Below, one piece after another: positions 1 through 64,000 of a stretch of DNA of 64,000 nt. A program made the position numbers and the translations under genes. Positions within the stretch are counted from its first letter, which is position 1. Each line of letters starts with the position of its first letter. Below the pieces are notes generated by a model. It was not told the origin of the DNA. It saw only the letters and a program-made list of their open reading frames with translations, and did not search any database. Origin of the DNA: Marinobacter oulmenensis (lineage in GTDB: Bacteria; Pseudomonadota; Gammaproteobacteria; Pseudomonadales; Oleiphilaceae); assembly GCF_014201735.1 (NCBI RefSeq), contig NZ_JACHFE010000006.1:186001-250000 (forward strand). Direction: 5' to 3'.

Positions 1-698
1 TCCCGGGTTTCGACGCCTTCCAGTAACACCAGACAACCGGACTGGTGCAACAGCGACACCATACCGTTGAGAATCTGCCGCGCGCGGGGCTCTTCGGAGG
101 CGCGCCACAGTAGCTCCCGGTCCAGCTTTACAATGTCCGGGGACAGGTTCCAGATGCGCTCGAAGTTTGAATGGCCGGCTCCGAAATCATCAATGGCGGT
201 GAGGCAACCCAGTTCCCGGTAATAGGCGACGGTGTCCCGCAACTTGGCCGGATCATCCGTGGGCTGTTCGACGATTTCAATCACCACCCGGTGGGGTGGC
301 AACCCCGTTTTATTCAGCAACTGGCCAAAGAACGAGCTTGCGAGTCCGCCGGCTGTCACCACTTTTGGCGACACGTTAAGGAACAACCAGTTGAGCTGGT
401 CCTGTATGTCGCAATAATTGCGCATGTGCAGGTACCGGCACAGGCGATCCAGCAGGAGGTTTTCGCCCTCGGATTCGGGGAGCCTGAACAGTTGCAGGGG
501 GGGAACCGGGCATCGGTCGTTATCGAACGCACGGATCAGCGCTTCATAACCAATCGTGCGTTTGTGGGAAATGCTGTAGATCGGTTGCAGGGCGGTGCGC
601 AGGGTCAGACCGCGAAAACTAGCCGTCCAGACATCGCCTTCCTGAGTCAGCATCGGGGACAGCAAGTCAATTTCGGGATCAGGAAGGCTTTGGGACAT
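1..698 (-). CDS. EAL-domain protein, partial (C-terminus outside window)
   Basis: The first 232 residues of a protein read from an ATG at 698 and run off the left edge. From about residue 35 it is an EAL (c-di-GMP phosphodiesterase-type) domain. The signature glutamate is in YEALIR (E52). FLNVSP, VIEIVE, DDFGAGHSN and VKLDRE supply the usual metal- and substrate-binding positions, so the visible part looks catalytically competent. No membrane segment or REC/PAS domain precedes the EAL domain. The C-terminal part of the domain is not visible, so activity cannot be fully judged. Its 5' leader contains a nested inverted repeat (726-789). Confidence 0.85.
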   Translation of the reverse strand, partial: MSQSLPDPEIDLLSPMLTQEGDVWTASFRGLTLRTALQPIYSISHKRTIGYEALIRAFDNDRCPVPPLQLFRLPESEGENLLLDRLCRYLHMRNYCDIQDQLNWLFLNVSPKVVTAGGLASSFFGQLLNKTGLPPHRVVIEIVEQPTDDPAKLRDTVAYYRELGCLTAIDDFGAGHSNFERIWNLSPDIVKLDRELLWRASEEPRARQILNGMVSLLHQSGCLVLLEGVETR

Positions 699-1239
699 AG
701 GCAGAATCTGAACCGTTAGCGAAAACATCGGTGGTGACTCTGGTGCCGCACAGCAGTCAGCCAGAGTGCCTTGATCCCTGGCACCGATGCACCTATGGAT
801 GGGCTGGATTAGCTTACAGGTCTAAAGAGTGCCAAAAAAAATTGGCTATTACCACCACTTAAGTCAATAAAAGGGTGCCAATAGCCAGGGGGCAGGGGAT
901 GCACCCGGACCGGCACCGGGTGCGCCGAAGGGGCTGTCAGTTGTTGCTCGGGACAACGACGGATTCGTCGAATTCCAGTTCCATGTGAAGTTCCTCGCGG
1001 TCGCAGGCGCCCCGGCGAAAGGGCTTGGTTTCATAGTATGTGAAAAGTCTATCTTCACCATAGTTTCCCGCAATCCGTAGAACCCGTAGGTCGTTTTTCG
1101 CACGCCGGGGGCCGGTTGATCAGAAAATCTGATGGTGGTCAGCAAAACATTTCGTTTTCCCCTCCGGCCCAGGCTTTCTATGCTTTTGGCAATCATTTGG
1201 ATTTGGACAGACCGGCTGATTAGAGGAGCATTTCCAGCC
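699..1239. other. Intergenic region between the EAL gene and cytochrome b561
   Basis: This 541-base divergent region has no convincing gene. It holds the nested inverted repeat at 726-789, an 8-bp dyad TGGCTATT/AATAGCCA (843-850 and 880-887), and a tight palindrome ATCAGA-AAA-TCTGAT at 1119-1133 that could be a protein-binding site ahead of the b561 gene. A minus-strand frame from 1119 to 937 is open and coding-like but has no ATG, GTG or TTG start apart from an ATG at 984, which would give only 15 residues. Confidence 0.5.
726..789. repeat. Nested inverted repeat upstream of the EAL gene
   Basis: Outer arms CATCGGTG (726-733) and CACCGATG (782-789) are perfect complements and enclose a second perfect pair, ACTCTGG (737-743) and CCAGAGT (761-767). 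The structure begins 28 bases before the EAL start, in its leader or promoter. No T-run follows, so it is not a standard terminator. Function unknown. Confidence 0.45.
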
Positions 1240-1788
1240 ATGGCACTGATGAATTCGCCGCAGACCTACGGATGGGTAACCGTGATCCTGCATTGGGTCG
1301 TGGCGGCCGGGATCATTGGTCTGTTCGCATTGGGTTACTGGATGGTTGGACTGACCTACTATGACCCCTGGTACAAGACCGGGCCGGATGTGCATCGCAG
1401 CGTGGGTATCCTGCTGTTCATTACGATGCTCGTGCGCGTGGCCTGGCGTCTGTTGACGCCGTCCCCGGCTGCCGTTTCCAGACACAGGCGCTGGGAAGTG
1501 TTGGCCGCCCATCTGGCTCATGGGCTTCTCTACCTGCTCGTTTTTGTTGCGATGATCAGCGGTTACCTGATTTCAACCGCCGATGGAACCGCGATTCATG
1601 TGTTTGGCTGGTTCAAAGTGCCGTCACTCACCGGTCGTATCCAGGGTATGGAGGATATCGCCGGTGTTGTCCATTACTGGAGTACCTGGACGCTGATTGT
1701 CCTGGCCGCCCTTCATGCACTGGCCGGATTGAAGCACCATTTCGTAGACCGGGATCCAACACTTACTCGTATGCTCGGACGTTCGTAG
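1240..1788 (+). CDS. Cytochrome b561 (YceJ-type)
   Basis: A 182-residue inner-membrane di-haem cytochrome b561. Four hydrophobic segments lie at about residues 13-37, 53-69, 92-112 and 146-165. Candidate haem-ligand histidines are H18, H52, H91 or H94, H145 and H159. The family moves electrons between quinol and periplasmic partners. The ATG at 1240 is preceded by GAGGAG at 1223-1228; an ATG at 1249 is an alternative. It lies 42 bases before a YceI gene, the same pairing as yceJ-yceI in E. coli, so the two are probably co-transcribed. Confidence 0.88.
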   Translation: MALMNSPQTYGWVTVILHWVVAAGIIGLFALGYWMVGLTYYDPWYKTGPDVHRSVGILLFITMLVRVAWRLLTPSPAAVSRHRRWEVLAAHLAHGLLYLLVFVAMISGYLISTADGTAIHVFGWFKVPSLTGRIQGMEDIAGVVHYWSTWTLIVLAALHALAGLKHHFVDRDPTLTRMLGRS

Positions 1789-1830
1789 CCCGGGCCCTCT
1801 GATTGATACCACTGCACCAAGGAGAGACCG

Positions 1831-2412
1831 ATGAAAAAACTGCTGCTTGCTTCTGCCATTTCCATGGCCCTGGTGGGGACGGCTCAGGCCGACACCCACA
1901 GTGGCACCTATCAATTCGATACTGAAGGTCGTCACCAGTTCATTACCTTCAGGATTTCACATCTTGGGTACAGCTGGCTGTATGGGCGCTTCAACGATTT
2001 TGACGGCGAATTCACCTACGATGCGGAAAACCCGGAGAACAGTTCGGTGTCGGTTACGGTGGACACTGGGAGTGTAGACAGCAACCATGCCGAGCGGGAC
2101 AAGCATCTGCGCAGTGAAGATTTCCTGTACGTCAGCGAATATCCCGAAGCGACCTTTGAAAGCACAAAGGTCGTGGTTGGTGATGATGGTGAGGCTGATA
2201 TTGTCGGGGACCTGACCCTGCGCGGCGTCACCCGTGAAATTACCCTCGATGCCGAGATGGTCGGCCATGGTGAGGACCCATGGGGTGGTTACCGGATGGG
2301 CTTTGAGGCGGAAACCGAGTTGCGCCTCAAAGATTTCGGCATCCCCATGGATCTTGGTAAAGCCTCGGAAACCGTAGAACTGGAAATTTCGGTTGAAGGT
2401 ATTCGCCAGTAA
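1831..2412 (+). CDS. YceI-family periplasmic protein
   Basis: 193 residues with a clear Sec signal peptide (MKKLLLA start, hydrophobic core, AQA cleavage site near residue 20). The mature part, from YQFDTEGRHQFITFRISHLG onward, is a YceI-like lipocalin-fold beta barrel, a family that binds polyisoprenoid or quinone-like lipids in the periplasm. GGAGAG at 1821-1826 is a good ribosome-binding site. It follows cytochrome b561, which suggests a membrane redox or lipid-carrier function. The physiological ligand is not known. Confidence 0.88.
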   Translation: MKKLLLASAISMALVGTAQADTHSGTYQFDTEGRHQFITFRISHLGYSWLYGRFNDFDGEFTYDAENPENSSVSVTVDTGSVDSNHAERDKHLRSEDFLYVSEYPEATFESTKVVVGDDGEADIVGDLTLRGVTREITLDAEMVGHGEDPWGGYRMGFEAETELRLKDFGIPMDLGKASETVELEISVEGIRQ

Positions 2413-2440
2413 CCGGGGCTGGAGACCGGGTTTCCGCGCG

Positions 2441-4078
2441 TTAAACGCGGAACCGTCCGGTCTGGCTTTCCAGTTGTGATGCGTATTCCTCCAGGGATTT
2501 GCTGATGCCGTCGATGGCCTGGGAACGGTCAGCGCTGGCGGCTGCCAGGTCATTGATGTCGGTGATGCTCCGGTTGATCTCGTCAATGACCTGAGTCTGT
2601 TCCTCAGTGGCCGATGCGACGCTGGTGTTCACGTCTGCGATGTCGGAAATGGCTTCAAGGATTGCCCGGAGTTCCTGATCGGCTTCCTCGGAGGATTTCT
2701 CCGTTGCAGTTGCTTCTTTGCCGCTGACTTCCATGATATCGACAACTTCGGTAACCCCGCTCTGAAGTGTGGAAATCATTGACTGGATGTCCTCGGTGGA
2801 TTTCTGGGTACGTTGGGCCAGGGTTCTGACTTCGTCTGCGACCACGGCGAAGCCACGGCCCTGTTCACCGGCACGGGCGGCCTCAATGGCGGCATTCAGG
2901 GCGAGCAGGTTGGTCTGTTCGGCAATGCCGCGGATGACGTCGAGCACCGAGGTAATGTTGTCGGAATCGGTGGACAGTTTGCGGATGACGTCCACCGCCT
3001 CGCCGATACGGGTGGCCAGTTGGCGAACCTGCTCTGATGACCCCTGGATGATACGGGCACCGTTGTTGCCTTTGGTCTCGGCGTTGCGGGTCAACTCGGC
3101 TGCCCGTGAAGCGTTGCCGGCGACCTCTTCGATGGCACTCTGCATTTCGTTGATGGCGGTGGCGACCATGGTGATGGAGTCCGTCTGTTTGGTCACCCCC
3201 TCGCTGTTATCCCGGGCTGAGGTGGCCAGGTGCGTGGACTCGGCGCCCAGATCCCGGCTCAGTGACTGGATGGAGCCAATCATGCTCTGAAGATTTTCCA
3301 GCACCCGGTTGAAGCTATGGGACAGAGTGCCCAGATCGTCCTGTTTCGTTACCGGGATGCGCTTGGTCAGGTCGCCTTCTCCGTCGGCAATGTCATCCAG
3401 TTGTGCGCGCAGGGTACCGATGGATTGAATGATCAGCCTGAGAAACACAATGAACAGAATCACGCTGAGGATCAGAGCTATGACGGTGATGACCAGAACG
3501 GTTGTTGAGCTGGCCAGTCCGTCTGCTGCTGCGCTGGCAGCCCTGTTTTGGGCTTGCTCGTCGGCATGAGCGCCGGCCTTGTCAAAGTAGTTCCGGAGTT
3601 CACCAAAGAGTGCGTCGGTTTCGCTGCGAGCCAGCCTGCGGGCCTGCTGGGGGGCGCCATCACGGGCCAGTTCGATCACTTTTGTTGCCGACTGGCGCCA
3701 GCGGTTGAATGCCTGGGTAAAGCCCTCGGTATGCTCGGCAACGCCGGTCCCGGCCAGGCGCTCAATGCTTTCTTCATACCGGCGCCGTGCCTGGTCGGCG
3801 TTTTCGTTGAAGTCCTTGAATGACTGATCGGAACTATCCCCACTGGATGCCAGGTCAATAATGCTCATCTGGGCAACGAGTGCCTGGTACAGGTCTCTGT
3901 CGCCATTAAGGATTTCACTGACGGATGGCAGGTAGACGGAGGCGGTGCGTTCGGTATCTGACACCAGGTTTCTGGCGGTCATGACACTGAAGACGCCAAC
4001 AACAATCAGGGCAATGGCGGTGATGGCGAAGGGCAGGGCGATTTTTGTTCTGAAACCCAGGTTTTTTATTACATTCAT
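2441..4078 (-). CDS. Methyl-accepting chemotaxis protein
   Basis: A 545-residue chemoreceptor. TM1 is at about residues 14-34, a helical periplasmic sensor domain at 35-190, TM2 at 192-214, HAMP at about 215-270, and the cytoplasmic signalling hairpin follows. The tip ([20 protein letters not shown], then [12 protein letters not shown]) is the conserved CheA/CheW contact region. There is no C-terminal CheR-binding pentapeptide; the protein ends QTGRFRV. The ATG at 4078 is chosen because it begins directly before TM1 and has GAGAGG upstream. The open frame continues 84 codons further upstream, but that part is not family-like. The ligand cannot be predicted. Confidence 0.93.
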
Positions 4079-4184
4079 GGCAGTCCCTCTCAATGGAAGC
4101 CTGATTATACTCTGCGTGTAGTCTTGGGTGACGCATTTTTGATCAGACTTTACGCTAACTCGGGGACCTTGGATCTGGCTGGTA

Positions 4185-4421
4185 TCAGCCTTTTTGAGCA
4201 CTTCCGGAAGGTTCGTTGCTTTTACACAGATAACGCTGACGCCAGAACTGGCCGACAAATATGACAGCCCAGATAAGCAGGCCCGCCCACAAGTATGGTT
4301 CCGGCATCTGAAAACTGCCACTAATGGCAAACTCCACCAGCAGCATCAGTGATACCGCCAGTACAGCATTGACCAGGGCTGTGATCATCGCATGCCAACA
4401 TGCTTTGAGGTTGGGTTTCAT
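4185..4421 (-). CDS. Small hypothetical inner-membrane protein
   Basis: 78 residues with two hydrophobic segments, about 12-33 and 42-62, separated by a short polar turn, and a charged, lysine-containing tail. I do not recognise a family. It lies 106 bases before the chemoreceptor start on the same strand and has a weak GGAAG upstream of its ATG. The two-helix pattern makes a real membrane protein more likely than a chance frame. Confidence 0.55.
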
Positions 4422-4652
4422 AGGCTTCCGCTAATTCGCAGTTAAACAACGGCTATCGGTCACTTCAGCGAGAATACGGCGACCATTACCGTCTCTCCAT
4501 GCGGGAATTCCGCTATTGGAAATTGGTGTATCCGGACTGGGGTCCATATAATGTGCGCCACGCCGCGCCGCCACCGGTCAGGCATTCGGGTAATCCCTGA
4601 CCGGGGCGTACAATGGCATTCTGATTCAGTCATTCAAGGCAAAGAGGCACCC

Positions 4653-6947
4653 ATGCCAGAGTTTCAGACAACGGATGAGGGGTTCGAGCGGGTATCGCTG
4701 CGGGACTATACCGAGAAGGCCTATCTCGACTATTCCATGTACGTCATCCTGGACCGCGCGTTGCCCAATGTGGGTGACGGTCTCAAGCCGGTTCAGCGTC
4801 GTATTGTCTATGCGATGTCGGAGTTGGGGCTGAAGTCCACCTCCAAGTACAAGAAGTCCGCCCGCACGGTGGGCGATGTGCTGGGTAAATTCCATCCCCA
4901 TGGCGACAGCGCCTGTTACGAAGCCATGGTACTGATGGCGCAGCCATTCTCCTATCGTTATCCGCTGGTGGATGGCCAGGGTAACTGGGGCTCGCCGGAT
5001 GACCCCAAATCCTTTGCCGCGATGCGGTATACCGAATCCCGGCTGGCTCCGTTTGCCGAAGTGCTGCTCAGCGAACTGGGACAGGGCACGGTGGACTGGG
5101 TGCCCAATTTTGATGGCACCATGGACGAACCCTCGGTGCTGCCGGCCCGCCTGCCTCACGTGCTGCTCAACGGTACTACCGGCATCGCGGTGGGTATGGC
5201 CACCGACATCCCGCCCCATAATGCCCGTGAGGTTGCGGCTGCCTGTATTCGGCTGCTGGACGCGCCGGAATCGACAGTGGATCAACTGTGCGAGCACATT
5301 CAGGGTCCGGATTTCCCAACCCGCGCGGAAATCATCACGCCGCAGCGGGATCTTCATAAAATGTATGAAACCGGGCGCGGTTCGCTAAGAATGCGGGCCC
5401 GCTGGATCCGGGAAGGCAGCGAGGTCGTGGTCACGGATCTGCCACACCAGGTGTCCGGAAATCGGGTACTCGAGCAGATTGCCCATCAGATGCAGACCAA
5501 GAAGCTGCCCATGGTGGCAGACCTGCGGGATGAGTCGGATCATGAGAATCCCACCCGGCTGGTGATTGTGCCGCGCTCGAACCGGGTGGATCTTGACGGG
5601 CTGATGGCTCACCTCTTTGCCAGCACCGACCTGGAGAAAACCTACCGCATCAATATCAATGTCATTGGCAATGATGGCCGTCCCGGTGTCAAAGGCCTGC
5701 GGGAAATTCTGACGGAATGGCTGGCGTTCCGTCGGACCACGGTCACCCGTCGGCTGCAATATCGTCTGGACAAGGTCCAGGCGCGCCTGCACATTCTCGA
5801 AGGCCTGCTGGTGGCTTACCTCAACATTGACGAGGTCATCGAAATCATCCGTTATGAGGACAAGCCCAAGGATGAGCTGATGCGCCGCTTCGGGCTGTCG
5901 GCAGAGCAGGCTGAAGCCATTCTGGAGTTGAAACTCCGCCACTTGGCAAAGCTGGAAGAAATGAAGATCCGCGGTGAGCAGGATGAACTGTCTGCCGAGC
6001 GGGACGAGCTGCAAGCTATTCTGGGCTCTGATGACCGGCTGCGTGAACTGATCAAGACAGAGCTTGAGCAGGATGCCGAGACATACGGGGACGACCGCCG
6101 CTCGCCAATCGTTGAACGCGACGAAGCCCGCGCCTTCAGCGAGACCGATCTGGTGTCCAACGACCCGGTTACCATTGTGCTGTCGGAAAAAGGCTGGGTC
6201 CGGGCGGCCAAGGGCCACGATATCGATCCGGCCGGCCTCAGTTACAAGTCCGGGGACCGGTTCGCGCTGGCGGCCCAGGGCCGGAATAACCAGCAGGCCA
6301 TCTTCCTGGATTCCACCGGCCGAGCCTATTCACTGATGGCCCATTCCCTGCCGTCAGCCCGGGGGCAGGGTGAACCCCTGACCGGCCGGATCAACCCACC
6401 CTCCGGTGCCAGCTTTGCCGGCCTGGTGACCGGTAAGCCCGAGCGAAAAGTATTGCTTGTGACCGACGGTGGTTATGGTTTTGTCACTGCGCTGGGCGAC
6501 ATGATCAGCAAGAACCGGGCGGGCAAGGCGGTGGTGACCGTGCCCAAGGGAGCCCGCATCATGCCACCGGTAATGGTTCCGGAAACAGCGTCCACCCTGT
6601 ACCTTGCGGCGGTTTCCAACGAGGGGCGGATGCTGGTATTCCCGCTCAGCGAGCTTCCGGAACTGGCCAAGGGCAAGGGCAACAAAATCATCAGTATTCC
6701 ATCGGCCCGGCTGCAGAGTGGGGAAGAATACGTGGTTGCGGTGGCTGTGTTCGGCGAGGAAGACCAACTGGAAATCCGTGCCGGCAAGCGCAAACTCGGG
6801 CTGCGTTTCGGTGATCTGGAACATTACCAGGGCGAACGGGGCCGCCGGGGGCACAAGCTGCCCCGAGGCCTGCAGCGGGTGGACGCCATTGACGTGCTCC
6901 CTTCCGCCGCCCGTGCCCGGGAAGAGGAGCATGCTGACAGTGAGTGA
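4653..6947 (+). CDS. parC: DNA topoisomerase IV subunit A
   Basis: 764 residues, close to the 752 of E. coli ParC. With ParE it decatenates daughter chromosomes. The N-terminal breakage-reunion domain includes the quinolone-resistance region ([14 protein letters not shown]) and the catalytic tyrosine in AAMRYTESR. The C-terminal beta-propeller is of the shorter ParC type without a GyrA-box. The ATG at 4653 has AGAGG upstream and begins the family-like sequence ([20 protein letters not shown]). The frame stays open upstream, but that part is not conserved in type. The end overlaps serB by 17 bases. Confidence 0.95.
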
Positions 6948-8172
6948 GCTGGTACTGATCAATGTGTCCGGCCGTGACAAGCCGGGCCTGACCTCGGAAA
7001 TCACCGGCATCATGGGGCAGTACGATGTCCGGATTCTGGATATCGGTCAGGCGGTCATTCACGACCACCTGACCTGGGGTATCCTGATCGAGATTCCGGA
7101 TGAATCCAAGTCTTCTCCGGTGATCCGTGATCTGCTGTTCCGGCTGCATTCCCTGGATCTGCAGGTCCGGTTTGCCCCCATTACCCGGGAGGAATACCAG
7201 GCCTGGGCCGAGGGGCGTAACCGGGCATGCTACATCGTCACGCTGCTGTCCCGCGACATCAAGGCCGAGCAGATCGCACGGGTGTCGGCGATTACCGCCC
7301 GCCATGGCCTGAATATCGACAACATTTCCCGTCTGTCTGCGCGGCCTTCCCTCAACCCCTCGGATAACCGTATCGCCTGTGTGGAGTTCTCGGTGCGTGG
7401 TACACCGGAGGATCTCGACCAGCTGCGGGCTGATTTTCTCCATATTGCCGGGGAGATGAATGTGGACATCGCGTTCCAGGAAGACTCCATCTTCCGGCGT
7501 AACCGCCGGCTGGTCGTGTTCGACATGGACTCCACCCTGATTGAGGCGGAAGTGATTGATGAGCTGGCCCATGAGGCCGGGGTGGGGGATCAGGTGGCAG
7601 CAATCACCGAAAGGGCCATGCAGGGGCAGCTCGATTTCAGTCAGAGTTTTGCCGAGCGACTGGCCTTGCTGGAGGGGCTGGATGAATCGGTCCTCGAGGG
7701 TATCGCTGCCCGCCTGCGCCTGACCGAGGGGGCTGAGCACCTGATCCGGAGTCTCAAGGGGCTGGGGTATCGCACCGCCATTCTCTCCGGGGGCTTCACC
7801 TATTTTGCCCGGCATCTGCAGGACAAGCTGGGCATCGATTATGTCTACGCCAATGAGCTGGAAATCAAGAATGGCCAGGTGACCGGCAAGGTCTGTGGGC
7901 AGGTGGTGGATGGTAAGCGCAAGGCGGAACTGCTGCTGGAAATTGCGGAAAAGGAACACATTTCCCGTGAGCAGGTGATCGCCGTGGGTGACGGCGCCAA
8001 TGATCTGCCCATGCTGAGCCAGGCGGGGTTGGGGGTAGCCTTCCGGGCCAAGCCGCTGGTCAAGGAATCCGCCCGTCATGCCATTTCGACGCTCGGGCTG
8101 GATGCCATTCTCTATCTGATCGGTTTCCGGGAAAGTGACACCAATCAGAGTCTGCAGCAGGGCGGGCTCTGA
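6931..8172 (+). CDS. serB: Phosphoserine phosphatase
   Basis: 413 residues. It dephosphorylates O-phosphoserine in the last step of serine synthesis. An N-terminal ACT-type regulatory region (about residues 1-185) precedes the HAD hydrolase domain, with DMDST (nucleophile D198, acid D200), the SGGF motif and GDGANDLPM for Mg binding. The ATG at 6931 is very close to its GAGGAG; a GTG at 6940, with better spacing, would shorten the protein by three residues. Overlap with parC suggests translational coupling. It ends convergently with the FimX-type gene. Confidence 0.95.
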
Positions 8173-8181
8173 GGCCCGCCC
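8160..8181. terminator. GC-rich hairpin between convergent serB and fimX
   Basis: GGGCGGGC (8160-8167) and GCCCGCCC (8174-8181) form a perfect 8-bp stem with a 6-base loop over the serB stop codon, just before the convergent fimX stop. No long T-run follows on either side, so it may slow transcription or block 3' decay rather than act as a classical intrinsic terminator. Confidence 0.4.
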
Positions 8182-8190
8182 GTCTGAGCC

Positions 8191-10278
8191 TTAACTGTCG
8201 CCGAAGTCGTAGTTCATCTCGGGCACTGGCGCCTGCAGGTAGTAGCCCTGGATATAGTTCACGCCGGCCTGCCAGAGGGTAGCCAGCACGCCGGCATTCT
8301 CGACCAGCGGAATAATCGTCAGTTTGCCGGCGTTCTGCAGGCTCTTGACCATCTCTTTGACCTGGTCCTTGGCTTCATCATTCTTCTGCAGCTCTTCGGT
8401 GAAGGACCCGTCAATCTTCACGTAGTCCGCATCAATGTGCTTGAGGGTGTTGAACGGGTTCAGTGCACACCCGAACTGGGAGATGGATACCCGACAGCGT
8501 AATTCGTGAACCGCCTTGGCAAACTCCCGGGCCTGCTTCATGTGATTGTTGGCATCCCCTTCCCGGATCTGGAAGATCAGGGAGTCACCGGGCAGTCTTG
8601 ATGCTTTCAGTGCGACACTGAGCCAGGGCGTGAAGGTTTTGTCCTGAAGCGTCCGCGAGGTGATGTTCAGGAACAGACGGGTGTCGTGACCCCGGGAGCG
8701 ATGACTGGCCAACTGCTTGATGGTCTGCAGTATCACCCAGCGGTCAATGCGAATGGCCGTGTCGCTGGGCCCTGCCGGTGGCAGGAAGTCATAGGGCGAG
8801 ATCTCCTTGTCGTCCTTGTCGAGCATACGGACAAAGGCTTCGTAGTGTTCCTCGTCTTCACCTCTAAGGTTGATGATGGGCTGGAACAGCAGTCGGAAGC
8901 GGTTCTCGTCCAGAGCCTTCTGGATCGCCTCGGTGGAATTGGTCTCGTCCAGGGTTTCGTGGTCGGCCGGGTTATAGACCAGCACGCCGTTGCCCTGGGT
9001 GTGGCCTTCCTGTTTCTTCAGTTCCGCCGTCGCAGTGTGGGCCCGGCCCAGCATATCCTCGGCGTTCGGGGAATTTTCGGTGATGGCGGCGATGCCAATG
9101 GAGACGGTTACGGGAACGGTACGGCCATTGATGTCGAACAGGTGGTCTTCCACAGCCTTGCGGATCTGGTTGCACTGCTCCTCCAGGTCCTTCTCATTAC
9201 ATGGAAAGCGCATTAGGCAGAAAGCGTCGTCGCTCAACCGGGCCAGGGTGCCTTTGTCTGCGGAATACTCACGGAGCAGTGTAGCCAGATCGCCCAGCAG
9301 CAGGTCCGCCCCGGAAATACCCACCCGGGTCTTGGTGCTCATGAAGTTGTCCAGCGCGATATAGGCCAGGGCGCCGGTTTCGTTGTTCTTGCCGGCTTCG
9401 GCAATGGCCTGGCCCAGGGCGTCCATCAGGTACTGGCGGTTGTACAGGCCGGTGAGCAGGTCCTGACTGCTGATCTGTTTGAGCTTTTCTTCGAGTTCTG
9501 CATCGGAGTGCTCGGGCTGGAGGACGATCTGGGTACAGGCTTCGCCATCGAAAGTGGCGGCCGATACCGACATGGTGACGTTCAGCTCCTGGTCGTCGCT
9601 GCGTCGGGCTGCGCAGTTGAGCGTCATGCCATCTTCGCGTTTCTCGGCAAAACCCTTCATGAAAGACTTGTACTTTTCCTGACTCTTGGGCGTCAGGGTG
9701 TCCAGAACCGGAATACAGATCAGCTCGTCAAGGTCGTCGTAGCCCAGCAGTTCCATGTACGACTGGTTGGCATAGATGTGCATGCCGTCGTTGATGTAGG
9801 CAATGGCATCCTTGGAACTTTCCAGCAGCAACTGGCACCGCTGCTCGGCTTCCCGGAGGTGGGAGTCCAGTACCCGGCGTCGGCGGCGCTCCTCCAGGGC
9901 AGCCAGTTCACGTTTGGCTGTCAGTACCATCAGGTCGGTGTATTCGAAGGGGAGGGCATCCTGGGCGCCGGCCCGCATGATATTGACCGTCCGTTCCCGG
10001 TCTTCGGTTTCGGTCAGCAGGATGAACGGGATGTCTTTATCCATGCGCTTGACCATGGCCAGTGCGTCGTCCGGTCCGAACTCCTGCTCTTCCAGGTCCC
10101 GGGCCAGCAGCAGATCCCAGCTGGCCGTCTTCAGCGCTTCCTCAAGGTCTTCTTCGGAGGTGATCCGGTGGGCCCGGGTGGCCCGGCCGGCATTGCGCAA
10201 CAGACTGACTACCGACTCGGCATCATTCTGCGACGGATCTAGGATCAACAGGTGTACGGTCGAGTTTTGCTTCTGCAT
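8191..10278 (-). CDS. fimX: FimX-type degenerate REC-PAS-GGDEF-EAL protein
   Basis: 695 residues, near the length of P. aeruginosa FimX (691), a c-di-GMP receptor for type IV pilus assembly and twitching. Domain order is REC-like (1-125), PAS (about 150-250), GGDEF (about 270-425) and EAL (440-690). Both catalytic domains are altered: GGDEF is replaced by LSDDAF, the EAL signature reads YEAFVR, and the DDFG motif is replaced by SQFGCALNPF. A binding role without synthesis or hydrolysis is therefore expected. The serB neighbour is the same as in Pseudomonas, which supports orthology. The ATG at 10278 has no strong ribosome-binding site. Confidence 0.87.
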   Translation of the reverse strand: MQKQNSTVHLLILDPSQNDAESVVSLLRNAGRATRAHRITSEEDLEEALKTASWDLLLARDLEEQEFGPDDALAMVKRMDKDIPFILLTETEDRERTVNIMRAGAQDALPFEYTDLMVLTAKRELAALEERRRRRVLDSHLREAEQRCQLLLESSKDAIAYINDGMHIYANQSYMELLGYDDLDELICIPVLDTLTPKSQEKYKSFMKGFAEKREDGMTLNCAARRSDDQELNVTMSVSAATFDGEACTQIVLQPEHSDAELEEKLKQISSQDLLTGLYNRQYLMDALGQAIAEAGKNNETGALAYIALDNFMSTKTRVGISGADLLLGDLATLLREYSADKGTLARLSDDAFCLMRFPCNEKDLEEQCNQIRKAVEDHLFDINGRTVPVTVSIGIAAITENSPNAEDMLGRAHTATAELKKQEGHTQGNGVLVYNPADHETLDETNSTEAIQKALDENRFRLLFQPIINLRGEDEEHYEAFVRMLDKDDKEISPYDFLPPAGPSDTAIRIDRWVILQTIKQLASHRSRGHDTRLFLNITSRTLQDKTFTPWLSVALKASRLPGDSLIFQIREGDANNHMKQAREFAKAVHELRCRVSISQFGCALNPFNTLKHIDADYVKIDGSFTEELQKNDEAKDQVKEMVKSLQNAGKLTIIPLVENAGVLATLWQAGVNYIQGYYLQAPVPEMNYDFGDS

Positions 10279-10393
10279 GCGTCGGAAATCTCATGCCGCC
10301 CGGGACGGGTATCGACGGGGGCAATTTGCTTGAAAGTCCATGGGTGTTGCGGTTAATGATGCAGTCCTTGGCGCTCAATAACAACCGACTGGT

Positions 10394-12205
10394 CTACAGT
10401 GACGGCCAAAGGGAATCGAATTCATCATCGGTGGTTCCACCGGTCCCCAGTGGTGATGCCTGCTTGCCGGCCGTGATTTCAGAACTGTACAGCTTGAGTT
10501 CGAACTGGCTGATGCTGCCGGTTGCCGAGACCTTCTTCAGAAGATGCCCCTGATCCTCCCGGCCATCGTGGAGCAGGGAGATCCGGCTGCCGGTCTGGAA
10601 GGGCATGCGGGGCGTGACCAGTGTCGCGGCCTGATTGACGACACTGATTTCAGGCAGCAGTAGCCCACGCAGGTACTCGCTGCTGTTGCCCACCTTCTGG
10701 ATCAGGCGGACGGCACAGGGGGCGGCACTGGGCGCCAGCAGCTCAATGCCAACCTGAGAACCCTGATTCTTGATCTGGCGCAGCCAGCGGACCACGGCGA
10801 TGCTCCAGGGGTGGCTGCTGTGTTCCCTCACCCCGAGAACCTCTCCGGCCTGCAGTGAGGCTGGAATGTTGTTCTCCCAACTGACGCAGTAACCGCCCGG
10901 ACTGGTATTCACCAGTGATGTCTCAAAGGATCGGGGCGGGGCTTTGCCGGGGCTGGCTGCAGCCTGACTGCCAGAGGAATCCCGGAAATTGATCGGGGAG
11001 TCCGAGGTGTGCAGTCGGTCGTCGCTGGGGGCTACGTCATGGGCCTGGGACCAGGCATCGCCCTGTTGCCTGGCGCTGCGGACAAAACGGTTTTCCTGCT
11101 CCGGGCTGTCACTGTCATTGCCGGAGACAAATTCCGAGAAGGCTTTCTGGCCGGCTACAAAATAGTGGGTTGCTGTCAGGCCGACACAGATTTCCAGGGT
11201 GCCCTGGCTGGCGATACGGTTGAAGTTGCGTTTGGCGAGTATGCCCAGAGCCTGGTTCAGGTGGGTTAGCAGCGGGTCACTGACATTGCCGGGCACCTCC
11301 AGTGGTGTCTGGACCTTGGTGCGGCTCTGGCGGGCATTGATGGTCGCCGACAGGTGGTCGGACAGTTCGTGGGTGTCCAGACCATAGCTTTGCTGACCGG
11401 TCGCCGCTTCGAGCAGGCTGCGATAGATGGGCGGGCCATCCTGTTCCGGGTTGACTACGAACAGGCTGTCGCTGCCGATATCGGGACCGCACCGGCTGTA
11501 ACCGGTCCAGGTTTCGAGCAGGTCGTAGACCTGCGTCAGTTCCGTCTGTCTGAGCTGGTTGGGGCGGGCGCAGCCCAACAGCAGGATACGTTTGTAGCTA
11601 TCGGCGACGGTGCTGGATTTGCGGTGAACCAGCGTGTTGTCCTCGATGTCCTGATCAAGCAGACGATGGCGATAGGCAAACTGGAACAGATGGTGGCATT
11701 CGAGCCAACTGCGCCGGGGGCTCGGGCAGTAGAGCTGGTGTGCACGAAGGATGGTTTCGGCCAGTTCCGACACGGCCCGATGGGTGGCCACAGCGATCTG
11801 GCGCCGGTTCTTGTCGGTGACACTGCTATCCAGGTATTCCAGCAGACAGAGCTTGTAGCCGCTGGCCAGGTGCAGTTGCAGGGCCTGGGTAAGATTGGCG
11901 ATTTTGCGCTGTTTTTCCGGCAGGGCAATGGCCAGCCCCAGAAAGTGACGGGACAGTTCCTCACAAACAAAGTGGATCCGGTCACGGATGATTTCCAGGA
12001 ACTGCATGCGCTGCTGCGGCGGCAGGAACACCTGGTTCAGTTCGATAATGGCATGGTAAAGCTGTCGTGAGGCTTCGCCAATATTGGCCATGGGCAGTTG
12101 TTCCGTCCACTGCCGGAAAGCTTTGGGCGCGGTGTCGCAGAACGACAGGCTGGCCGTTTTCTGCTCCGGGACTACGAGCTCTGGTTTCACAATCCTGCTT
12201 TCCAT
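10394..12205 (-). CDS. Large PilZ-like hypothetical protein
   Basis: 603 residues, largely alpha-helical and polar, with no signal peptide. Residues about 1-260 are helix-rich and unrecognised; a low-complexity linker (about 375-430) follows. The C-terminal ~170 residues look like a PilZ domain: NTSPGGYCVSWE fits the (D/N)xSxxG half of the c-di-GMP motif, but a clear RxxxR half is missing. It lies 115 bases upstream of fimX on the same strand, so a role in c-di-GMP or pilus control is plausible but inferred. The ATG at 12205 lies just downstream of a candidate promoter. Confidence 0.65.
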   Translation of the reverse strand: MESRIVKPELVVPEQKTASLSFCDTAPKAFRQWTEQLPMANIGEASRQLYHAIIELNQVFLPPQQRMQFLEIIRDRIHFVCEELSRHFLGLAIALPEKQRKIANLTQALQLHLASGYKLCLLEYLDSSVTDKNRRQIAVATHRAVSELAETILRAHQLYCPSPRRSWLECHHLFQFAYRHRLLDQDIEDNTLVHRKSSTVADSYKRILLLGCARPNQLRQTELTQVYDLLETWTGYSRCGPDIGSDSLFVVNPEQDGPPIYRSLLEAATGQQSYGLDTHELSDHLSATINARQSRTKVQTPLEVPGNVSDPLLTHLNQALGILAKRNFNRIASQGTLEICVGLTATHYFVAGQKAFSEFVSGNDSDSPEQENRFVRSARQQGDAWSQAHDVAPSDDRLHTSDSPINFRDSSGSQAAASPGKAPPRSFETSLVNTSPGGYCVSWENNIPASLQAGEVLGVREHSSHPWSIAVVRWLRQIKNQGSQVGIELLAPSAAPCAVRLIQKVGNSSEYLRGLLLPEISVVNQAATLVTPRMPFQTGSRISLLHDGREDQGHLLKKVSATGSISQFELKLYSSEITAGKQASPLGTGGTTDDEFDSLWPSL

Positions 12206-12267
12206 GTCGTTACGCCATTTGCCATAACATGTGAGGTTCGCACTGAAAGTGCCTAAAATACATGCCT

Positions 12268-12294
12268 TTATTGTTCATGTTCATTCACTGTCAA
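12268..12294 (-). promoter_or_regulatory. Candidate sigma70 promoter for the PilZ-like gene
   Basis: On the minus strand TTGACA (12294-12289) is followed after 16 bases by AATAAA (12273-12268), about 60 bases before the ATG at 12205. The -35 matches consensus; the -10 is weak. Confidence 0.35.
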
Positions 12295-12322
12295 GATAGC
12301 AAATAGGAAATAAAAAGCGACA

Positions 12323-13441
12323 TCAGCGTACAAACGGGTCGCTACCATGACTTTTCGATGACGCCTCTGGCCAAAGGTTCAATGGTGTCTTGGCCGGCTG
12401 GCCGGGAATTTCCCGGACCAGTTTCGGGACCAGGAAACCAGGCAGGCGGCTGAGCATGCCGCGAACCAGCTCAGCCGCTTCCTGATCGCTGACATCAAAG
12501 TGATGGGCACCCTCAACCGGGTCGAAGGCATGCAGGTAATAAGGCATGACGCCCGCCTCGAACAGGGCCTCACTTAACTGACACAGGGTGTCAGTGGAAT
12601 CGTTGACCCCGCGCAGCACCACGCTCTGGTTCAGCAGGGTAACACCGGCCCCCCTTAGTCTGGCCAGGGCGGACCGGGTGGCCTGATCGATTTCCGCCGG
12701 GTGATTGATGTGCAGCACCAGGACAACCTGCAGCCGACTGGCGGTGAGCCAGGCCAGCAATTCGTCGCAGACCCGCTGGGGGATCACAACCGGCAGGCGT
12801 GAATGAATCCGCAGTCGGCGAATGTGCGGCACCTCTTCAATCAGCCCGGCCCAGCGAGCCAGCAGTCGGTCGTTGACGGCCAGGGGGTCGCCGCCGCTGA
12901 AAATCACTTCATTGATGTCCGGGCTGGCGGTCAGAGCTTCAATCACCGCGCGCCTTTCGCCCGGGCCCAACCGGTGGCTGTCATAGGGAAAATGGCGGCG
13001 GAAGCAGTAACGGCAGTTGATGGCGCACTGACCTGTCACCATCAGTAGTGCCCGGCTCTGGTATTTGCGGATCAGCCCGGTGCCGGCAATGGCGTTGTCT
13101 TCGGCCAACGGGTCCTGGACAAAACCGGTCCGTTGCTGGGTTTCCTCGGCTCTGGGCAGGACCTGCCTGAGCAATGGATCGTCCGGATTGCCATATTCCA
13201 TACGCTGAAGGAAAGGCTCCGGCACCCTGACGGGAAACAGTGAATGCCCGCCCTCTGCGCCGTCCAGCCATTGGGATGCAGACAAACCCAGGCGTTCAAG
13301 CAGTTGCTCGGGCCGGGTGACGGAGGCCTTCAGTATGGCTTGCCAGTCCTTGCTCTGGGGGGCTCTGATGGATGTCGGGGCCGGTGCGCTGTCCGCTTCC
13401 GGATCGCGGGCTTCTATAGGGGCAGGGGTTCGCTGTATCAT
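12323..13441 (-). CDS. epmB: EF-P beta-lysylation protein (lysine 2,3-aminomutase)
   Basis: 372 residues. A radical-SAM, PLP-dependent lysine 2,3-aminomutase that makes (R)-beta-lysine for attachment to EF-P. The iron-sulfur/SAM motif is CAINCRYC (C139, C143, C146), and FSGGDPLAVND follows in the barrel. AAAGG precedes the ATG at 13441. It is divergent from efp with only 45 bases between the start codons, so the two share one promoter region. Together with efp and epmA it forms a complete beta-lysylation set. Confidence 0.93.
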   Translation of the reverse strand: MIQRTPAPIEARDPEADSAPAPTSIRAPQSKDWQAILKASVTRPEQLLERLGLSASQWLDGAEGGHSLFPVRVPEPFLQRMEYGNPDDPLLRQVLPRAEETQQRTGFVQDPLAEDNAIAGTGLIRKYQSRALLMVTGQCAINCRYCFRRHFPYDSHRLGPGERRAVIEALTASPDINEVIFSGGDPLAVNDRLLARWAGLIEEVPHIRRLRIHSRLPVVIPQRVCDELLAWLTASRLQVVLVLHINHPAEIDQATRSALARLRGAGVTLLNQSVVLRGVNDSTDTLCQLSEALFEAGVMPYYLHAFDPVEGAHHFDVSDQEAAELVRGMLSRLPGFLVPKLVREIPGQPAKTPLNLWPEASSKSHGSDPFVR

Positions 13442-13486
13442 AGCGACCTTTGAAATTTTAACGACAATATGTCAGGTGGACATTTC

Positions 13487-14062
13487 ATGGCTTCATATTC
13501 TACCAACGAATTTCGCGGTGGTCTCAAGGTTTTGCTGGATGGCGATCCCTGCATCATGCTCGAGAACGAGTTTGTTAAGCCGGGCAAAGGGCAGGCGTTC
13601 AATCGGGTGAAACTGCGGAACCTGATGACCAACCGGGTCTGGGAGCGTACCTTCAAGTCGGGTGAAAGCCTGGAAGCGGCCGATGTGGTCGAACTCGACA
13701 TGGAGTACCTGTACAGCGATGGTGAGTTCTGGCATTTCATGAAGACGGACGGTTCGTTCGAGCAATACGCCGCCGACGAGAAGGCCGTAGGTGACACCGT
13801 CAAATGGCTCAAGGAACAGGACGTCTATACCATTACCCTGTACAACGATGACCCTCTGAGCGTAACGCCTCCGAATTTTGTTGAACTTGAAGTGGTGGAC
13901 ACCGACCCCGGCATGAAGGGAGACACGGCTCAGGGTGGTTCCAAACCCGCCACATTGTCCACCGGTGCGGTGGTCAACGTACCGCTGTTCATCTCCATCG
14001 GTGAAGTCCTGAAAGTGGATACCCGTACCGGTGAGTACGTGGGCCGGGTCAAGACCAGCTGA
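13487..14062 (+). CDS. efp: Translation elongation factor P
   Basis: 191 residues. EF-P enters the E site and helps the ribosome through polyproline stretches. The loop GKGQAF carries K34, the residue modified by EpmA/EpmB. A KOW-like N-domain and two OB domains are visible, ending in [14 protein letters not shown]. The ATG at 13487 has AGGTGG upstream and starts the canonical [10 protein letters not shown]; the frame is open six codons further upstream. epmA begins seven bases after the stop. Confidence 0.96.
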
Positions 14063-14069
14063 TCCTGCG

Positions 14070-15038
14070 ATGACAGACGCAACTGTCTGGCAACCGGCTG
14101 CCTCACTGGCAGCCCTGAAAAGCCGCGCCGAGCTACTAGCTTATGTTCGCGGCTTTTTTGCGCGCCGCCGGGTTATGGAAGTGGAAACCCCGGTGCTTGG
14201 CCGCTTTGGTGTGACCGACCTGAACCTGGACGGAATTCGCGCGGATGTTGCGGCCTGTGGTGTCCGGGGTGGCTGGTTGCAGACGTCTCCCGAATACCAC
14301 ATGAAGCGTCTGCTGGCCGCTGGCGCCGGGCCTATCTTCCAGATTGCCCGGGTGTTCCGGGACGGTGAGAGCGGGCCGCGCCATAACCCGGAGTTTTCCC
14401 TGCTGGAGTGGTATCGCCCGGGTATGGATGACCGTGAGCTGATGGCCGAGGTGGGCGACCTGGTCTGCGGCTGGCTGGAGTGCCCGCAACCGGAGGTTCT
14501 GACCTATCGCGGTGCGCTGATGCGTCACGCCGGTTTTGATCCGATGGCCATCACCGACGCCGAGTTGCGCCAGTATTGCCAGCGCTGGCTGGAACCCGGG
14601 CAACTGGATGACCTAGGCCGTGATGCCTGCCTCGACCTGGTGATGAGCTTTGCCGTTGAGCCCGCCCTGGGGCAGAACGCCCCTGTGTTCGTGACCCGTT
14701 ATCCCGCCTCCCAGGCTGCGCTGGCCAGAACCTCCCGGGACGATGGTTATGCCGTCGCTCACCGTTTCGAGTTGTACAGTCAGGGCCTGGAATTGTGTAA
14801 CGGTTACTGGGAACTGACCGACGCTGAAGAGCAGCGGGCACGATTCGAGGCGGACAACCGGGCACGCGGGGCTGCCGGCAAGCCGGAGATGGCCATTGAT
14901 GAGACCCTGGTGGCGGCGATGGAATCCGGGCTCCCGGACTGTGCCGGTGTGGCGCTGGGTCTGGACCGATTGCAGATGCTCAAGGTGGGCGCCCGTTCGA
15001 TTGATGAGGTGCTGGCCTTCCCGTTTGGCCGAGCCTGA
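14070..15038 (+). CDS. epmA: EF-P lysine-lysyltransferase
   Basis: 322 residues, the size of E. coli EpmA (PoxA/GenX). It is a truncated class II lysyl-tRNA synthetase homologue without the anticodon-binding domain; it activates beta-lysine and transfers it to K34 of EF-P. Class II motifs include FRDGESGPRHNPEFSLLEWY (motif 2) and GVALGLDRLQML (motif 3). The ATG at 14070, seven bases after efp, begins the family-like sequence. No strong ribosome-binding site is visible, consistent with coupling to efp. Confidence 0.94.
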   Translation: MTDATVWQPAASLAALKSRAELLAYVRGFFARRRVMEVETPVLGRFGVTDLNLDGIRADVAACGVRGGWLQTSPEYHMKRLLAAGAGPIFQIARVFRDGESGPRHNPEFSLLEWYRPGMDDRELMAEVGDLVCGWLECPQPEVLTYRGALMRHAGFDPMAITDAELRQYCQRWLEPGQLDDLGRDACLDLVMSFAVEPALGQNAPVFVTRYPASQAALARTSRDDGYAVAHRFELYSQGLELCNGYWELTDAEEQRARFEADNRARGAAGKPEMAIDETLVAAMESGLPDCAGVALGLDRLQMLKVGARSIDEVLAFPFGRA

Positions 15039-15042
15039 GTTC

Positions 15043-15897
15043 TCAGCCTAACTGACCGAACGCCTCGCCCAGACGGACGGTTTTGCCCGCTGTCTGTTCC
15101 GGGTTCCAGCTCACGGCGCCTTTGGGCATGATCGCAATGACCGTCGAGCCCAACCGGAAACGACCCATTTCCTCGCCCTTGTTGAAGCTGATGGCCTCTT
15201 CACCCTGATACTGCCAGTGGCTGACGCTGTCCTGATTCGGCGCTACGACGCCGGCCCAGGTGGTCTCGACGCTGCCGACGATCATGGCGCCCACCAGGAC
15301 CAGTGCCATCGGTCCTGCATCCGTGTCAAAAATGCAGGCCACCCGTTCGTTCCGGGCAAACAGGTTGGGCACCTGGTCAGCGGTGACCGGATTGACCGAG
15401 AACAGCTTGCCGGGCACGTACACCATCTCCCGAAGGCGGCCGGCCATGGGCATGTGGATGCGATGATAATCCTTGGGTGACAGATAGATCGTGGTGAACT
15501 CCCCTTCCGCGAAGGGCGCAGCCCGTTCTTCGTCACCACCCAGCAGTTCGGTCAGACCAAATGACTGCCCCTTGGCCTGGAAAATACGGTCATTGCTGAT
15601 CTGGCCGAGTTGACTGATGGCGCCGTCCACCGGGCAGGCAAACACGCGGTGGTCGCCCTCGATGACCCGAGCCCCGGGTTTCAGGGCCCGGGTGAAAAAT
15701 GCGTTGAAGCTGGCATAGGATTCCGGATCCGGGTCGGCTGCCTCGTTCATGTTCACGCCGTAACGGCCGATAAACCATTTGATGACCCGGTTCTTCAAGG
15801 CTGGCATGCTATCGTTGTCAGCCAGTTTGCCGGCCAGGCGGGAAATTGCCAGTTGCGGAATGATGTATTGGCTCAGGACGAAGAGTCGGTCAAACAT
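15043..15897 (-). CDS. psd: Phosphatidylserine decarboxylase proenzyme
   Basis: 284 residues. It makes phosphatidylethanolamine from phosphatidylserine at the inner membrane. The self-cleavage motif LGST lies at residues 249-252; cleavage before S251 yields the pyruvoyl group. The H-containing motif YHRIHMP is present. It is convergent with epmA, with a four-base gap between stops, and divergent from motA, with 146 bases between starts. Confidence 0.96.
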   Translation of the reverse strand: MFDRLFVLSQYIIPQLAISRLAGKLADNDSMPALKNRVIKWFIGRYGVNMNEAADPDPESYASFNAFFTRALKPGARVIEGDHRVFACPVDGAISQLGQISNDRIFQAKGQSFGLTELLGGDEERAAPFAEGEFTTIYLSPKDYHRIHMPMAGRLREMVYVPGKLFSVNPVTADQVPNLFARNERVACIFDTDAGPMALVLVGAMIVGSVETTWAGVVAPNQDSVSHWQYQGEEAISFNKGEEMGRFRLGSTVIAIMPKGAVSWNPEQTAGKTVRLGEAFGQLG

Positions 15898-16043
15898 CCG
15901 GGATCAGTCTCTTGGCTAAATGAAGGCTGCGCAGTTTAGCAAACCGTACTCTGTGTATAGAAATTGTTTTGTGGTTTCGCTGTTATGGCAGAGGCTTGCT
16001 ATGATCGGGGCTCCCGGATGACAACAAGGCGTGCGTTGATTTC

Positions 16044-16895
16044 ATGTTACTGATAATCGGAGCGGTAATCGTTGTTGCCAGTGTGCTGGGTGGTTATATC
16101 CTCCACGGCGGCAATCTGGCAGTTCTTTGGCAGCCCACCGAAATACTGATCATCGGTGGCGCGGCGGTGGGGTCATTCATCATCGCCAACCCGATGCATA
16201 CGGTAAAGGAAGTGTTCCAGAGTGTGTTGCGACTTCTGACCGGTTCGCCGTTCAATAAATCCTTCTACATGGATCTTCTCAGCCTGCAGTACGAACTCTT
16301 CGACAAGTCCCGAAAACAGGGCGTGATGGCGATTGAGGAAGACATTGATAACCCGGAATCCAGCCAGATTTTCACCCGCTATCCGGCGGTCATGAAATCC
16401 AAGTACCTGCTCGCCTTCATTACCGACTATCTGCGTATCATCAGCACCGGCAACATGGCCTCCCATGAGCTCGAAGGCATGATGGAAAACGAGATCGACA
16501 GCCGGCATCACGAGCTCGAGGAGCCGGCGCACGCCGTCAACAAGATCGCGGATGCGCTGCCGGGCCTGGGGATCGTCGCGGCCGTGCTCGGTATCGTGAT
16601 CACCATGAACTTCATGTCCGAGGGGCCCGAGAAGATCGGCCTGAGTGTGGCTGCGGCTCTGGTGGGTACCTTCCTGGGGATCTGGATGGGCTACGGTTTC
16701 GTTGGCCCGACTTCCATCGCCCTGGAGCACGCGGCCAAGTATGAACTCAAGGCCTATGAGTGCGTAAAAGCGTCGATCGTCGCCACCGTGTCCGGCCAGG
16801 CGCCTCAAATGGCCATCGAGTTCGGCCGCAAGGCGCTGCCGACCGATAAACGGCCGGGGTTCCAGGAACTGAATGATCACGTCCGGTCCAAGTAA
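16044..16895 (+). CDS. motA: Flagellar motor stator protein MotA
   Basis: 283 residues with four membrane segments (about 1-20, 33-52, 170-190 and 203-225) and the large cytoplasmic loop between TM2 and TM3 that contacts FliG. The TM3 region PGLGIVAAVLGIVITM and the following GTFLGIWMGYGFVGP are typical of proton-type MotA. motB follows after 31 bases. A TATGAT -10-like hexamer lies about 45 bases upstream. Confidence 0.95.
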   Translation: MLLIIGAVIVVASVLGGYILHGGNLAVLWQPTEILIIGGAAVGSFIIANPMHTVKEVFQSVLRLLTGSPFNKSFYMDLLSLQYELFDKSRKQGVMAIEEDIDNPESSQIFTRYPAVMKSKYLLAFITDYLRIISTGNMASHELEGMMENEIDSRHHELEEPAHAVNKIADALPGLGIVAAVLGIVITMNFMSEGPEKIGLSVAAALVGTFLGIWMGYGFVGPTSIALEHAAKYELKAYECVKASIVATVSGQAPQMAIEFGRKALPTDKRPGFQELNDHVRSK

Positions 16896-16926
16896 GCCGG
16901 CATGCCAGGATAGCGCGGAGCCCTAG

Positions 16927-17883
16927 GTGGAAGAACAGCCGATTATCATCAAGCGTAAGAAAAAGGTTGTCGCCGGTCACCACGGCGGCTCCTGGAAAGT
17001 GGCGTTTGCGGATTTTGCCACGGCGATGATGGCGTTTTTCCTGGTGATGTGGCTGACCTCCACAGCGTCACCGGAACAGAAACTGGCAGTCCAGGGCTAC
17101 TTCAGGGACCCGGTCGGCTTCACCGAGGGCGGTTCACCGAATCCGGTCGACCTGGAGGGCAGCGCCTCGGTGGTCGAGGAGTCTCCCCAGGACACCCAGC
17201 CCAACCAGATGCAACTGGAAGACGAGGTGGTGGACGAGCTCTCTGAAACCCTGGAACAGCGCCGTATGAAGGAGTTGTTCCAGGAGCTGGAGCAGCGGAT
17301 TGAGGAAAACCAGACGCTCCAGGAGTTCAAGGATCAGTTGCTGATTGATATCACTGACGAAGGGCTGCGCATTCAGATCGTCGATCGGTCCGGAAGGCCG
17401 ATGTTCGATAGCGGGTCCTCGCAGCTGAAGTATTACTCCCAGAACATCCTGTTTGAGCTGGCCAATACCCTCGGGTCGGTCAACAACAAGCTCAGTATTA
17501 CCGGCCATACCGATTCCACCCCGTTCAAGGGGCGCCCCGGTTACACCAACTGGGAACTGTCGGCGGATCGGGCAAACACTGCCCGGCGGGCCCTGGTGGC
17601 CGGCGGTGTCCGGTCGGAGCAGATTGGCCGGGTTGTGGGGCTGAGTGACTCCGTCCTGTTTGACAAGGACGATCCGTTTGCCCCGGTGAACCGGCGTATT
17701 TCCATCATCGTTCTCAACAAGAAAACCGCCGAGGATATCCAGAGCGGCGCCCGCCCGGACGAGCCCGTGATTGATGTGACCGGGCCGAGCGAGCAGGAGC
17801 AGCAGAGGGCCACCGAACAACTCGAAGGTGGCAACTGGTTCAACGAGTCCGAGCCTCCCAAAGAAGGGGAGCTGGACTGGTAG
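16927..17883 (+). CDS. motB: Flagellar motor stator protein MotB
   Basis: 318 residues starting at GTG 16927. The single TM is at about residues 26-44, with the proton-carrying aspartate D29 in FADFATAMMAFFLVMW. A plug and linker region (about 50-140) is acidic, and an OmpA-like peptidoglycan-binding domain (about 145-275) contains TGHTDSTPF and NWELSADRANTARR. The acidic tail ends EGELDW. With MotA it forms the torque-generating stator. Confidence 0.95.
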   Translation: MEEQPIIIKRKKKVVAGHHGGSWKVAFADFATAMMAFFLVMWLTSTASPEQKLAVQGYFRDPVGFTEGGSPNPVDLEGSASVVEESPQDTQPNQMQLEDEVVDELSETLEQRRMKELFQELEQRIEENQTLQEFKDQLLIDITDEGLRIQIVDRSGRPMFDSGSSQLKYYSQNILFELANTLGSVNNKLSITGHTDSTPFKGRPGYTNWELSADRANTARRALVAGGVRSEQIGRVVGLSDSVLFDKDDPFAPVNRRISIIVLNKKTAEDIQSGARPDEPVIDVTGPSEQEQQRATEQLEGGNWFNESEPPKEGELDW

Positions 17884-17893
17884 CCCTTCCGGG

Positions 17894-18949
17894 TCAGTTC
17901 AGTTTCAGTCCGCGCGCCTGCTGCTGTGCCATATCCTGCAGTATCCGGTGGAAGCTTTTCAGCCGTTCCAGCGACAGCTCACCGTTTTCCGCTGCCGCGT
18001 CCAGGGCGCAGCCCGGATCCCCCATATGACGGCAGTTCCGGAACTTGCACAGACCGATCAGCGGTCGGATTTCCCGGAACCCGTACTCCACCTCCTGGGG
18101 TGTCATATGCCAGAGTCCGAATTCCCGGATGCCCGGTGAGTCGATCAGGTTGCCACCGCCGGGCACATGGAACAGACGGGCGGTGGTGGTTGTGTGAACC
18201 CCTTTGCCGGTGCTTTCGGACACCGCGCCTACCCGCAGGTATTCGTCCGGCAACAGCGTCTGGATAATGGAGGATTTACCGACACCGGACTGCCCGACGA
18301 ACACGCTGGTCTGGTCCCTGACCAGCTCTTCCACCTCCGGCGCGGGCCGGCCCTGACTGTCGGCGGCGGAGGTTCTGACCACCTGATAGCCCAGGCGTTC
18401 ATAACGGTTCAGCAGCGCGTCAATGGCGGTGCGGTTGTTGTCGGTGACCAGGTCGCTTTTGTTAAGCAGTATCACCGCGGGAATGTCGGCACTTTCGGAG
18501 GCCACAAGATAGCGGTCAATCAGGTTGTCGTGGGGTTCCGGCTCCGGGGCGATGACCAGGATGATATGGTCAATGTTGGCGGCAACAGGCTTCAGCGCGC
18601 CGAAATTGTCCGGGCGTTCCAGCAGATTGTTGCGGTCACAGCGGGCGACAATAACGCCGGTCTCGCTTTTGCCCGGGCGCCAGACGACCCGGTCCCCGGT
18701 TACCAGGCTGTCGATGTTGGCGCGCACGAAACATCGGAACACCTGGCCCCGGTGCTCGCCCTCCAGGGCTTCGACATCCAGTTGCTGGCCGAAGTGGGCA
18801 ATGATGAGGCCATTCTGCTCCGCGCCGAGTTCGCCGGCCTCGGCCTGGTCCTGAACGTTCTTTTCCTTGCGGGCAGCCCGATTGGCCCGCTCTTTCTGGA
18901 TTTTTTCAATGCGCCATTGCTGGCGTTTGTTCAGTTTCCGTTTGGCCAT
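17894..18949 (-). CDS. rsgA: Ribosome small-subunit GTPase RsgA
   Basis: 351 residues. A circularly permuted GTPase that helps 30S maturation. An OB fold (about 60-120) is followed by G4 NKSD, then G1 GQSGVGKSS, then G3 DSPG, in the permuted order. The C-terminal zinc knuckle is CKFRNCRHMGDPGC. The ATG at 18949 starts a lysine/arginine-rich leader (MAKRKLNKRQQWR) like that of E. coli RsgA. The frame is open upstream but is not family-like. Divergent from orn. Confidence 0.95.
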   Translation of the reverse strand: MAKRKLNKRQQWRIEKIQKERANRAARKEKNVQDQAEAGELGAEQNGLIIAHFGQQLDVEALEGEHRGQVFRCFVRANIDSLVTGDRVVWRPGKSETGVIVARCDRNNLLERPDNFGALKPVAANIDHIILVIAPEPEPHDNLIDRYLVASESADIPAVILLNKSDLVTDNNRTAIDALLNRYERLGYQVVRTSAADSQGRPAPEVEELVRDQTSVFVGQSGVGKSSIIQTLLPDEYLRVGAVSESTGKGVHTTTTARLFHVPGGGNLIDSPGIREFGLWHMTPQEVEYGFREIRPLIGLCKFRNCRHMGDPGCALDAAAENGELSLERLKSFHRILQDMAQQQARGLKLN

Positions 18950-19070
18950 GAAAAAACACGCATCCGGGAAGTGGGTGTGACACATGATACGTGAATCAGG
19001 GACAATGGTCAGAGCTTTAAGCAGAGGCTCCCTAACCAATTTAAAACGACAGGGCTGAGAGGCTTGGACA

Positions 19071-19616
19071 ATGGCAGAGCAAGACACAAAGCTGGTCTGG
19101 ATAGATCTTGAAATGACCGGCCTGGATCCGGACAAAGAGCGGATCATCGAAATGGCCAGTATCGTGACGGACTCGGAGCTTAACATCGTCGCCGAGGGCC
19201 CGGTGATTGCCGTTCATCAGCCGGACAGTCTGCTGGATGCCATGGATGAATGGTGTACCACCACTCACGGTGCCAGCGGGCTGACGGACCGGGTGAAAAA
19301 GAGCACCACCACCGAGGCCGAGGCCGAGCAGGAGACGATTGAATTCCTGAAAAAGCACGTCGCACCGGGGCAATCCCCCCTGTGCGGCAACAGCATCGGC
19401 CAGGATCGCCGCTTTCTGGTGAAGTACATGCCTGAGCTGGAAGCCTTCTTCCATTACCGGAATCTGGACGTATCCACCATCAAGGAACTGGCCCGGCGCT
19501 GGCGCCCGGATGTACTGGATGGGGTCACCAAGAAGGGCAGCCACCTGGCGCTGGATGACATCCGGGACTCCATCAATGAGCTGCGTCACTACCGGGAAAC
19601 GTTTTTCCGTCTATAG
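19071..19616 (+). CDS. orn: Oligoribonuclease
   Basis: 181 residues. A DEDDh 3'-5' exonuclease that degrades di- to pentaribonucleotides, including pGpG, the product of c-di-GMP breakdown. [10 protein letters not shown] supplies the first D and E; later acidic residues and the C-terminal H are in [12 protein letters not shown] and [10 protein letters not shown]. Its relation to c-di-GMP fits the EAL and FimX genes nearby, though orn is universal in this group. Its TAG stop abuts the queG stop inside the palindrome CTATAG. Confidence 0.96.
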
Positions 19617-20693
19617 GCCGTGGCGCTCCAGCGCCCAGGCCACGTGTTCGCGCACCAGGGCCGACGGATGGTCGGCCCGCTGTTTCAGGGCCTCAATGAC
19701 CGGGATGGTTGAAGGGGCATTGCCCAGGCCCACTGCCAGATTGCGCAGCCAGTTCTCATAGCCGGTCCGCCGTATCGCCGACCCTTCGGTGCGTTTCAGG
19801 AACTGCTCCTCGCTCCACAGAAAAAGTTCTGCCAGTTGGCTGTTATCCAGCCCGTGCCGGGGCTGGAAATCCGGTTCCGCCGTTGGTTTGCTGAACTTGT
19901 TCCAGGGGCAGACCAGTTGGCAGTCGTCGCAGCCGAACACCCGGTTGCCCATTTTCGGGCGCAGTTCCTCCGGGATCGAGCCCTTCAGTTCAATGGTGAG
20001 GTAGCTGATACATCGCCGCGCATCCAGTAAGTGGGCGCCGACAAAGGCATCGGTCGGGCAGACCTCAAGGCAGGCGGAACAGGAGCCGCAATGCTCGGTC
20101 TCGAACGGTTCGTCCAGCGGCAGAGGGGCGTTGGTGTAGATCTCGCCCAGGAAGAAAAAAGAACCGGCCCTTGGGTGAATCAGCATGTTGTTCTTGCCAA
20201 TCCAGCCAAGGCCTGCCCGCTGGGCCAGTCCGCGTTCCAGAACCGGGGCACTGTCAACGAAGGCGCGGTAATCGCATCCTTCCACAGCGGCATCGATCTT
20301 TTTGGCCAGTGTCGCCAGGCGCTTGCGCATCAGCTTGTGATAGTCGCGGCCCAGGGCATAACGGGTGATATAGGCGGTTTCCCGGTCAGTAAGTACTTGT
20401 TTCGGGTTGTCGGGCGCCGGAAAATACTCCATCCGCACCGAGATTACCCGAGTGGTGCCCGGCACCAGCGAGTCCGGCGTGTAGCGTTTGTCGCCGTGAT
20501 CCGCCATATAGGCCATCTGGCCGTGGTATCCCGCAGATAACCACGCCTGCAGGCGCTGGGCATGAGGGCCGGTGCTGGCATTGGTGATGCCGACATCGGC
20601 AAACCCCAACTGGCGTGCCCAGTCGCGGATCTGGCTGACAAGGCGGGGCAGGTCCGCTGCCCGCTTGGTGTTGTTTTCTGACGGGTTGTTCAT
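19611..20693 (-). CDS. queG: Epoxyqueuosine reductase
   Basis: 360 residues. A cobalamin-dependent iron-sulfur enzyme for the last step of queuosine tRNA modification. Two [4Fe-4S] motifs are visible, [14 protein letters not shown] and [12 protein letters not shown] short HEAT-like helical tail ends the protein. The ATG at 20693 (MNNPSENN) is chosen; an in-frame TTG at 20708 is a weaker alternative, and neither has a good ribosome-binding site. The last six bases overlap orn tail-to-tail. Confidence 0.93.
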
Positions 20694-20825
20694 GGGGAAT
20701 CGTTGCAAAAGGGTGGAGCAAAGGATTTAATTGCTCAAGTTATGACCTTTTTGACTGTTTTGCTATGCTTAACAGGTATCTGGCCATAATTCTTAAACCG
20801 GATTCTTTATCGGGAGCTTCCGCCC

Positions 20826-22388
20826 ATGGCGGCCACGAAGGCAAACAGTCTACCAGACGCCCTGTATTCCGCCGATACGGTGAGGGCGATGGACCGTTAC
20901 CTCATCGACCAGAAGGGGGTGGACGGCTTTGTCCTGATGCAGTCCGCAGCACGCTCGGCTTTCCGGCACATGCTCAAGCGCTGGCCCAGCCCGGGTGCTG
21001 TGCTGGTGCTCTGCGGTGCCGGCAATAATGGCGGCGATGGTTATCTGGTTGCGGCGAGTGCCAAACGCCATGGCCTGCCCGTCAGCTGTGTCGCAATTGC
21101 ACCGGTGAACAAGCTTTCCGGTGATGCCCTGCGGGCCATGGAAACCGCCCGTTCCGAAGGCGTGCCGATTGTCGAATTGGGTGAGCTGGGTGACGACGGA
21201 CTGCCGGACAGGCTGGCAGAGGCGGAACTGGTGGTGGATGCCATGCTGGGCACCGGTGTGACCGGCGCCCCGCGGGCGCCGTTTGATCAGGTCATCCAGG
21301 CGGTTAACCAGTCGCAGCGGCCGGTCCTGGCGGTGGATGTGCCGTCCGGTCTGGATGCAACCTCCGGCTCGGCCGGGGGCGACGTGGTTCGCGCCGATCT
21401 GACGGTGACGTTTATCGGCGCCAAGGCTGGATTGTACACGGGCGCAGGGGCCGGTGCCTGCGGCCAGGTGGTGTTTGATGCTCTGGCGACGCAAGAACAA
21501 CTGGCCGATTTTGAGGCCGAGCCGGTGGCCCGTCTGACGGATTGGTCCGGCTGCCGGTCAAAAGTGCCCCGGCGGCCGCTGGATGCTCACAAAGGCCGGT
21601 TTGGTCATGTGCTGGTGGTCGCCGGGGATCGGGGGTTTGGCGGTGCCGGGCTGATGACGGCCGAGGCCGCCGGGCGCTCGGGTGCCGGGCTGGTGTCTCT
21701 GGCAACCCGGGCTGAACATGTGACGGCAGCGCTGGCCCGTTGCCCCTCGGTAATGGTGAGGGGCGTTGAACATGGTAACGAGCTGTCGCCGCTGCTTGAT
21801 CGGGCGGATGTGGTGCTCTGTGGCCCCGGTCTGGGGCAGGGCGCCTGGGGGCAGCAGATGCTTCAGGCGGTCATGGCCAGCGGCAAGCCGCTGGTGCTGG
21901 ACGCCGATGCCCTGAACCTCATTGCCGGTGGTGTGGCCCTGTCTGCTGCGCCAGCGGTCACTACGCCCCATCCGGGTGAGGCCGCCCGGCTGCTGGGATG
22001 GGCTGTCCGTGACATTGAAAACGACCGGCTGGCCGCCGCGCGCCAGTTACAGCATCGGTACGGCGGTACGGTACTGCTTAAAGGCGCCGGCACGGTGGTG
22101 TATGACGGCCGGACCGCCCCGGTCATCATTGCCGGTGGCAACCCCGGAATGGCGACTGGCGGCATGGGCGACGTGTTGACCGGAGTGATAGGTGGGCTAC
22201 TGGGGCAGGTGTCGGAGCCGGCGCTGGCAACCGTGATTGCGGCCTCTGCGCATCTGGCTGCTGCCGATCGCCAGGTTGCCCGCTTTGGCTATATGGGGCT
22301 GCTGCCCGCAGATGTCATTGATGGCCTGCCTGAGATCTTCAGAGAAGCAGAACTGGTACAAATCGGAACCGACCGGGAGGATGTATGA
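20826..22388 (+). CDS. nnr: Bifunctional NAD(P)HX epimerase/dehydratase
   Basis: 520 residues (YjeF/Nnr). It repairs hydrated NAD(P)H. The N-terminal epimerase domain (about 1-220) has CGAGNNGGDGYLVA. The C-terminal ADP-dependent dehydratase (about 235-510) has the ribokinase-like GNPGMATGGMGDVLTG motif. It starts the plus-strand run nnr-tsaE-amiB-mutL-miaA-hfq. The stop overlaps the tsaE start by four bases (ATGA), so the two are probably translationally coupled. Confidence 0.94.
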   Translation: MAATKANSLPDALYSADTVRAMDRYLIDQKGVDGFVLMQSAARSAFRHMLKRWPSPGAVLVLCGAGNNGGDGYLVAASAKRHGLPVSCVAIAPVNKLSGDALRAMETARSEGVPIVELGELGDDGLPDRLAEAELVVDAMLGTGVTGAPRAPFDQVIQAVNQSQRPVLAVDVPSGLDATSGSAGGDVVRADLTVTFIGAKAGLYTGAGAGACGQVVFDALATQEQLADFEAEPVARLTDWSGCRSKVPRRPLDAHKGRFGHVLVVAGDRGFGGAGLMTAEAAGRSGAGLVSLATRAEHVTAALARCPSVMVRGVEHGNELSPLLDRADVVLCGPGLGQGAWGQQMLQAVMASGKPLVLDADALNLIAGGVALSAAPAVTTPHPGEAARLLGWAVRDIENDRLAAARQLQHRYGGTVLLKGAGTVVYDGRTAPVIIAGGNPGMATGGMGDVLTGVIGGLLGQVSEPALATVIAASAHLAAADRQVARFGYMGLLPADVIDGLPEIFREAELVQIGTDREDV

Positions 22389-22882
22389 CAGTATTTGGCA
22401 ACGAGCGCCGGTTGTTCCTCGAAACCGAAGCCGAAACCGAGCACCTTGGTGGCGAACTGGCGCGTCTGGCAAAAGCTCATGGTGAGCATTTTACCGTGTT
22501 TCTGGACGGTGAACTGGGCATGGGCAAAACCACGATGAGCCGGGGCGTCATGCGGGCGTTGGGCCATGAAGGTGCGGTGAAGAGCCCGACCTACACACTG
22601 GTGGAGCCCTACGAGGACCTGGAGCCTCCGGTCTACCATTTTGATCTGTACCGGCTGGGTGATCCGGAAGAGCTGGAACACATGGGAATCCGGGATTATT
22701 TCTCCGGCAACAGCCTGTGCCTGATTGAGTGGCCGGAGAGAGGCGAGGGCATTCTGCCGGAACCGGACATTGATGTGCATATTGAGCAGGAGAAGGACGG
22801 TCGCTCGGTGGTCATTCGTGCCCGCTCCGAGCTGGGCGCCTCCCTGATGAATGAAATCGAGCTGATAGGGCCTGAGTCATGA
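22385..22882 (+). CDS. tsaE: tRNA t6A synthesis ATPase
   Basis: 165 residues. With TsaB, TsaC and TsaD it makes threonylcarbamoyl-A37 in tRNAs. The Walker A motif is GELGMGKTT; SPTYTLVEPY and YHFDLYRL are family signatures. It overlaps nnr by four bases and amiB by four bases, forming a tightly coupled trio. Confidence 0.95.
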   Translation: MTVFGNERRLFLETEAETEHLGGELARLAKAHGEHFTVFLDGELGMGKTTMSRGVMRALGHEGAVKSPTYTLVEPYEDLEPPVYHFDLYRLGDPEELEHMGIRDYFSGNSLCLIEWPERGEGILPEPDIDVHIEQEKDGRSVVIRARSELGASLMNEIELIGPES

Positions 22883-24207
22883 GATTCCTGGCATTACTTC
22901 TGGCGACGCTGATGGCCGGAGCCGCCGTGGCGGATAACCGGATTGAGGGTGTACGTATCTGGCCGGCGCCGGACCATACCCGTCTTGTTCTGGATACCGC
23001 CGGAGGGGTGAAGCACAACATCTTTTCCCTTTCTTCCCCGTCCCGTCTGGTGATTGATCTGGAAGACACCCGTCTGAAGGCGGATTTTGATGAGGTGGCG
23101 CTGGAAGGCAGCCCGATCAGGCGCATCCGCAGTGCTCCCCGCAACGGCAATGATCTTCGGGTGGTGCTGGATCTTAAAAGCGACATCAAACCCCGGAGCT
23201 TTACGCTCAAACCCAACAAGCAGTACGGCCACCGGCTGGTGGTTGACCTGATCGACGAGGGAGGCACCCGCATAGACCGGGCCAGCAGCCCCACTGTCAC
23301 CCAGAATTCCGCGGGCAAGCGTGACATTGTGGTGGTGATCGATGCCGGTCACGGCGGTGAGGACCCGGGCGCGATCGGCCCCAGGGGAACCCGGGAAAAA
23401 GACATTGTCCTGAAGATGGCAAAAACCCTGGCGGACCTGGTCAATCAGCAGGAAGGCTACACAGCCAAGCTGACCCGTACCGGGGACTACTACATTGGCC
23501 TGCGTAACCGGACGGTTCTGGCGCGCAAGTACAATGCGGATCTGTTCGTGTCTGTCCATGCCGATGCGTTCCGCACTTCACAACCGAAAGGGGCGTCAGT
23601 ATTTGCCCTGTCCCAGCGCGGCGCGACCAGTGAAACCGCCCGCTGGCTGGCTCAGAGCGAGAACCGGTCGGATCTGATCGGTGGTGCTGGTGGTCTGTCC
23701 CTGGACGGCCGGGATGACACTCTGGCCGGCGTGCTGCTGGATCTGTCGATGACAGCAAGTATCAATGCCAGTCTCGGGGTTGGCGGTTCCATTCTGGGCG
23801 AGCTGGGGCAGGTCGCGGATCTGCACAAACCGGGAGTGGAGCAGGCGGCGTTTGTGGTCCTCAAATCGCCGGACATTCCTTCGATTCTGGTGGAGGCTGG
23901 CTTTATCTCCAACCCGACCGAGGAGAAGAATCTGTCAACGGACTGGTACCGCAAACGGCTGTCCAGCGCCATCATGGAAGGCATCAACGATTATTTCCGG
24001 AAAACACCGCCTCCGGGTACCCTGCTGGCCTGGCAGAAACAGAACAGGTCCGGCGGACAGGCCAGCCATTATCGGGTTCAGCGGGGGGATACGTTGTCCG
24101 CAGTGGCCCGTGAGAACCAGACCACCGTTAACGAGCTGATGCAGTTTAACGGCATGACCGACGATCGTGTTATGGTAGGGCAAACGATTCGCATCCCCTC
24201 ATCCTGA
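22879..24207 (+). CDS. amiB: N-acetylmuramoyl-L-alanine amidase
   Basis: 442 residues with a Sec signal peptide (about 1-18, cleavage near AVA). An AMIN septal-targeting domain (about 20-120) is followed by a zinc amidase_3 domain (about 150-375) with DAGHGGEDPGA, SVHADAF and the late glutamate in VEAGFISNP. A C-terminal LysM (about 396-440, YRVQRGDTLSAVAREN) binds peptidoglycan. It splits septal peptidoglycan during division; E. coli AmiB lacks LysM, while Pseudomonas-type AmiB has it. Confidence 0.94.
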   Translation: MRFLALLLATLMAGAAVADNRIEGVRIWPAPDHTRLVLDTAGGVKHNIFSLSSPSRLVIDLEDTRLKADFDEVALEGSPIRRIRSAPRNGNDLRVVLDLKSDIKPRSFTLKPNKQYGHRLVVDLIDEGGTRIDRASSPTVTQNSAGKRDIVVVIDAGHGGEDPGAIGPRGTREKDIVLKMAKTLADLVNQQEGYTAKLTRTGDYYIGLRNRTVLARKYNADLFVSVHADAFRTSQPKGASVFALSQRGATSETARWLAQSENRSDLIGGAGGLSLDGRDDTLAGVLLDLSMTASINASLGVGGSILGELGQVADLHKPGVEQAAFVVLKSPDIPSILVEAGFISNPTEEKNLSTDWYRKRLSSAIMEGINDYFRKTPPPGTLLAWQKQNRSGGQASHYRVQRGDTLSAVARENQTTVNELMQFNGMTDDRVMVGQTIRIPSS

Positions 24208-24227
24208 CCAGGAGGTAGTGCCCGGCC

Positions 24228-26126
24228 ATGCCCCACATCAAGTTGCTCTCACCCCGGCTTGCCAACCAGATCGCAGCCGGTGAAGTGGTGGAGCGGCCAG
24301 CGTCCGTGGTCAAGGAACTGGTGGAAAATGCCCTGGATGCCGGGGCCGGTCGGGTGGATGTCGAGGTGGAGCAGGGCGGCGCCAAGCTGATCCGCGTCCG
24401 TGACGATGGCTCCGGTATTCCCGAGAGCGATCTCCCTCTTGCCCTGAACCGTCACGCCACCAGCAAGATCCTTACCCTCGATGACCTCGAAGCCGTCGGT
24501 ACCCTCGGGTTCCGTGGCGAGGCGCTGGCCAGTATCAGTTCCGTTGCCCGGCTGGCGTTGACCTCCCGTACCGTGGACCAGGAAGCGGCAGCCCGTGTCG
24601 AGGCCGAAGGCCGTGACATGGACGCCCGTATTTCCCCGGCGGCGCACCCCGTCGGCACGACTGTTGAAGTGCGTGACCTGTTTTTCAATACACCCGCCCG
24701 GCGCAAATTCCTGCGTACCGAGAAAACCGAATTCAATCATGTGGAGGAGTGCGTGCGTCGCCAGGCGCTCGGGCGCTTCGATACCGGTTTTACCCTTCGC
24801 CACAACCAGAAAACCGTACAAAGCCTGAGGCCGGCCGAGTCGGACCTGGACCGGGAACGGCGTGTCGGTTCGCTTTGTGGTCGCCAGTTCATCGACAACG
24901 CGGTGATGATCGATACCGAGGCTACGGGGCTGCGGCTCTGGGGCTGGGTGGCGTTGCCCACGTTTTCGCGCAGTCAGGCGGATCTTCAGTATTTCTTCGT
25001 CAATGGCCGGGTGATCCGGGACCGGCTGGTGGCCCATGCGGTACGTCAGGCCTACCGTGACGTGCTGTACAACAATCGCCATCCGGCCTTTGTGCTTTAT
25101 CTGGAAGTGGACCCGGCCACCGTGGATGTCAACGTGCACCCCACCAAGCATGAAGTCCGTTTCCGCGATGGTCGGCTGGTTCATGACTTTATCTTCCGCA
25201 CACTGCACCGGGCGCTGGCGGATGTGCGGCCGGATGACCAGTTCCGGGGCGCCGTGGCTCAGTCTCTGGGCCGTGAGGCGGATTCGGTTGCGCAGCAGCC
25301 GAATCCGCCTGCATCGGATGCCCAGGCGCCTTTCGGTTCGCCGGCCCAGACCTCGGCGCCCCTCGCCGGAGGCGGTTATCCGTCGCCGGGCGGCGCGCCC
25401 CAGCCCCAGGAATGGCGGGCCAGTGACCAGATGGCGTTTTACCAGTCGCTGAACGAAGGCGGCGGCGTGTCCTCCTCGACCCCGGGGCCGGGCAGCGCAC
25501 TCCGGCCAGCCTTGACCACGCCTCCCGGAGAGGAAGGGGATGAGCCGCCGCTGGGTTACGCCATTGCGCAGTTGCATGGCATCTACATACTGGCGCAAAG
25601 CCGGGCCGGTCTGATTGTGGTTGACATGCATGCCGCCCACGAGCGCATTACCTACGAACGCATGAAGCGGGCCCTGGATGATCAGGACCTGAAAAGCCAG
25701 CCGCTGCTGGTGCCCGCCTCCCTGGCCGTAAGCCAGAAGGAAGCGGCCCTGGTGGAAAGTCACGGTGCGGAGCTGGGGCAGTTGGGATTGCACCTGGAGC
25801 GCATCGGACCCGAAACCCTGGCGGTGCGGCAGGTGCCCGCGTTGTTGCGGGGAGCGGATACGGAACAGTTGGTGCGCGATGTGCTGGCGGACCTGATTGA
25901 GCATGGCCAGAGTGATCGGGTTGAGGCAACCACCCACGAACTGCTCGGCACCATGGCTTGTCATGGCTCGGTGCGGGCCAACCGTCAGTTGACCATCCCG
26001 GAGATGAATTCCCTGTTGCGGGATATGGAGGCGACCGAGCGCAGTGGTCAGTGTAACCACGGCCGGCCGACCTGGACACTGGTGACTCTGTCCGAGCTCG
26101 ACAAACTGTTTCTGCGGGGGCGTTAA
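24228..26126 (+). CDS. mutL: DNA mismatch repair protein MutL
   Basis: 632 residues. The GHKL ATPase N-domain (1-335) has [14 protein letters not shown] and [11 protein letters not shown] proline/glycine-rich linker (about 350-430) leads to the C-terminal dimerisation domain. [12 protein letters not shown] fits the DQHA(x)2E(x)4E metal motif of MutL endonucleases with Q to M, as in MutH-less bacteria. MutL here probably nicks the daughter strand itself. An AGGAGG-type site precedes the ATG at 24228. miaA follows after five bases. Confidence 0.95.
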
Positions 26127-26131
26127 GGGCC

Positions 26132-27163
26132 ATGTCACAGCCCGGTGCCTCCGAAACAGCACCAGCCATCTTTCTGATGGGCCCGACCGCCTCCGGCAAG
26201 ACCGACCTGGCCATGGCGCTGTGTGAGCGTCTGCCCTGTGAGATTATCAGCGTGGATTCGGCGATGATCTATCGGGGCATGGACATTGGCACCGCCAAAC
26301 CCTCGGAGGAGGAGTTGGTGCGGGCGCCGCACCGACTGATTGATATCTGTGATCCGGCGGACACCTATTCTGCGGCGGACTTCCGTCGGGACGCGCTCCG
26401 GGAAATGGCGGAGATTAGCCGTAGGGGGCACATTCCACTGCTGGTCGGCGGCACCATGATGTATTTCAAGGCCCTGCTGCATGGTATGTCCGGCCTGCCT
26501 TCGGCGAGCCCGGAACTGCGGGCCCGGATTGAGCAGCAGGCGGCTGCAGAGGGCTGGGAGGCATTGCACCGGGAATTGTCAGAGCGTGACCCTGAGGCTG
26601 CCCGGCGGATCCATCCAAATAACCGGCAGCGGCTGATGCGGGCCATTGAGGTGATCCGCCTGACCGGCAAGCCCATATCCGAACTCTGGAAGGCATCGTC
26701 AGACGACGCAGAGCGTAGCCAAACCAGCATTGAGGATTACACGTACACCACAAGCTGGCAGGCAGACGAAAGAGGTGAGCTGCCTTATACTGTTTGTCAG
26801 TTTGCCCTGGCGCCCTCAGATCGTTCTGTTCTGCATGAACGTATCCGGAAACGGTTTATGGCCATGCTCGACGCCGGATTTCTAGATGAGGTCCGGCAAC
26901 TGATGGCGAGGGGGGATCTGCAGCCTGATATGCCGTCGATGCGTTGCGTCGGTTACCGTCAGGCCTGGGAGTACCTGTCCGGTGAAACGGATTATGAAAC
27001 CTTTGTGGCCCGGGGCGTTGCTGCTACCCGCCAGTTGGCGAAACGGCAGTTGACCTGGCTGCGAAAGTGGCCGGATGTCCACTGGCTGGATAACCCCGAG
27101 CCCCACCTGGTGCTGGAAACCTTGAAAAACATCGGGGTACACACCACATTTAAATCTGGATAA
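26132..27163 (+). CDS. miaA: tRNA dimethylallyltransferase
   Basis: 343 residues. It adds the dimethylallyl group to A37 of tRNAs; MiaB (57.7 kb) then methylthiolates it. The P-loop is GPTASGKT, and [16 protein letters not shown] and [12 protein letters not shown] are family signatures. A stretch near residues 195-215 is longer than in E. coli MiaA (316 residues), consistent with the Pseudomonas form. hfq starts 37 bases after the stop. Confidence 0.95.
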
Positions 27164-27166
27164 TGA

Positions 27167-27451
<285 letters not shown>

Positions 27452-27474
27452 TTTGCCGGTTAGTCTGTTTTTCG

Positions 27475-27529
27475 CACCCGCGTTCCAGGGCAGCCTCCGG
27501 GCTGGTTTGGTCGCGGGTGTTTGTTTTTT
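27475..27529 (+). terminator. Hairpin terminator/attenuator between hfq and hflX
   Basis: CACCCGCG (27475-27482) pairs perfectly with CGCGGGTG (27512-27519), with a smaller GGCAGCC/GGGCTG hairpin inside the loop, followed by TTTGTTTTTT. It lies between hfq and hflX, which are otherwise co-directional, so partial read-through is likely. Confidence 0.6.
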
Positions 27530-27546
27530 CGGGGAGTTGATGTCCG

Positions 27547-28839
27547 TTGTTTGAGCGTCCTGATGTCGGTGAGCGGGCGGTGCTCGTTCACATTGATTTC
27601 ACCCACCATGAAGATTCTGAGGATCTCGGCGAGTTCCGGGAACTGGTAACGTCTGCCAGCGTTGAGCCAGTGGCAACAGTGACGGGGTCCCGTCGTCAGC
27701 CGAGCCCCCGCCTGTTTGTCGGCGAGGGCAAACTTGAGGAAATCCGTGATGCCGTGGCCGCCAACGAAGCAGACGTGGTGCTGTTCAATCATGCGTTGAG
27801 CCCGAGTCAGGAACGGAACATTGAGCGCGAACTGAAGTGCCGGGTTCTGGACCGCACCGGGGTCATCCTCGACATATTCGCCCAGAGGGCGCGGACCCAC
27901 GAGGGCAAGTTGCAGGTTGAGCTGGCCCAACTGGAGCACATGTCCACGCGGCTGGTCCGGGGCTGGACCCACCTGGAAAGACAGAAAGGCGGTATCGGCC
28001 TGCGAGGTCCCGGTGAAACCCAGCTTGAAACCGACCGGCGGCTGCTGCGTGAGCGCATCAAGTCCATCAACAAACGGCTCGAGAAAGTGCGTAAGCAGCG
28101 TGATCAGGGCCGTCGGGCCCGCAACCGCGCCGATATACCGACGCTGTCCCTGGTGGGCTACACCAACGCCGGCAAATCAACGCTGTTCAACCGGATTACC
28201 ACCTCCACGGTGTATGCGGCAGACCAGTTGTTTGCGACCCTGGATCCGACGCTTCGGCGGCTGGAACTTCCGGATATCGGGCCGGTCGTAATGGCGGACA
28301 CCGTCGGGTTTATCCGCCATTTGCCCCACAAGCTGGTGGAAGCGTTCCGTGCAACGCTTGAGGAAACCACTCAGGCAAGCCTGTTGCTGCATGTCATCGA
28401 CTGCCATGACAGCCGCCGGGATGAAAACATTGAACAGGTGGAAGAGGTGCTGGCGGAAATTGCCGCGGACGAGATTCCGGTGCTGCAGGTGTTCAACAAG
28501 ATAGACATGCTCGAGGATTTCGAGCCCCGGGTTGATCGCAATGAGCAGGGTATTCCTGTGCGGGTCTGGGTGTCGGCCGTGACCGGGGCTGGTCTGGAGT
28601 TGCTGTTTGATGCCATTGTTGAGCGTCTGGCGGAAGATGTGGTGCATCACTATGTGCTGCTTGGCCCGACCGACGGCAAACTCAGAGCGCTGCTGCACGA
28701 AGCCGGCTCGGTACTCAGTGAGGAGCATCGTGAAACCGGTGACTCGGTGGTGGAGGTGCGCCTGCAGAACCGGGACTGGCAGCAATTGCTCAGCCGGGCC
28801 GGTGTCACAGAAGACAGCGTGAGGCTTGACAGCCGCTGA
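27547..28839 (+). CDS. hflX: Ribosome-associated GTPase HflX
   Basis: 430 residues. It splits stalled 70S ribosomes under stress. A glycine-rich N-domain (about 1-190, GGIGLRGPGETQLETDRR) leads to a GTPase domain with GYTNAGKST (G1), DTVGFI (G3) and NKID (G4). The start is TTG at 27547: the nearby ATG at 27541 stops after four codons, GGGGAG lies about 10 bases before the TTG, and FERPDVGERAVLV fits the family N-terminus. Confidence 0.92.
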   Translation: MFERPDVGERAVLVHIDFTHHEDSEDLGEFRELVTSASVEPVATVTGSRRQPSPRLFVGEGKLEEIRDAVAANEADVVLFNHALSPSQERNIERELKCRVLDRTGVILDIFAQRARTHEGKLQVELAQLEHMSTRLVRGWTHLERQKGGIGLRGPGETQLETDRRLLRERIKSINKRLEKVRKQRDQGRRARNRADIPTLSLVGYTNAGKSTLFNRITTSTVYAADQLFATLDPTLRRLELPDIGPVVMADTVGFIRHLPHKLVEAFRATLEETTQASLLLHVIDCHDSRRDENIEQVEEVLAEIAADEIPVLQVFNKIDMLEDFEPRVDRNEQGIPVRVWVSAVTGAGLELLFDAIVERLAEDVVHHYVLLGPTDGKLRALLHEAGSVLSEEHRETGDSVVEVRLQNRDWQQLLSRAGVTEDSVRLDSR

Positions 28840-28920
28840 CCGGCAGAGCCGACTATTGCCGGGGCGCGTATAAATCCCTAGTATTTGCAGCCATTCGATT
28901 AAACACGAACGGAGAGAACT

Positions 28921-30123
28921 ATGGCCTGGAACGAACCGGGTGGAAACCGTAACGACAACGATCCCTGGGGGTCCGGTGGTGGTCGTCGCGGCGATGATCA
29001 GGGCCCGCCAGACCTGGATGAGGCGCTGAAGAAGGGTCTCGATAAACTCAATCGCATGCTTGGCGGCAAGGGCGGTGGCTCTGGTCGCGGCAGTGGTGGC
29101 TCCGGTGGTAAAGGTGGTGCCGGCTATGGCGCCATTCTGGCGATTGCCGCCATTCTTGCCGTTGGTTATGTGGTGTTCCAGTCCTTCTATACGGTGGACG
29201 AGCAGGAACGGGCCGTGGTGCTGCGTTTCGGTGAGTTCAACCGCACCGAAAGCCCGGGTCTGCGTTTCAAAGTGCCGCTGATCGACAAGGTCTACAAGGT
29301 CCGGGTCACCAACATCCGCACAGCCGAGTCCAGTGGCCAGATGCTGACCCAGGACGAAAACCTGGTGACCATCGACCTTCAGGTCCAGTACCGGGTGTCT
29401 GACGCCCGTCATTACGTCCTGAACGTCCGGGATTCCAACCAGGCTCTGGCGTTTGCTACCGACAGCGCCTTGCGCCACGAAGTGGGCAGCTCTTCTCTGG
29501 ACGACGTCCTGACCGAGGGGCGTGCCGAACTGGCGATCCGGGTGGAACAGCGACTGCAGCGTTTCCTGAGGGATTATGGTGCCGGTCTTGAAGTTGTCCG
29601 GGTGAACGTTGAGAGCACCCAGCCGCCGGAGCCGGTACAGGACGCCTTCCGGGAAGTTCAGCGTGCCCGTGAAGACGAGCAGCGCGTGAAGGAGGAGGCG
29701 GAAACCTACCGTAACAAGGTGGTTCCCGAGGCCCGTGGTAAGGCACAGCGCATGATCGAAGAGGCCAACGCCTACAAAGAGGAAGTGATCGATCGCGCCC
29801 GTGGTGAAACCGCTCGCTTCCAGCAGTTGCTGGCGGTTTATGAAGGTGCCCCGGTGGTTACCCGTGAGCGCATGTACCTGCAATCCCTGGAACGTGTCCT
29901 GGCTAACAGCAGCAAGATCTTTGTGGATACCGAGAGCAGCGGCAACATGATGTACCTGCCGCTGGATCGTCTGACACAGGGACGGTTGCCGTCCTCCGGT
30001 CAGCGCTCCTCATCCGGGAGCAGCGGCAGTGATCAGCCGCAGGTTGATATTCAGAACCTGACCGATCAGGTGCTGCAGGAACTGCAGTCCCGTCAGGATA
30101 CGACTATTCGGAGGAGCAGATAA
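28921..30123 (+). CDS. hflK: FtsH regulator HflK
   Basis: 400 residues. With HflC it forms the SPFH cage around the FtsH protease. A glycine-rich cytoplasmic N-terminus (about 1-66) precedes a single TM (about 69-90) and the SPFH domain (about 92-270). A coiled-coil then leads to a serine/glycine-rich tail. GGAGAG lies just before the ATG. hflC starts three bases after the stop. Confidence 0.96.
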   Translation: MAWNEPGGNRNDNDPWGSGGGRRGDDQGPPDLDEALKKGLDKLNRMLGGKGGGSGRGSGGSGGKGGAGYGAILAIAAILAVGYVVFQSFYTVDEQERAVVLRFGEFNRTESPGLRFKVPLIDKVYKVRVTNIRTAESSGQMLTQDENLVTIDLQVQYRVSDARHYVLNVRDSNQALAFATDSALRHEVGSSSLDDVLTEGRAELAIRVEQRLQRFLRDYGAGLEVVRVNVESTQPPEPVQDAFREVQRAREDEQRVKEEAETYRNKVVPEARGKAQRMIEEANAYKEEVIDRARGETARFQQLLAVYEGAPVVTRERMYLQSLERVLANSSKIFVDTESSGNMMYLPLDRLTQGRLPSSGQRSSSGSSGSDQPQVDIQNLTDQVLQELQSRQDTTIRRSR

Positions 30124-30126
30124 GCC

Positions 30127-31002
30127 ATGGGACCTAAAGGTGTAGTGGGCCTTGCAGGCGCCCTGATTGTTGTCCTGCTCGTATTGTCCAGTGTGTTCAT
30201 TATTCCGGAGACCCACAGAGGTGTCATGCTGCGCTTCGGGGAGTTGGTCGAAACCGACATCCCGGCCGGTCTGCACTTCAAGGTGCCGGTCATTGACGAG
30301 GTCCGCGAATTCGACGTGCGGGTTCTGACCATGGATCTGCCGTCCCGTCAGTACCTGACCGTCGAGAAAAAACCGCTGGATGTGGATTCCTACGTGGCCT
30401 GGAAGATCCGTGACGTGGACCAGTTCTATCGGTCCACCGGTGGTGACGAATTCCGCGCCCAGACCCTGATTCTGTCCCGTGTGGATAACGGTCTTCGGGA
30501 CGAATTCGGTATCCGGACCATGCACGAGGTGGTGTCAGGTCAGCGCGATGAGCTGATGCACACCCTTCGGGACCGGGTCAACGAAACGGCCATAGCCGAG
30601 TTTGGTATTGAGGTTATGGACATCCGGGTCAAGGCGATTGAGCTGCCGGGACAAGTCAGTGAGAACGTCTATCGCCGCATGGCGACCGAACGTCACAAGC
30701 TGGCCCAGGAATTCCGTTCCCGTGGCCGGGAGCTGGCCGAAGGCATCCGCGCTGACGCCGATCGCCAGAAGACGGTTATCCTGGCCAACGCGTTTGCCGA
30801 AGCCGAGCAGACCCGTGGTGAAGGTGATGGTGAAGCCGCCCGCATCTACGCAGATGCCTACGGTGCCAATGAGGAGTTCTACAGCTTCTACCGTAGCCTG
30901 CAGGCGTATGAAAATACCTTCTCCAGCAAGGACGACATCATGGTCATTGATTCCGACAGTGACTTCATGAAGTTCCTGAAGGATCCGGCCGGGGCCAACT
31001 GA
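30127..31002 (+). CDS. hflC: FtsH regulator HflC
   Basis: 291 residues. The partner of HflK, with an N-terminal TM (about 6-25) and an SPFH domain; the charged coiled-coil (about 180-240, EFRSRGRELAEGIRADADRQ) is typical. GGAGGAG precedes the ATG at 30127. A strong terminator follows. Confidence 0.96.
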   Translation: MGPKGVVGLAGALIVVLLVLSSVFIIPETHRGVMLRFGELVETDIPAGLHFKVPVIDEVREFDVRVLTMDLPSRQYLTVEKKPLDVDSYVAWKIRDVDQFYRSTGGDEFRAQTLILSRVDNGLRDEFGIRTMHEVVSGQRDELMHTLRDRVNETAIAEFGIEVMDIRVKAIELPGQVSENVYRRMATERHKLAQEFRSRGRELAEGIRADADRQKTVILANAFAEAEQTRGEGDGEAARIYADAYGANEEFYSFYRSLQAYENTFSSKDDIMVIDSDSDFMKFLKDPAGAN

Positions 31003-31021
31003 TCCCGGTCAGGGGCCAAGT

Positions 31022-31055
31022 AAAAACCGGAATACTCCCGTATTCCGGTTTTTTT
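31022..31055 (+). terminator. Intrinsic terminator after hflC
   Basis: AAAACCGGAATAC (31023-31035) and GTATTCCGGTTTT pair perfectly across a 4-base loop, followed by a T-run ending at 31055. It closes the hflX-hflK-hflC unit. Confidence 0.92.
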
Positions 31056-31183
31056 GTGTCTGCCAAGCGTGTAGAATTTTCGCGGTTTTGTTTCGGGTTT
31101 TCCTGATCCGGAGCGGCGAAATCCAGAGTCATTTTCCCGGGCGGCCCCCGAAGCCAGCCGGGAACAACGGACAACAGAATCTC

Positions 31184-32374
31184 ATGACAGTATCTGATCG
31201 CTGGTTACTGCCCGATGGCGTCGAGGATATCCTTCCGCCACTGGCCGGGCAGATCGAGTCCCTGCGCCGGGACGTAATGGATACCTGCCAGCGCTGGGGG
31301 TATCGGCTTGTTATCCCCCCGCTGATTGAATACCTCGAATCCCTGTTTACCGGTACCGGCCATGATCTGGAACTGCAGACGTTCAAGCTGACGGATCAGT
31401 TGACCGGCCGGATGATGGGGGTGCGTGCCGACATGACGCCCCAGGCCGCCCGCATTGATGCCCACACCCTGGGCGACGAGGGCATTACCCGCCTGTGTTA
31501 CGCCGGCCATGTTCTGCATACCCGTCCCCGGCATATGCTCACCGGCCGGACGCCGATCCAGGCCGGCTGTGAGCTGTTTGGCAGTGCCTCGGAAACAGCC
31601 GATCTGGAAGTGATCAGCCTGATGCTGGAAACCCTGCGGGTGGCGGGTCTGCCCCGGGTGCACCTGGATCTGGCTCACGTGTCGATCTATGAAAGCCTGA
31701 TCACGGATGCCGGCTTTGATCGTGACACCGAAGAGGCGGTTTTTGACGCCATGGCCCGAAAATCCGTGCCGGAACTGGACCAGTTGCTGGGTGACTGTCC
31801 GGCCGGGTCTGCCGGAGCCCGCCTGCGGGAGCTGGCCCGGGTCAGCGGTGGGGTCGATGCTCTGGCAGACGCCCGACAGATTCTGGGTGGCGCCTCACCG
31901 GCGCTGGATGCTGCCCTGGCCCAACTGGCCCGGGTAGCCGACCTGCTGGCACGGGACTACCCGGAGGTCAGCCTGGGTTTCGATTTCTGTGAACTGCGGG
32001 GCTATAACTACCATACCGGACTGGTGTTTGCCGCCTATGTGCCAGGACATGGCGACTCGGTGGCCACCGGCGGGCGATACGATGCCATCGGCAGCGATTT
32101 CGGGCGCGCCCGCTCGGCGACAGGCTTCAGTCTTGATATCCGGGCACTGGTGGCCCTGGGGCAGCGCCCCTATGGCCGTGCCGGGGCGGTCTGGGCACCG
32201 GCTGATGAAGATCCGGCCCTGGAAGGGGTGATTTCCGGTCTGCGCATGACGGAAACCGTTATCCGCGCTCTTCCGGAAGATGCGGGGGTTGATCCCGCCA
32301 GCCGGGGTTGCGACCGGCAACTGGTCAAGCGTGACGGTCAGTGGGTGGTTGAACCACTGGCGGACAAATCCTGA
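31184..32374 (+). CDS. hisZ: ATP phosphoribosyltransferase regulatory subunit
   Basis: 396 residues. A histidyl-tRNA synthetase paralogue that partners the short-form HisG at the first step of histidine synthesis. Class II synthetase-like parts are visible (MMGVRADMTPQAARIDAH, GRTPIQAGCELFG, GRYDAIGSDFG), while the aminoacylation and anticodon-binding parts are absent. Its place between hflC and purA matches Pseudomonas. The ATG at 31184 begins the family-like sequence; the frame is open 32 codons upstream. Confidence 0.93.
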   Translation: MTVSDRWLLPDGVEDILPPLAGQIESLRRDVMDTCQRWGYRLVIPPLIEYLESLFTGTGHDLELQTFKLTDQLTGRMMGVRADMTPQAARIDAHTLGDEGITRLCYAGHVLHTRPRHMLTGRTPIQAGCELFGSASETADLEVISLMLETLRVAGLPRVHLDLAHVSIYESLITDAGFDRDTEEAVFDAMARKSVPELDQLLGDCPAGSAGARLRELARVSGGVDALADARQILGGASPALDAALAQLARVADLLARDYPEVSLGFDFCELRGYNYHTGLVFAAYVPGHGDSVATGGRYDAIGSDFGRARSATGFSLDIRALVALGQRPYGRAGAVWAPADEDPALEGVISGLRMTETVIRALPEDAGVDPASRGCDRQLVKRDGQWVVEPLADKS

Positions 32375-32415
32375 ATCAAATATCCAAGACCCCGAGCGCG
32401 TGCGGTCTGTTGTGA

Positions 32416-33720
<1,305 letters not shown>

Positions 33721-33739
33721 CTCGCACGGTGCAGGAATA

Positions 33740-33774
33740 GAAAAAGCCCGGTGGCTCAGGCCCCGGGCTTTTTT
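33740..33774. terminator. Bidirectional terminator between purA and cmoB
   Basis: AAAAAGCCCGG (33741-33751) pairs with CCGGGCTTTTT (33763-33773) across an 11-base loop. A-run and T-run flank it, so it can act for purA (plus) and cmoB (minus), which converge here. Confidence 0.88.
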
Positions 33775-33790
33775 GTTATCGGTAACCGTA

Positions 33791-34783
33791 TCAGGGCTTT
33801 TCGGCAATCAGGGTCGCCCGTTTGGGCCCCGGATAGCCCTCAATGGTTTTGCCCGGGTCGTCCGGGTCGAGGAAGTCGGCGAGCGAATTAAAACGCATCC
33901 AGTCGGTGCGCCGCTGCTCCTCGGTGGTGGTCTCGCTGACGTCCACCACCCGGGCATTGCGGAAGCCGGTGCGGTCGAGCCAACGCAGCAGGGTGGGGCA
34001 GCTGGGCAGGAACCAGACATTGCGCATCTGGCCGTAGCGGTCTTCGGGCATCAGGCTGTAACCCTCGGGGCCATCCACAACCAGGGTTTCCAGCACCAGC
34101 TCACCACCGCGGCGCAGGGTTCCTTTCAGTTCCAGCAGATGATCCAGTGGCGAGCGGCGGTGATACAGAACGCCCATGGAGAAAGTGGTGTCAAACAGCT
34201 CCAGCTTGCCCGGCAGATCCTCCATACGGATGGGGACCAGGTCCACCGGGACGTCACCCAGATAGCGTTTGACGGAGAGGAACTGGAACAGAAACAGCAG
34301 CCCCGGGTCGATCCCGACCACCCGCTGCGCGCCGGCTCCGGCCATACGCCAGCAGTGATAGCCGGAACCGCAGCCGACATCCAGAATGGTGCGCCCCTGC
34401 AGATCTGCAAGGTGGGGGGCCACCCGGTCCCACTTCCAGTCCGAGCGCCATTCGGTGTCGATGTGGGTACCGAAGAACTCGAACGGGCCCTTGCGCCAGG
34501 GCATCAGGCCCCGCAGACCCTGCTCCAGTTGTGCCTGCTGCTCTGCGGTTAGTGGAGAGGGGCTTTCGAGCGCCACCGTGGGCTGATCCAGCCTGCCCGT
34601 GGCGCCTGCAATATCAGGTAGCGATTGATAGGCCGTGAGCCACCGGGGAATATCCCCGTGGGGGTTGTCCTCGAACTTGTGTTCAAGCTGGGTGACGAGC
34701 TGATGGCTCCAGTCCTGGTAACCGATGGAGTCGAGATGTTGCAGCAGCGGTGAAAAATGGCGGTGCCAGTCAAAAACGCTCAT
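33791..34783 (-). CDS. cmoB: tRNA U34 carboxymethyltransferase CmoB
   Basis: 330 residues. It transfers the carboxymethyl group from carboxy-SAM to 5-hydroxyuridine at tRNA position 34. A substrate-binding N-domain is followed by a Rossmann methyltransferase fold with [15 protein letters not shown] and VVGIDPG. The ATG at 34783 ([12 protein letters not shown]) is the family start. cmoA ends 17 bases upstream, so the two form an operon making cmo5U. Confidence 0.94.
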
Positions 34784-34799
34784 GGTGTCAGAACCCGGT

Positions 34800-35570
34800 T
34801 CATTGGTTGGTGGACGGGCTCTTGATGGCCAGCATGGAGACAAAGTTAAAGCACTGGTACCAGACAACGACCTGGTCGAAGCCGGCAGCCAGCAGTCGCT
34901 GGCGATGCTCCAAGAGGGTCTCGGGCAGCAGTACCTTTTCAATGGCCGCGCGCTTCTGGCTGATTTCCAGGTCTGAGTAGCCGTTGGCCCGTTTGAATTC
35001 GTGATGCAGGCGGGTCTGGGTTTCCTGTTCCTGTTCGCTCTCGAAGCGGATTTTCTCCGAGAGAATCAGCACGCCCCCCGGCAGGGTGGCGTCCGCGATG
35101 CGTCGCATCAGTCCCGGCCGCTGTTCAGGCGGTACAAACTGCAGGGTGAAATTCAGGGTGGTGACCGAGGCGTTGCTCAGCTCCGTCGTCAGGATGTCCT
35201 CGCAGCGAAGGGTGACGGGCAGATCGTGATCGTCCAGGGCAATGTAATGGCTGCAGCGCTCGAGCATGGCACTGGAGTTGTCTACGCCCACCAGCACGCA
35301 GTCGTCATGATGGATGCCGTGACGCATAGCCAGTGTCGAAGCGCCCAGTGAGCAGCCGAGGTCATAACAGTGGGTCCCGGGCTGAACGTACTGCTCGGTG
35401 ATCACTTCGATCATCGGGATGATGGTGGTGTAGCCGGGCACGGAACGCCGGATCATGTCCGGGAACACCCGGGCGACCGAGGCGTCGAAGCGGAAATCCT
35501 CGGGATTCCGCTCGGTGGCAAACAGCCGGTCTGTGACCTGCTCCGGCGGTGTCTGTTGCTTACTGCTCAT
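34800..35570 (-). CDS. cmoA: Carboxy-SAM synthase CmoA
   Basis: 256 residues. It converts SAM and prephenate to carboxy-SAM, used by CmoB. The Rossmann motif is [15 protein letters not shown], followed by [29 protein letters not shown] is typical of the N-terminus. The ATG at 35570 overlaps the upstream small gene by 11 bases, which suggests translational coupling. Confidence 0.94.
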
Positions 35571-35928
35571 CGTCGGTTCCGGCAGGTGGTGCGGCCGGGT
35601 CAATGTCAGTGGGCGAGGGCCGTACACAGCGAACGCCCCGATTCTTGTAGTCCACGAGGATGCCACGGAACGACGGGTCCACGTCGGCGGCGATGGCCAG
35701 GTAACCATCCACGCAGGCGGCATGCAGTTCCGATGGCTTGCGGGACATACGCAACTCTTCACCAGGCTTGAGGTGAATGGCCTGGAAGTCGCCAACCGGC
35801 ATGTGGTCCTTGTTGTCCGAGTGGTCGATCCGGCCGGTGCCTTCGAGCGCCCCGACGGTGCCGATGATGGCGATCACCGCAGTGATGATCAGGGCGCGTA
35901 CCGAGTAACGGGTTTCATTGGAGTTCAT
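35560..35928 (-). CDS. Small membrane-anchored hypothetical protein
   Basis: 122 residues with one N-terminal membrane segment (about 11-29) and a soluble domain, predicted periplasmic, with two cysteines (about residues 72 and 100). The tail is proline- and acid-rich. I do not recognise a family. GAGGA precedes the ATG. It lies between srkA and cmoA on the same strand and overlaps the cmoA start by 11 bases. Confidence 0.7.
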   Translation of the reverse strand: MNSNETRYSVRALIITAVIAIIGTVGALEGTGRIDHSDNKDHMPVGDFQAIHLKPGEELRMSRKPSELHAACVDGYLAIAADVDPSFRGILVDYKNRGVRCVRPSPTDIDPAAPPAGTDDEQ

Positions 35929-35950
35929 GAGGTCCTCGCTTTGGGTAAAG

Positions 35951-36970
35951 TCAGAATTGGCCCGGCAGGTTGATCGCCGGTTCCTGAAGCATGGCCAGTT
36001 GCTCTCTCAGGGACAGTATCTGGTCGGACCAGAACCGGGCCTGGCCAAACCACGGGAAAAATCGGGGAAAGGCCGGGTCCTGCCAGCGCCGGGCCAGCCA
36101 GGCGCAGTGAGAGATCTGCCGGTAACAACGCAGGGGTTCGATCAGGTGGCGTTCCCGGCGGTTGAATTCCCGGAACAGCTCATAGCCCTCAAGCAGTTCG
36201 CCCAGCTGCGCGCCCCGCTCAGAGGCCTCCCCGTTCAGCAGCAGCCACATGTCCTGAATGGCCGGTCCGCTCCGGCAGTCATCCAGATCGACAAACAGCA
36301 TCTGTTCCTCGCGGCACAGGATGTTGCCGGCGTGGCAGTCGCCATGGATGCGCAGCGTTTCGACGCTGCCGGCTTCCTCAACCCGGTGGCGGCAGTTGGC
36401 GATCAGGTCCGGTAGCAGGCTGTCCCAGGCGGGGCGCAGGTCCTGCGGAATCCAGTCGTTTTCAACCAGAAAACGGCTGTGCTGCTCGATGCCGTTGATC
36501 AGGTCAAAGGTCGGCCGGTGCTCAAAGGGCTTCAAGGCACCAACATTATGGATGCGGGCCAGCCATTGCCCCAGGCGGTAGAGGGTGTCGGTCACGCTGG
36601 TATCCGGACCCTGGCCACCGCGCTGGACAAAAACCGCGAACAGGAAGTCGCCGTGGCGCCCGAGGGAATGGCCGTTGTTCAGGACCATCGGGGCTATCAC
36701 CGGAATGTCGGCTTCCTCCAGCTCCCGGGAGAAGTCGTGTTCTTCCAGAATGGCCGCCTCTGACCACCGGCCCGGCCGGTAGAACTTGGCAATCACCGGA
36801 GGGCCATCCTCGAGCCCGACCTGATAGACCCGGTTCTCATAGCTGTTCAGGGCAAACAGGCGACCGCTGACAGCAAAACCCGCCTCTTCCATGGCATCAA
36901 GGATGATGTCGGGTGTCAGCGCGTCATACGGATGACTGGACGTCTGCGGGTCAGGAGTCTCTGTCGGCAT
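35951..36970 (-). CDS. srkA: Stress-response protein kinase SrkA (YihE)
   Basis: 339 residues. A Ser/Thr kinase of the aminoglycoside-phosphotransferase fold that in E. coli limits stress-induced death. The catalytic loop is HGDCHAGNIL, with the metal-binding FVDLDDC after it. NSYENRVYQVGLE marks the N-lobe, and K is in VIAKFYRPG. The ATG at 36970 (MPTETPD) is chosen; the open frame continues upstream through the divergent region. It overlaps no coding part of the divergent oxidoreductase. Confidence 0.92.
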   Translation of the reverse strand: MPTETPDPQTSSHPYDALTPDIILDAMEEAGFAVSGRLFALNSYENRVYQVGLEDGPPVIAKFYRPGRWSEAAILEEHDFSRELEEADIPVIAPMVLNNGHSLGRHGDFLFAVFVQRGGQGPDTSVTDTLYRLGQWLARIHNVGALKPFEHRPTFDLINGIEQHSRFLVENDWIPQDLRPAWDSLLPDLIANCRHRVEEAGSVETLRIHGDCHAGNILCREEQMLFVDLDDCRSGPAIQDMWLLLNGEASERGAQLGELLEGYELFREFNRRERHLIEPLRCYRQISHCAWLARRWQDPAFPRFFPWFGQARFWSDQILSLREQLAMLQEPAINLPGQF

Positions 36971-37088
36971 GGTTCTCAACAGCATGATTGATGTAGCGCG
37001 AAGTATACCGGTTATAGGGCCACAGGTAATGCAGGCAACCTTTTTCTGCGGTAACTTTTCGATCTGGATCAGGAAGAAAGCGACTATT

Positions 37089-38201
37089 GTGAGCGAAGAA
37101 ACCTTCAGCATACAAACGATTGTGATCGGCGCCGGTGTTGTTGGCCTGGCCATCGCCCGCCGGCTGGTGCTCTCCGGGCGGGAGGTTCTGCTGGTGGAGG
37201 CGGGGCCGCGCATTGGTGAAGGCATTTCCTCCCGCAACAGCGAGGTGATCCATGCCGGTATCTACTATCCACAGGACAGCCTGAAGGCCCGCCTGTGCGT
37301 GCGTGGACGACAGCAGCTCTATGACTTCGCGGCCAGTCACGGAGTCGGGGTATGGAACTGTGGCAAATGGATCGTTGCCTCGACACAGGAGCAGGCCCAG
37401 CGCCTGCAGGCGATCCGCAGCGCAGCGCTGGATAATGGTGTCCAGTTGTCGCCGCTCAATGGCCCGGTGGTCGAGCAGCAGGTGCCGGGTGTCCGGGCCT
37501 GCGCCGGGTTATGGTCGCCGGATACCGGCATTATCGACAGCCATGGGCTGATGCTGGCGCTGCTCGGCGATTTTCAGGATGCCGGTGGTCTGTTGGCGGT
37601 CAATAGTCCGGTCACGTCGGCAGAGACCGGCTCCGATGGTCACACCGTTTGGGTCGGAGGTAAATCTCCGGCCCGGTTGCAGGCGCAGGAAGTGGTGAAT
37701 GCTGCCGGATTGCAGGCACCGGCCATTGCCCGCCACTGGCAGGGGCTGCCCGATACCGGCAAGCCCCGGCAGTGGCTGGCCCGGGGTGTTTACTTCAGCT
37801 ACAGCGGCCGGCATCCGTTCAGTTCGCTGGTGTATCCTCTGCCGGAGCCCGGCGGGCTGGGTGTCCACCTGACCCTCGATCTTGCCCGTCAGGCGAGGTT
37901 CGGGCCGGATGTGGAATGGATCGACACCGAGGATTATGCCGTTAACCTGCAGCGCCGTGATGCCTTTATCGACAGTATCCGGCAATGGTGGCCCGCCCTG
38001 GAGCCGCAGCGGCTGCAACCGGCTTACGCTGGCATTCGCCCCAAGCTGGCCGGCCCGGACGGTGGCTTCATGGACTTCCGGATTGACGACCCGTCGTTTC
38101 ATGGCCTGGAGGGTCTGGTGAACCTGTTCGGTATTGAGTCCCCAGGGCTGACGTCCTGCCTGGCACTGGCCGATGAAGTGGCTGACAGGCTGGCTTCCTG
38201 A
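37089..38201 (+). CDS. FAD-dependent oxidoreductase, L-2-hydroxyglutarate oxidase-like
   Basis: 370 residues. A DAO-fold flavoprotein. The FAD-binding GAGVVGLAIARRL is near the N-terminus, SRNSEVIHAGIYYP is typical of the L-2-hydroxyglutarate oxidase/dehydrogenase group, and IESPGLTSCLALADEVA forms the C-terminal FAD motif. The likely start is GTG at 37089, with AGGAAG upstream; ATGs further up lie in the divergent promoter region. The substrate is an inference from family. It is convergent with comF, with a three-base gap. Confidence 0.8.
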   Translation: MSEETFSIQTIVIGAGVVGLAIARRLVLSGREVLLVEAGPRIGEGISSRNSEVIHAGIYYPQDSLKARLCVRGRQQLYDFAASHGVGVWNCGKWIVASTQEQAQRLQAIRSAALDNGVQLSPLNGPVVEQQVPGVRACAGLWSPDTGIIDSHGLMLALLGDFQDAGGLLAVNSPVTSAETGSDGHTVWVGGKSPARLQAQEVVNAAGLQAPAIARHWQGLPDTGKPRQWLARGVYFSYSGRHPFSSLVYPLPEPGGLGVHLTLDLARQARFGPDVEWIDTEDYAVNLQRRDAFIDSIRQWWPALEPQRLQPAYAGIRPKLAGPDGGFMDFRIDDPSFHGLEGLVNLFGIESPGLTSCLALADEVADRLAS

Positions 38202-38204
38202 GCC

Positions 38205-38933
38205 CTATCCCGGCGTTCTGGCCAGCGCCCACACCTGAATTTCCTCTGCACCAGCCCTGAGTAGTGTATCGGCGATGGTCCGGACGGTGGCGCCGGTGGT
38301 CACCACGTCATCGATGATGGCGACACGGGCCGGGACCTTTCCCTGAACCTGATAACTCCCCCTGAGGTTGGACAGCCGGCCGGTCCGGTCCAGCCCGCGC
38401 TGGGGCCGTGCCCGACGGGTACGCCTGAGCAGGGTCGTGGAGAGGGGAGTGGTCAACTCGCTGGAAAGGTATTCGGCGATGTCCTGGGCCTGGTTAAAGC
38501 CCCGGCGCCAGCGACGGCTCCAGTGCATGGGTGCCGGCAGGAGCAGGTCCGGGTAGTCGTTGCTGGCCAGTTCCGTTTGCAGGTATGAGGCCAGGCCGGC
38601 CAGAAGAGGTCGGGCGTACTGGCGCTGCCCCTGATACTTGTATCGACCGATCATGCCGTCGACCGGAAACTGGTAGCGCCAGGGAATCAGGCTTCGATGG
38701 AACGGCGGTGGTTGTTTCTGGCACTCCCCGCAACAGCGAAACTGAGCGGCATAGGGCAGCGGCAACGCGCACTGGTAGCAGTGCCAGAGATTGGCCGGCA
38801 GGTCATCGAGGCAGGCCTGGCACAGGCCATGACTGGCGTGCCGGGATAGGCAGTTAACGCAGCGGCCACTGGTGCGGTTGCTGTTAACCTTTAATCTAAC
38901 CAAGGTTGACAGGGGTGATAGTCCGTTTATCAT
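38205..38933 (-). CDS. comF: ComF-family phosphoribosyltransferase-like protein
   Basis: 242 residues. An N-terminal zinc ribbon with CVNC, CQAC, CYQC and CGEC pairs (about residues 25-75) is followed by a PRTase fold with the PRPP-binding VAIIDDVVTTGAT. ComF proteins are linked to DNA uptake, but the biochemical role is not settled. It is divergent from bioB with 50 bases between starts; its first codons overlap the bioB promoter and the BirA-like site. Confidence 0.9.
   Translation of the reverse strand: MINGLSPLSTLVRLKVNSNRTSGRCVNCLSRHASHGLCQACLDDLPANLWHCYQCALPLPYAAQFRCCGECQKQPPPFHRSLIPWRYQFPVDGMIGRYKYQGQRQYARPLLAGLASYLQTELASNDYPDLLLPAPMHWSRRWRRGFNQAQDIAEYLSSELTTPLSTTLLRRTRRARPQRGLDRTGRLSNLRGSYQVQGKVPARVAIIDDVVTTGATVRTIADTLLRAGAEEIQVWALARTPG
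38881..38912 (+). promoter_or_regulatory. Predicted BirA operator of the bio operon
   Basis: CTGTTAACC (38881-38889) and GGTTGACAG (38904-38912) form an inverted repeat with a 14-base spacer. The known gammaproteobacterial BirA site is TTGTAAACC-N15-GGTTTACAA, so spacing is one short and the halves vary. The right half overlaps the -35 of the bioB promoter. The site lies inside the comF start region. Confidence 0.65.
38906..38933 (+). promoter_or_regulatory. Predicted sigma70 promoter of bioB
   Basis: TTGACA (38906-38911), 16-base spacer, TATCAT (38928-38933), about 50 bases before the bioB ATG. The -35 is inside the right half of the BirA-like operator, so repressor binding would block it. 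Confidence 0.65.
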
Positions 38934-38936
38934 CGC

Positions 38937-38973
38937 GGTTTATCCGTAAACCATAATTAAAGCAAGGTTAACA
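38937..38973. promoter_or_regulatory. Second cluster of BirA-like half-sites
   Basis: GGTTTA-TCCG-TAAACC (38937-38952) is a palindrome, and GTAAACC (38946-38952) with GGTTAAC (38966-38972) forms another inverted pair with a 13-base spacer. This lies in the bioB leader and the likely comF promoter. It may be a second, weaker BirA site. Confidence 0.4.
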
Positions 38974-38983
38974 GGACTCCGTC

Positions 38984-40042
38984 ATGACCTCTACCGCGCC
39001 ACGCCACGACTGGACACTCAAAGAAGCCCGTGATCTTTTCAATCTGCCGTTCAACGATCTCCTGTTCCGGGCCCAGACCGTGCATCGCCAGCATTTCGAC
39101 CCCAATGAAGTGCAGGTCAGCACCCTGCTGTCCATCAAGACCGGGGCCTGTCCGGAAGATTGCAAGTACTGCCCGCAGAGCGGTCACTACAACACGGATC
39201 TCGAGAAGGAAAAACTTCTGGAGATCGAAAAGGTGGTTACTGAGGCCCGTTCCGCCCGCGAACGTGGTGCCTCCCGTTTCTGCATGGGGGCTGCCTGGCG
39301 CAGTCCCTCGAAAAAGGACATGCCCTACGTGCTGGACATGATCCGGCAGGTTAAATCCCTGGGCCTGGAAACCTGTATGACCCTGGGCATGCTCAGGGAG
39401 GATCAGGCGGTGGAACTGGCCGATGCCGGGCTCGATTATTACAACCACAATCTGGACACCTCCGAGCAGTACTACAACCACATCATCACGACCCGTACCT
39501 ACCAGGACCGCCTGGATACCCTCGACAATGTCCGTAAGGCGGGGATGAAGGTCTGCTGTGGTGGCATTCTGGGCATGGGCGAAGAGGAGAGCGACCGGAT
39601 GGGCCTGCTGGTTCAACTGGCCAATCTGCCCCAGCAGCCGGAGAGTGTTCCGATCAACATGCTGGTCAAGGTCAAGGGCACACCCCTGGAAGATGTTGAG
39701 GACATGGAGCCGTTCGACTTCGTCCGGATGATCGCCGTGGCGCGGATCATGATGCCCGAATCCCACGTGCGCCTGTCGGCCGGCCGGGAACAGATGAATG
39801 AGCAGATGCAGGCGCTGTGTTTCATGGCGGGCGCCAACTCCATTTTCTACGGCGAGAAACTGCTGACCACGTCCAACCCGGAAGCCGACTCCGACATGCA
39901 ACTGTTCCGCAAGCTGGGCATCCGGCCGGAACAGCGCGAGCAGTGCGCAACGGAAGAGCAGGAAGAGGAAGCGATTGCCGAAGCCGTGGAATACGAGGCC
40001 ACCCGCCATATGTTCTATGACGCGACCCGGGAGTCAGCCTGA
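38984..40042 (+). CDS. bioB: Biotin synthase
   Basis: 352 residues. A radical-SAM enzyme that inserts sulfur into dethiobiotin. The [4Fe-4S] motif is CPEDCKYC (C56, C60, C63); YYNHNLDTS and the later conserved C, N and R residues are present. It is the first gene of bioB-bioF-bioC-bioD. A family A hairpin element separates it from bioF. Confidence 0.97.
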
Positions 40043-40060
40043 TTCCGGGGTTGTGACGTG

Positions 40061-40166
40061 GGAGGCTGGGGTACACTTCCTGGGACACGCTACGAGCACA
40101 TCCATGTGGGCTTGTTTCGGGCCGTCCCTGGCCCTCAACAGTCCCAGCAAGTGCACCCCGCCCTCC
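40061..40166. repeat. Family A core-in-hairpin element, copy 1
   Basis: The left arm (40061-40086) and right arm (40141-40166) are complementary at 22 of 26 positions. They enclose a 54-base core (40087-40140) that matches the core of copy 2 (57355-57408) at 51 of 54 positions. Inside the core are two small hairpins: CACAT-CC-ATGTG and GGGCC-N6-GGCCC. The element sits between bioB and bioF inside the operon. Arms resemble copy 2 only in a short GGTAC..CTTCC stretch. Confidence 0.85.
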
Positions 40167-40239
40167 TGCCAGTCTGACGGTTCACCGCGACCAGCCTTGC
40201 GCAATGCAGAGTCAGTTTTTTACCAATGATGGTTCATAC

Positions 40240-41418
40240 ATGCGTGATTTTGCCGCTGAAATAGAACAGCGAAAACGGGATGGCCTGTATCGCCAGCGTC
40301 GGCTGATTTCCGGGGCCCAGCAACCGGAACTGACCGCCGACGGCAAGCCGCTGCTGTCGTTCTGCAGCAACGATTACCTGGGCCTGGCCAACGATGCGGG
40401 AAACATCGAGGCGCTCAGGAATGCCTTGCCGCGAACCGGCCTTGGCGGAGCTGCCTCGCATCTGGTCTGTGGCCACCATCAGGCTCACCACCAGTTGGAA
40501 CAACGACTGGCGGAGTTTACCCAACGCAGTTCGGCGCTGTTTTTCTCCACCGGTTACATGGCCAATATGGGGGTGATCTCGGCGCTGGTGGGGCGGGGCG
40601 ATACGGTGTTCTGTGACAGGCTCAACCATGCCTCCATCGTTGACGGCTGCCTCCTTAGCCGGGCCCGCCTGCGTCGCTACCCCCATGGTGACGTGGCCGC
40701 GCTGGAAGCGATGCTCGCCGGAACGGATGGCCACAAGCTGGTGGTGACGGACGGCGTGTTCAGCATGGATGGCGACGTTGCGCCTTTGCGGGCGCTGGCC
40801 CGGATCTGCCGCCGGCACGATGCCCTGCTGGTGGTGGACGACGCCCACGGCATGGGTGTGTCGGGTCCCCAGGGGCGGGGCAGTGTGCTGGAAGCAGGGC
40901 TTTCAGAGGCGGACGTGCCGGTGCTGATCGGTACTCTGGGCAAGGCGGTCGGAACCAGTGGTGCGTTCGCCGCAGGCCCGCAATGGCTCACTGAGTATCT
41001 GGTCCAGAAGGCCCGCACCTACATCTACACCACCGCCATGCCGCCGGCTCTGGCTCTGGCTACCTGCCACAGCCTGGATACGATTGAAGCGGCGGATGAT
41101 CGCCGTGATCATCTCAGAAGCCTGGTTGAGCGTTTCCGTTCCGGAGCCAGAGCAGCGGGCTATTGCGTGATGGATTCCAGTACCCCGATTCAGCCTCTGC
41201 TGGTGGGCCAGAGTCATGCAGCGCTGGCCCTCAGCCGCGCCCTCGAGGAACAGGGTTTTCTGGTTACCGCGATCCGGCCGCCCACGGTCCCTCAGGGCCA
41301 GGCACGTTTGCGGGTAACCCTCAGTGCAGCCCATACCCTGGCCGATGTGGATCAACTGTTGGACGCGCTGGTACGGATTGGCGGCGACGTGCCAGACCAT
41401 GCGGAGGCGTCGGCCTGA
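40240..41418 (+). CDS. bioF: 8-Amino-7-oxononanoate synthase
   Basis: 392 residues. A PLP enzyme that condenses pimeloyl-ACP with alanine. FCSNDYLGLAND, the DDAHGMG loop and the PLP-lysine region GTLGKAVGTSGAF are present. The ATG at 40240 (MRDFAAEIEQRKRDGLYRQR) fits the Pseudomonas N-terminus; an in-frame ATG at 40204 would add 12 unlike residues. Neither start has a strong ribosome-binding site. The stop overlaps the bioC start (TGATG). Confidence 0.95.
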   Translation: MRDFAAEIEQRKRDGLYRQRRLISGAQQPELTADGKPLLSFCSNDYLGLANDAGNIEALRNALPRTGLGGAASHLVCGHHQAHHQLEQRLAEFTQRSSALFFSTGYMANMGVISALVGRGDTVFCDRLNHASIVDGCLLSRARLRRYPHGDVAALEAMLAGTDGHKLVVTDGVFSMDGDVAPLRALARICRRHDALLVVDDAHGMGVSGPQGRGSVLEAGLSEADVPVLIGTLGKAVGTSGAFAAGPQWLTEYLVQKARTYIYTTAMPPALALATCHSLDTIEAADDRRDHLRSLVERFRSGARAAGYCVMDSSTPIQPLLVGQSHAALALSRALEEQGFLVTAIRPPTVPQGQARLRVTLSAAHTLADVDQLLDALVRIGGDVPDHAEASA

Positions 41419-42248
41419 TGGGTGCGTTCAACGAACAGGCCGCTGGCCTGAGCCTGGGACATGGCGGGGACAGCACCGGCAGTAAACAGTCCATTGCCCG
41501 CGGTTTTGGCGGAGCCAGTAGCACCTATGAGAAGGCCGCCCGTCTGCAGCGGCGGATGGGCTGGGAGATGCTGGATACCTTGCCGGAGGAATGGTGCCCC
41601 CGGCACATTCTGGATCTGGGATGCGGCACCGGCTGGTTCTCGCGCCGCCTTCAGGCGCAGTATCCGCAGTCGCAGTTAACCGGAGTGGATCTTTCGGAGG
41701 CGATGATTGCCAGGGCGGTGGATGCTGACCAGGGCTGTGCCCGATGGCTCACGGCTGATGCCGAGCAGTTGCCCCTGGCCGACAACAGTGTCGATCTGGT
41801 GTTCAGCAATCTGATGATCCAGTGGAGTCATCACCCGGCAAGGGTTCTTGAAGAGTGTCGGCGGGTGCTTAAGCCGGGTGGTCGTCTGCTCCTGTCGACG
41901 CTGCTTGATGGTACCCTGGTCGAGCTTCAGTGGGCGTGGTCGCAGGCCGATCCCGGGCGACCCCACATCAACCGGTTTGCGCCGGAACAGGACTGGCGAG
42001 CGTTGGGGGCTTCGGTGTTGCCCGGGGCAACGCTTGAAACAGAGACGATTGTCCTGCCTTATGAGTCCCCCATGGCACTTAACCGGGAACTCCAATATCT
42101 TGGCGCCGTGTTCCGCGGCCAGCAGCGCCGTCGGAGTGTCACCGCGCCGGGCCGGTTCCGGGCCATGTGCCGGGCCTATCCGGCTGCGGAAGGCGGCGGT
42201 TGCCGGGCCAGCTATGTGGCTGGCTGGACCTACTGGGTTAAGCCCTGA
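41418..42248 (+). CDS. bioC: Malonyl-ACP O-methyltransferase
   Basis: 276 residues. It methylates malonyl-ACP so that fatty-acid synthesis can build the pimelate chain. The SAM site is ILDLGCGTGWFSRRL, then TGVDLSEAMI; SNLMIQW is a BioC signature. An N-terminal extension of about 30 residues precedes the usual start. In Pseudomonas bioH lies between bioF and bioC; here bioC directly overlaps bioF by one base. Confidence 0.93.
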   Translation: MGAFNEQAAGLSLGHGGDSTGSKQSIARGFGGASSTYEKAARLQRRMGWEMLDTLPEEWCPRHILDLGCGTGWFSRRLQAQYPQSQLTGVDLSEAMIARAVDADQGCARWLTADAEQLPLADNSVDLVFSNLMIQWSHHPARVLEECRRVLKPGGRLLLSTLLDGTLVELQWAWSQADPGRPHINRFAPEQDWRALGASVLPGATLETETIVLPYESPMALNRELQYLGAVFRGQQRRRSVTAPGRFRAMCRAYPAAEGGGCRASYVAGWTYWVKP

Positions 42249-42320
42249 AGCGGTCCGGGCCGGCGTGAATATACAGGGATGCAAGGCATCGTTGACTGAC
42301 TTTTCAGACAGGGCTCACTT

Positions 42321-43025
42321 ATGGCCAGAAAAACCTGTTTTGTGACCGGTACCGATACTGGTGTTGGCAAGACCATCGTTTCAGCGGCGATCCTTGAGGC
42401 GGCGAAGGCCCTGGGGAAACGGACCCTGGCCATGAAACCTATTGCCTCCGGCTGTGAACAGACGCCCGAGGGACTTCGCAACGAAGACGCCCTGATGCTC
42501 CAGGCCGCCATGACCGAATCCCTGTCCTATGACAGCGTCAATCCGATAGCCCTGGCGCCGGCGATCGCCCCGCATGTGGCAGCCCGGCAGGCAGGCAGCC
42601 ACCTGACTGCCCAGCGCCTGATCGGGTTCTGCCGCGGTGTGCAGATGCGCCCCGGGGATTTGCTCCTGGTGGAGGGCGCCGGCGGATGGCGGGTGCCTCT
42701 GAACGATCAGGAAACCTACGCCGCTGTGCCCCGCGACCTGGAGCTCGACGTGCTACTGGTGGTGCCTTTGCAGTTAGGGTGCATTAATCACGCCCTGCTC
42801 AGTGCCGAAGCCATTCGTGCCGATGGCCTGAGGCTGGCGGGCTGGGTGGCCAACCACCCTCACCAGGAAACTATGGACTGTGAACAGGAAACCCTGACGT
42901 ACCTGCTGAACCATCTGGACGCCCCGTGTCTCGGCGTGCTGCCCTGGCTGGAGGACCAGGATCCCGGTGATCTGCCAAAGGCCCTGGCGCGGCATCTGAA
43001 TCTTTCCGAGTTGTTTGAAAATTGA
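42321..43025 (+). CDS. bioD: Dethiobiotin synthetase
   Basis: 234 residues. It closes the ureido ring of dethiobiotin with ATP and CO2. The P-loop is GTDTGVGKT, with KPIASGC and EGAGGWRVPL as substrate-binding parts. It is the last gene of the bio operon; bioA and bioH are not in the window. Confidence 0.95.
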   Translation: MARKTCFVTGTDTGVGKTIVSAAILEAAKALGKRTLAMKPIASGCEQTPEGLRNEDALMLQAAMTESLSYDSVNPIALAPAIAPHVAARQAGSHLTAQRLIGFCRGVQMRPGDLLLVEGAGGWRVPLNDQETYAAVPRDLELDVLLVVPLQLGCINHALLSAEAIRADGLRLAGWVANHPHQETMDCEQETLTYLLNHLDAPCLGVLPWLEDQDPGDLPKALARHLNLSELFEN

Positions 43026-43074
43026 ACAGGAATGTGCGTTAATTGTCCCAGGTCTTTCCAGAGGAAGTTTCGCC

Positions 43075-43320
43075 ATGATCAACAACACACTTGGAATCGG
43101 GATTCAGGGTATCCAGGATGGCATGGTTGGCATGGAAAACGCTGCCCGCAAAATCGCCCGGGGTGGTGCCGACGGCCCTCAGGGGTCTGCTGAAGGCGCT
43201 GGCAACCTGGCCGAACCCATGATTCAGATGAATCTGTACGAGCGCAGCGTGGAAGCTTCTGCCCAGGTCGTCAAAACCGCTGATGAAACCCTGGGCACCC
43301 TGCTTGATATCCGGGCCTGA
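43075..43320 (+). CDS. Small protein with flagellar rod/hook-like C-terminus
   Basis: 81 residues, rich in glycine and alanine in the middle. The tail LYERSVEASAQVVKTADETL resembles the C-terminal heptad helix of flagellar rod/hook proteins, but the rest of such proteins is absent. GAGGAAG precedes the ATG. It lies 49 bases after bioD, a place occupied by a small hypothetical gene in Pseudomonas. Function unknown. Confidence 0.72.
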   Translation: MINNTLGIGIQGIQDGMVGMENAARKIARGGADGPQGSAEGAGNLAEPMIQMNLYERSVEASAQVVKTADETLGTLLDIRA

Positions 43321-43350
43321 TACCGGATTAACCTGCGGGGTACGCCTGCT

Positions 43351-44058
43351 GTGAACGTTCTCTCCTCCATTCCTCCTGTCTATCCGTCCGCTGGCGGTGC
43401 TGCGCCTGTGCCCCGTGCGCAGGTTGCCAACGTCTCGCCCGAAACCGAACCGGAAACCCGTCGGCCGGTGAATGGCCAGGAATCCGCCAATACCGACAAC
43501 GCGGGCGACACGCGTACCCGGGAAGGTTCCGAATCGGGCGGCAAGGCGGGTTCGGAGCAGGGGCTCTCTGAAGAAGAACTCAAGGAGCTGACGGAACTCA
43601 AGGCCCGTGACCGTGAGGTCCGTGCCCATGAGGCCGCCCACCAGGCCGTCGGTGGCCAGCACGCAGGGTCCATGTCGTTCACCTACGAGCGGGGCCCGGA
43701 CGGCAGTCAGTACGCGGTGGGGGGCGAAGTGCCCATTGATGTCTCCCCGGTATCCGGTGATCCCCAGGCCACCATCGAGAAGATGCGCACCGTGCGTGCC
43801 GCAGCCATGGCGCCGGCTGAGCCGTCCGCCCAGGATCGAGCCGTGGCCGCTCAGGCCATGCAGACACTGCTTCAGGCCCAGTCGGAACTGTCCACGGAAG
43901 ACGGGGAAAAAGAGGCTGGCGCACCGGAGGCCGGTGGCTCAGACCCGGCCGGCGACAATGCCGGTCGTTCCCGGGAGGCTGATCAGGCATACCGCGGTGT
44001 TGCCGCCATGCAGGGCTATGGCTCGGAATCCATCTCTGCCACCTCTGTTTTTGCCTGA
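43351..44058 (+). CDS. SprA-related putative metalloprotease-like protein
   Basis: 235 residues starting at GTG 43351. Low-complexity, charged flanks (about 1-75 and 165-220) enclose a conserved block around residues 85-140, with VRAHEAAHQAVGGQHAG, then SFTYERGPDGSQYAVGGEV and PIDVSPV. HEAAH fits an HExxH zinc site. This block characterises the SprA-related family. No signal peptide is seen. The substrate is unknown. It lies 30 bases after the 81-residue gene, so the two may be co-transcribed. Confidence 0.75.
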   Translation: MNVLSSIPPVYPSAGGAAPVPRAQVANVSPETEPETRRPVNGQESANTDNAGDTRTREGSESGGKAGSEQGLSEEELKELTELKARDREVRAHEAAHQAVGGQHAGSMSFTYERGPDGSQYAVGGEVPIDVSPVSGDPQATIEKMRTVRAAAMAPAEPSAQDRAVAAQAMQTLLQAQSELSTEDGEKEAGAPEAGGSDPAGDNAGRSREADQAYRGVAAMQGYGSESISATSVFA

Positions 44059-44159
44059 GTTCATTCCAATCCTCTGATATCTGACGATCTGTCTGCCGTA
44101 ACCTGCTTGCCATGGGGTAATGGCCGACCCAGTCCTGTCTAAAATTTTTTGCGGAACTA

Positions 44160-44189
44160 TTGACAAGTTCACGCTCCGAAACGTATGTT
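44160..44189 (+). promoter_or_regulatory. Predicted sigma70 promoter of the first acyl-CoA dehydrogenase
   Basis: TTGACA (44160-44165), an 18-base spacer and TATGTT (44184-44189). It lies about 113 bases before the ATG at 44302 and is overlapped by PsrA-like boxes. Confidence 0.6.
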
Positions 44190-44204
44190 TCAAACAAGCG
44201 TTTA
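44178..44204 (+). promoter_or_regulatory. Tandem PsrA-like operator
   Basis: GAAAC-GTAT-GTTTC (44178-44191) and CAAAC-AAGC-GTTTA (44191-44204) are adjacent. The Pseudomonas PsrA consensus is (G/C)AAAC-N2-4-GTTT(G/C); the first box fits fully, the second in all but the last base. The first box covers the -10 hexamer, so binding would repress. PsrA responds to long-chain fatty acids, fitting the gene it precedes. Confidence 0.62.
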
Positions 44205-44301
44205 ATTGATGCGATGATGCAGTGCGTCATTGCCTCCTGAGCAACCCGGGCCAGCGACATACAAGGCGTCTGAGCCCAGCCTGTAAACCGAGGTGAATTT
44301 C

Positions 44302-46101
44302 ATGCCCGAATACAAAGCCCCCCTGCGTGATATCAAGTTTGTCATGAACGAACTGCTCGACAGCGAGCAGCATTACGCCAACCTGGAAGGTGCCGAAGAC
44401 GCAACACCGGATATGGTGGATGCCATTGTCCAGGAAGGCGCCAAGTTCTGTGAGCAGGTGCTGTCTCCCCTGAACCAGGTGGGCGATCGCGAGGGCTGTA
44501 CCCTCAGCGAAGAGGGCGTGAAAACCCCGACTGGTTTCAAGGAAGCCTATCAGCAGTACGTGGAAGGCGGTTGGCCATCCATGACCGCCGACCCCAACTA
44601 CGGCGGCCAGGGCCTGCCCCATTCCATCGGCCTGGTGATCAGCGAGATGGTGGGTACCTCCAACTGGTCCTGGGGCATGTATCCCGGCCTGAGCCATGGT
44701 GCCATCAATACCATTGAAGCTCACGGCACTGAAGAGCAGAAGCAGACCTATCTGACCCGCCTGATCAGTGGCGAGTGGACCGGCACCATGTGTCTGACCG
44801 AGCCACACTGTGGTTCTGACCTGGGCACCCTGCGCAGCAAGGCCGAACCCAACGACGACGGCTCCTACAGCATTACCGGCACCAAGATCTTCATCTCTGC
44901 CGGTGAGCACGATATGGCCGGGAACATTGTGCACATCGTGCTGGCGCGTCTGCCCGGTGCACCGGAAGGCACCAAGGGTATTTCCCTGTTTATCGTTCCC
45001 AAGAACCTGCCCAATGAGGACGGTTCTGCCGGTGAGCGCAACGCCGTTTCCTGTGGCTCTCTGGAGCACAAGATGGGTATCCACGGCAATGCCACCTGTG
45101 TGATGAACTTTGATGGCGCCAAGGGCTGGCTGATCGGGCCGGAAAACAAAGGCCTGAACTGCATGTTCACCTTTATGAATACCGCCCGGATCGGTACCGC
45201 GATCCAGGGGCTGGGCGCCTCCGAGCTTGGCCTGCAGGGTTCCCTGGCCTATGCCAAGGAGCGTCTGGCCATGCGTTCACTGAGTGGTCCGAAAAACCCG
45301 GATGGCCCCGCTGACCCGATCATCGTTCATCCGGACGTGCGCCGCATGCTGCTGACCCAGAAGTCGGTTGCCGAGGGCGCCCGTGCCCTGATCTACCTGG
45401 CTGGTCAGCAGGTGGATATCGTCCACAGTGGCAAGACTGAAGAAGAGCGCAAGCATGCCGACGCACTGCTGGGCTTCCTGACTCCGATTGCCAAGGCGTT
45501 CCTGACCGAAATCGGTTACGAGTCTGCCAACCTGGGTATGCAGGTCTTTGGCGGTCACGGCTTTATCTCTGAATGGGGCATGGAGCAGAACGTTCGCGAT
45601 GCCCGTATCGGTATGATCTATGAGGGCACCACCGGTATCCAGGCTCTGGACCTTCTGGGCCGGAAAATCCTGATGAGCCAGGGCGAAGCGCTGAAAGTGT
45701 TCACCAAGCAGGTACACCTGTTCTGCAAGGAAAACGCCGAGGACGAACAGCTCAAGGAATTCATCGAGCCGCTGGCCGCGATCAACAAGGAGTGGGGCGA
45801 CCTGACCATGAAGATCGGTATGACGGCCATGAAGAACCGCGAAGAAGTGGGTGCAGCCGCAGTGGACTACCTGATGTACTCCGGTTACGCGGTCTTTGCC
45901 TACCTGTGGGCCCGCATGGCCAAGGTTGCGCAGCAGAAGATGGAAGAGGGCACCTCCGAGGAGATGTTCTACAACGCCAAGATCCAGACCGCGCGCTTCT
46001 ACTTCAAGCGTATGCTGCCGCGCACCCGTGGCCACGCAGAAGCCATGCTGGCTGGCGCTGACAGCCTGCTGGACATGCCTGAAGACGCCTTCATCATCTA
46101 A
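44302..46101 (+). CDS. Acyl-CoA dehydrogenase, ~600-residue type (first copy)
   Basis: 599 residues. An FAD enzyme of fatty-acid beta-oxidation with N-terminal, middle and C-terminal acyl-CoA dehydrogenase domains plus the extra C-terminal domain of the long form. MCLTEPHCGSDLG and FISAGEHDM mark the flavin-binding middle domain; YEGTTGIQALDLLGRK is the region around the catalytic base. GAGGTG precedes the ATG at 44302. Related proteins include Pseudomonas FadE-type enzymes and DmdC; chain length cannot be read from sequence. A terminator separates it from its paralogue. Confidence 0.88.
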   Translation: MPEYKAPLRDIKFVMNELLDSEQHYANLEGAEDATPDMVDAIVQEGAKFCEQVLSPLNQVGDREGCTLSEEGVKTPTGFKEAYQQYVEGGWPSMTADPNYGGQGLPHSIGLVISEMVGTSNWSWGMYPGLSHGAINTIEAHGTEEQKQTYLTRLISGEWTGTMCLTEPHCGSDLGTLRSKAEPNDDGSYSITGTKIFISAGEHDMAGNIVHIVLARLPGAPEGTKGISLFIVPKNLPNEDGSAGERNAVSCGSLEHKMGIHGNATCVMNFDGAKGWLIGPENKGLNCMFTFMNTARIGTAIQGLGASELGLQGSLAYAKERLAMRSLSGPKNPDGPADPIIVHPDVRRMLLTQKSVAEGARALIYLAGQQVDIVHSGKTEEERKHADALLGFLTPIAKAFLTEIGYESANLGMQVFGGHGFISEWGMEQNVRDARIGMIYEGTTGIQALDLLGRKILMSQGEALKVFTKQVHLFCKENAEDEQLKEFIEPLAAINKEWGDLTMKIGMTAMKNREEVGAAAVDYLMYSGYAVFAYLWARMAKVAQQKMEEGTSEEMFYNAKIQTARFYFKRMLPRTRGHAEAMLAGADSLLDMPEDAFII

Positions 46102-46124
46102 GGGCGCTTCTGCATCCGGCAAAC

Positions 46125-46159
46125 AAAAGCCCGTTCTCTACCCGGAGGCGGGCTTTTTT
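46125..46159 (+). terminator. Intrinsic terminator after the first acyl-CoA dehydrogenase
   Basis: AAAAGCCCG (46125-46133) pairs with CGGGCTTTT (46149-46157) across a 15-base loop, with a T-run to 46159. The second paralogue therefore probably has its own promoter. Confidence 0.85.
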
Positions 46160-46314
46160 CATGAGTTGGGCCGCCATTTTGCGATAGAATGGCTCACCAA
46201 AAGATAACAACACAGTTCCGGACACATAGCCGAGCGGGTATGGGCGATTCTCCGGCCAAGCATGAGCCTGGCCCGTAACCCGTAGTGACTGACTGAATTT
46301 CTGGAGAGTTTTAC

Positions 46315-48105
46315 ATGGCTGATTATCAGGCACCCCTTCGTGACATGCGGTTTGTGCTGAATGAGGTCTTCGATGCCCCATCCCTGTGGGCATCCCTGCC
46401 CAAGGTTGCGGAAAACGTGGACCCGGACACCGCCGACGCCATCCTGGAAGAAGCCGGCAAGATCACCACCGGCGTGCTGGCGCCCCTGAACCGGGAAGCC
46501 GACGAACAGGGCTGCAAGTGGAATGACGGTGAGGTGACCACCCCCGAAGGCTTCCGCGAGGCCTATGAAACCATCACTGAAGGCGGCTGGAACGGTCTGG
46601 GTGGTAACCCGGAGTTTGGCGGCATGGGCATGCCGAAAACGCTGGTCGCCCAGTTTGAAGAGATGATGCAGGGCGCCAATATGTCATTTGGCCTGGCACC
46701 GATGCTGACCGCCGGTGCCTGTCTGGCCCTGGATGCCCACGGCAGCCAGGAGCTCAAGGAAAAGTATCTGCCGAACATGTACTCCGGAGTCTGGTCCGGT
46801 GCCATGGACCTGACCGAGCCCCACGCCGGTACCGACCTTGGCATCATCCGCACCAAGGCCCAGCCCAATGACGATGGCTCCTTCGATGTGACCGGTACCA
46901 AGATCTTCATCACCTGGGGCGAGCACGACATGGCGGAGAACATTATCCACCTGGTGCTGGCCAAACTGCCGGACGCTCCCAAGGGACCGAAGGGGATTTC
47001 CCTGTTCCTGGTGCCGAAGTTCCTGGTCAATGACGATGGCTCACTGGGTGAGCGTAACAGTCTGGCCTGCGGTTCCATCGAGAAGAAAATGGGCATCAAG
47101 GCCTCGGCGACCTGTGTGATGAACTTCGACGGCGCCAAGGGTTGGCTCGTTGGGGAGGAAAACAAGGGCCTGGCCGCCATGTTCACCATGATGAACTACG
47201 AGCGTCTGGGTGTGGGCATCCAGGGCCTGGGGGCTGCAGAAGCGTCCCTGCAGAGCGCCCGTGAATACGCCAATGAACGTATCCAGAGTCGCTCTCCCAA
47301 CGGCGCCCAGCAGCCCGAGAAAGCGGCGGACCCGATCATTGTCCACCCGGATGTACGCCGGATGCTGATGACCATGAAGGGCTTCGTGGAGGGCGGTCGC
47401 GCCTTCTCGACCTATGTGGCGCAATGGCTCGACATCGCCAAGTACGCCGAAGACGATGAGCAGCGCAAACACGCCGAAGGCATGGTCGCCCTGCTGACGC
47501 CCGTAGCCAAGGCCTTCCTGACGGACCGGGGCCTGGATACCACCATCATCGGGCAGCAGGTTTTCGGTGGCCACGGCTTTATCCGTGAATGGGGCCAGGA
47601 GCAACTGGTCCGCGACTGTCGGATTACCCAGATCTATGAGGGCACCAATGGCATCCAGGCCATGGACCTGATGGGCCGCAAGGTGGTCGGCAGCCAGGGT
47701 AAGCTCTACGAGCTGTTTGCTGAGGATATGGCCGCGTTCATCGAGGCCAACAGTGGTGATCAGGCCCTGGCTCCGTACCTGGAGCCTCTGGCGGCCTCAC
47801 TGGAGCGCCTGTCGGATGTCTCCGAGCAGGTGATCAAGCAGGCCGGTGATAACCCGGCGGCCATTGGTGCCGCTGCGGTGGACTACCTGGACCTGTTCGG
47901 TTACACCGCGCTGGCCTACATGTGGGCGAAGATCGCCAAGGCTGCGGCACCCAAGGCTGAAGGCGATACCTCCGGATTCTACACCGGCAAGCTGAAGGCC
48001 GCCCGGTTCTACTTTGACCGGCTGTTGCCGAGGACGGTGGCGCTTGCTGAAGGTATCCGCAGCGGTGGGGACGCCATGATGGCGCCGACGGCTGAGGAGA
48101 TCTGA
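46315..48105 (+). CDS. Acyl-CoA dehydrogenase, ~600-residue type (second copy)
   Basis: 596 residues, clearly a paralogue of the preceding gene along its whole length (same start MxxYxAPLRDMxF, MDLTEPHAGTDLG, YEGTNGIQAMDLMGRK). Differences across the N-terminal domain and the substrate-side helices suggest a different acyl specificity. GGAGAG precedes the ATG. The 213-base gap before it has a terminator but no PsrA-like box, so the two copies are probably controlled separately. Confidence 0.88.
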   Translation: MADYQAPLRDMRFVLNEVFDAPSLWASLPKVAENVDPDTADAILEEAGKITTGVLAPLNREADEQGCKWNDGEVTTPEGFREAYETITEGGWNGLGGNPEFGGMGMPKTLVAQFEEMMQGANMSFGLAPMLTAGACLALDAHGSQELKEKYLPNMYSGVWSGAMDLTEPHAGTDLGIIRTKAQPNDDGSFDVTGTKIFITWGEHDMAENIIHLVLAKLPDAPKGPKGISLFLVPKFLVNDDGSLGERNSLACGSIEKKMGIKASATCVMNFDGAKGWLVGEENKGLAAMFTMMNYERLGVGIQGLGAAEASLQSAREYANERIQSRSPNGAQQPEKAADPIIVHPDVRRMLMTMKGFVEGGRAFSTYVAQWLDIAKYAEDDEQRKHAEGMVALLTPVAKAFLTDRGLDTTIIGQQVFGGHGFIREWGQEQLVRDCRITQIYEGTNGIQAMDLMGRKVVGSQGKLYELFAEDMAAFIEANSGDQALAPYLEPLAASLERLSDVSEQVIKQAGDNPAAIGAAAVDYLDLFGYTALAYMWAKIAKAAAPKAEGDTSGFYTGKLKAARFYFDRLLPRTVALAEGIRSGGDAMMAPTAEEI

Positions 48106-48118
48106 GTCAGTCTCCAAA

Positions 48119-48150
48119 CAAAAAAGCAGGCCTCGCGGCCTGCTTTTTTT
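48119..48150. terminator. Strong intrinsic terminator after the second acyl-CoA dehydrogenase
   Basis: AAAAAAGCAGGCC, a TCGC loop (48133-48136), then GGCCTGC (48137-48143) and seven T to 48150. The A-run makes it usable from both directions between convergent genes. Confidence 0.93.
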
Positions 48151-48195
48151 ATGCCCGGATGGGAAGCATCCGCCACCCGGTTGCCTGGTCCCGGC

Positions 48196-48459
48196 TCAAT
48201 CCAGTTTCTTGCGAATGTTCTGGTAACCGGTTTTCAGATCTTCACCCAGCTTGCGCGCAGTTTCCCTGGCCTCATGGCCGGCGTCCTGAGTGCCATGGAG
48301 GATGTGGTCCATCTTGTTGCGGAAGCGTTCCCAGTCCTTTTCCAGATCTTCCCATTCATCCTTTACGTCTTCCCGGGCCAAGTGCATCTGAACCCTGGCT
48401 TCATCCCGGTACTGTTTGACCTTTTCAGACAGCTTGTTGAACTCGTCTTGCATGCTCAT
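48196..48459 (-). CDS. Small charged coiled-coil protein
   Basis: 87 residues, almost entirely a charged amphipathic helix without membrane segment or cysteine. GGGAGGGAAG lies 5 bases before the ATG, which is strong evidence that it is translated. The composition resembles stress-type helical proteins, but no family can be named with confidence. Confidence 0.7.
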   Translation of the reverse strand: MSMQDEFNKLSEKVKQYRDEARVQMHLAREDVKDEWEDLEKDWERFRNKMDHILHGTQDAGHEARETARKLGEDLKTGYQNIRKKLD

Positions 48460-48519
48460 GAATAGCTTCCCTCCCTGATGAGTGTATGCCTCTACAATGC
48501 GCTCTAAGCCGAAAAAGTG

Positions 48520-49530
48520 TCAAGAACCTTTGCTGGCCAGTAATGTCGCCATATCCCGGAGGTGGTGCCAGGGCGTCAGATCATCAAAGCCCTTGGCGGA
48601 CCGGTCGGTCTGGCTGCAAAGAGCCAGCGCCTGATGCAGTTGGGCTGTGCCCAGGCGGGAGGCTGCCTGCCGGATGGCCGAGGCTCGCCGGGGCTGGAAA
48701 ACGCCTTTCTTCTTCAGGAAGCCGGACGGGTTATCTCCCGGTTGCACGGTATAGCGTAATTCCAGGATCAGGTTGAGATCGCGGGTGAGTACGCTGAGCA
48801 GTCCCAGGGGGTTCTCGCCCTCCTGACGCAGTATGCCGATCATCTTGCTGGCATGGGCGGCACGACCGGACAGCAGTTCGGTGACCAGCTCGAAGCCGTT
48901 GAACCGGGCGCTGTCCTGCACCGCCTGCTCCACGGTCTCCTCATCAATGGTGCTGCCGTCGGTCAGCAGGGATAAACGGTCCAGCTCCTGGCTCGCTGCC
49001 AGCAGGTTCCCTTCCAGTCGCTCCGCCAGCATCATCAGGGCGCCCCGGGTAATGTTCAGGCCCTGGTTGCTGGCCCGCTGCTGCAGCCAGCCGGGAAACT
49101 TCTCCGGGTCCACCGGCCAGACCGGCACATGCACCCCGTGATTCTGGAGTTCCTTGTACCATTTGCGCTTGGTTTCGGCCGCGTCCAGCCGGGCGCTGAT
49201 GATCAGCAGGACGACGTCTTCCGGTGGTGCCTGCAGTACCTGCTCCAGGACTTTACGGCCATCGCCAAGCTTGCCGGTAGGCAGGTGGATCTCGATCCGG
49301 CGCTTTTCCGCGAACAGCGACATGGCGTTGCACTCGTCGGCGACGGAATTCCAGTCCAGTTGATGATCGGCGTGGAAGGTCAGGCGGTCCAGGTAACCGG
49401 CATCCCGGGCTGCAGCGCGGATATGGTCACAGCATTCCTGTACCAGCAGCGGTTCATCACCCGAAACCAGGTAAACCGACGCCAGGCCTTTCTTGAGTTG
49501 CTGGGGAAGCTGGCCGGGCTGGGTCTTCAT
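48520..49530 (-). CDS. holA: DNA polymerase III subunit delta
   Basis: 336 residues. The delta subunit opens the beta clamp within the clamp loader. It has an AAA+-like fold without a functional Walker A; VYLVSGDEPLLVQE and the C-terminal LALCSQTDRSAKGF are family signatures. It starts two bases after the lptE stop, completing leuS-lptE-holA, an order shared with E. coli and Pseudomonas. Confidence 0.94.
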   Translation of the reverse strand: MKTQPGQLPQQLKKGLASVYLVSGDEPLLVQECCDHIRAAARDAGYLDRLTFHADHQLDWNSVADECNAMSLFAEKRRIEIHLPTGKLGDGRKVLEQVLQAPPEDVVLLIISARLDAAETKRKWYKELQNHGVHVPVWPVDPEKFPGWLQQRASNQGLNITRGALMMLAERLEGNLLAASQELDRLSLLTDGSTIDEETVEQAVQDSARFNGFELVTELLSGRAAHASKMIGILRQEGENPLGLLSVLTRDLNLILELRYTVQPGDNPSGFLKKKGVFQPRRASAIRQAASRLGTAQLHQALALCSQTDRSAKGFDDLTPWHHLRDMATLLASKGS

Positions 49531-49532
49531 GG

Positions 49533-50102
49533 TTAATCCGCCGTGTTCTGGCTGGCCCGGTATTCGGTGATGATGGCGTCGATACGCTCCCGGGTCATGG
49601 GAGCCAGGCGGAATATCACCTGTTGCGCCATCCGGTCACTCAACTGGCGACGGACTTCTTCCTGTTCGCGCTGTTTGGCCAGCACATTGTCTTCATCGTA
49701 GCGGTAGCTCTCGCTGGCGCTCAGTTCCGAAGAGGCAATCAGAGGAATCTCATCGGTAGTGAACAATGTCAGCTGGACCGCGTGGCGCAGGACGTATTCC
49801 GCAGCAGCGGCGTCACTGGTGATGGCCGACGCCCGGCGGTCCTCCCGGTAATCCCGGAGGCGGACGACAAAGTCCGCCTCGGATTCGGGAGCGAGGGTGA
49901 CTCCGCCCAGGCTGAGCTGTTCCCGCACAGACCGGCAGAAGTTGCCGGGCATGGCTTCCGGGCAGTCCACCGCCAGAGGTTGCAGCGCCGCCGGCACCGG
50001 CGAGGTCCCCCTGAGCTGGAATCCACAGCCGGCGATAACCGCGGCCAGACCCAGCAGAGCGGCTTTCGGGAGCAGGGTGTTCAGGGCAGGGCGATGAGAC
50101 AT
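49533..50102 (-). CDS. lptE: LPS-assembly lipoprotein LptE
   Basis: 189 residues. An outer-membrane lipoprotein that plugs the LptD barrel and helps insert LPS. The signal peptide ends in the lipobox AVIAGC (C26), followed by GFQLRG. The ATG at 50102 starts one base after the leuS stop. The frame is open upstream inside leuS, but the signal peptide fixes the start. Confidence 0.92.
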   Translation of the reverse strand: MSHRPALNTLLPKAALLGLAAVIAGCGFQLRGTSPVPAALQPLAVDCPEAMPGNFCRSVREQLSLGGVTLAPESEADFVVRLRDYREDRRASAITSDAAAAEYVLRHAVQLTLFTTDEIPLIASSELSASESYRYDEDNVLAKQREQEEVRRQLSDRMAQQVIFRLAPMTRERIDAIITEYRASQNTAD

Positions 50103-50103
50103 A

Positions 50104-52716
<2,613 letters not shown>

Positions 52717-52863
52717 TCAAAATGAAATTCGAAGGGGCCGAACATTCTAACGCACAGCGGGCGTAACAGGTAGTCTGCCAAGGCCGCCAACTTGTGGCAG
52801 ACTTGTCCTTATGGGGTCCGGGTTGTATCGCGGCCCCACCAGTTCGCAAGCAGAGGATGTGCC

Positions 52864-53412
52864 ATGAACGAATCAGAACGCAGTCACCTGTCAGGAAAAG
52901 CCCTGGAGGCCTACGACCGGATGCTTGAAAGGGTCCAAGGGCGGTTGAAACAGATGCAGGAAACCTCGCTGCAGACCCTGGAGGATGAGGTTCAGCAGGC
53001 GGTCGAGTTCGAGTATGAACTGGAGGAATTGACCCGCGAGGAGGCGGACCTCCTTGGTGCCTACCTCCAGCGGGATCTGGAGCATCTGCTGCACTTTGTC
53101 GAGGAGACCGGCGAAGGACTGCGGGAGTGGCTGCAACTGGATCTGTCACTGCTGGAGAACACCCTGGCCGACCGCCTGTTATCGGTGGCTGACCAGACCC
53201 TGGTGGATACTCTGGAACTCAAGCAGAAACTGGAAAACGACGATGCCGGCCACTACATCTCCGGCGAGGTGGCGACAGCCGGCATGTTCCGCTGCATGAA
53301 CTGCAGTCACATGGTCTGCCTGACCCGTACCAGTCACCTGCACCCCTGCGACGCCTGTGGTTCCCATTACTTCGAGCGGGTGACCAGCCACTGGCCTCCG
53401 AAGGAGGCGTGA
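52864..53412 (+). CDS. YbeL-type zinc-ribbon protein
   Basis: 182 residues. A long helical N-terminal part (about 1-130) is followed by a zinc ribbon with CMNC and CDAC (about 140-170), as in E. coli YbeL (DUF1451), whose function is not known. AGAGGA precedes the ATG at 52864. Neighbouring leuS is the same as in E. coli. Its TGA stop directly abuts the convergent lnt stop. Confidence 0.85.
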   Translation: MNESERSHLSGKALEAYDRMLERVQGRLKQMQETSLQTLEDEVQQAVEFEYELEELTREEADLLGAYLQRDLEHLLHFVEETGEGLREWLQLDLSLLENTLADRLLSVADQTLVDTLELKQKLENDDAGHYISGEVATAGMFRCMNCSHMVCLTRTSHLHPCDACGSHYFERVTSHWPPKEA

Positions 53413-54960
53413 TCAGTTCCTGGGGATCACCCGTTCACGGACGAACACCACCAGGATGATTGCCAGTGTCAGCACCGGCCAGGAGCCGGTCTGCATGTAA
53501 GGGGTGCTGCCACTGGCGGAGTAGGCTTCGCCAGTGAGCACCGCCCGCTCAAACTGCGGGATACGGTCGCGGATTCTGCCCCGGTTATCGATAATGGCGG
53601 TAACCCCGTTGTTGGTCGCCCGCAGCATGTAGCGGCCGGTTTCCAGCGCGCGCATGCGTGCCATCTGGAGATGCTGAAGCGGCCCGATGGAATCGCCAAA
53701 CCAGGCATCGTTGCTGACCGTCAAAAGCAGCCCGGCGTCCCGGGCGTTGAAGGCAACGAAGTCCGGGTAAGTCACTTCGTAACAGATGTAAGGCATGACC
53801 CTGGTGCCATTGGCCTGCAGCGGAGACTGGTATTCCGGACCCGGCGTGAAGTTACTCATGGGCAGGTCGAAAAAGCCGATGATCCCCCGGAGTACCCCGG
53901 CCATGGGCACGTACTCGCCAAAGGGCACCAGTTTCTGCTTGTGGTACATACCCTTGCCGTTGCCGGTGGCCATGATGCTGTTATGGAAGGTGTAGTCCTC
54001 CACGTCTGCGCTGTAGCCATACCAGGGGATGCCGGTAATCAGCGTGCTCTGCTCACCCAACTGACTGTTGATGTAATGGATCAGTTCGCCCGCCTGATCC
54101 TGGGGCACCGGGATGGCGGTCTCCGGCCAGAGCACCAGATCTTTCTGCCAGTGGTCGCGGCTGAGCTCCAGATAGGTGGTCATCTGCTTGCGCTGGAATT
54201 CCGGGTCCCACTTGATCTGCTGGGGAATATTGCCCTGAACCGCGGCAACCGAGACCGGTTCTTCGTCAAGCTGCGTCCAGGAAACCTGATGCAGTATGGG
54301 GGCGACGATCCATGGCAACAGACCTGCCATCAGTGTCAGACCGGCATAACGGCGATGCCCTGTCAGAAGAAGCCAGGCAATGGCGTAGGCGGCCACGCCG
54401 GTCAGGGTGATCATGAAGGTGACGCCATGCACACCGAGTACCGGTGCCAGACCGGCCAGCGGGCCATCGGTATGGGCAGTGCCCAGGTAGAGCCAGGGGA
54501 AACCGGTCAACAGCCAGTTGCGTAACCAGTCACCCAGTACCCAGATAGCGGGAAACAGGAGCAGCCTGCGGATCGCGTTCTGCTTTGCCAGTTTGCCCCA
54601 GAACCAGAAGGCCAGGCCATGGAACAGGGCGACACCGGCAATGAACAGGGCCATCAGTACTACGGCGACGGCAGTGCCGGTATTGCCGTGTTCGCTGATG
54701 CTGATGTAAATCCAGCTGACGCCGGAGGCGAACAGCCCCACGCCCACCAGCCAGCCTGAACGGAACAGAGCCGTCGGGCGCTGGTGAACGGTGACCAGCA
54801 GGATCAGGGCAATGGAGGCGGGCCCCAGCCACCAGAGATTGAACGGTGTCAGGGTCAGGGTCTGCAGGGCACCGGCGACGACCAGCACGGCCGCACCGAA
54901 CCACGGGTTATTGAAAAACGGCAGATTCAGAGGGTGCCTGGGGTGGGGCTCATGACTCAC
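53413..54960 (-). CDS. lnt: Apolipoprotein N-acyltransferase
   Basis: 515 residues. It adds the third acyl chain to lipoproteins, including LptE. Several N-terminal membrane segments precede a nitrilase-like periplasmic domain with the catalytic triad: E in LWPETAIP, K in HKQKLVPFGEY and C in YICYEVTYPD. A final TM near the C-terminus closes the protein. The start is GTG at 54960, overlapping corC by 11 bases; AGG lies about 13 bases upstream. Confidence 0.94.
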   Translation of the reverse strand: MSHEPHPRHPLNLPFFNNPWFGAAVLVVAGALQTLTLTPFNLWWLGPASIALILLVTVHQRPTALFRSGWLVGVGLFASGVSWIYISISEHGNTGTAVAVVLMALFIAGVALFHGLAFWFWGKLAKQNAIRRLLLFPAIWVLGDWLRNWLLTGFPWLYLGTAHTDGPLAGLAPVLGVHGVTFMITLTGVAAYAIAWLLLTGHRRYAGLTLMAGLLPWIVAPILHQVSWTQLDEEPVSVAAVQGNIPQQIKWDPEFQRKQMTTYLELSRDHWQKDLVLWPETAIPVPQDQAGELIHYINSQLGEQSTLITGIPWYGYSADVEDYTFHNSIMATGNGKGMYHKQKLVPFGEYVPMAGVLRGIIGFFDLPMSNFTPGPEYQSPLQANGTRVMPYICYEVTYPDFVAFNARDAGLLLTVSNDAWFGDSIGPLQHLQMARMRALETGRYMLRATNNGVTAIIDNRGRIRDRIPQFERAVLTGEAYSASGSTPYMQTGSWPVLTLAIILVVFVRERVIPRN

Positions 54961-55795
54961 TTCGGGTTACCTGCAACAGACGGATGACTCGGTTATCGGC
55001 GTTGGCAATGGTAAACCGCAATCCGCCGAATTCAACCGTCTCACCCCGCCTGGGCAGGTGACCGAATTCCTTGAGTACCAGGCCGCCGATGGTGTCGAAG
55101 TCTTCCTCGTCCAGTCCCGTTTCGAAGAACTCGTTAAAATCGTCAATGGGCGTAATGGCTTTGACCGCGTAAACACCATCACCCCGGGCCTTGATGTGGG
55201 TTTCTTCGTCGAAATCGTGCTCATCCTCGATTTCGCCGACAATCTGTTCGAGCACATCTTCAATGGTGATCAGGCCGGCGGTGCCGCCGTATTCATCCAC
55301 CACAATGGCCATGTGGTTGCGGTTTTCCTTGAATTCCTTGAGCAACTGGTTCAGTCGCTTGCTCTCGGGCACGAAGTTGGGTGGGCGCAGGATTTCCCGG
55401 ATGTGGTTCCAGTCCAGCTCATTGTTGATCGCAAGAGGCAGAAGGTCCTTGGCCAGGAGAACACCGATGACGTCATCCTGATTTTCGCCAATGACCGGGA
55501 AGCGGCTGTGGGCGGAGGCCATGATCTCGGAGAGGAACTCTTTGGGGTCCTGGGCCGCTCTCACGGTGATCATCTGGGACCGGGGGATCATGATTTCATC
55601 CACCCGCATGTCGATCACCTGCATGGCACCCTCAATGATGCTCATGGAATCGACATCAATGATGTTTTGGGACTCGGCGTCCCGTAGGATTTCCAGCACA
55701 TCCTCTACGGATTCCGGCCCGCTGGAGAAGGCCTGTGATATGCGCTCCAGCCAGGACTTGCCGCCCTGGCCGCGACTCGACTGGTCGTCGCTCAT
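54950..55795 (-). CDS. corC: CorC-type CBS-domain protein (magnesium/cobalt efflux)
   Basis: 281 residues. A cytoplasmic CorC without the DUF21 membrane domain; two CBS motifs (about 65-185, including [10 protein letters not shown] and [20 protein letters not shown]) bind nucleotide, and a CorC_HlyC domain follows. It lies between ybeY and lnt, overlapping both, the conserved ybeZ-ybeY-corC-lnt order. Confidence 0.93.
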
Positions 55796-56261
55796 GAGTC
55801 TGGTTCCGTTTCCTCTGCTTCGTAAGGGTTATCAAAGCCAAGCTGAGCAAGCAGCCGGATTTCGAGGGCTTCCATGACCTCGGCGTCTTTGTCTTCGATA
55901 TGATCATAGCCCTGAAGGTGCAACATGCCGTGCACCACCATATGCGCCCAGTGGGCTTCCGGATCCTTGTGCTGATCGCGGGCTTCCTGCTCAACAACCG
56001 GAGCGCAAATCACGAGATCTCCGGCCAATGCAACCGTTATACCTTCTGGCGCCTCAAATGGAAAGGACAACACATTGGTGGGTTTGTCCTTGCCCCGGTA
56101 CTGGTGATTGAGTTCACGGCTCTCGTCCGAATCCACGATCCGAACTGTCACTTCCGAATCGTGATCGCCCAGCCAGGCTGCCCCGGCCCAGGATTGAATC
56201 TGGATTTCGGTGGGGGTGCCGGGCCCTTCGAAGGCATCCTGGAGATCTACGGTCAGCTCTG

Positions 56262-56265
<4 letters not shown>
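55792..56265 (-). CDS. ybeY: Endoribonuclease YbeY
   Basis: 157 residues. A zinc RNase involved in 16S rRNA 3' end maturation and ribosome quality control. The metal motif is [15 protein letters not shown]. It overlaps corC by four bases and ybeZ by four bases, so all three are probably translationally coupled. Confidence 0.95.
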
Positions 56266-57248
<983 letters not shown>

Positions 57249-57329
57249 GGTTTCTCCGGTTTGATCGCTTTTCGCTGACTGGGTGCTGGCCTCTGTCAGG
57301 AACAGGCATTTCTGAATTGGAGTATGGCT

Positions 57330-57433
57330 GATGCGTGGTACCGCTTCCACAGAGACGCTACGAGCACATCCATGTGGGCTTATTTCGGGCCGTCCATGGC
57401 CCTCAATACTCTGTGGAAGCGGTACCACGCATC
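57330..57433. repeat. Family A core-in-hairpin element, copy 2
   Basis: The arms (57330-57354 and 57409-57433) form a perfect 25-bp inverted repeat around a 54-base core (57355-57408) that matches copy 1 at 40087-40140 in 51 of 54 bases. The core holds the hairpins CACAT-CC-ATGTG and GGGCC-N6-GGCCC. It lies in the leader of ybeZ, 82 bases upstream of its start. Confidence 0.88.
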
Positions 57434-57530
57434 GCCTTTCTGTTTATTTGCAGGCCCTATTACTGAAAAACAAGCCATGTCAGGCCGTCGTTGTTTTTAA
57501 TAGGCCCGTTTGGCGTTAAGTGAAGTGCGG

Positions 57531-57627
57531 TCAGGTTGAGCTTCCAAAAATGTGCGGAGCCATGGATGGCGGAGCCCAAGCGTCACATGGACGTGCCGAA
57601 GGAGCGTTTTTGGGAAGCTCAACCTGA
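57531..57627. repeat. Family B core-in-hairpin element, copy 1
   Basis: The left arm (57531-57550) and right arm (57607-57627) pair at all positions apart from a single-base bulge. The 56-base core (57551-57606) matches the reverse complement of the copy 2 core with five differences or gaps. It contains the hairpin GCCAT-GG-ATGGC and a CGTC/GACG pair. The arm bases next to the core (CTTCCAAAAA) are shared with copy 2; the outer bases are not. Confidence 0.87.
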
Positions 57628-57747
57628 TCGTGCTTCGAGCTCCCATGGTCCCCGGCATCTATTATGTGGCTATCAGGACGTTGTGCAGCATATCTCCTGG
57701 CATCCAATCATAATCACATGGGTCGAAATTTTTGGTTTGCAGAAACG

Positions 57748-59094
57748 TTAAAAGAGTTCCGAATTAATCGGCACACCCCGCAAGGAGTTCGGGTAAGCCT
57801 CCACAATCTCCACATCAATAAAGTGCCCGACCACCTCCGGGTTTTCGTGGCGGAAGTTCACGATGCGGTTGTTCTCCGTGCGCCCCGCATACTCGCCCGG
57901 ATCCTTCTTGGACAGGCCGGTTACCAGAATGCGCTGGGTAGAGCCCACCATCTTGCGGCTGATGTCCATGACGTTCTGGTTCAGCCGCTCCTGCAGAATG
58001 CTCAGGCGCTGCTTCTTCACCTCTATCGGGGTGTCGTCCGGAAGATCCGAGGCCGGTGTACCGGGCCGGGCGCTGTAGACAAAGCTGAAGGACATGTCGA
58101 AGCCAATGTCGTTGATCAGCTTCATGGTGTCCTCGAAATCCTTCTCCGTTTCACCCGGGAAGCCGATGATGAAATCCGAGGAAAAGCTGATGTCCGGGCG
58201 AATCTTGCGCAAACGACGTAACTTCGATTTGTACTCCAACGCCGTGTGGCCGCGCTTCATGGCCGCCAGAACGCGATCTGAGCCGCTTTGTACCGGCAGG
58301 TGCAGATGACTGACCAGCTCCGGTACGCGTTCGTAGACGTCGATCAGGGCATCGCTGAATTCCACCGGGTGGGAGGTGGTGTAGCGGATGCGGTCGATGC
58401 CATCGATGGTGGCGATCATTTCGATCAGTTCCGCCAGATCCATGGTGTCGCCGTCGTGGGTTTCGCCCTGGTAGGCGTTGACGTTCTGACCCAGCAGGTT
58501 GATTTCACGTACCCCCTGGTTGGCCAGGTGGGCCACTTCGGCAATCACGTCGTCCACCGGCCGGCTGACTTCTTCGCCACGGGTGTAGGGCACCACGCAG
58601 AAGGTGCAGTACTTACTGCAGCCTTCCATGATGGACACGAACGCAGACGGGCCATCGGCGCCCGGCTCCGGCAGGTTGTCGAACTTCTCAATCTCCGGGA
58701 AGCTGACATCCACCACGCCAACCCCGTTACCCTTCGTTTTGATCTCACTGATCATGTCCGGCAGGCGGTGCAGGGTCTGCGGGCCGAAAACCATATCCAC
58801 GTAAGGGGCCCGGTCGATAATGGCCTGGCCTTCCTGAGACGCCACACAGCCACCCACACCGATGATGAGGTCCGGCTTCTTGCTCTTCAGACCCTTCCAG
58901 CGGCCGAGCTGGTGGAACACTTTTTCCTGCGCTTTTTCCCGGATGGAACAGGTGTTCAGCAGCAGGATGTCGGCGTCGTCCGGTGAGTCGGTCATTTCAA
59001 CGGTTTCGCCGGTTTTGAGCAGGTCCGCCATGCGCGCGGAATCGTACTCGTTCATCTGGCAGCCGTGGGTCTTGATGTACAGCTTCTTGGCCAT
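57748..59094 (-). CDS. miaB: tRNA-2-methylthio-N6-dimethylallyladenosine synthase
   Basis: 448 residues. A radical-SAM methylthiotransferase acting on the A37 prenylated by MiaA. The N-terminal auxiliary cluster cysteines are in [17 protein letters not shown] and GGCVASQEG; the SAM motif is [16 protein letters not shown]-binding domain ends the protein. The ATG at 59094 ([20 protein letters not shown]) is the family start. Confidence 0.96.
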
Positions 59095-59260
59095 GGTTCT
59101 CACGTGATTCGGTTTATGGGCGCCGGGGTGATGTAGGGCGCGGGAAAAAATGGACTGCGTATTATAACGGGGTGCCTAAACTTCAACCACCGTTGTCTCG
59201 GTATTCCATATCTGGGGGTATGCTATCATTTTGGGCCCTCTGTCTTTGGTGCCTGAAGAC

Positions 59261-59364
59261 CTTTGGGGGTGACTTTCCAAAAAACGCTCCTTGCGGCACG
59301 TCCGTGTGACGCTTCGGCTCCGCCATCCCTGGCTCCGCAGATTTTTGGAAAGTCACCCCCAAAG
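59261..59364. repeat. Family B core-in-hairpin element, copy 2
   Basis: The arms (59261-59283 and 59342-59364) form a perfect 23-bp inverted repeat, with further pairing outward after one mismatch. The 58-base core (59284-59341) is in the opposite orientation to copy 1 and begins ACGCTCC. In this orientation it aligns with the plan of family A: ACGCT, a hairpin with loop TCCGTG, then a hairpin with TCCCTGGC. Confidence 0.88.
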
Positions 59365-59418
59365 CTCTTTGATCTCGCTATTGAGTGGCCGGATCAAAAG
59401 TTTTGGATGATCGGCGTT

Positions 59419-59500
59419 GGGTGGGCGGTGCTTTTTCTGCAGGAAAAATTGTCTGAGCGAAGCGAGTTGTTTTTTCCGGAAGAAAAAGCATCACCCATCC
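59419..59500. repeat. Family C core-in-hairpin element, copy 1
   Basis: Left arm 59419-59448 and right arm 59471-59500 pair along CTTTTTCT/AGAAAAAG, GGAAAAA/TTTTTCC and the GGGTG/CACCC end, with a three-base internal loop and a few G-T pairs. The apical core (59449-59470) contains TGTCTGAGCGAAGCGAGTT, identical for 19 bases in copy 2. Confidence 0.82.
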
Positions 59501-59530
59501 CGGCGCCTGCCCCCAAGCTTGACGTCAGCC

Positions 59531-60304
59531 ATGACTGACCGACGAACCAAAAAGAAAACGAAACAAGCCATGACCCCCGAACGCTTAGCCCGAATCAAAC
59601 AAACCCTCGACACCCGCCAGCCTGATCTGCGGGTTCTGACCGATCAGGTGCACAAGCCCCGCAATCTGTCGGCGATCATCCGTTCCTGCGATGCCTTCGG
59701 CGTGGCGAATATGCATGTGGTCTGGCCCAGGGACGGGTTTCGGGCGTTCCGGAAAACGGCTGGCGGCAGCTACAACTGGGTGACCACCCATACCCATCCC
59801 ACGATGGACAGTGCCGTTAGCGAACTCAAAGCCCAGGGGCACAAGCTGTATGCGGCCCAGTTATCAGACCGGGCGGTGGATTTCCGCGATGTGGATTACA
59901 CCGTGCCCTGCACGATCATCATGGGTAACGAAGTGGATGGCGTGAATCCGGTGACGGCGGAGCAGGCGGACGAGCACATCGTGATTCCGATGATGGGGAT
60001 GGTGGAGTCCCTGAACGTGTCATCGGCCTGTTCCATCATTCTTTCCGAGGCCCAGCGCCAACGGAAACTGGCCGGACTGTTTGAGCATCAGCGACTGCCG
60101 GATGAGGAATACCAGCGCCTGCTGTTCTGCTGGTGCCAACCTACGGTGAAGCGCTACTGCGACGACCGGAACCTGCCGTACCCGCCGATTGATCCGGAAA
60201 CCGGAGACCTGATCGACGGCGTCGGTTGGATGCAGGAGGTCCGCAAGCAGCGGGCGAATCGGCCACGGTGGGATCAGCAGCCGGAAAACCTCGCTGAGGA
60301 ATAA
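59531..60304 (+). CDS. trmH: tRNA (guanosine-18-2'-O)-methyltransferase TrmH
   Basis: 257 residues. A SPOUT-class enzyme that methylates G18 in the D-loop of tRNAs. QVHKPRNLSAIIRSCDAFGV, the IIMGNEVDG segment and PMMGMVESLNVSSACSIIL are the SPOUT knot motifs. ATG 59531 gives a lysine-rich leader; ATG 59570 (MTPERLARIKQTL) aligns better with the E. coli N-terminus. Neither has a strong ribosome-binding site. Confidence 0.93.
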   Translation: MTDRRTKKKTKQAMTPERLARIKQTLDTRQPDLRVLTDQVHKPRNLSAIIRSCDAFGVANMHVVWPRDGFRAFRKTAGGSYNWVTTHTHPTMDSAVSELKAQGHKLYAAQLSDRAVDFRDVDYTVPCTIIMGNEVDGVNPVTAEQADEHIVIPMMGMVESLNVSSACSIILSEAQRQRKLAGLFEHQRLPDEEYQRLLFCWCQPTVKRYCDDRNLPYPPIDPETGDLIDGVGWMQEVRKQRANRPRWDQQPENLAEE

Positions 60305-60314
60305 GCAGCCCCGG

Positions 60315-61331
60315 TTATTCCTCCCGGGCTTCCAGATAACGCTGCAACTGCTCTCGCAGAGCCTTGGGCAGGCGGGTGATGGTCAGGGCGTCTTTGTCCC
60401 GGTCGTAGTAAACCGCCTGGTTCACGAGGTCAGAGGAGAAGGACACGCTCATGCCACCGCCGGAACCGGCGATGCGCACCAGTTTTTTGACCTTGCGGTG
60501 GTCCGGATGCAGTACGCCGCTTTCCGGCAGTTCCGCATTCTGGCTGGCGAATTCCTTGAAACGTTCGGGCTGGTTTTCGTCCAGGTAGCCGGACAGGGCT
60601 TCAATCTCTACCGGCTCGCCCATAGCGTGCTGGTCCTTGCAGAATTCGTAGGCCCGGTTGCGGACTTCGCCGGCTTTCTCGGGCTCGGAATTCTTGGCGA
60701 AGGCTTCCACCGCGTCCAGAAATGTCAGGGTTTCCTTTTCCACGTCCACATTGTTGGTGAAGCCGCTCAGGCGGATAAACAGATCGCCGGGCTCGCCGGT
60801 ACCACGCCCGTGTACCAGGGTCAGGTAGTTGTCGCTGCCGTTCTCGCCCAGCCAGTCATCCAGTTCGATGCGCACGGCCAGGTTCAGGCGGGACAGGCTG
60901 ATGATGTCGGTGGCATCCAGCCTTTCGCTGCCATCAAAGCGCATGGCGCTGTCGGTTTCCAGGATCAGCAGGTAGGCCACTTCGGAGTCGGCTAGGGATT
61001 CATGTACGAGCATGAGGTGGCCGTCGAATTCTTCCTGACAACCGTTAAGCAGTTCCTGCCACTGGCCGAACAGTCGGTCGGTGAGGGCGCTGAAGCTTTG
61101 CTTGTCTTCCAGGTAGTCCTTCAGCCAGGCGCTGAACGGGCACTCGCCCAGGTCCTCGGAGAAGCGGCCGTATTTCTTGCCCGGCTTGCTGTTGAACAGG
61201 CGCTTCATCTGCTTGTGCAGGCCCTCGTAGTCGCCACCGGGTTCCTGCAGGGCTTCGCCGGCAACAAGGCGCGCGGGCTGGCCCGGTTGGTACTGGCTGG
61301 CGAAAGCGGTGCGCAGGTGTTTGATGGCCAT
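60315..61331 (-). CDS. yejK: Nucleoid-associated protein YejK
   Basis: 338 residues (NdpA/YejK, E. coli length 335). A nucleoid-associated protein of unclear detailed role. GKKYGRFSEDLGECPFSAWL and the C-terminal ITRLPKALREQLQRYL are family-like. AGGAG lies about 10 bases before the ATG at 61331. It is convergent with trmH, with a ten-base gap. Confidence 0.92.
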   Translation of the reverse strand: MAIKHLRTAFASQYQPGQPARLVAGEALQEPGGDYEGLHKQMKRLFNSKPGKKYGRFSEDLGECPFSAWLKDYLEDKQSFSALTDRLFGQWQELLNGCQEEFDGHLMLVHESLADSEVAYLLILETDSAMRFDGSERLDATDIISLSRLNLAVRIELDDWLGENGSDNYLTLVHGRGTGEPGDLFIRLSGFTNNVDVEKETLTFLDAVEAFAKNSEPEKAGEVRNRAYEFCKDQHAMGEPVEIEALSGYLDENQPERFKEFASQNAELPESGVLHPDHRKVKKLVRIAGSGGGMSVSFSSDLVNQAVYYDRDKDALTITRLPKALREQLQRYLEAREE

Positions 61332-61643
61332 CGAGTTCGGCTCCTGTTGGCTTTGTCGGGGGATTCAGGCGGGAGAGATTCTGCCATGAATTGGGGTGGG
61401 ATTCATGGGTGGTTTTCTATTTTTGGGGAAGGCCGTGGGGTATCCGCCGTACTCATTGTTTGAGAGCTATTCGTTATGAAGGGAGGTCTTGGTACAAAAG
61501 TCTGCCGGCGATGGGGTGGGGGTATGTTTTTCTGCCGGAAAAAGATGTCTGAGCGAAGCGAGTTATTTTTCCAAAGAAAAACATACCCCCACCCCGGCGC
61601 CAACCACCGAGGTAGGGATCTCAAATCTCAGGAATACCGAAAA
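61332..61643. other. Intergenic region cysN-yejK with one hairpin element
   Basis: 312 bases without a gene. Family C copy 2 (61513-61595) lies 49 bases past the cysN stop and is the only structure seen; it may act as the 3' end of the cysDN transcript. Confidence 0.75.
61513..61595. repeat. Family C core-in-hairpin element, copy 2
   Basis: Outer arms 61513-61533 and 61575-61595 are perfectly complementary over 21 bp. After a small internal loop GGAAAAA/TTTTTCC continues the stem. The apical core (61544-61565) shares TGTCTGAGCGAAGCGAGTT with copy 1. GCGAAGC inside it is known to form an unusually stable mini-hairpin in single-stranded DNA. Confidence 0.86.
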
Positions 61644-63302
61644 TCAGATCCGCTTACCGCGAACCAGCTCCTGAACCAGACCGGACACAGCCGCAGGAAT
61701 GTCCTGCTCGGTGTCGGCTGTCAGTGTCGCGTTGGCCACATCCGAACCGAGGTTCTCGGCAATGGCGATCAGGCCATGGGCCGTCAGCAACTGGGCCACG
61801 CTGCGCCGTTCATCGGCAACGCCCGTGTTGGCTTCAGACACCACCACGGCCGTCTTGCCCTGGTCGAACAGGGCGCGCTCAAGCGCCACAGCCAGGGCCG
61901 GCGCCTGTTTGCCGTTGCAGGCAATGATGGCCGGTTTCTGGGCCAGGCGGCGAGCGCGCTCTTCGACGGTCACCGGGTCCAGTGACTCGGTACCATCGGC
62001 CAGCCCTTCGATCATGCCGGCACCAATGGTGATGTTGGTCAGCCGGTCAATGATGATAAAGCTGCCCGTTACCGGGTTGCGCTGGTAGGCATCGAACGCG
62101 ATGGGCTGGTTGAGCGTGAGCTCACACAGGCCGATTTCGTTCAGTTGGAGCTGCTCCGGGTCGGCGCTCTGCTCCAGGGTGTTGACGTCGGTCTGGTAAT
62201 GGATCTTCTTGACGGTCCCGGAGGTGAACGTTGGTCCGAGCTTGATGTCATACAGCCGGCCGGTTTCCAGGGGATCATCAATCATCCAGACAATGTTGGC
62301 GTTGAAACGGTTGGCCACTTCCGGCTCATCCGCCACCTTCACCAGCATGTCGCCCCTGCTGATGTCGATTTCATCTTCCAGGGTCAGGGTAATCGCCTGG
62401 TCAATGAAGGCTTCTTCCATCTTGCCATCGAAGGTCACGATGTCTTTGACCTTGCTGGTACGGCGGGAGGGCAGGGCCATGACTTCCTCACCCGGGCGGA
62501 TCAGGCCGGAGGCAATGGTGCCGCAGAAGCCGCGGAAGTCGAGGTTCGGACGGTTGACGTACTGCACCGGAAAGCGGAAGTGTTCCAGGTTCTTGTCCCG
62601 GGAGACTTCCACGGTTTCCAGAATTTCCATCAGCGGCTGGCCGGTAAACCAGGGCGTGTTGTCGCTGTGGCTGACCACGTTGTCGCCTTCCAGTGCGGAA
62701 ATCGGTACAAACCGGATGTCTTTCAGGCCCAGGCGGGCGGCGAACGCCAGATAGTCGTCCTTGATTTCGTTAAAGCGCTCTTCGCTGAAATCCACCAGGT
62801 CCATCTTGTTCACAGCCACCACGATGTGGCGAATGCCCAGCAGCGAGGCAATGTAGGAATGCCGGCGGGTCTGGGTCAGTACGCCGTGGCGGGCGTCGAT
62901 CATCAGGATCGCCAGTTGTGCCGTGGAGGCGCCGGTGGCCATGTTGCGGGTGTACTGCTCGTGGCCCGGGGTGTCGGCGATGATGAATTTGCGCTTGTCA
63001 GTGGAGAAGTAGCGATAGGCGACATCGATGGTGATGCCCTGTTCCCGCTCGGCCTGCAGGCCGTCCACTAGCAGGGCCAAGTCCAGCTTTTCGCCGGTGG
63101 TGCCCATCTTGGCGCTGTCGGTTTTCAGGCTGGCCATATGATCTTCATAGATCATCTTGGTGTCATGCAGCAAGCGCCCGATCAGGGTGCTCTTGCCATC
63201 ATCCACGCTGCCGCAGGTCAGCAGCCGCAGCAGTTCCTTGTTTTCGTGCTGTTTCAGGTAGGCCTGAATATCTTCGGCAATCAGGTCGGACTGGTGTGAC
63301 AT
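61644..63302 (-). CDS. cysN: Sulfate adenylyltransferase subunit 1 with vestigial APS-kinase tail
   Basis: 552 residues. CysN, a GTPase, drives APS formation by CysD. G1 is [10 protein letters not shown]3 DTPGHEQY and G4 NKMD, with EF-Tu-like domains to about residue 440. Residues 444-552 align by eye with the start of a CysC domain ([16 protein letters not shown], then [11 protein letters not shown]), but the GLSGSGKST P-loop is lost ([10 protein letters not shown]) and most of the rest is missing. E. coli CysN has 475 residues and Pseudomonas CysNC about 630, so this is intermediate. The ATG at 63302 begins [12 protein letters not shown], one base after the cysD stop. Confidence 0.93.
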
Positions 63303-63303
63303 C

Positions 63304-64000
63304 TCAGAAGTACCCTTCCCGCTTTTTCTGTTCCATGGAGCCCGCCGAGTCGTGGTCAATGACCCGACCCTGGCGCTCGGAGCTTTTTGCCAGCAGCATT
63401 TCCTGGATGATATCCGGCAGGGTGGCGGCCTCGGATTCGATGGCGCCGGTCAGCGGATAGCAGCCGAGGGTGCGGAAGCGGACCGATTTCATCATCGGCT
63501 CTTCACCTTCCTTCAGCGGCATGCGGTCGTCATCGACCATGATCAGGGTGCCGTCGCGCTCTACTACCGGGCGTTTCTCGGCGAAGTACAGCGGAACGAT
63601 GTCGATGTTTTCCAGGTAGATGTACTGCCAGATATCCAGCTCGGTCCAGTTGGACAGGGGAAATACGCGAATACTCTCGCCCTTGTTGATCTTGCCGTTG
63701 TAGATATTCCACAGCTCCGGGCGCTGGTTTTTCGGGTCCCAGCGATGGTGCTCATCGCGGAAAGAGTAGACCCGCTCCTTGGCGCGGGATTTTTCCTCGT
63801 CCCGGCGCGCGCCGCCAAAGGCGGCATCGAACTTGTACTTGTCCAGGGCCTGTTTCAGGGCCTGTGTTTTCATGATGTCGGTGTGCTTGGCGCTGCCATG
63901 GGTGAACGGGCCCACGCCCTGTTTCACGCCTTCCTGGTTGGTATGCACGATCAGGTCCAGGCCATACCGGCTGACCTGTTTATCCCGGAATTCGATCATG
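63304..64000 (-). CDS. cysD: Sulfate adenylyltransferase subunit 2, partial (N-terminus outside window)
   Basis: The C-terminal 232 or so residues of CysD (E. coli, 302 residues); the frame runs off the right edge, so the ATG at 63999 is internal. CysD adenylates sulfate to [19 protein letters not shown] and [15 protein letters not shown] are family signatures of this PAPS reductase-like fold. The first about 70 residues, including the PP-loop, are not visible. It is followed by cysN after one base. Confidence 0.95.

Follow-up and report, generated by a model that had tools for sequence, protein, structure and literature searches.

The hairpin elements of the window, by which we mean the whole stretch of 64,000 nucleotides of the Marinobacter oulmenensis genome under analysis, belong to a real, widespread structured element: a family of ~106-base hairpins with dozens of intergenic copies in Marinobacter, also present in many other gammaproteobacteria. 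We consider it probable, short of firm confidence, that this is a dispersed family of the YPAL/TwoAYGGAY type, whose transcripts act as clamps for a CsrA dimer and whose paired stems are kept by selection and fed by template switching. As far as the tools used here show, what is new is the spread of the family across the class, the CsrA reading of a YPAL-type core, the assignment of function to one strand, and stems that covary and are specific to each locus.

Results

The elements of the window

Direct reading of the sequence confirmed the two elements that the initial annotation had described, with their arms and their 54-nt cores, which differ at three positions (3/54). Element 1 (57330-57433) has outer arms at 57330..57354 and 57409..57433, paired over 25 bp with 0 mismatches, around a core at 57355..57408. 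Element 2 (40061-40166) lies between bioB and bioF; its 26-bp arms (40061..40086 and 40141..40166) form 22 Watson-Crick pairs, one G.U pair and three mismatches, and enclose a core at 40087..40140 whose A-N-GGA strand is antisense to both genes. A repeat finder paired the two as a 68-nt family (88%), and their folding z-scores against dinucleotide shuffles are -10.1 and -5.3. The strand described earlier was the plus (TCC) strand; the informative fold is that of its complement. On the minus strand, 57409..57433 is the 5' arm and 57330..57354 the 3' arm of the RNA of element 1, and the core holds two A-N-GGA hairpins, CACATGGATGTG at 57365-57376 and GGGCCATGGACGGCCC at 57387-57402. The arms and core of element 2 are likewise assigned to the minus strand.

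A second core type (GCGGAGCCATGGATGGCGGAGCC...GTCACATGGACGTG) is found in two further copies. One of them (57525..57633, plus strand; R1 83.3 bits, RF01731 32.4 bits) lies 90 bp from element 1 between miaB and ybeZ and forms an inverted pair with it, and the other (59258..59367, minus strand; R1 88.0 bits, RF01731 32.1 bits) lies upstream of miaB. Another short repeat of the window, TGTCTGAGCGAAGCGAGTT..TTTTT, occurs twice, at 59429-59474 and 61525-61570, with 2.1 kb between the copies.

Copy number and distribution

A covariance model built on 19 own-genome copies yielded 60 matches in the M. oulmenensis genome, far above what chance would give, and for 56 the E-value was < 1e-11. Further copies, which the initial annotation had named as a check, thus exist in number, with tens in most relatives: within the genus, five genomes carry 3-11 copies, one carries 32, and the remainder carry from 56 to at least 102. 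Since some members of the genus have just 3-11 copies, the element is not essential. At the class level, 33 of 276 sampled gammaproteobacterial genomes, across 30 of 216 genera, contain matches, and their cores (for example GTCGGCGGCAGGGATGCCGCCGTCGAGCGTACAGGGATGTATTCACAGCGTCC) likewise sit within long locus-specific stems. A pattern scan of named genomes returned mainly Marinobacter and, in addition, Haliea, Parahaliea and Idiomarina, while a comparison of the core with phage and plasmid collections returned no match. A long-core variant of ~185-191 nt occurs at L079, L091, L161 and L183; its second A-N-GGA hairpin bears an extra domain holding the palindromes CAGCAATCACAGATTGCTG and GAAGCTTCGCTTC.

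Genomic context

With a simple gene caller, 196 of 197 copies fell outside called genes. The own-genome copies comprise 37 between co-directional genes (25 sense and 12 antisense), 15 in convergent gaps and 8 in divergent gaps, against 37.7, 7.7 and 14.7 expected from the gap types of a relative, so that convergent gaps are over-represented and divergent gaps under-represented. Close pairs obey a strict orientation rule: all 47 distinct pairs (47/47) are arranged minus-then-plus, with the A-N-GGA strands directed outward and 12-198 bp between the members.

The general hypothesis that each element carries its own promoter was rejected, because the regions upstream of the copies, taken together, show no enrichment of sigma-70 -10 boxes; a weak motif is present there near -25. 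The 90-bp spacer of the miaB-ybeZ pair (57435..57524) contains on its minus strand, upstream of ybeZ, a block in which TTGTTT-N17-CAAATA lies within CTTGTTTTT-N(6-8)-GGGCCTGCA[AC]ATA (L108-L131). The comparison of orthologous loci revealed that this block is conserved across much of the genus. By its sequence it is promoter-like, and we presume that it is possibly of the heat-shock type, as expected for ybeZ. Several miaB-ybeZ spacers (L120-L128, for instance L122 at ~1150-1320) also contain GTAGGTNGGATTA...TAATCCGACCTAC palindromes, which resemble GTAG-tagged REPs.

Downstream of the 3' arm, at +14 to +20, a recurrent CNCCNAA-N4-CAGGCTAGGGC motif occurs in 38 of 197 copies, where ~3 would be expected. 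This excess makes a composite transposon with CAGGCTAGGGC ends a candidate, against which stands the finding that the pair spacers are unrelated between loci. Two other assignments were discarded after inspection of the sequence: an intrinsic terminator, as the stem has no U-tract behind it, and an integron attC site, as the flanks have no complementary core sites.

Covariation of the outer stem

In an ungapped profile of 192 distinct copies, the arms are 95-99% Watson-Crick paired over the first ~20 bp and ~89% paired up to 26 bp, and pairing falls to chance (~25%) by 29 bp, which defines a sharp arm edge. The alignment of 62 distinct own-genome sequences has 97.0% of its cells paired, compared to 66.3% after shuffling, and two-sided changes at 25 of the 26 outer pairs; its covariation score is 0.756, as opposed to 0.186 in the shuffled control and no more than 0.158 in the slid one. 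This alignment was fitted to the model, but the ungapped arm profile concurs with it. The covariation of the arms that the initial annotation had proposed as a check is therefore massive, and its view that the element is either selected as, or created by, a folded form is upheld, with the strand now given by the mismatch asymmetry described below.

Orthologous loci tell how the stems change. In 414 flank-matched comparisons, which are non-independent and some of which mix left and right pair members or replaced elements, 3467 pairs had gone from one Watson-Crick state to another by changes on both sides, and 499 pairs had changed on one side between a Watson-Crick pair and a G.U pair or mismatch. 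Where both flanks supported the comparison and the orientation was unchanged, there are 28 double and 27 one-sided changes at 90-100% flank identity, and 163 and 47, respectively, at 85-90%. Double changes are also clustered (602 adjacent versus 417 expected). Hairpins are known to arise and persist through template switching, and replication template switching between the arms would be expected to yield this many double changes while divergence is still low (PMC8794818). The alternative account would be fast compensation under selection.

The strand that folds

When a G-C pair undergoes a transition, the result is a G.U mismatch on one strand and an A.C mismatch on the other, and a strand-symmetric DNA process predicts that the two are equally frequent. 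Read on the A-N-GGA strand, the mismatches are 120 G.U and 17 A.C (p = 3e-20), indicating that this is the strand kept foldable. The own-genome mismatches are 55 G.U to 8 A.C, and because the own-genome copy list is essentially complete, selection by model score is an unlikely source of the excess. The own-genome ratio varies with the context: it is 22:1 for sense copies, 14:2 for convergent, 7:0 for divergent, and 12:5 for copies antisense to both neighbours. The contrast between the copies outside the antisense class (43:3) and those within it (12:5) has p = 0.03 in the own genome and p = 0.08 genus-wide. The asymmetry and the contrast between contexts together point to selection on the fold of the A-N-GGA strand, clearer where transcription is likely.

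A-N-GGA loops and CsrA

Both hairpins were found in 184 of 197 copies. The scan demanded GGA in the loops, and left unconstrained the leading A, which is present in 183/184 and 180/184 copies, and the following N, which can be any base; the base after GGA is mostly C or T. The loop-to-loop distance is 23-25 nt in 174 of the 184 copies, a spacing bridgeable by one CsrA/RsmA dimer. Judged as a sequence pattern, the free N inside A-N-GGA is a CsrA/RsmA signature. Class-wide cores read GTACAGGGATGT, which fits the CsrA SELEX consensus, RUACARGGAUGU. The paired hairpins are a putative CsrA ligand with two sites close to the ideal; together with stems whose sequence turns over while they stay paired, this suggests that the DNA repeat acts as RNA. 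CsrA is encoded in the M. oulmenensis genome and, in the class sample, it is present in all 33 element-bearing genomes (33/33) versus 209 of 243 others (p = 0.02), a weak test given that most of the class has CsrA.

Flips, replacement and mobility

The bioB-bioF copy has the same antisense orientation in 8-9 genomes and is absent in others. Elsewhere, opposite orientations were found in 9 of 23 single-copy ortholog clusters, some of which are replacements. At two loci compared between G001 and G019, partly conserved arms enclose a core that is inverted, and other loci look like replacements of the whole region; the same comparison showed no clean insertion footprint, that is, no empty and filled site with a target duplication. 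At a tRNA-Asn locus, G009 carries the entire pair as an inversion with respect to G023 and G019. The CNCCNAA-N4-CAGGCTAGGGC motif was observed close to the breakpoints of this inversion (G009/G023). G256 (L296-L303) has a relative of the hairpin within a recently spread 165-bp MITE with CAGCAATTCCCAATTTG ends and ~9-bp target duplications. Mobilisation of the RAYT/REPIN kind was rejected, because Y1 transposases are missing from many element-rich genomes: PF01797 is absent from G001, G005, G008, G009, G019 and G021-G024, which carry from 56 to at least 102 copies each. A long perfect palindrome, GGGGTCAGATGAAAGCTTTCATCTGACCCC, is present at L110 (G002), with a terminator-like variant at G001:C1 near 661460, and relatives have other hairpins there.

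Discussion

Relation to known elements

The statement in the initial annotation that no named element has this plan proved wrong. The family core is, to judge by alignment scores, homologous to YPAL/RU-2, reportedly the Yersinia palindromic sequences described by De Gregorio in 2006. The YPAL core scores 57 against a class-wide core (shuffled maximum 26), 47 against a Marinobacter copy in G019 (shuffled maximum 23), and weakly, 25, against the window copy (shuffled maximum 20). Like the Marinobacter elements, YPAL/RU-2 is intergenic, present in tens of copies, and forms a strong stem-loop. The 168-nt YPAL/RU-2 sequence printed in PMC2759123 includes this core. YPAL reportedly differs in being longer (~168 bp) and flanked by target duplications, whereas the Marinobacter copies are ~106 nt long with locus-specific arms. 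It has been reported that YPAL is mobile, inserted at or near dyad symmetry, and co-transcribed with upstream genes, possibly affecting RNA stability (PMC2229807). Our literature search found no paper that names YPAL and CsrA together.

The plan of the element is that of the RNA motif TwoAYGGAY (RF01731, clan CL00106): two hairpins with AYGGAY loops inside a poorly conserved outer stem, on the same strand. Both features are found here, with two hairpins in 184/197 copies and a covarying outer stem. The scores of the window copies (26.9-32.4 bits) and of the own genome (up to 38.2) are below the gathering cut-off of 43, which one relative, L274, passes with 45.2 bits. The loop also differs, since N is often G or A in these copies, giving ANGGAY instead of the strict AYGGAY. 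TwoAYGGAY has already been matched to the CsrA site and proposed to bind CsrA in a motif study (PMC4333381), and the descriptions consulted, unlike what we find in Marinobacter, do not portray it as a high-copy dispersed repeat.

Ysr224 (RF02770), a Yersinia sRNA, matches class-wide relatives on their complementary (TCC) strand, at 47 bits and E 1e-7 for L281, below its cut-off of 70; it differs in lying on the opposite strand for L281, L272 and L268, and it looks like a YPAL transcript. The sponge RNAs CsrB/CsrC and RsmX/Y/Z would share the same A-N-GGA hairpin chemistry, but they are single genes with many sites, while here there are many copies with two sites each in one long stem; a search for RsmZ (RF00166) in the own genome gave no match. 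REP/BIME/REPIN, NEMIS/Correia and ERIC are also small intergenic palindromes, NEMIS units being ~106 bp with long inverted ends, and REPINs form inverted pairs. However, their stems are conserved between copies, while those of Marinobacter are locus-specific and covarying.

A possible mechanism and its alternatives

In the reading that we favour, one strand, the minus strand for elements 1 and 2, would form, as RNA, a stem of 26-29 bp around a core that holds two A-N-GGA hairpins; these, being ~24 nt apart, could be clamped by one CsrA/RsmA dimer. The copies, which lie mostly in 3'-UTRs or between cistrons and in some cases have an inverted partner and perhaps a promoter of their own, would bind CsrA when transcribed, and thereby locally change the stability or translation of the carrier transcript. 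Together, 60-100 copies may titrate CsrA. The stem would be free in sequence and selected for pairing, with double substitutions, likely by replication template switching between the arms, supplying new paired stems, and the core may be flipped or replaced at a site. This reading draws on the loop signature, the covariation and sharp edge of the arms, the mismatch asymmetry, the intergenic placement and convergent bias, the co-occurrence with CsrA, the two-sided changes at orthologous loci and the earlier CsrA proposal for RF01731. Against it count the flips of single copies between species, the lack of -10 box enrichment, the sub-threshold RF01731 scores of the window copies and the low copy number in some members of the genus. 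A simple cis-acting role in mRNA does not cover all copies, since both neighbours lie antisense to 12 of the 37 co-directional copies and the antisense orientation at bioB-bioF is kept in 8 genomes.

Another explanation, which we regard as unlikely, would be that the elements are mobile DNA whose single strand, once folded, is acted on by a transposase or recombinase, as with REPINs, IS200/IS605 and attC; the core would then be the recognition structure, and pairing would be kept for mobility. Strand-specific folding, variable arms with kept pairing, the fixed inverted pairs at 12-198 bp, the in-place flips and the inverted pair are all consistent with it, as are the relatives inside the G256 MITE and the description of YPAL as mobile in PMC2229807. 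On the other hand, many sampled copies are common to several species and still paired, Y1 transposases are missing from nine element-rich genomes of the genus, the G001/G019 comparison gave no clean insertion with target duplication in Marinobacter, and the free N exactly inside A-N-GGA is the CsrA signature.

Still less probable is a CsrA-independent element of mRNA ends, in which the long hairpin stops 3'-5' exonucleases or serves as a site for RNase III and the loops are incidental. Such roles have been suggested for YPAL, as for further MITE RNAs of bacteria, and the preference for convergent and 3' contexts, the very stable stems and the YPAL co-transcription and possible RNA-stability effect (PMC2229807) agree with them, but a hairpin can block without conserved A-N-GGA loops, fixed loop spacing or a preferred strand, and plain perfect stems fold on both strands. 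The least probable account, and a very improbable one, is that the palindromes are functionless, perfected by template-switch correction during replication and spread by hitch-hiking. It would accommodate the near parity of double and one-sided changes at the highest flank identity, the surplus of double changes at lower identity and the clustering of double changes, and template switching is known to maintain hairpins (PMC8794818). It is nevertheless disfavoured by the 120:17 mismatch ratio, where strand symmetry predicts G.U = A.C, and by the conservation of loops and core across many genera.

Extending the CsrA-clamp reading, one may picture a distributed titration network built from mobile-element-derived hairpins, a possibility that we hold to be doubtful. 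Each genome would carry 60-100 transcribed two-site clamps, with stems drifting freely through template-switch double substitutions, and global CsrA activity would be set by the summed transcription of scattered loci. Inverted pairs would then be divergent double units, and core flips would be on/off switches.

The stems preserve, at orthologous loci, an uncommonly rich natural archive of paired substitutions, which could serve to test how RNA stems stay paired during sequence turnover. Our findings join the YPAL palindromic repeat and the orphan RNA motif TwoAYGGAY, which have been described separately, under one testable function, CsrA binding. If this is true, CsrA regulation in many gammaproteobacteria would include dozens of unannotated sites spread by a repeat.
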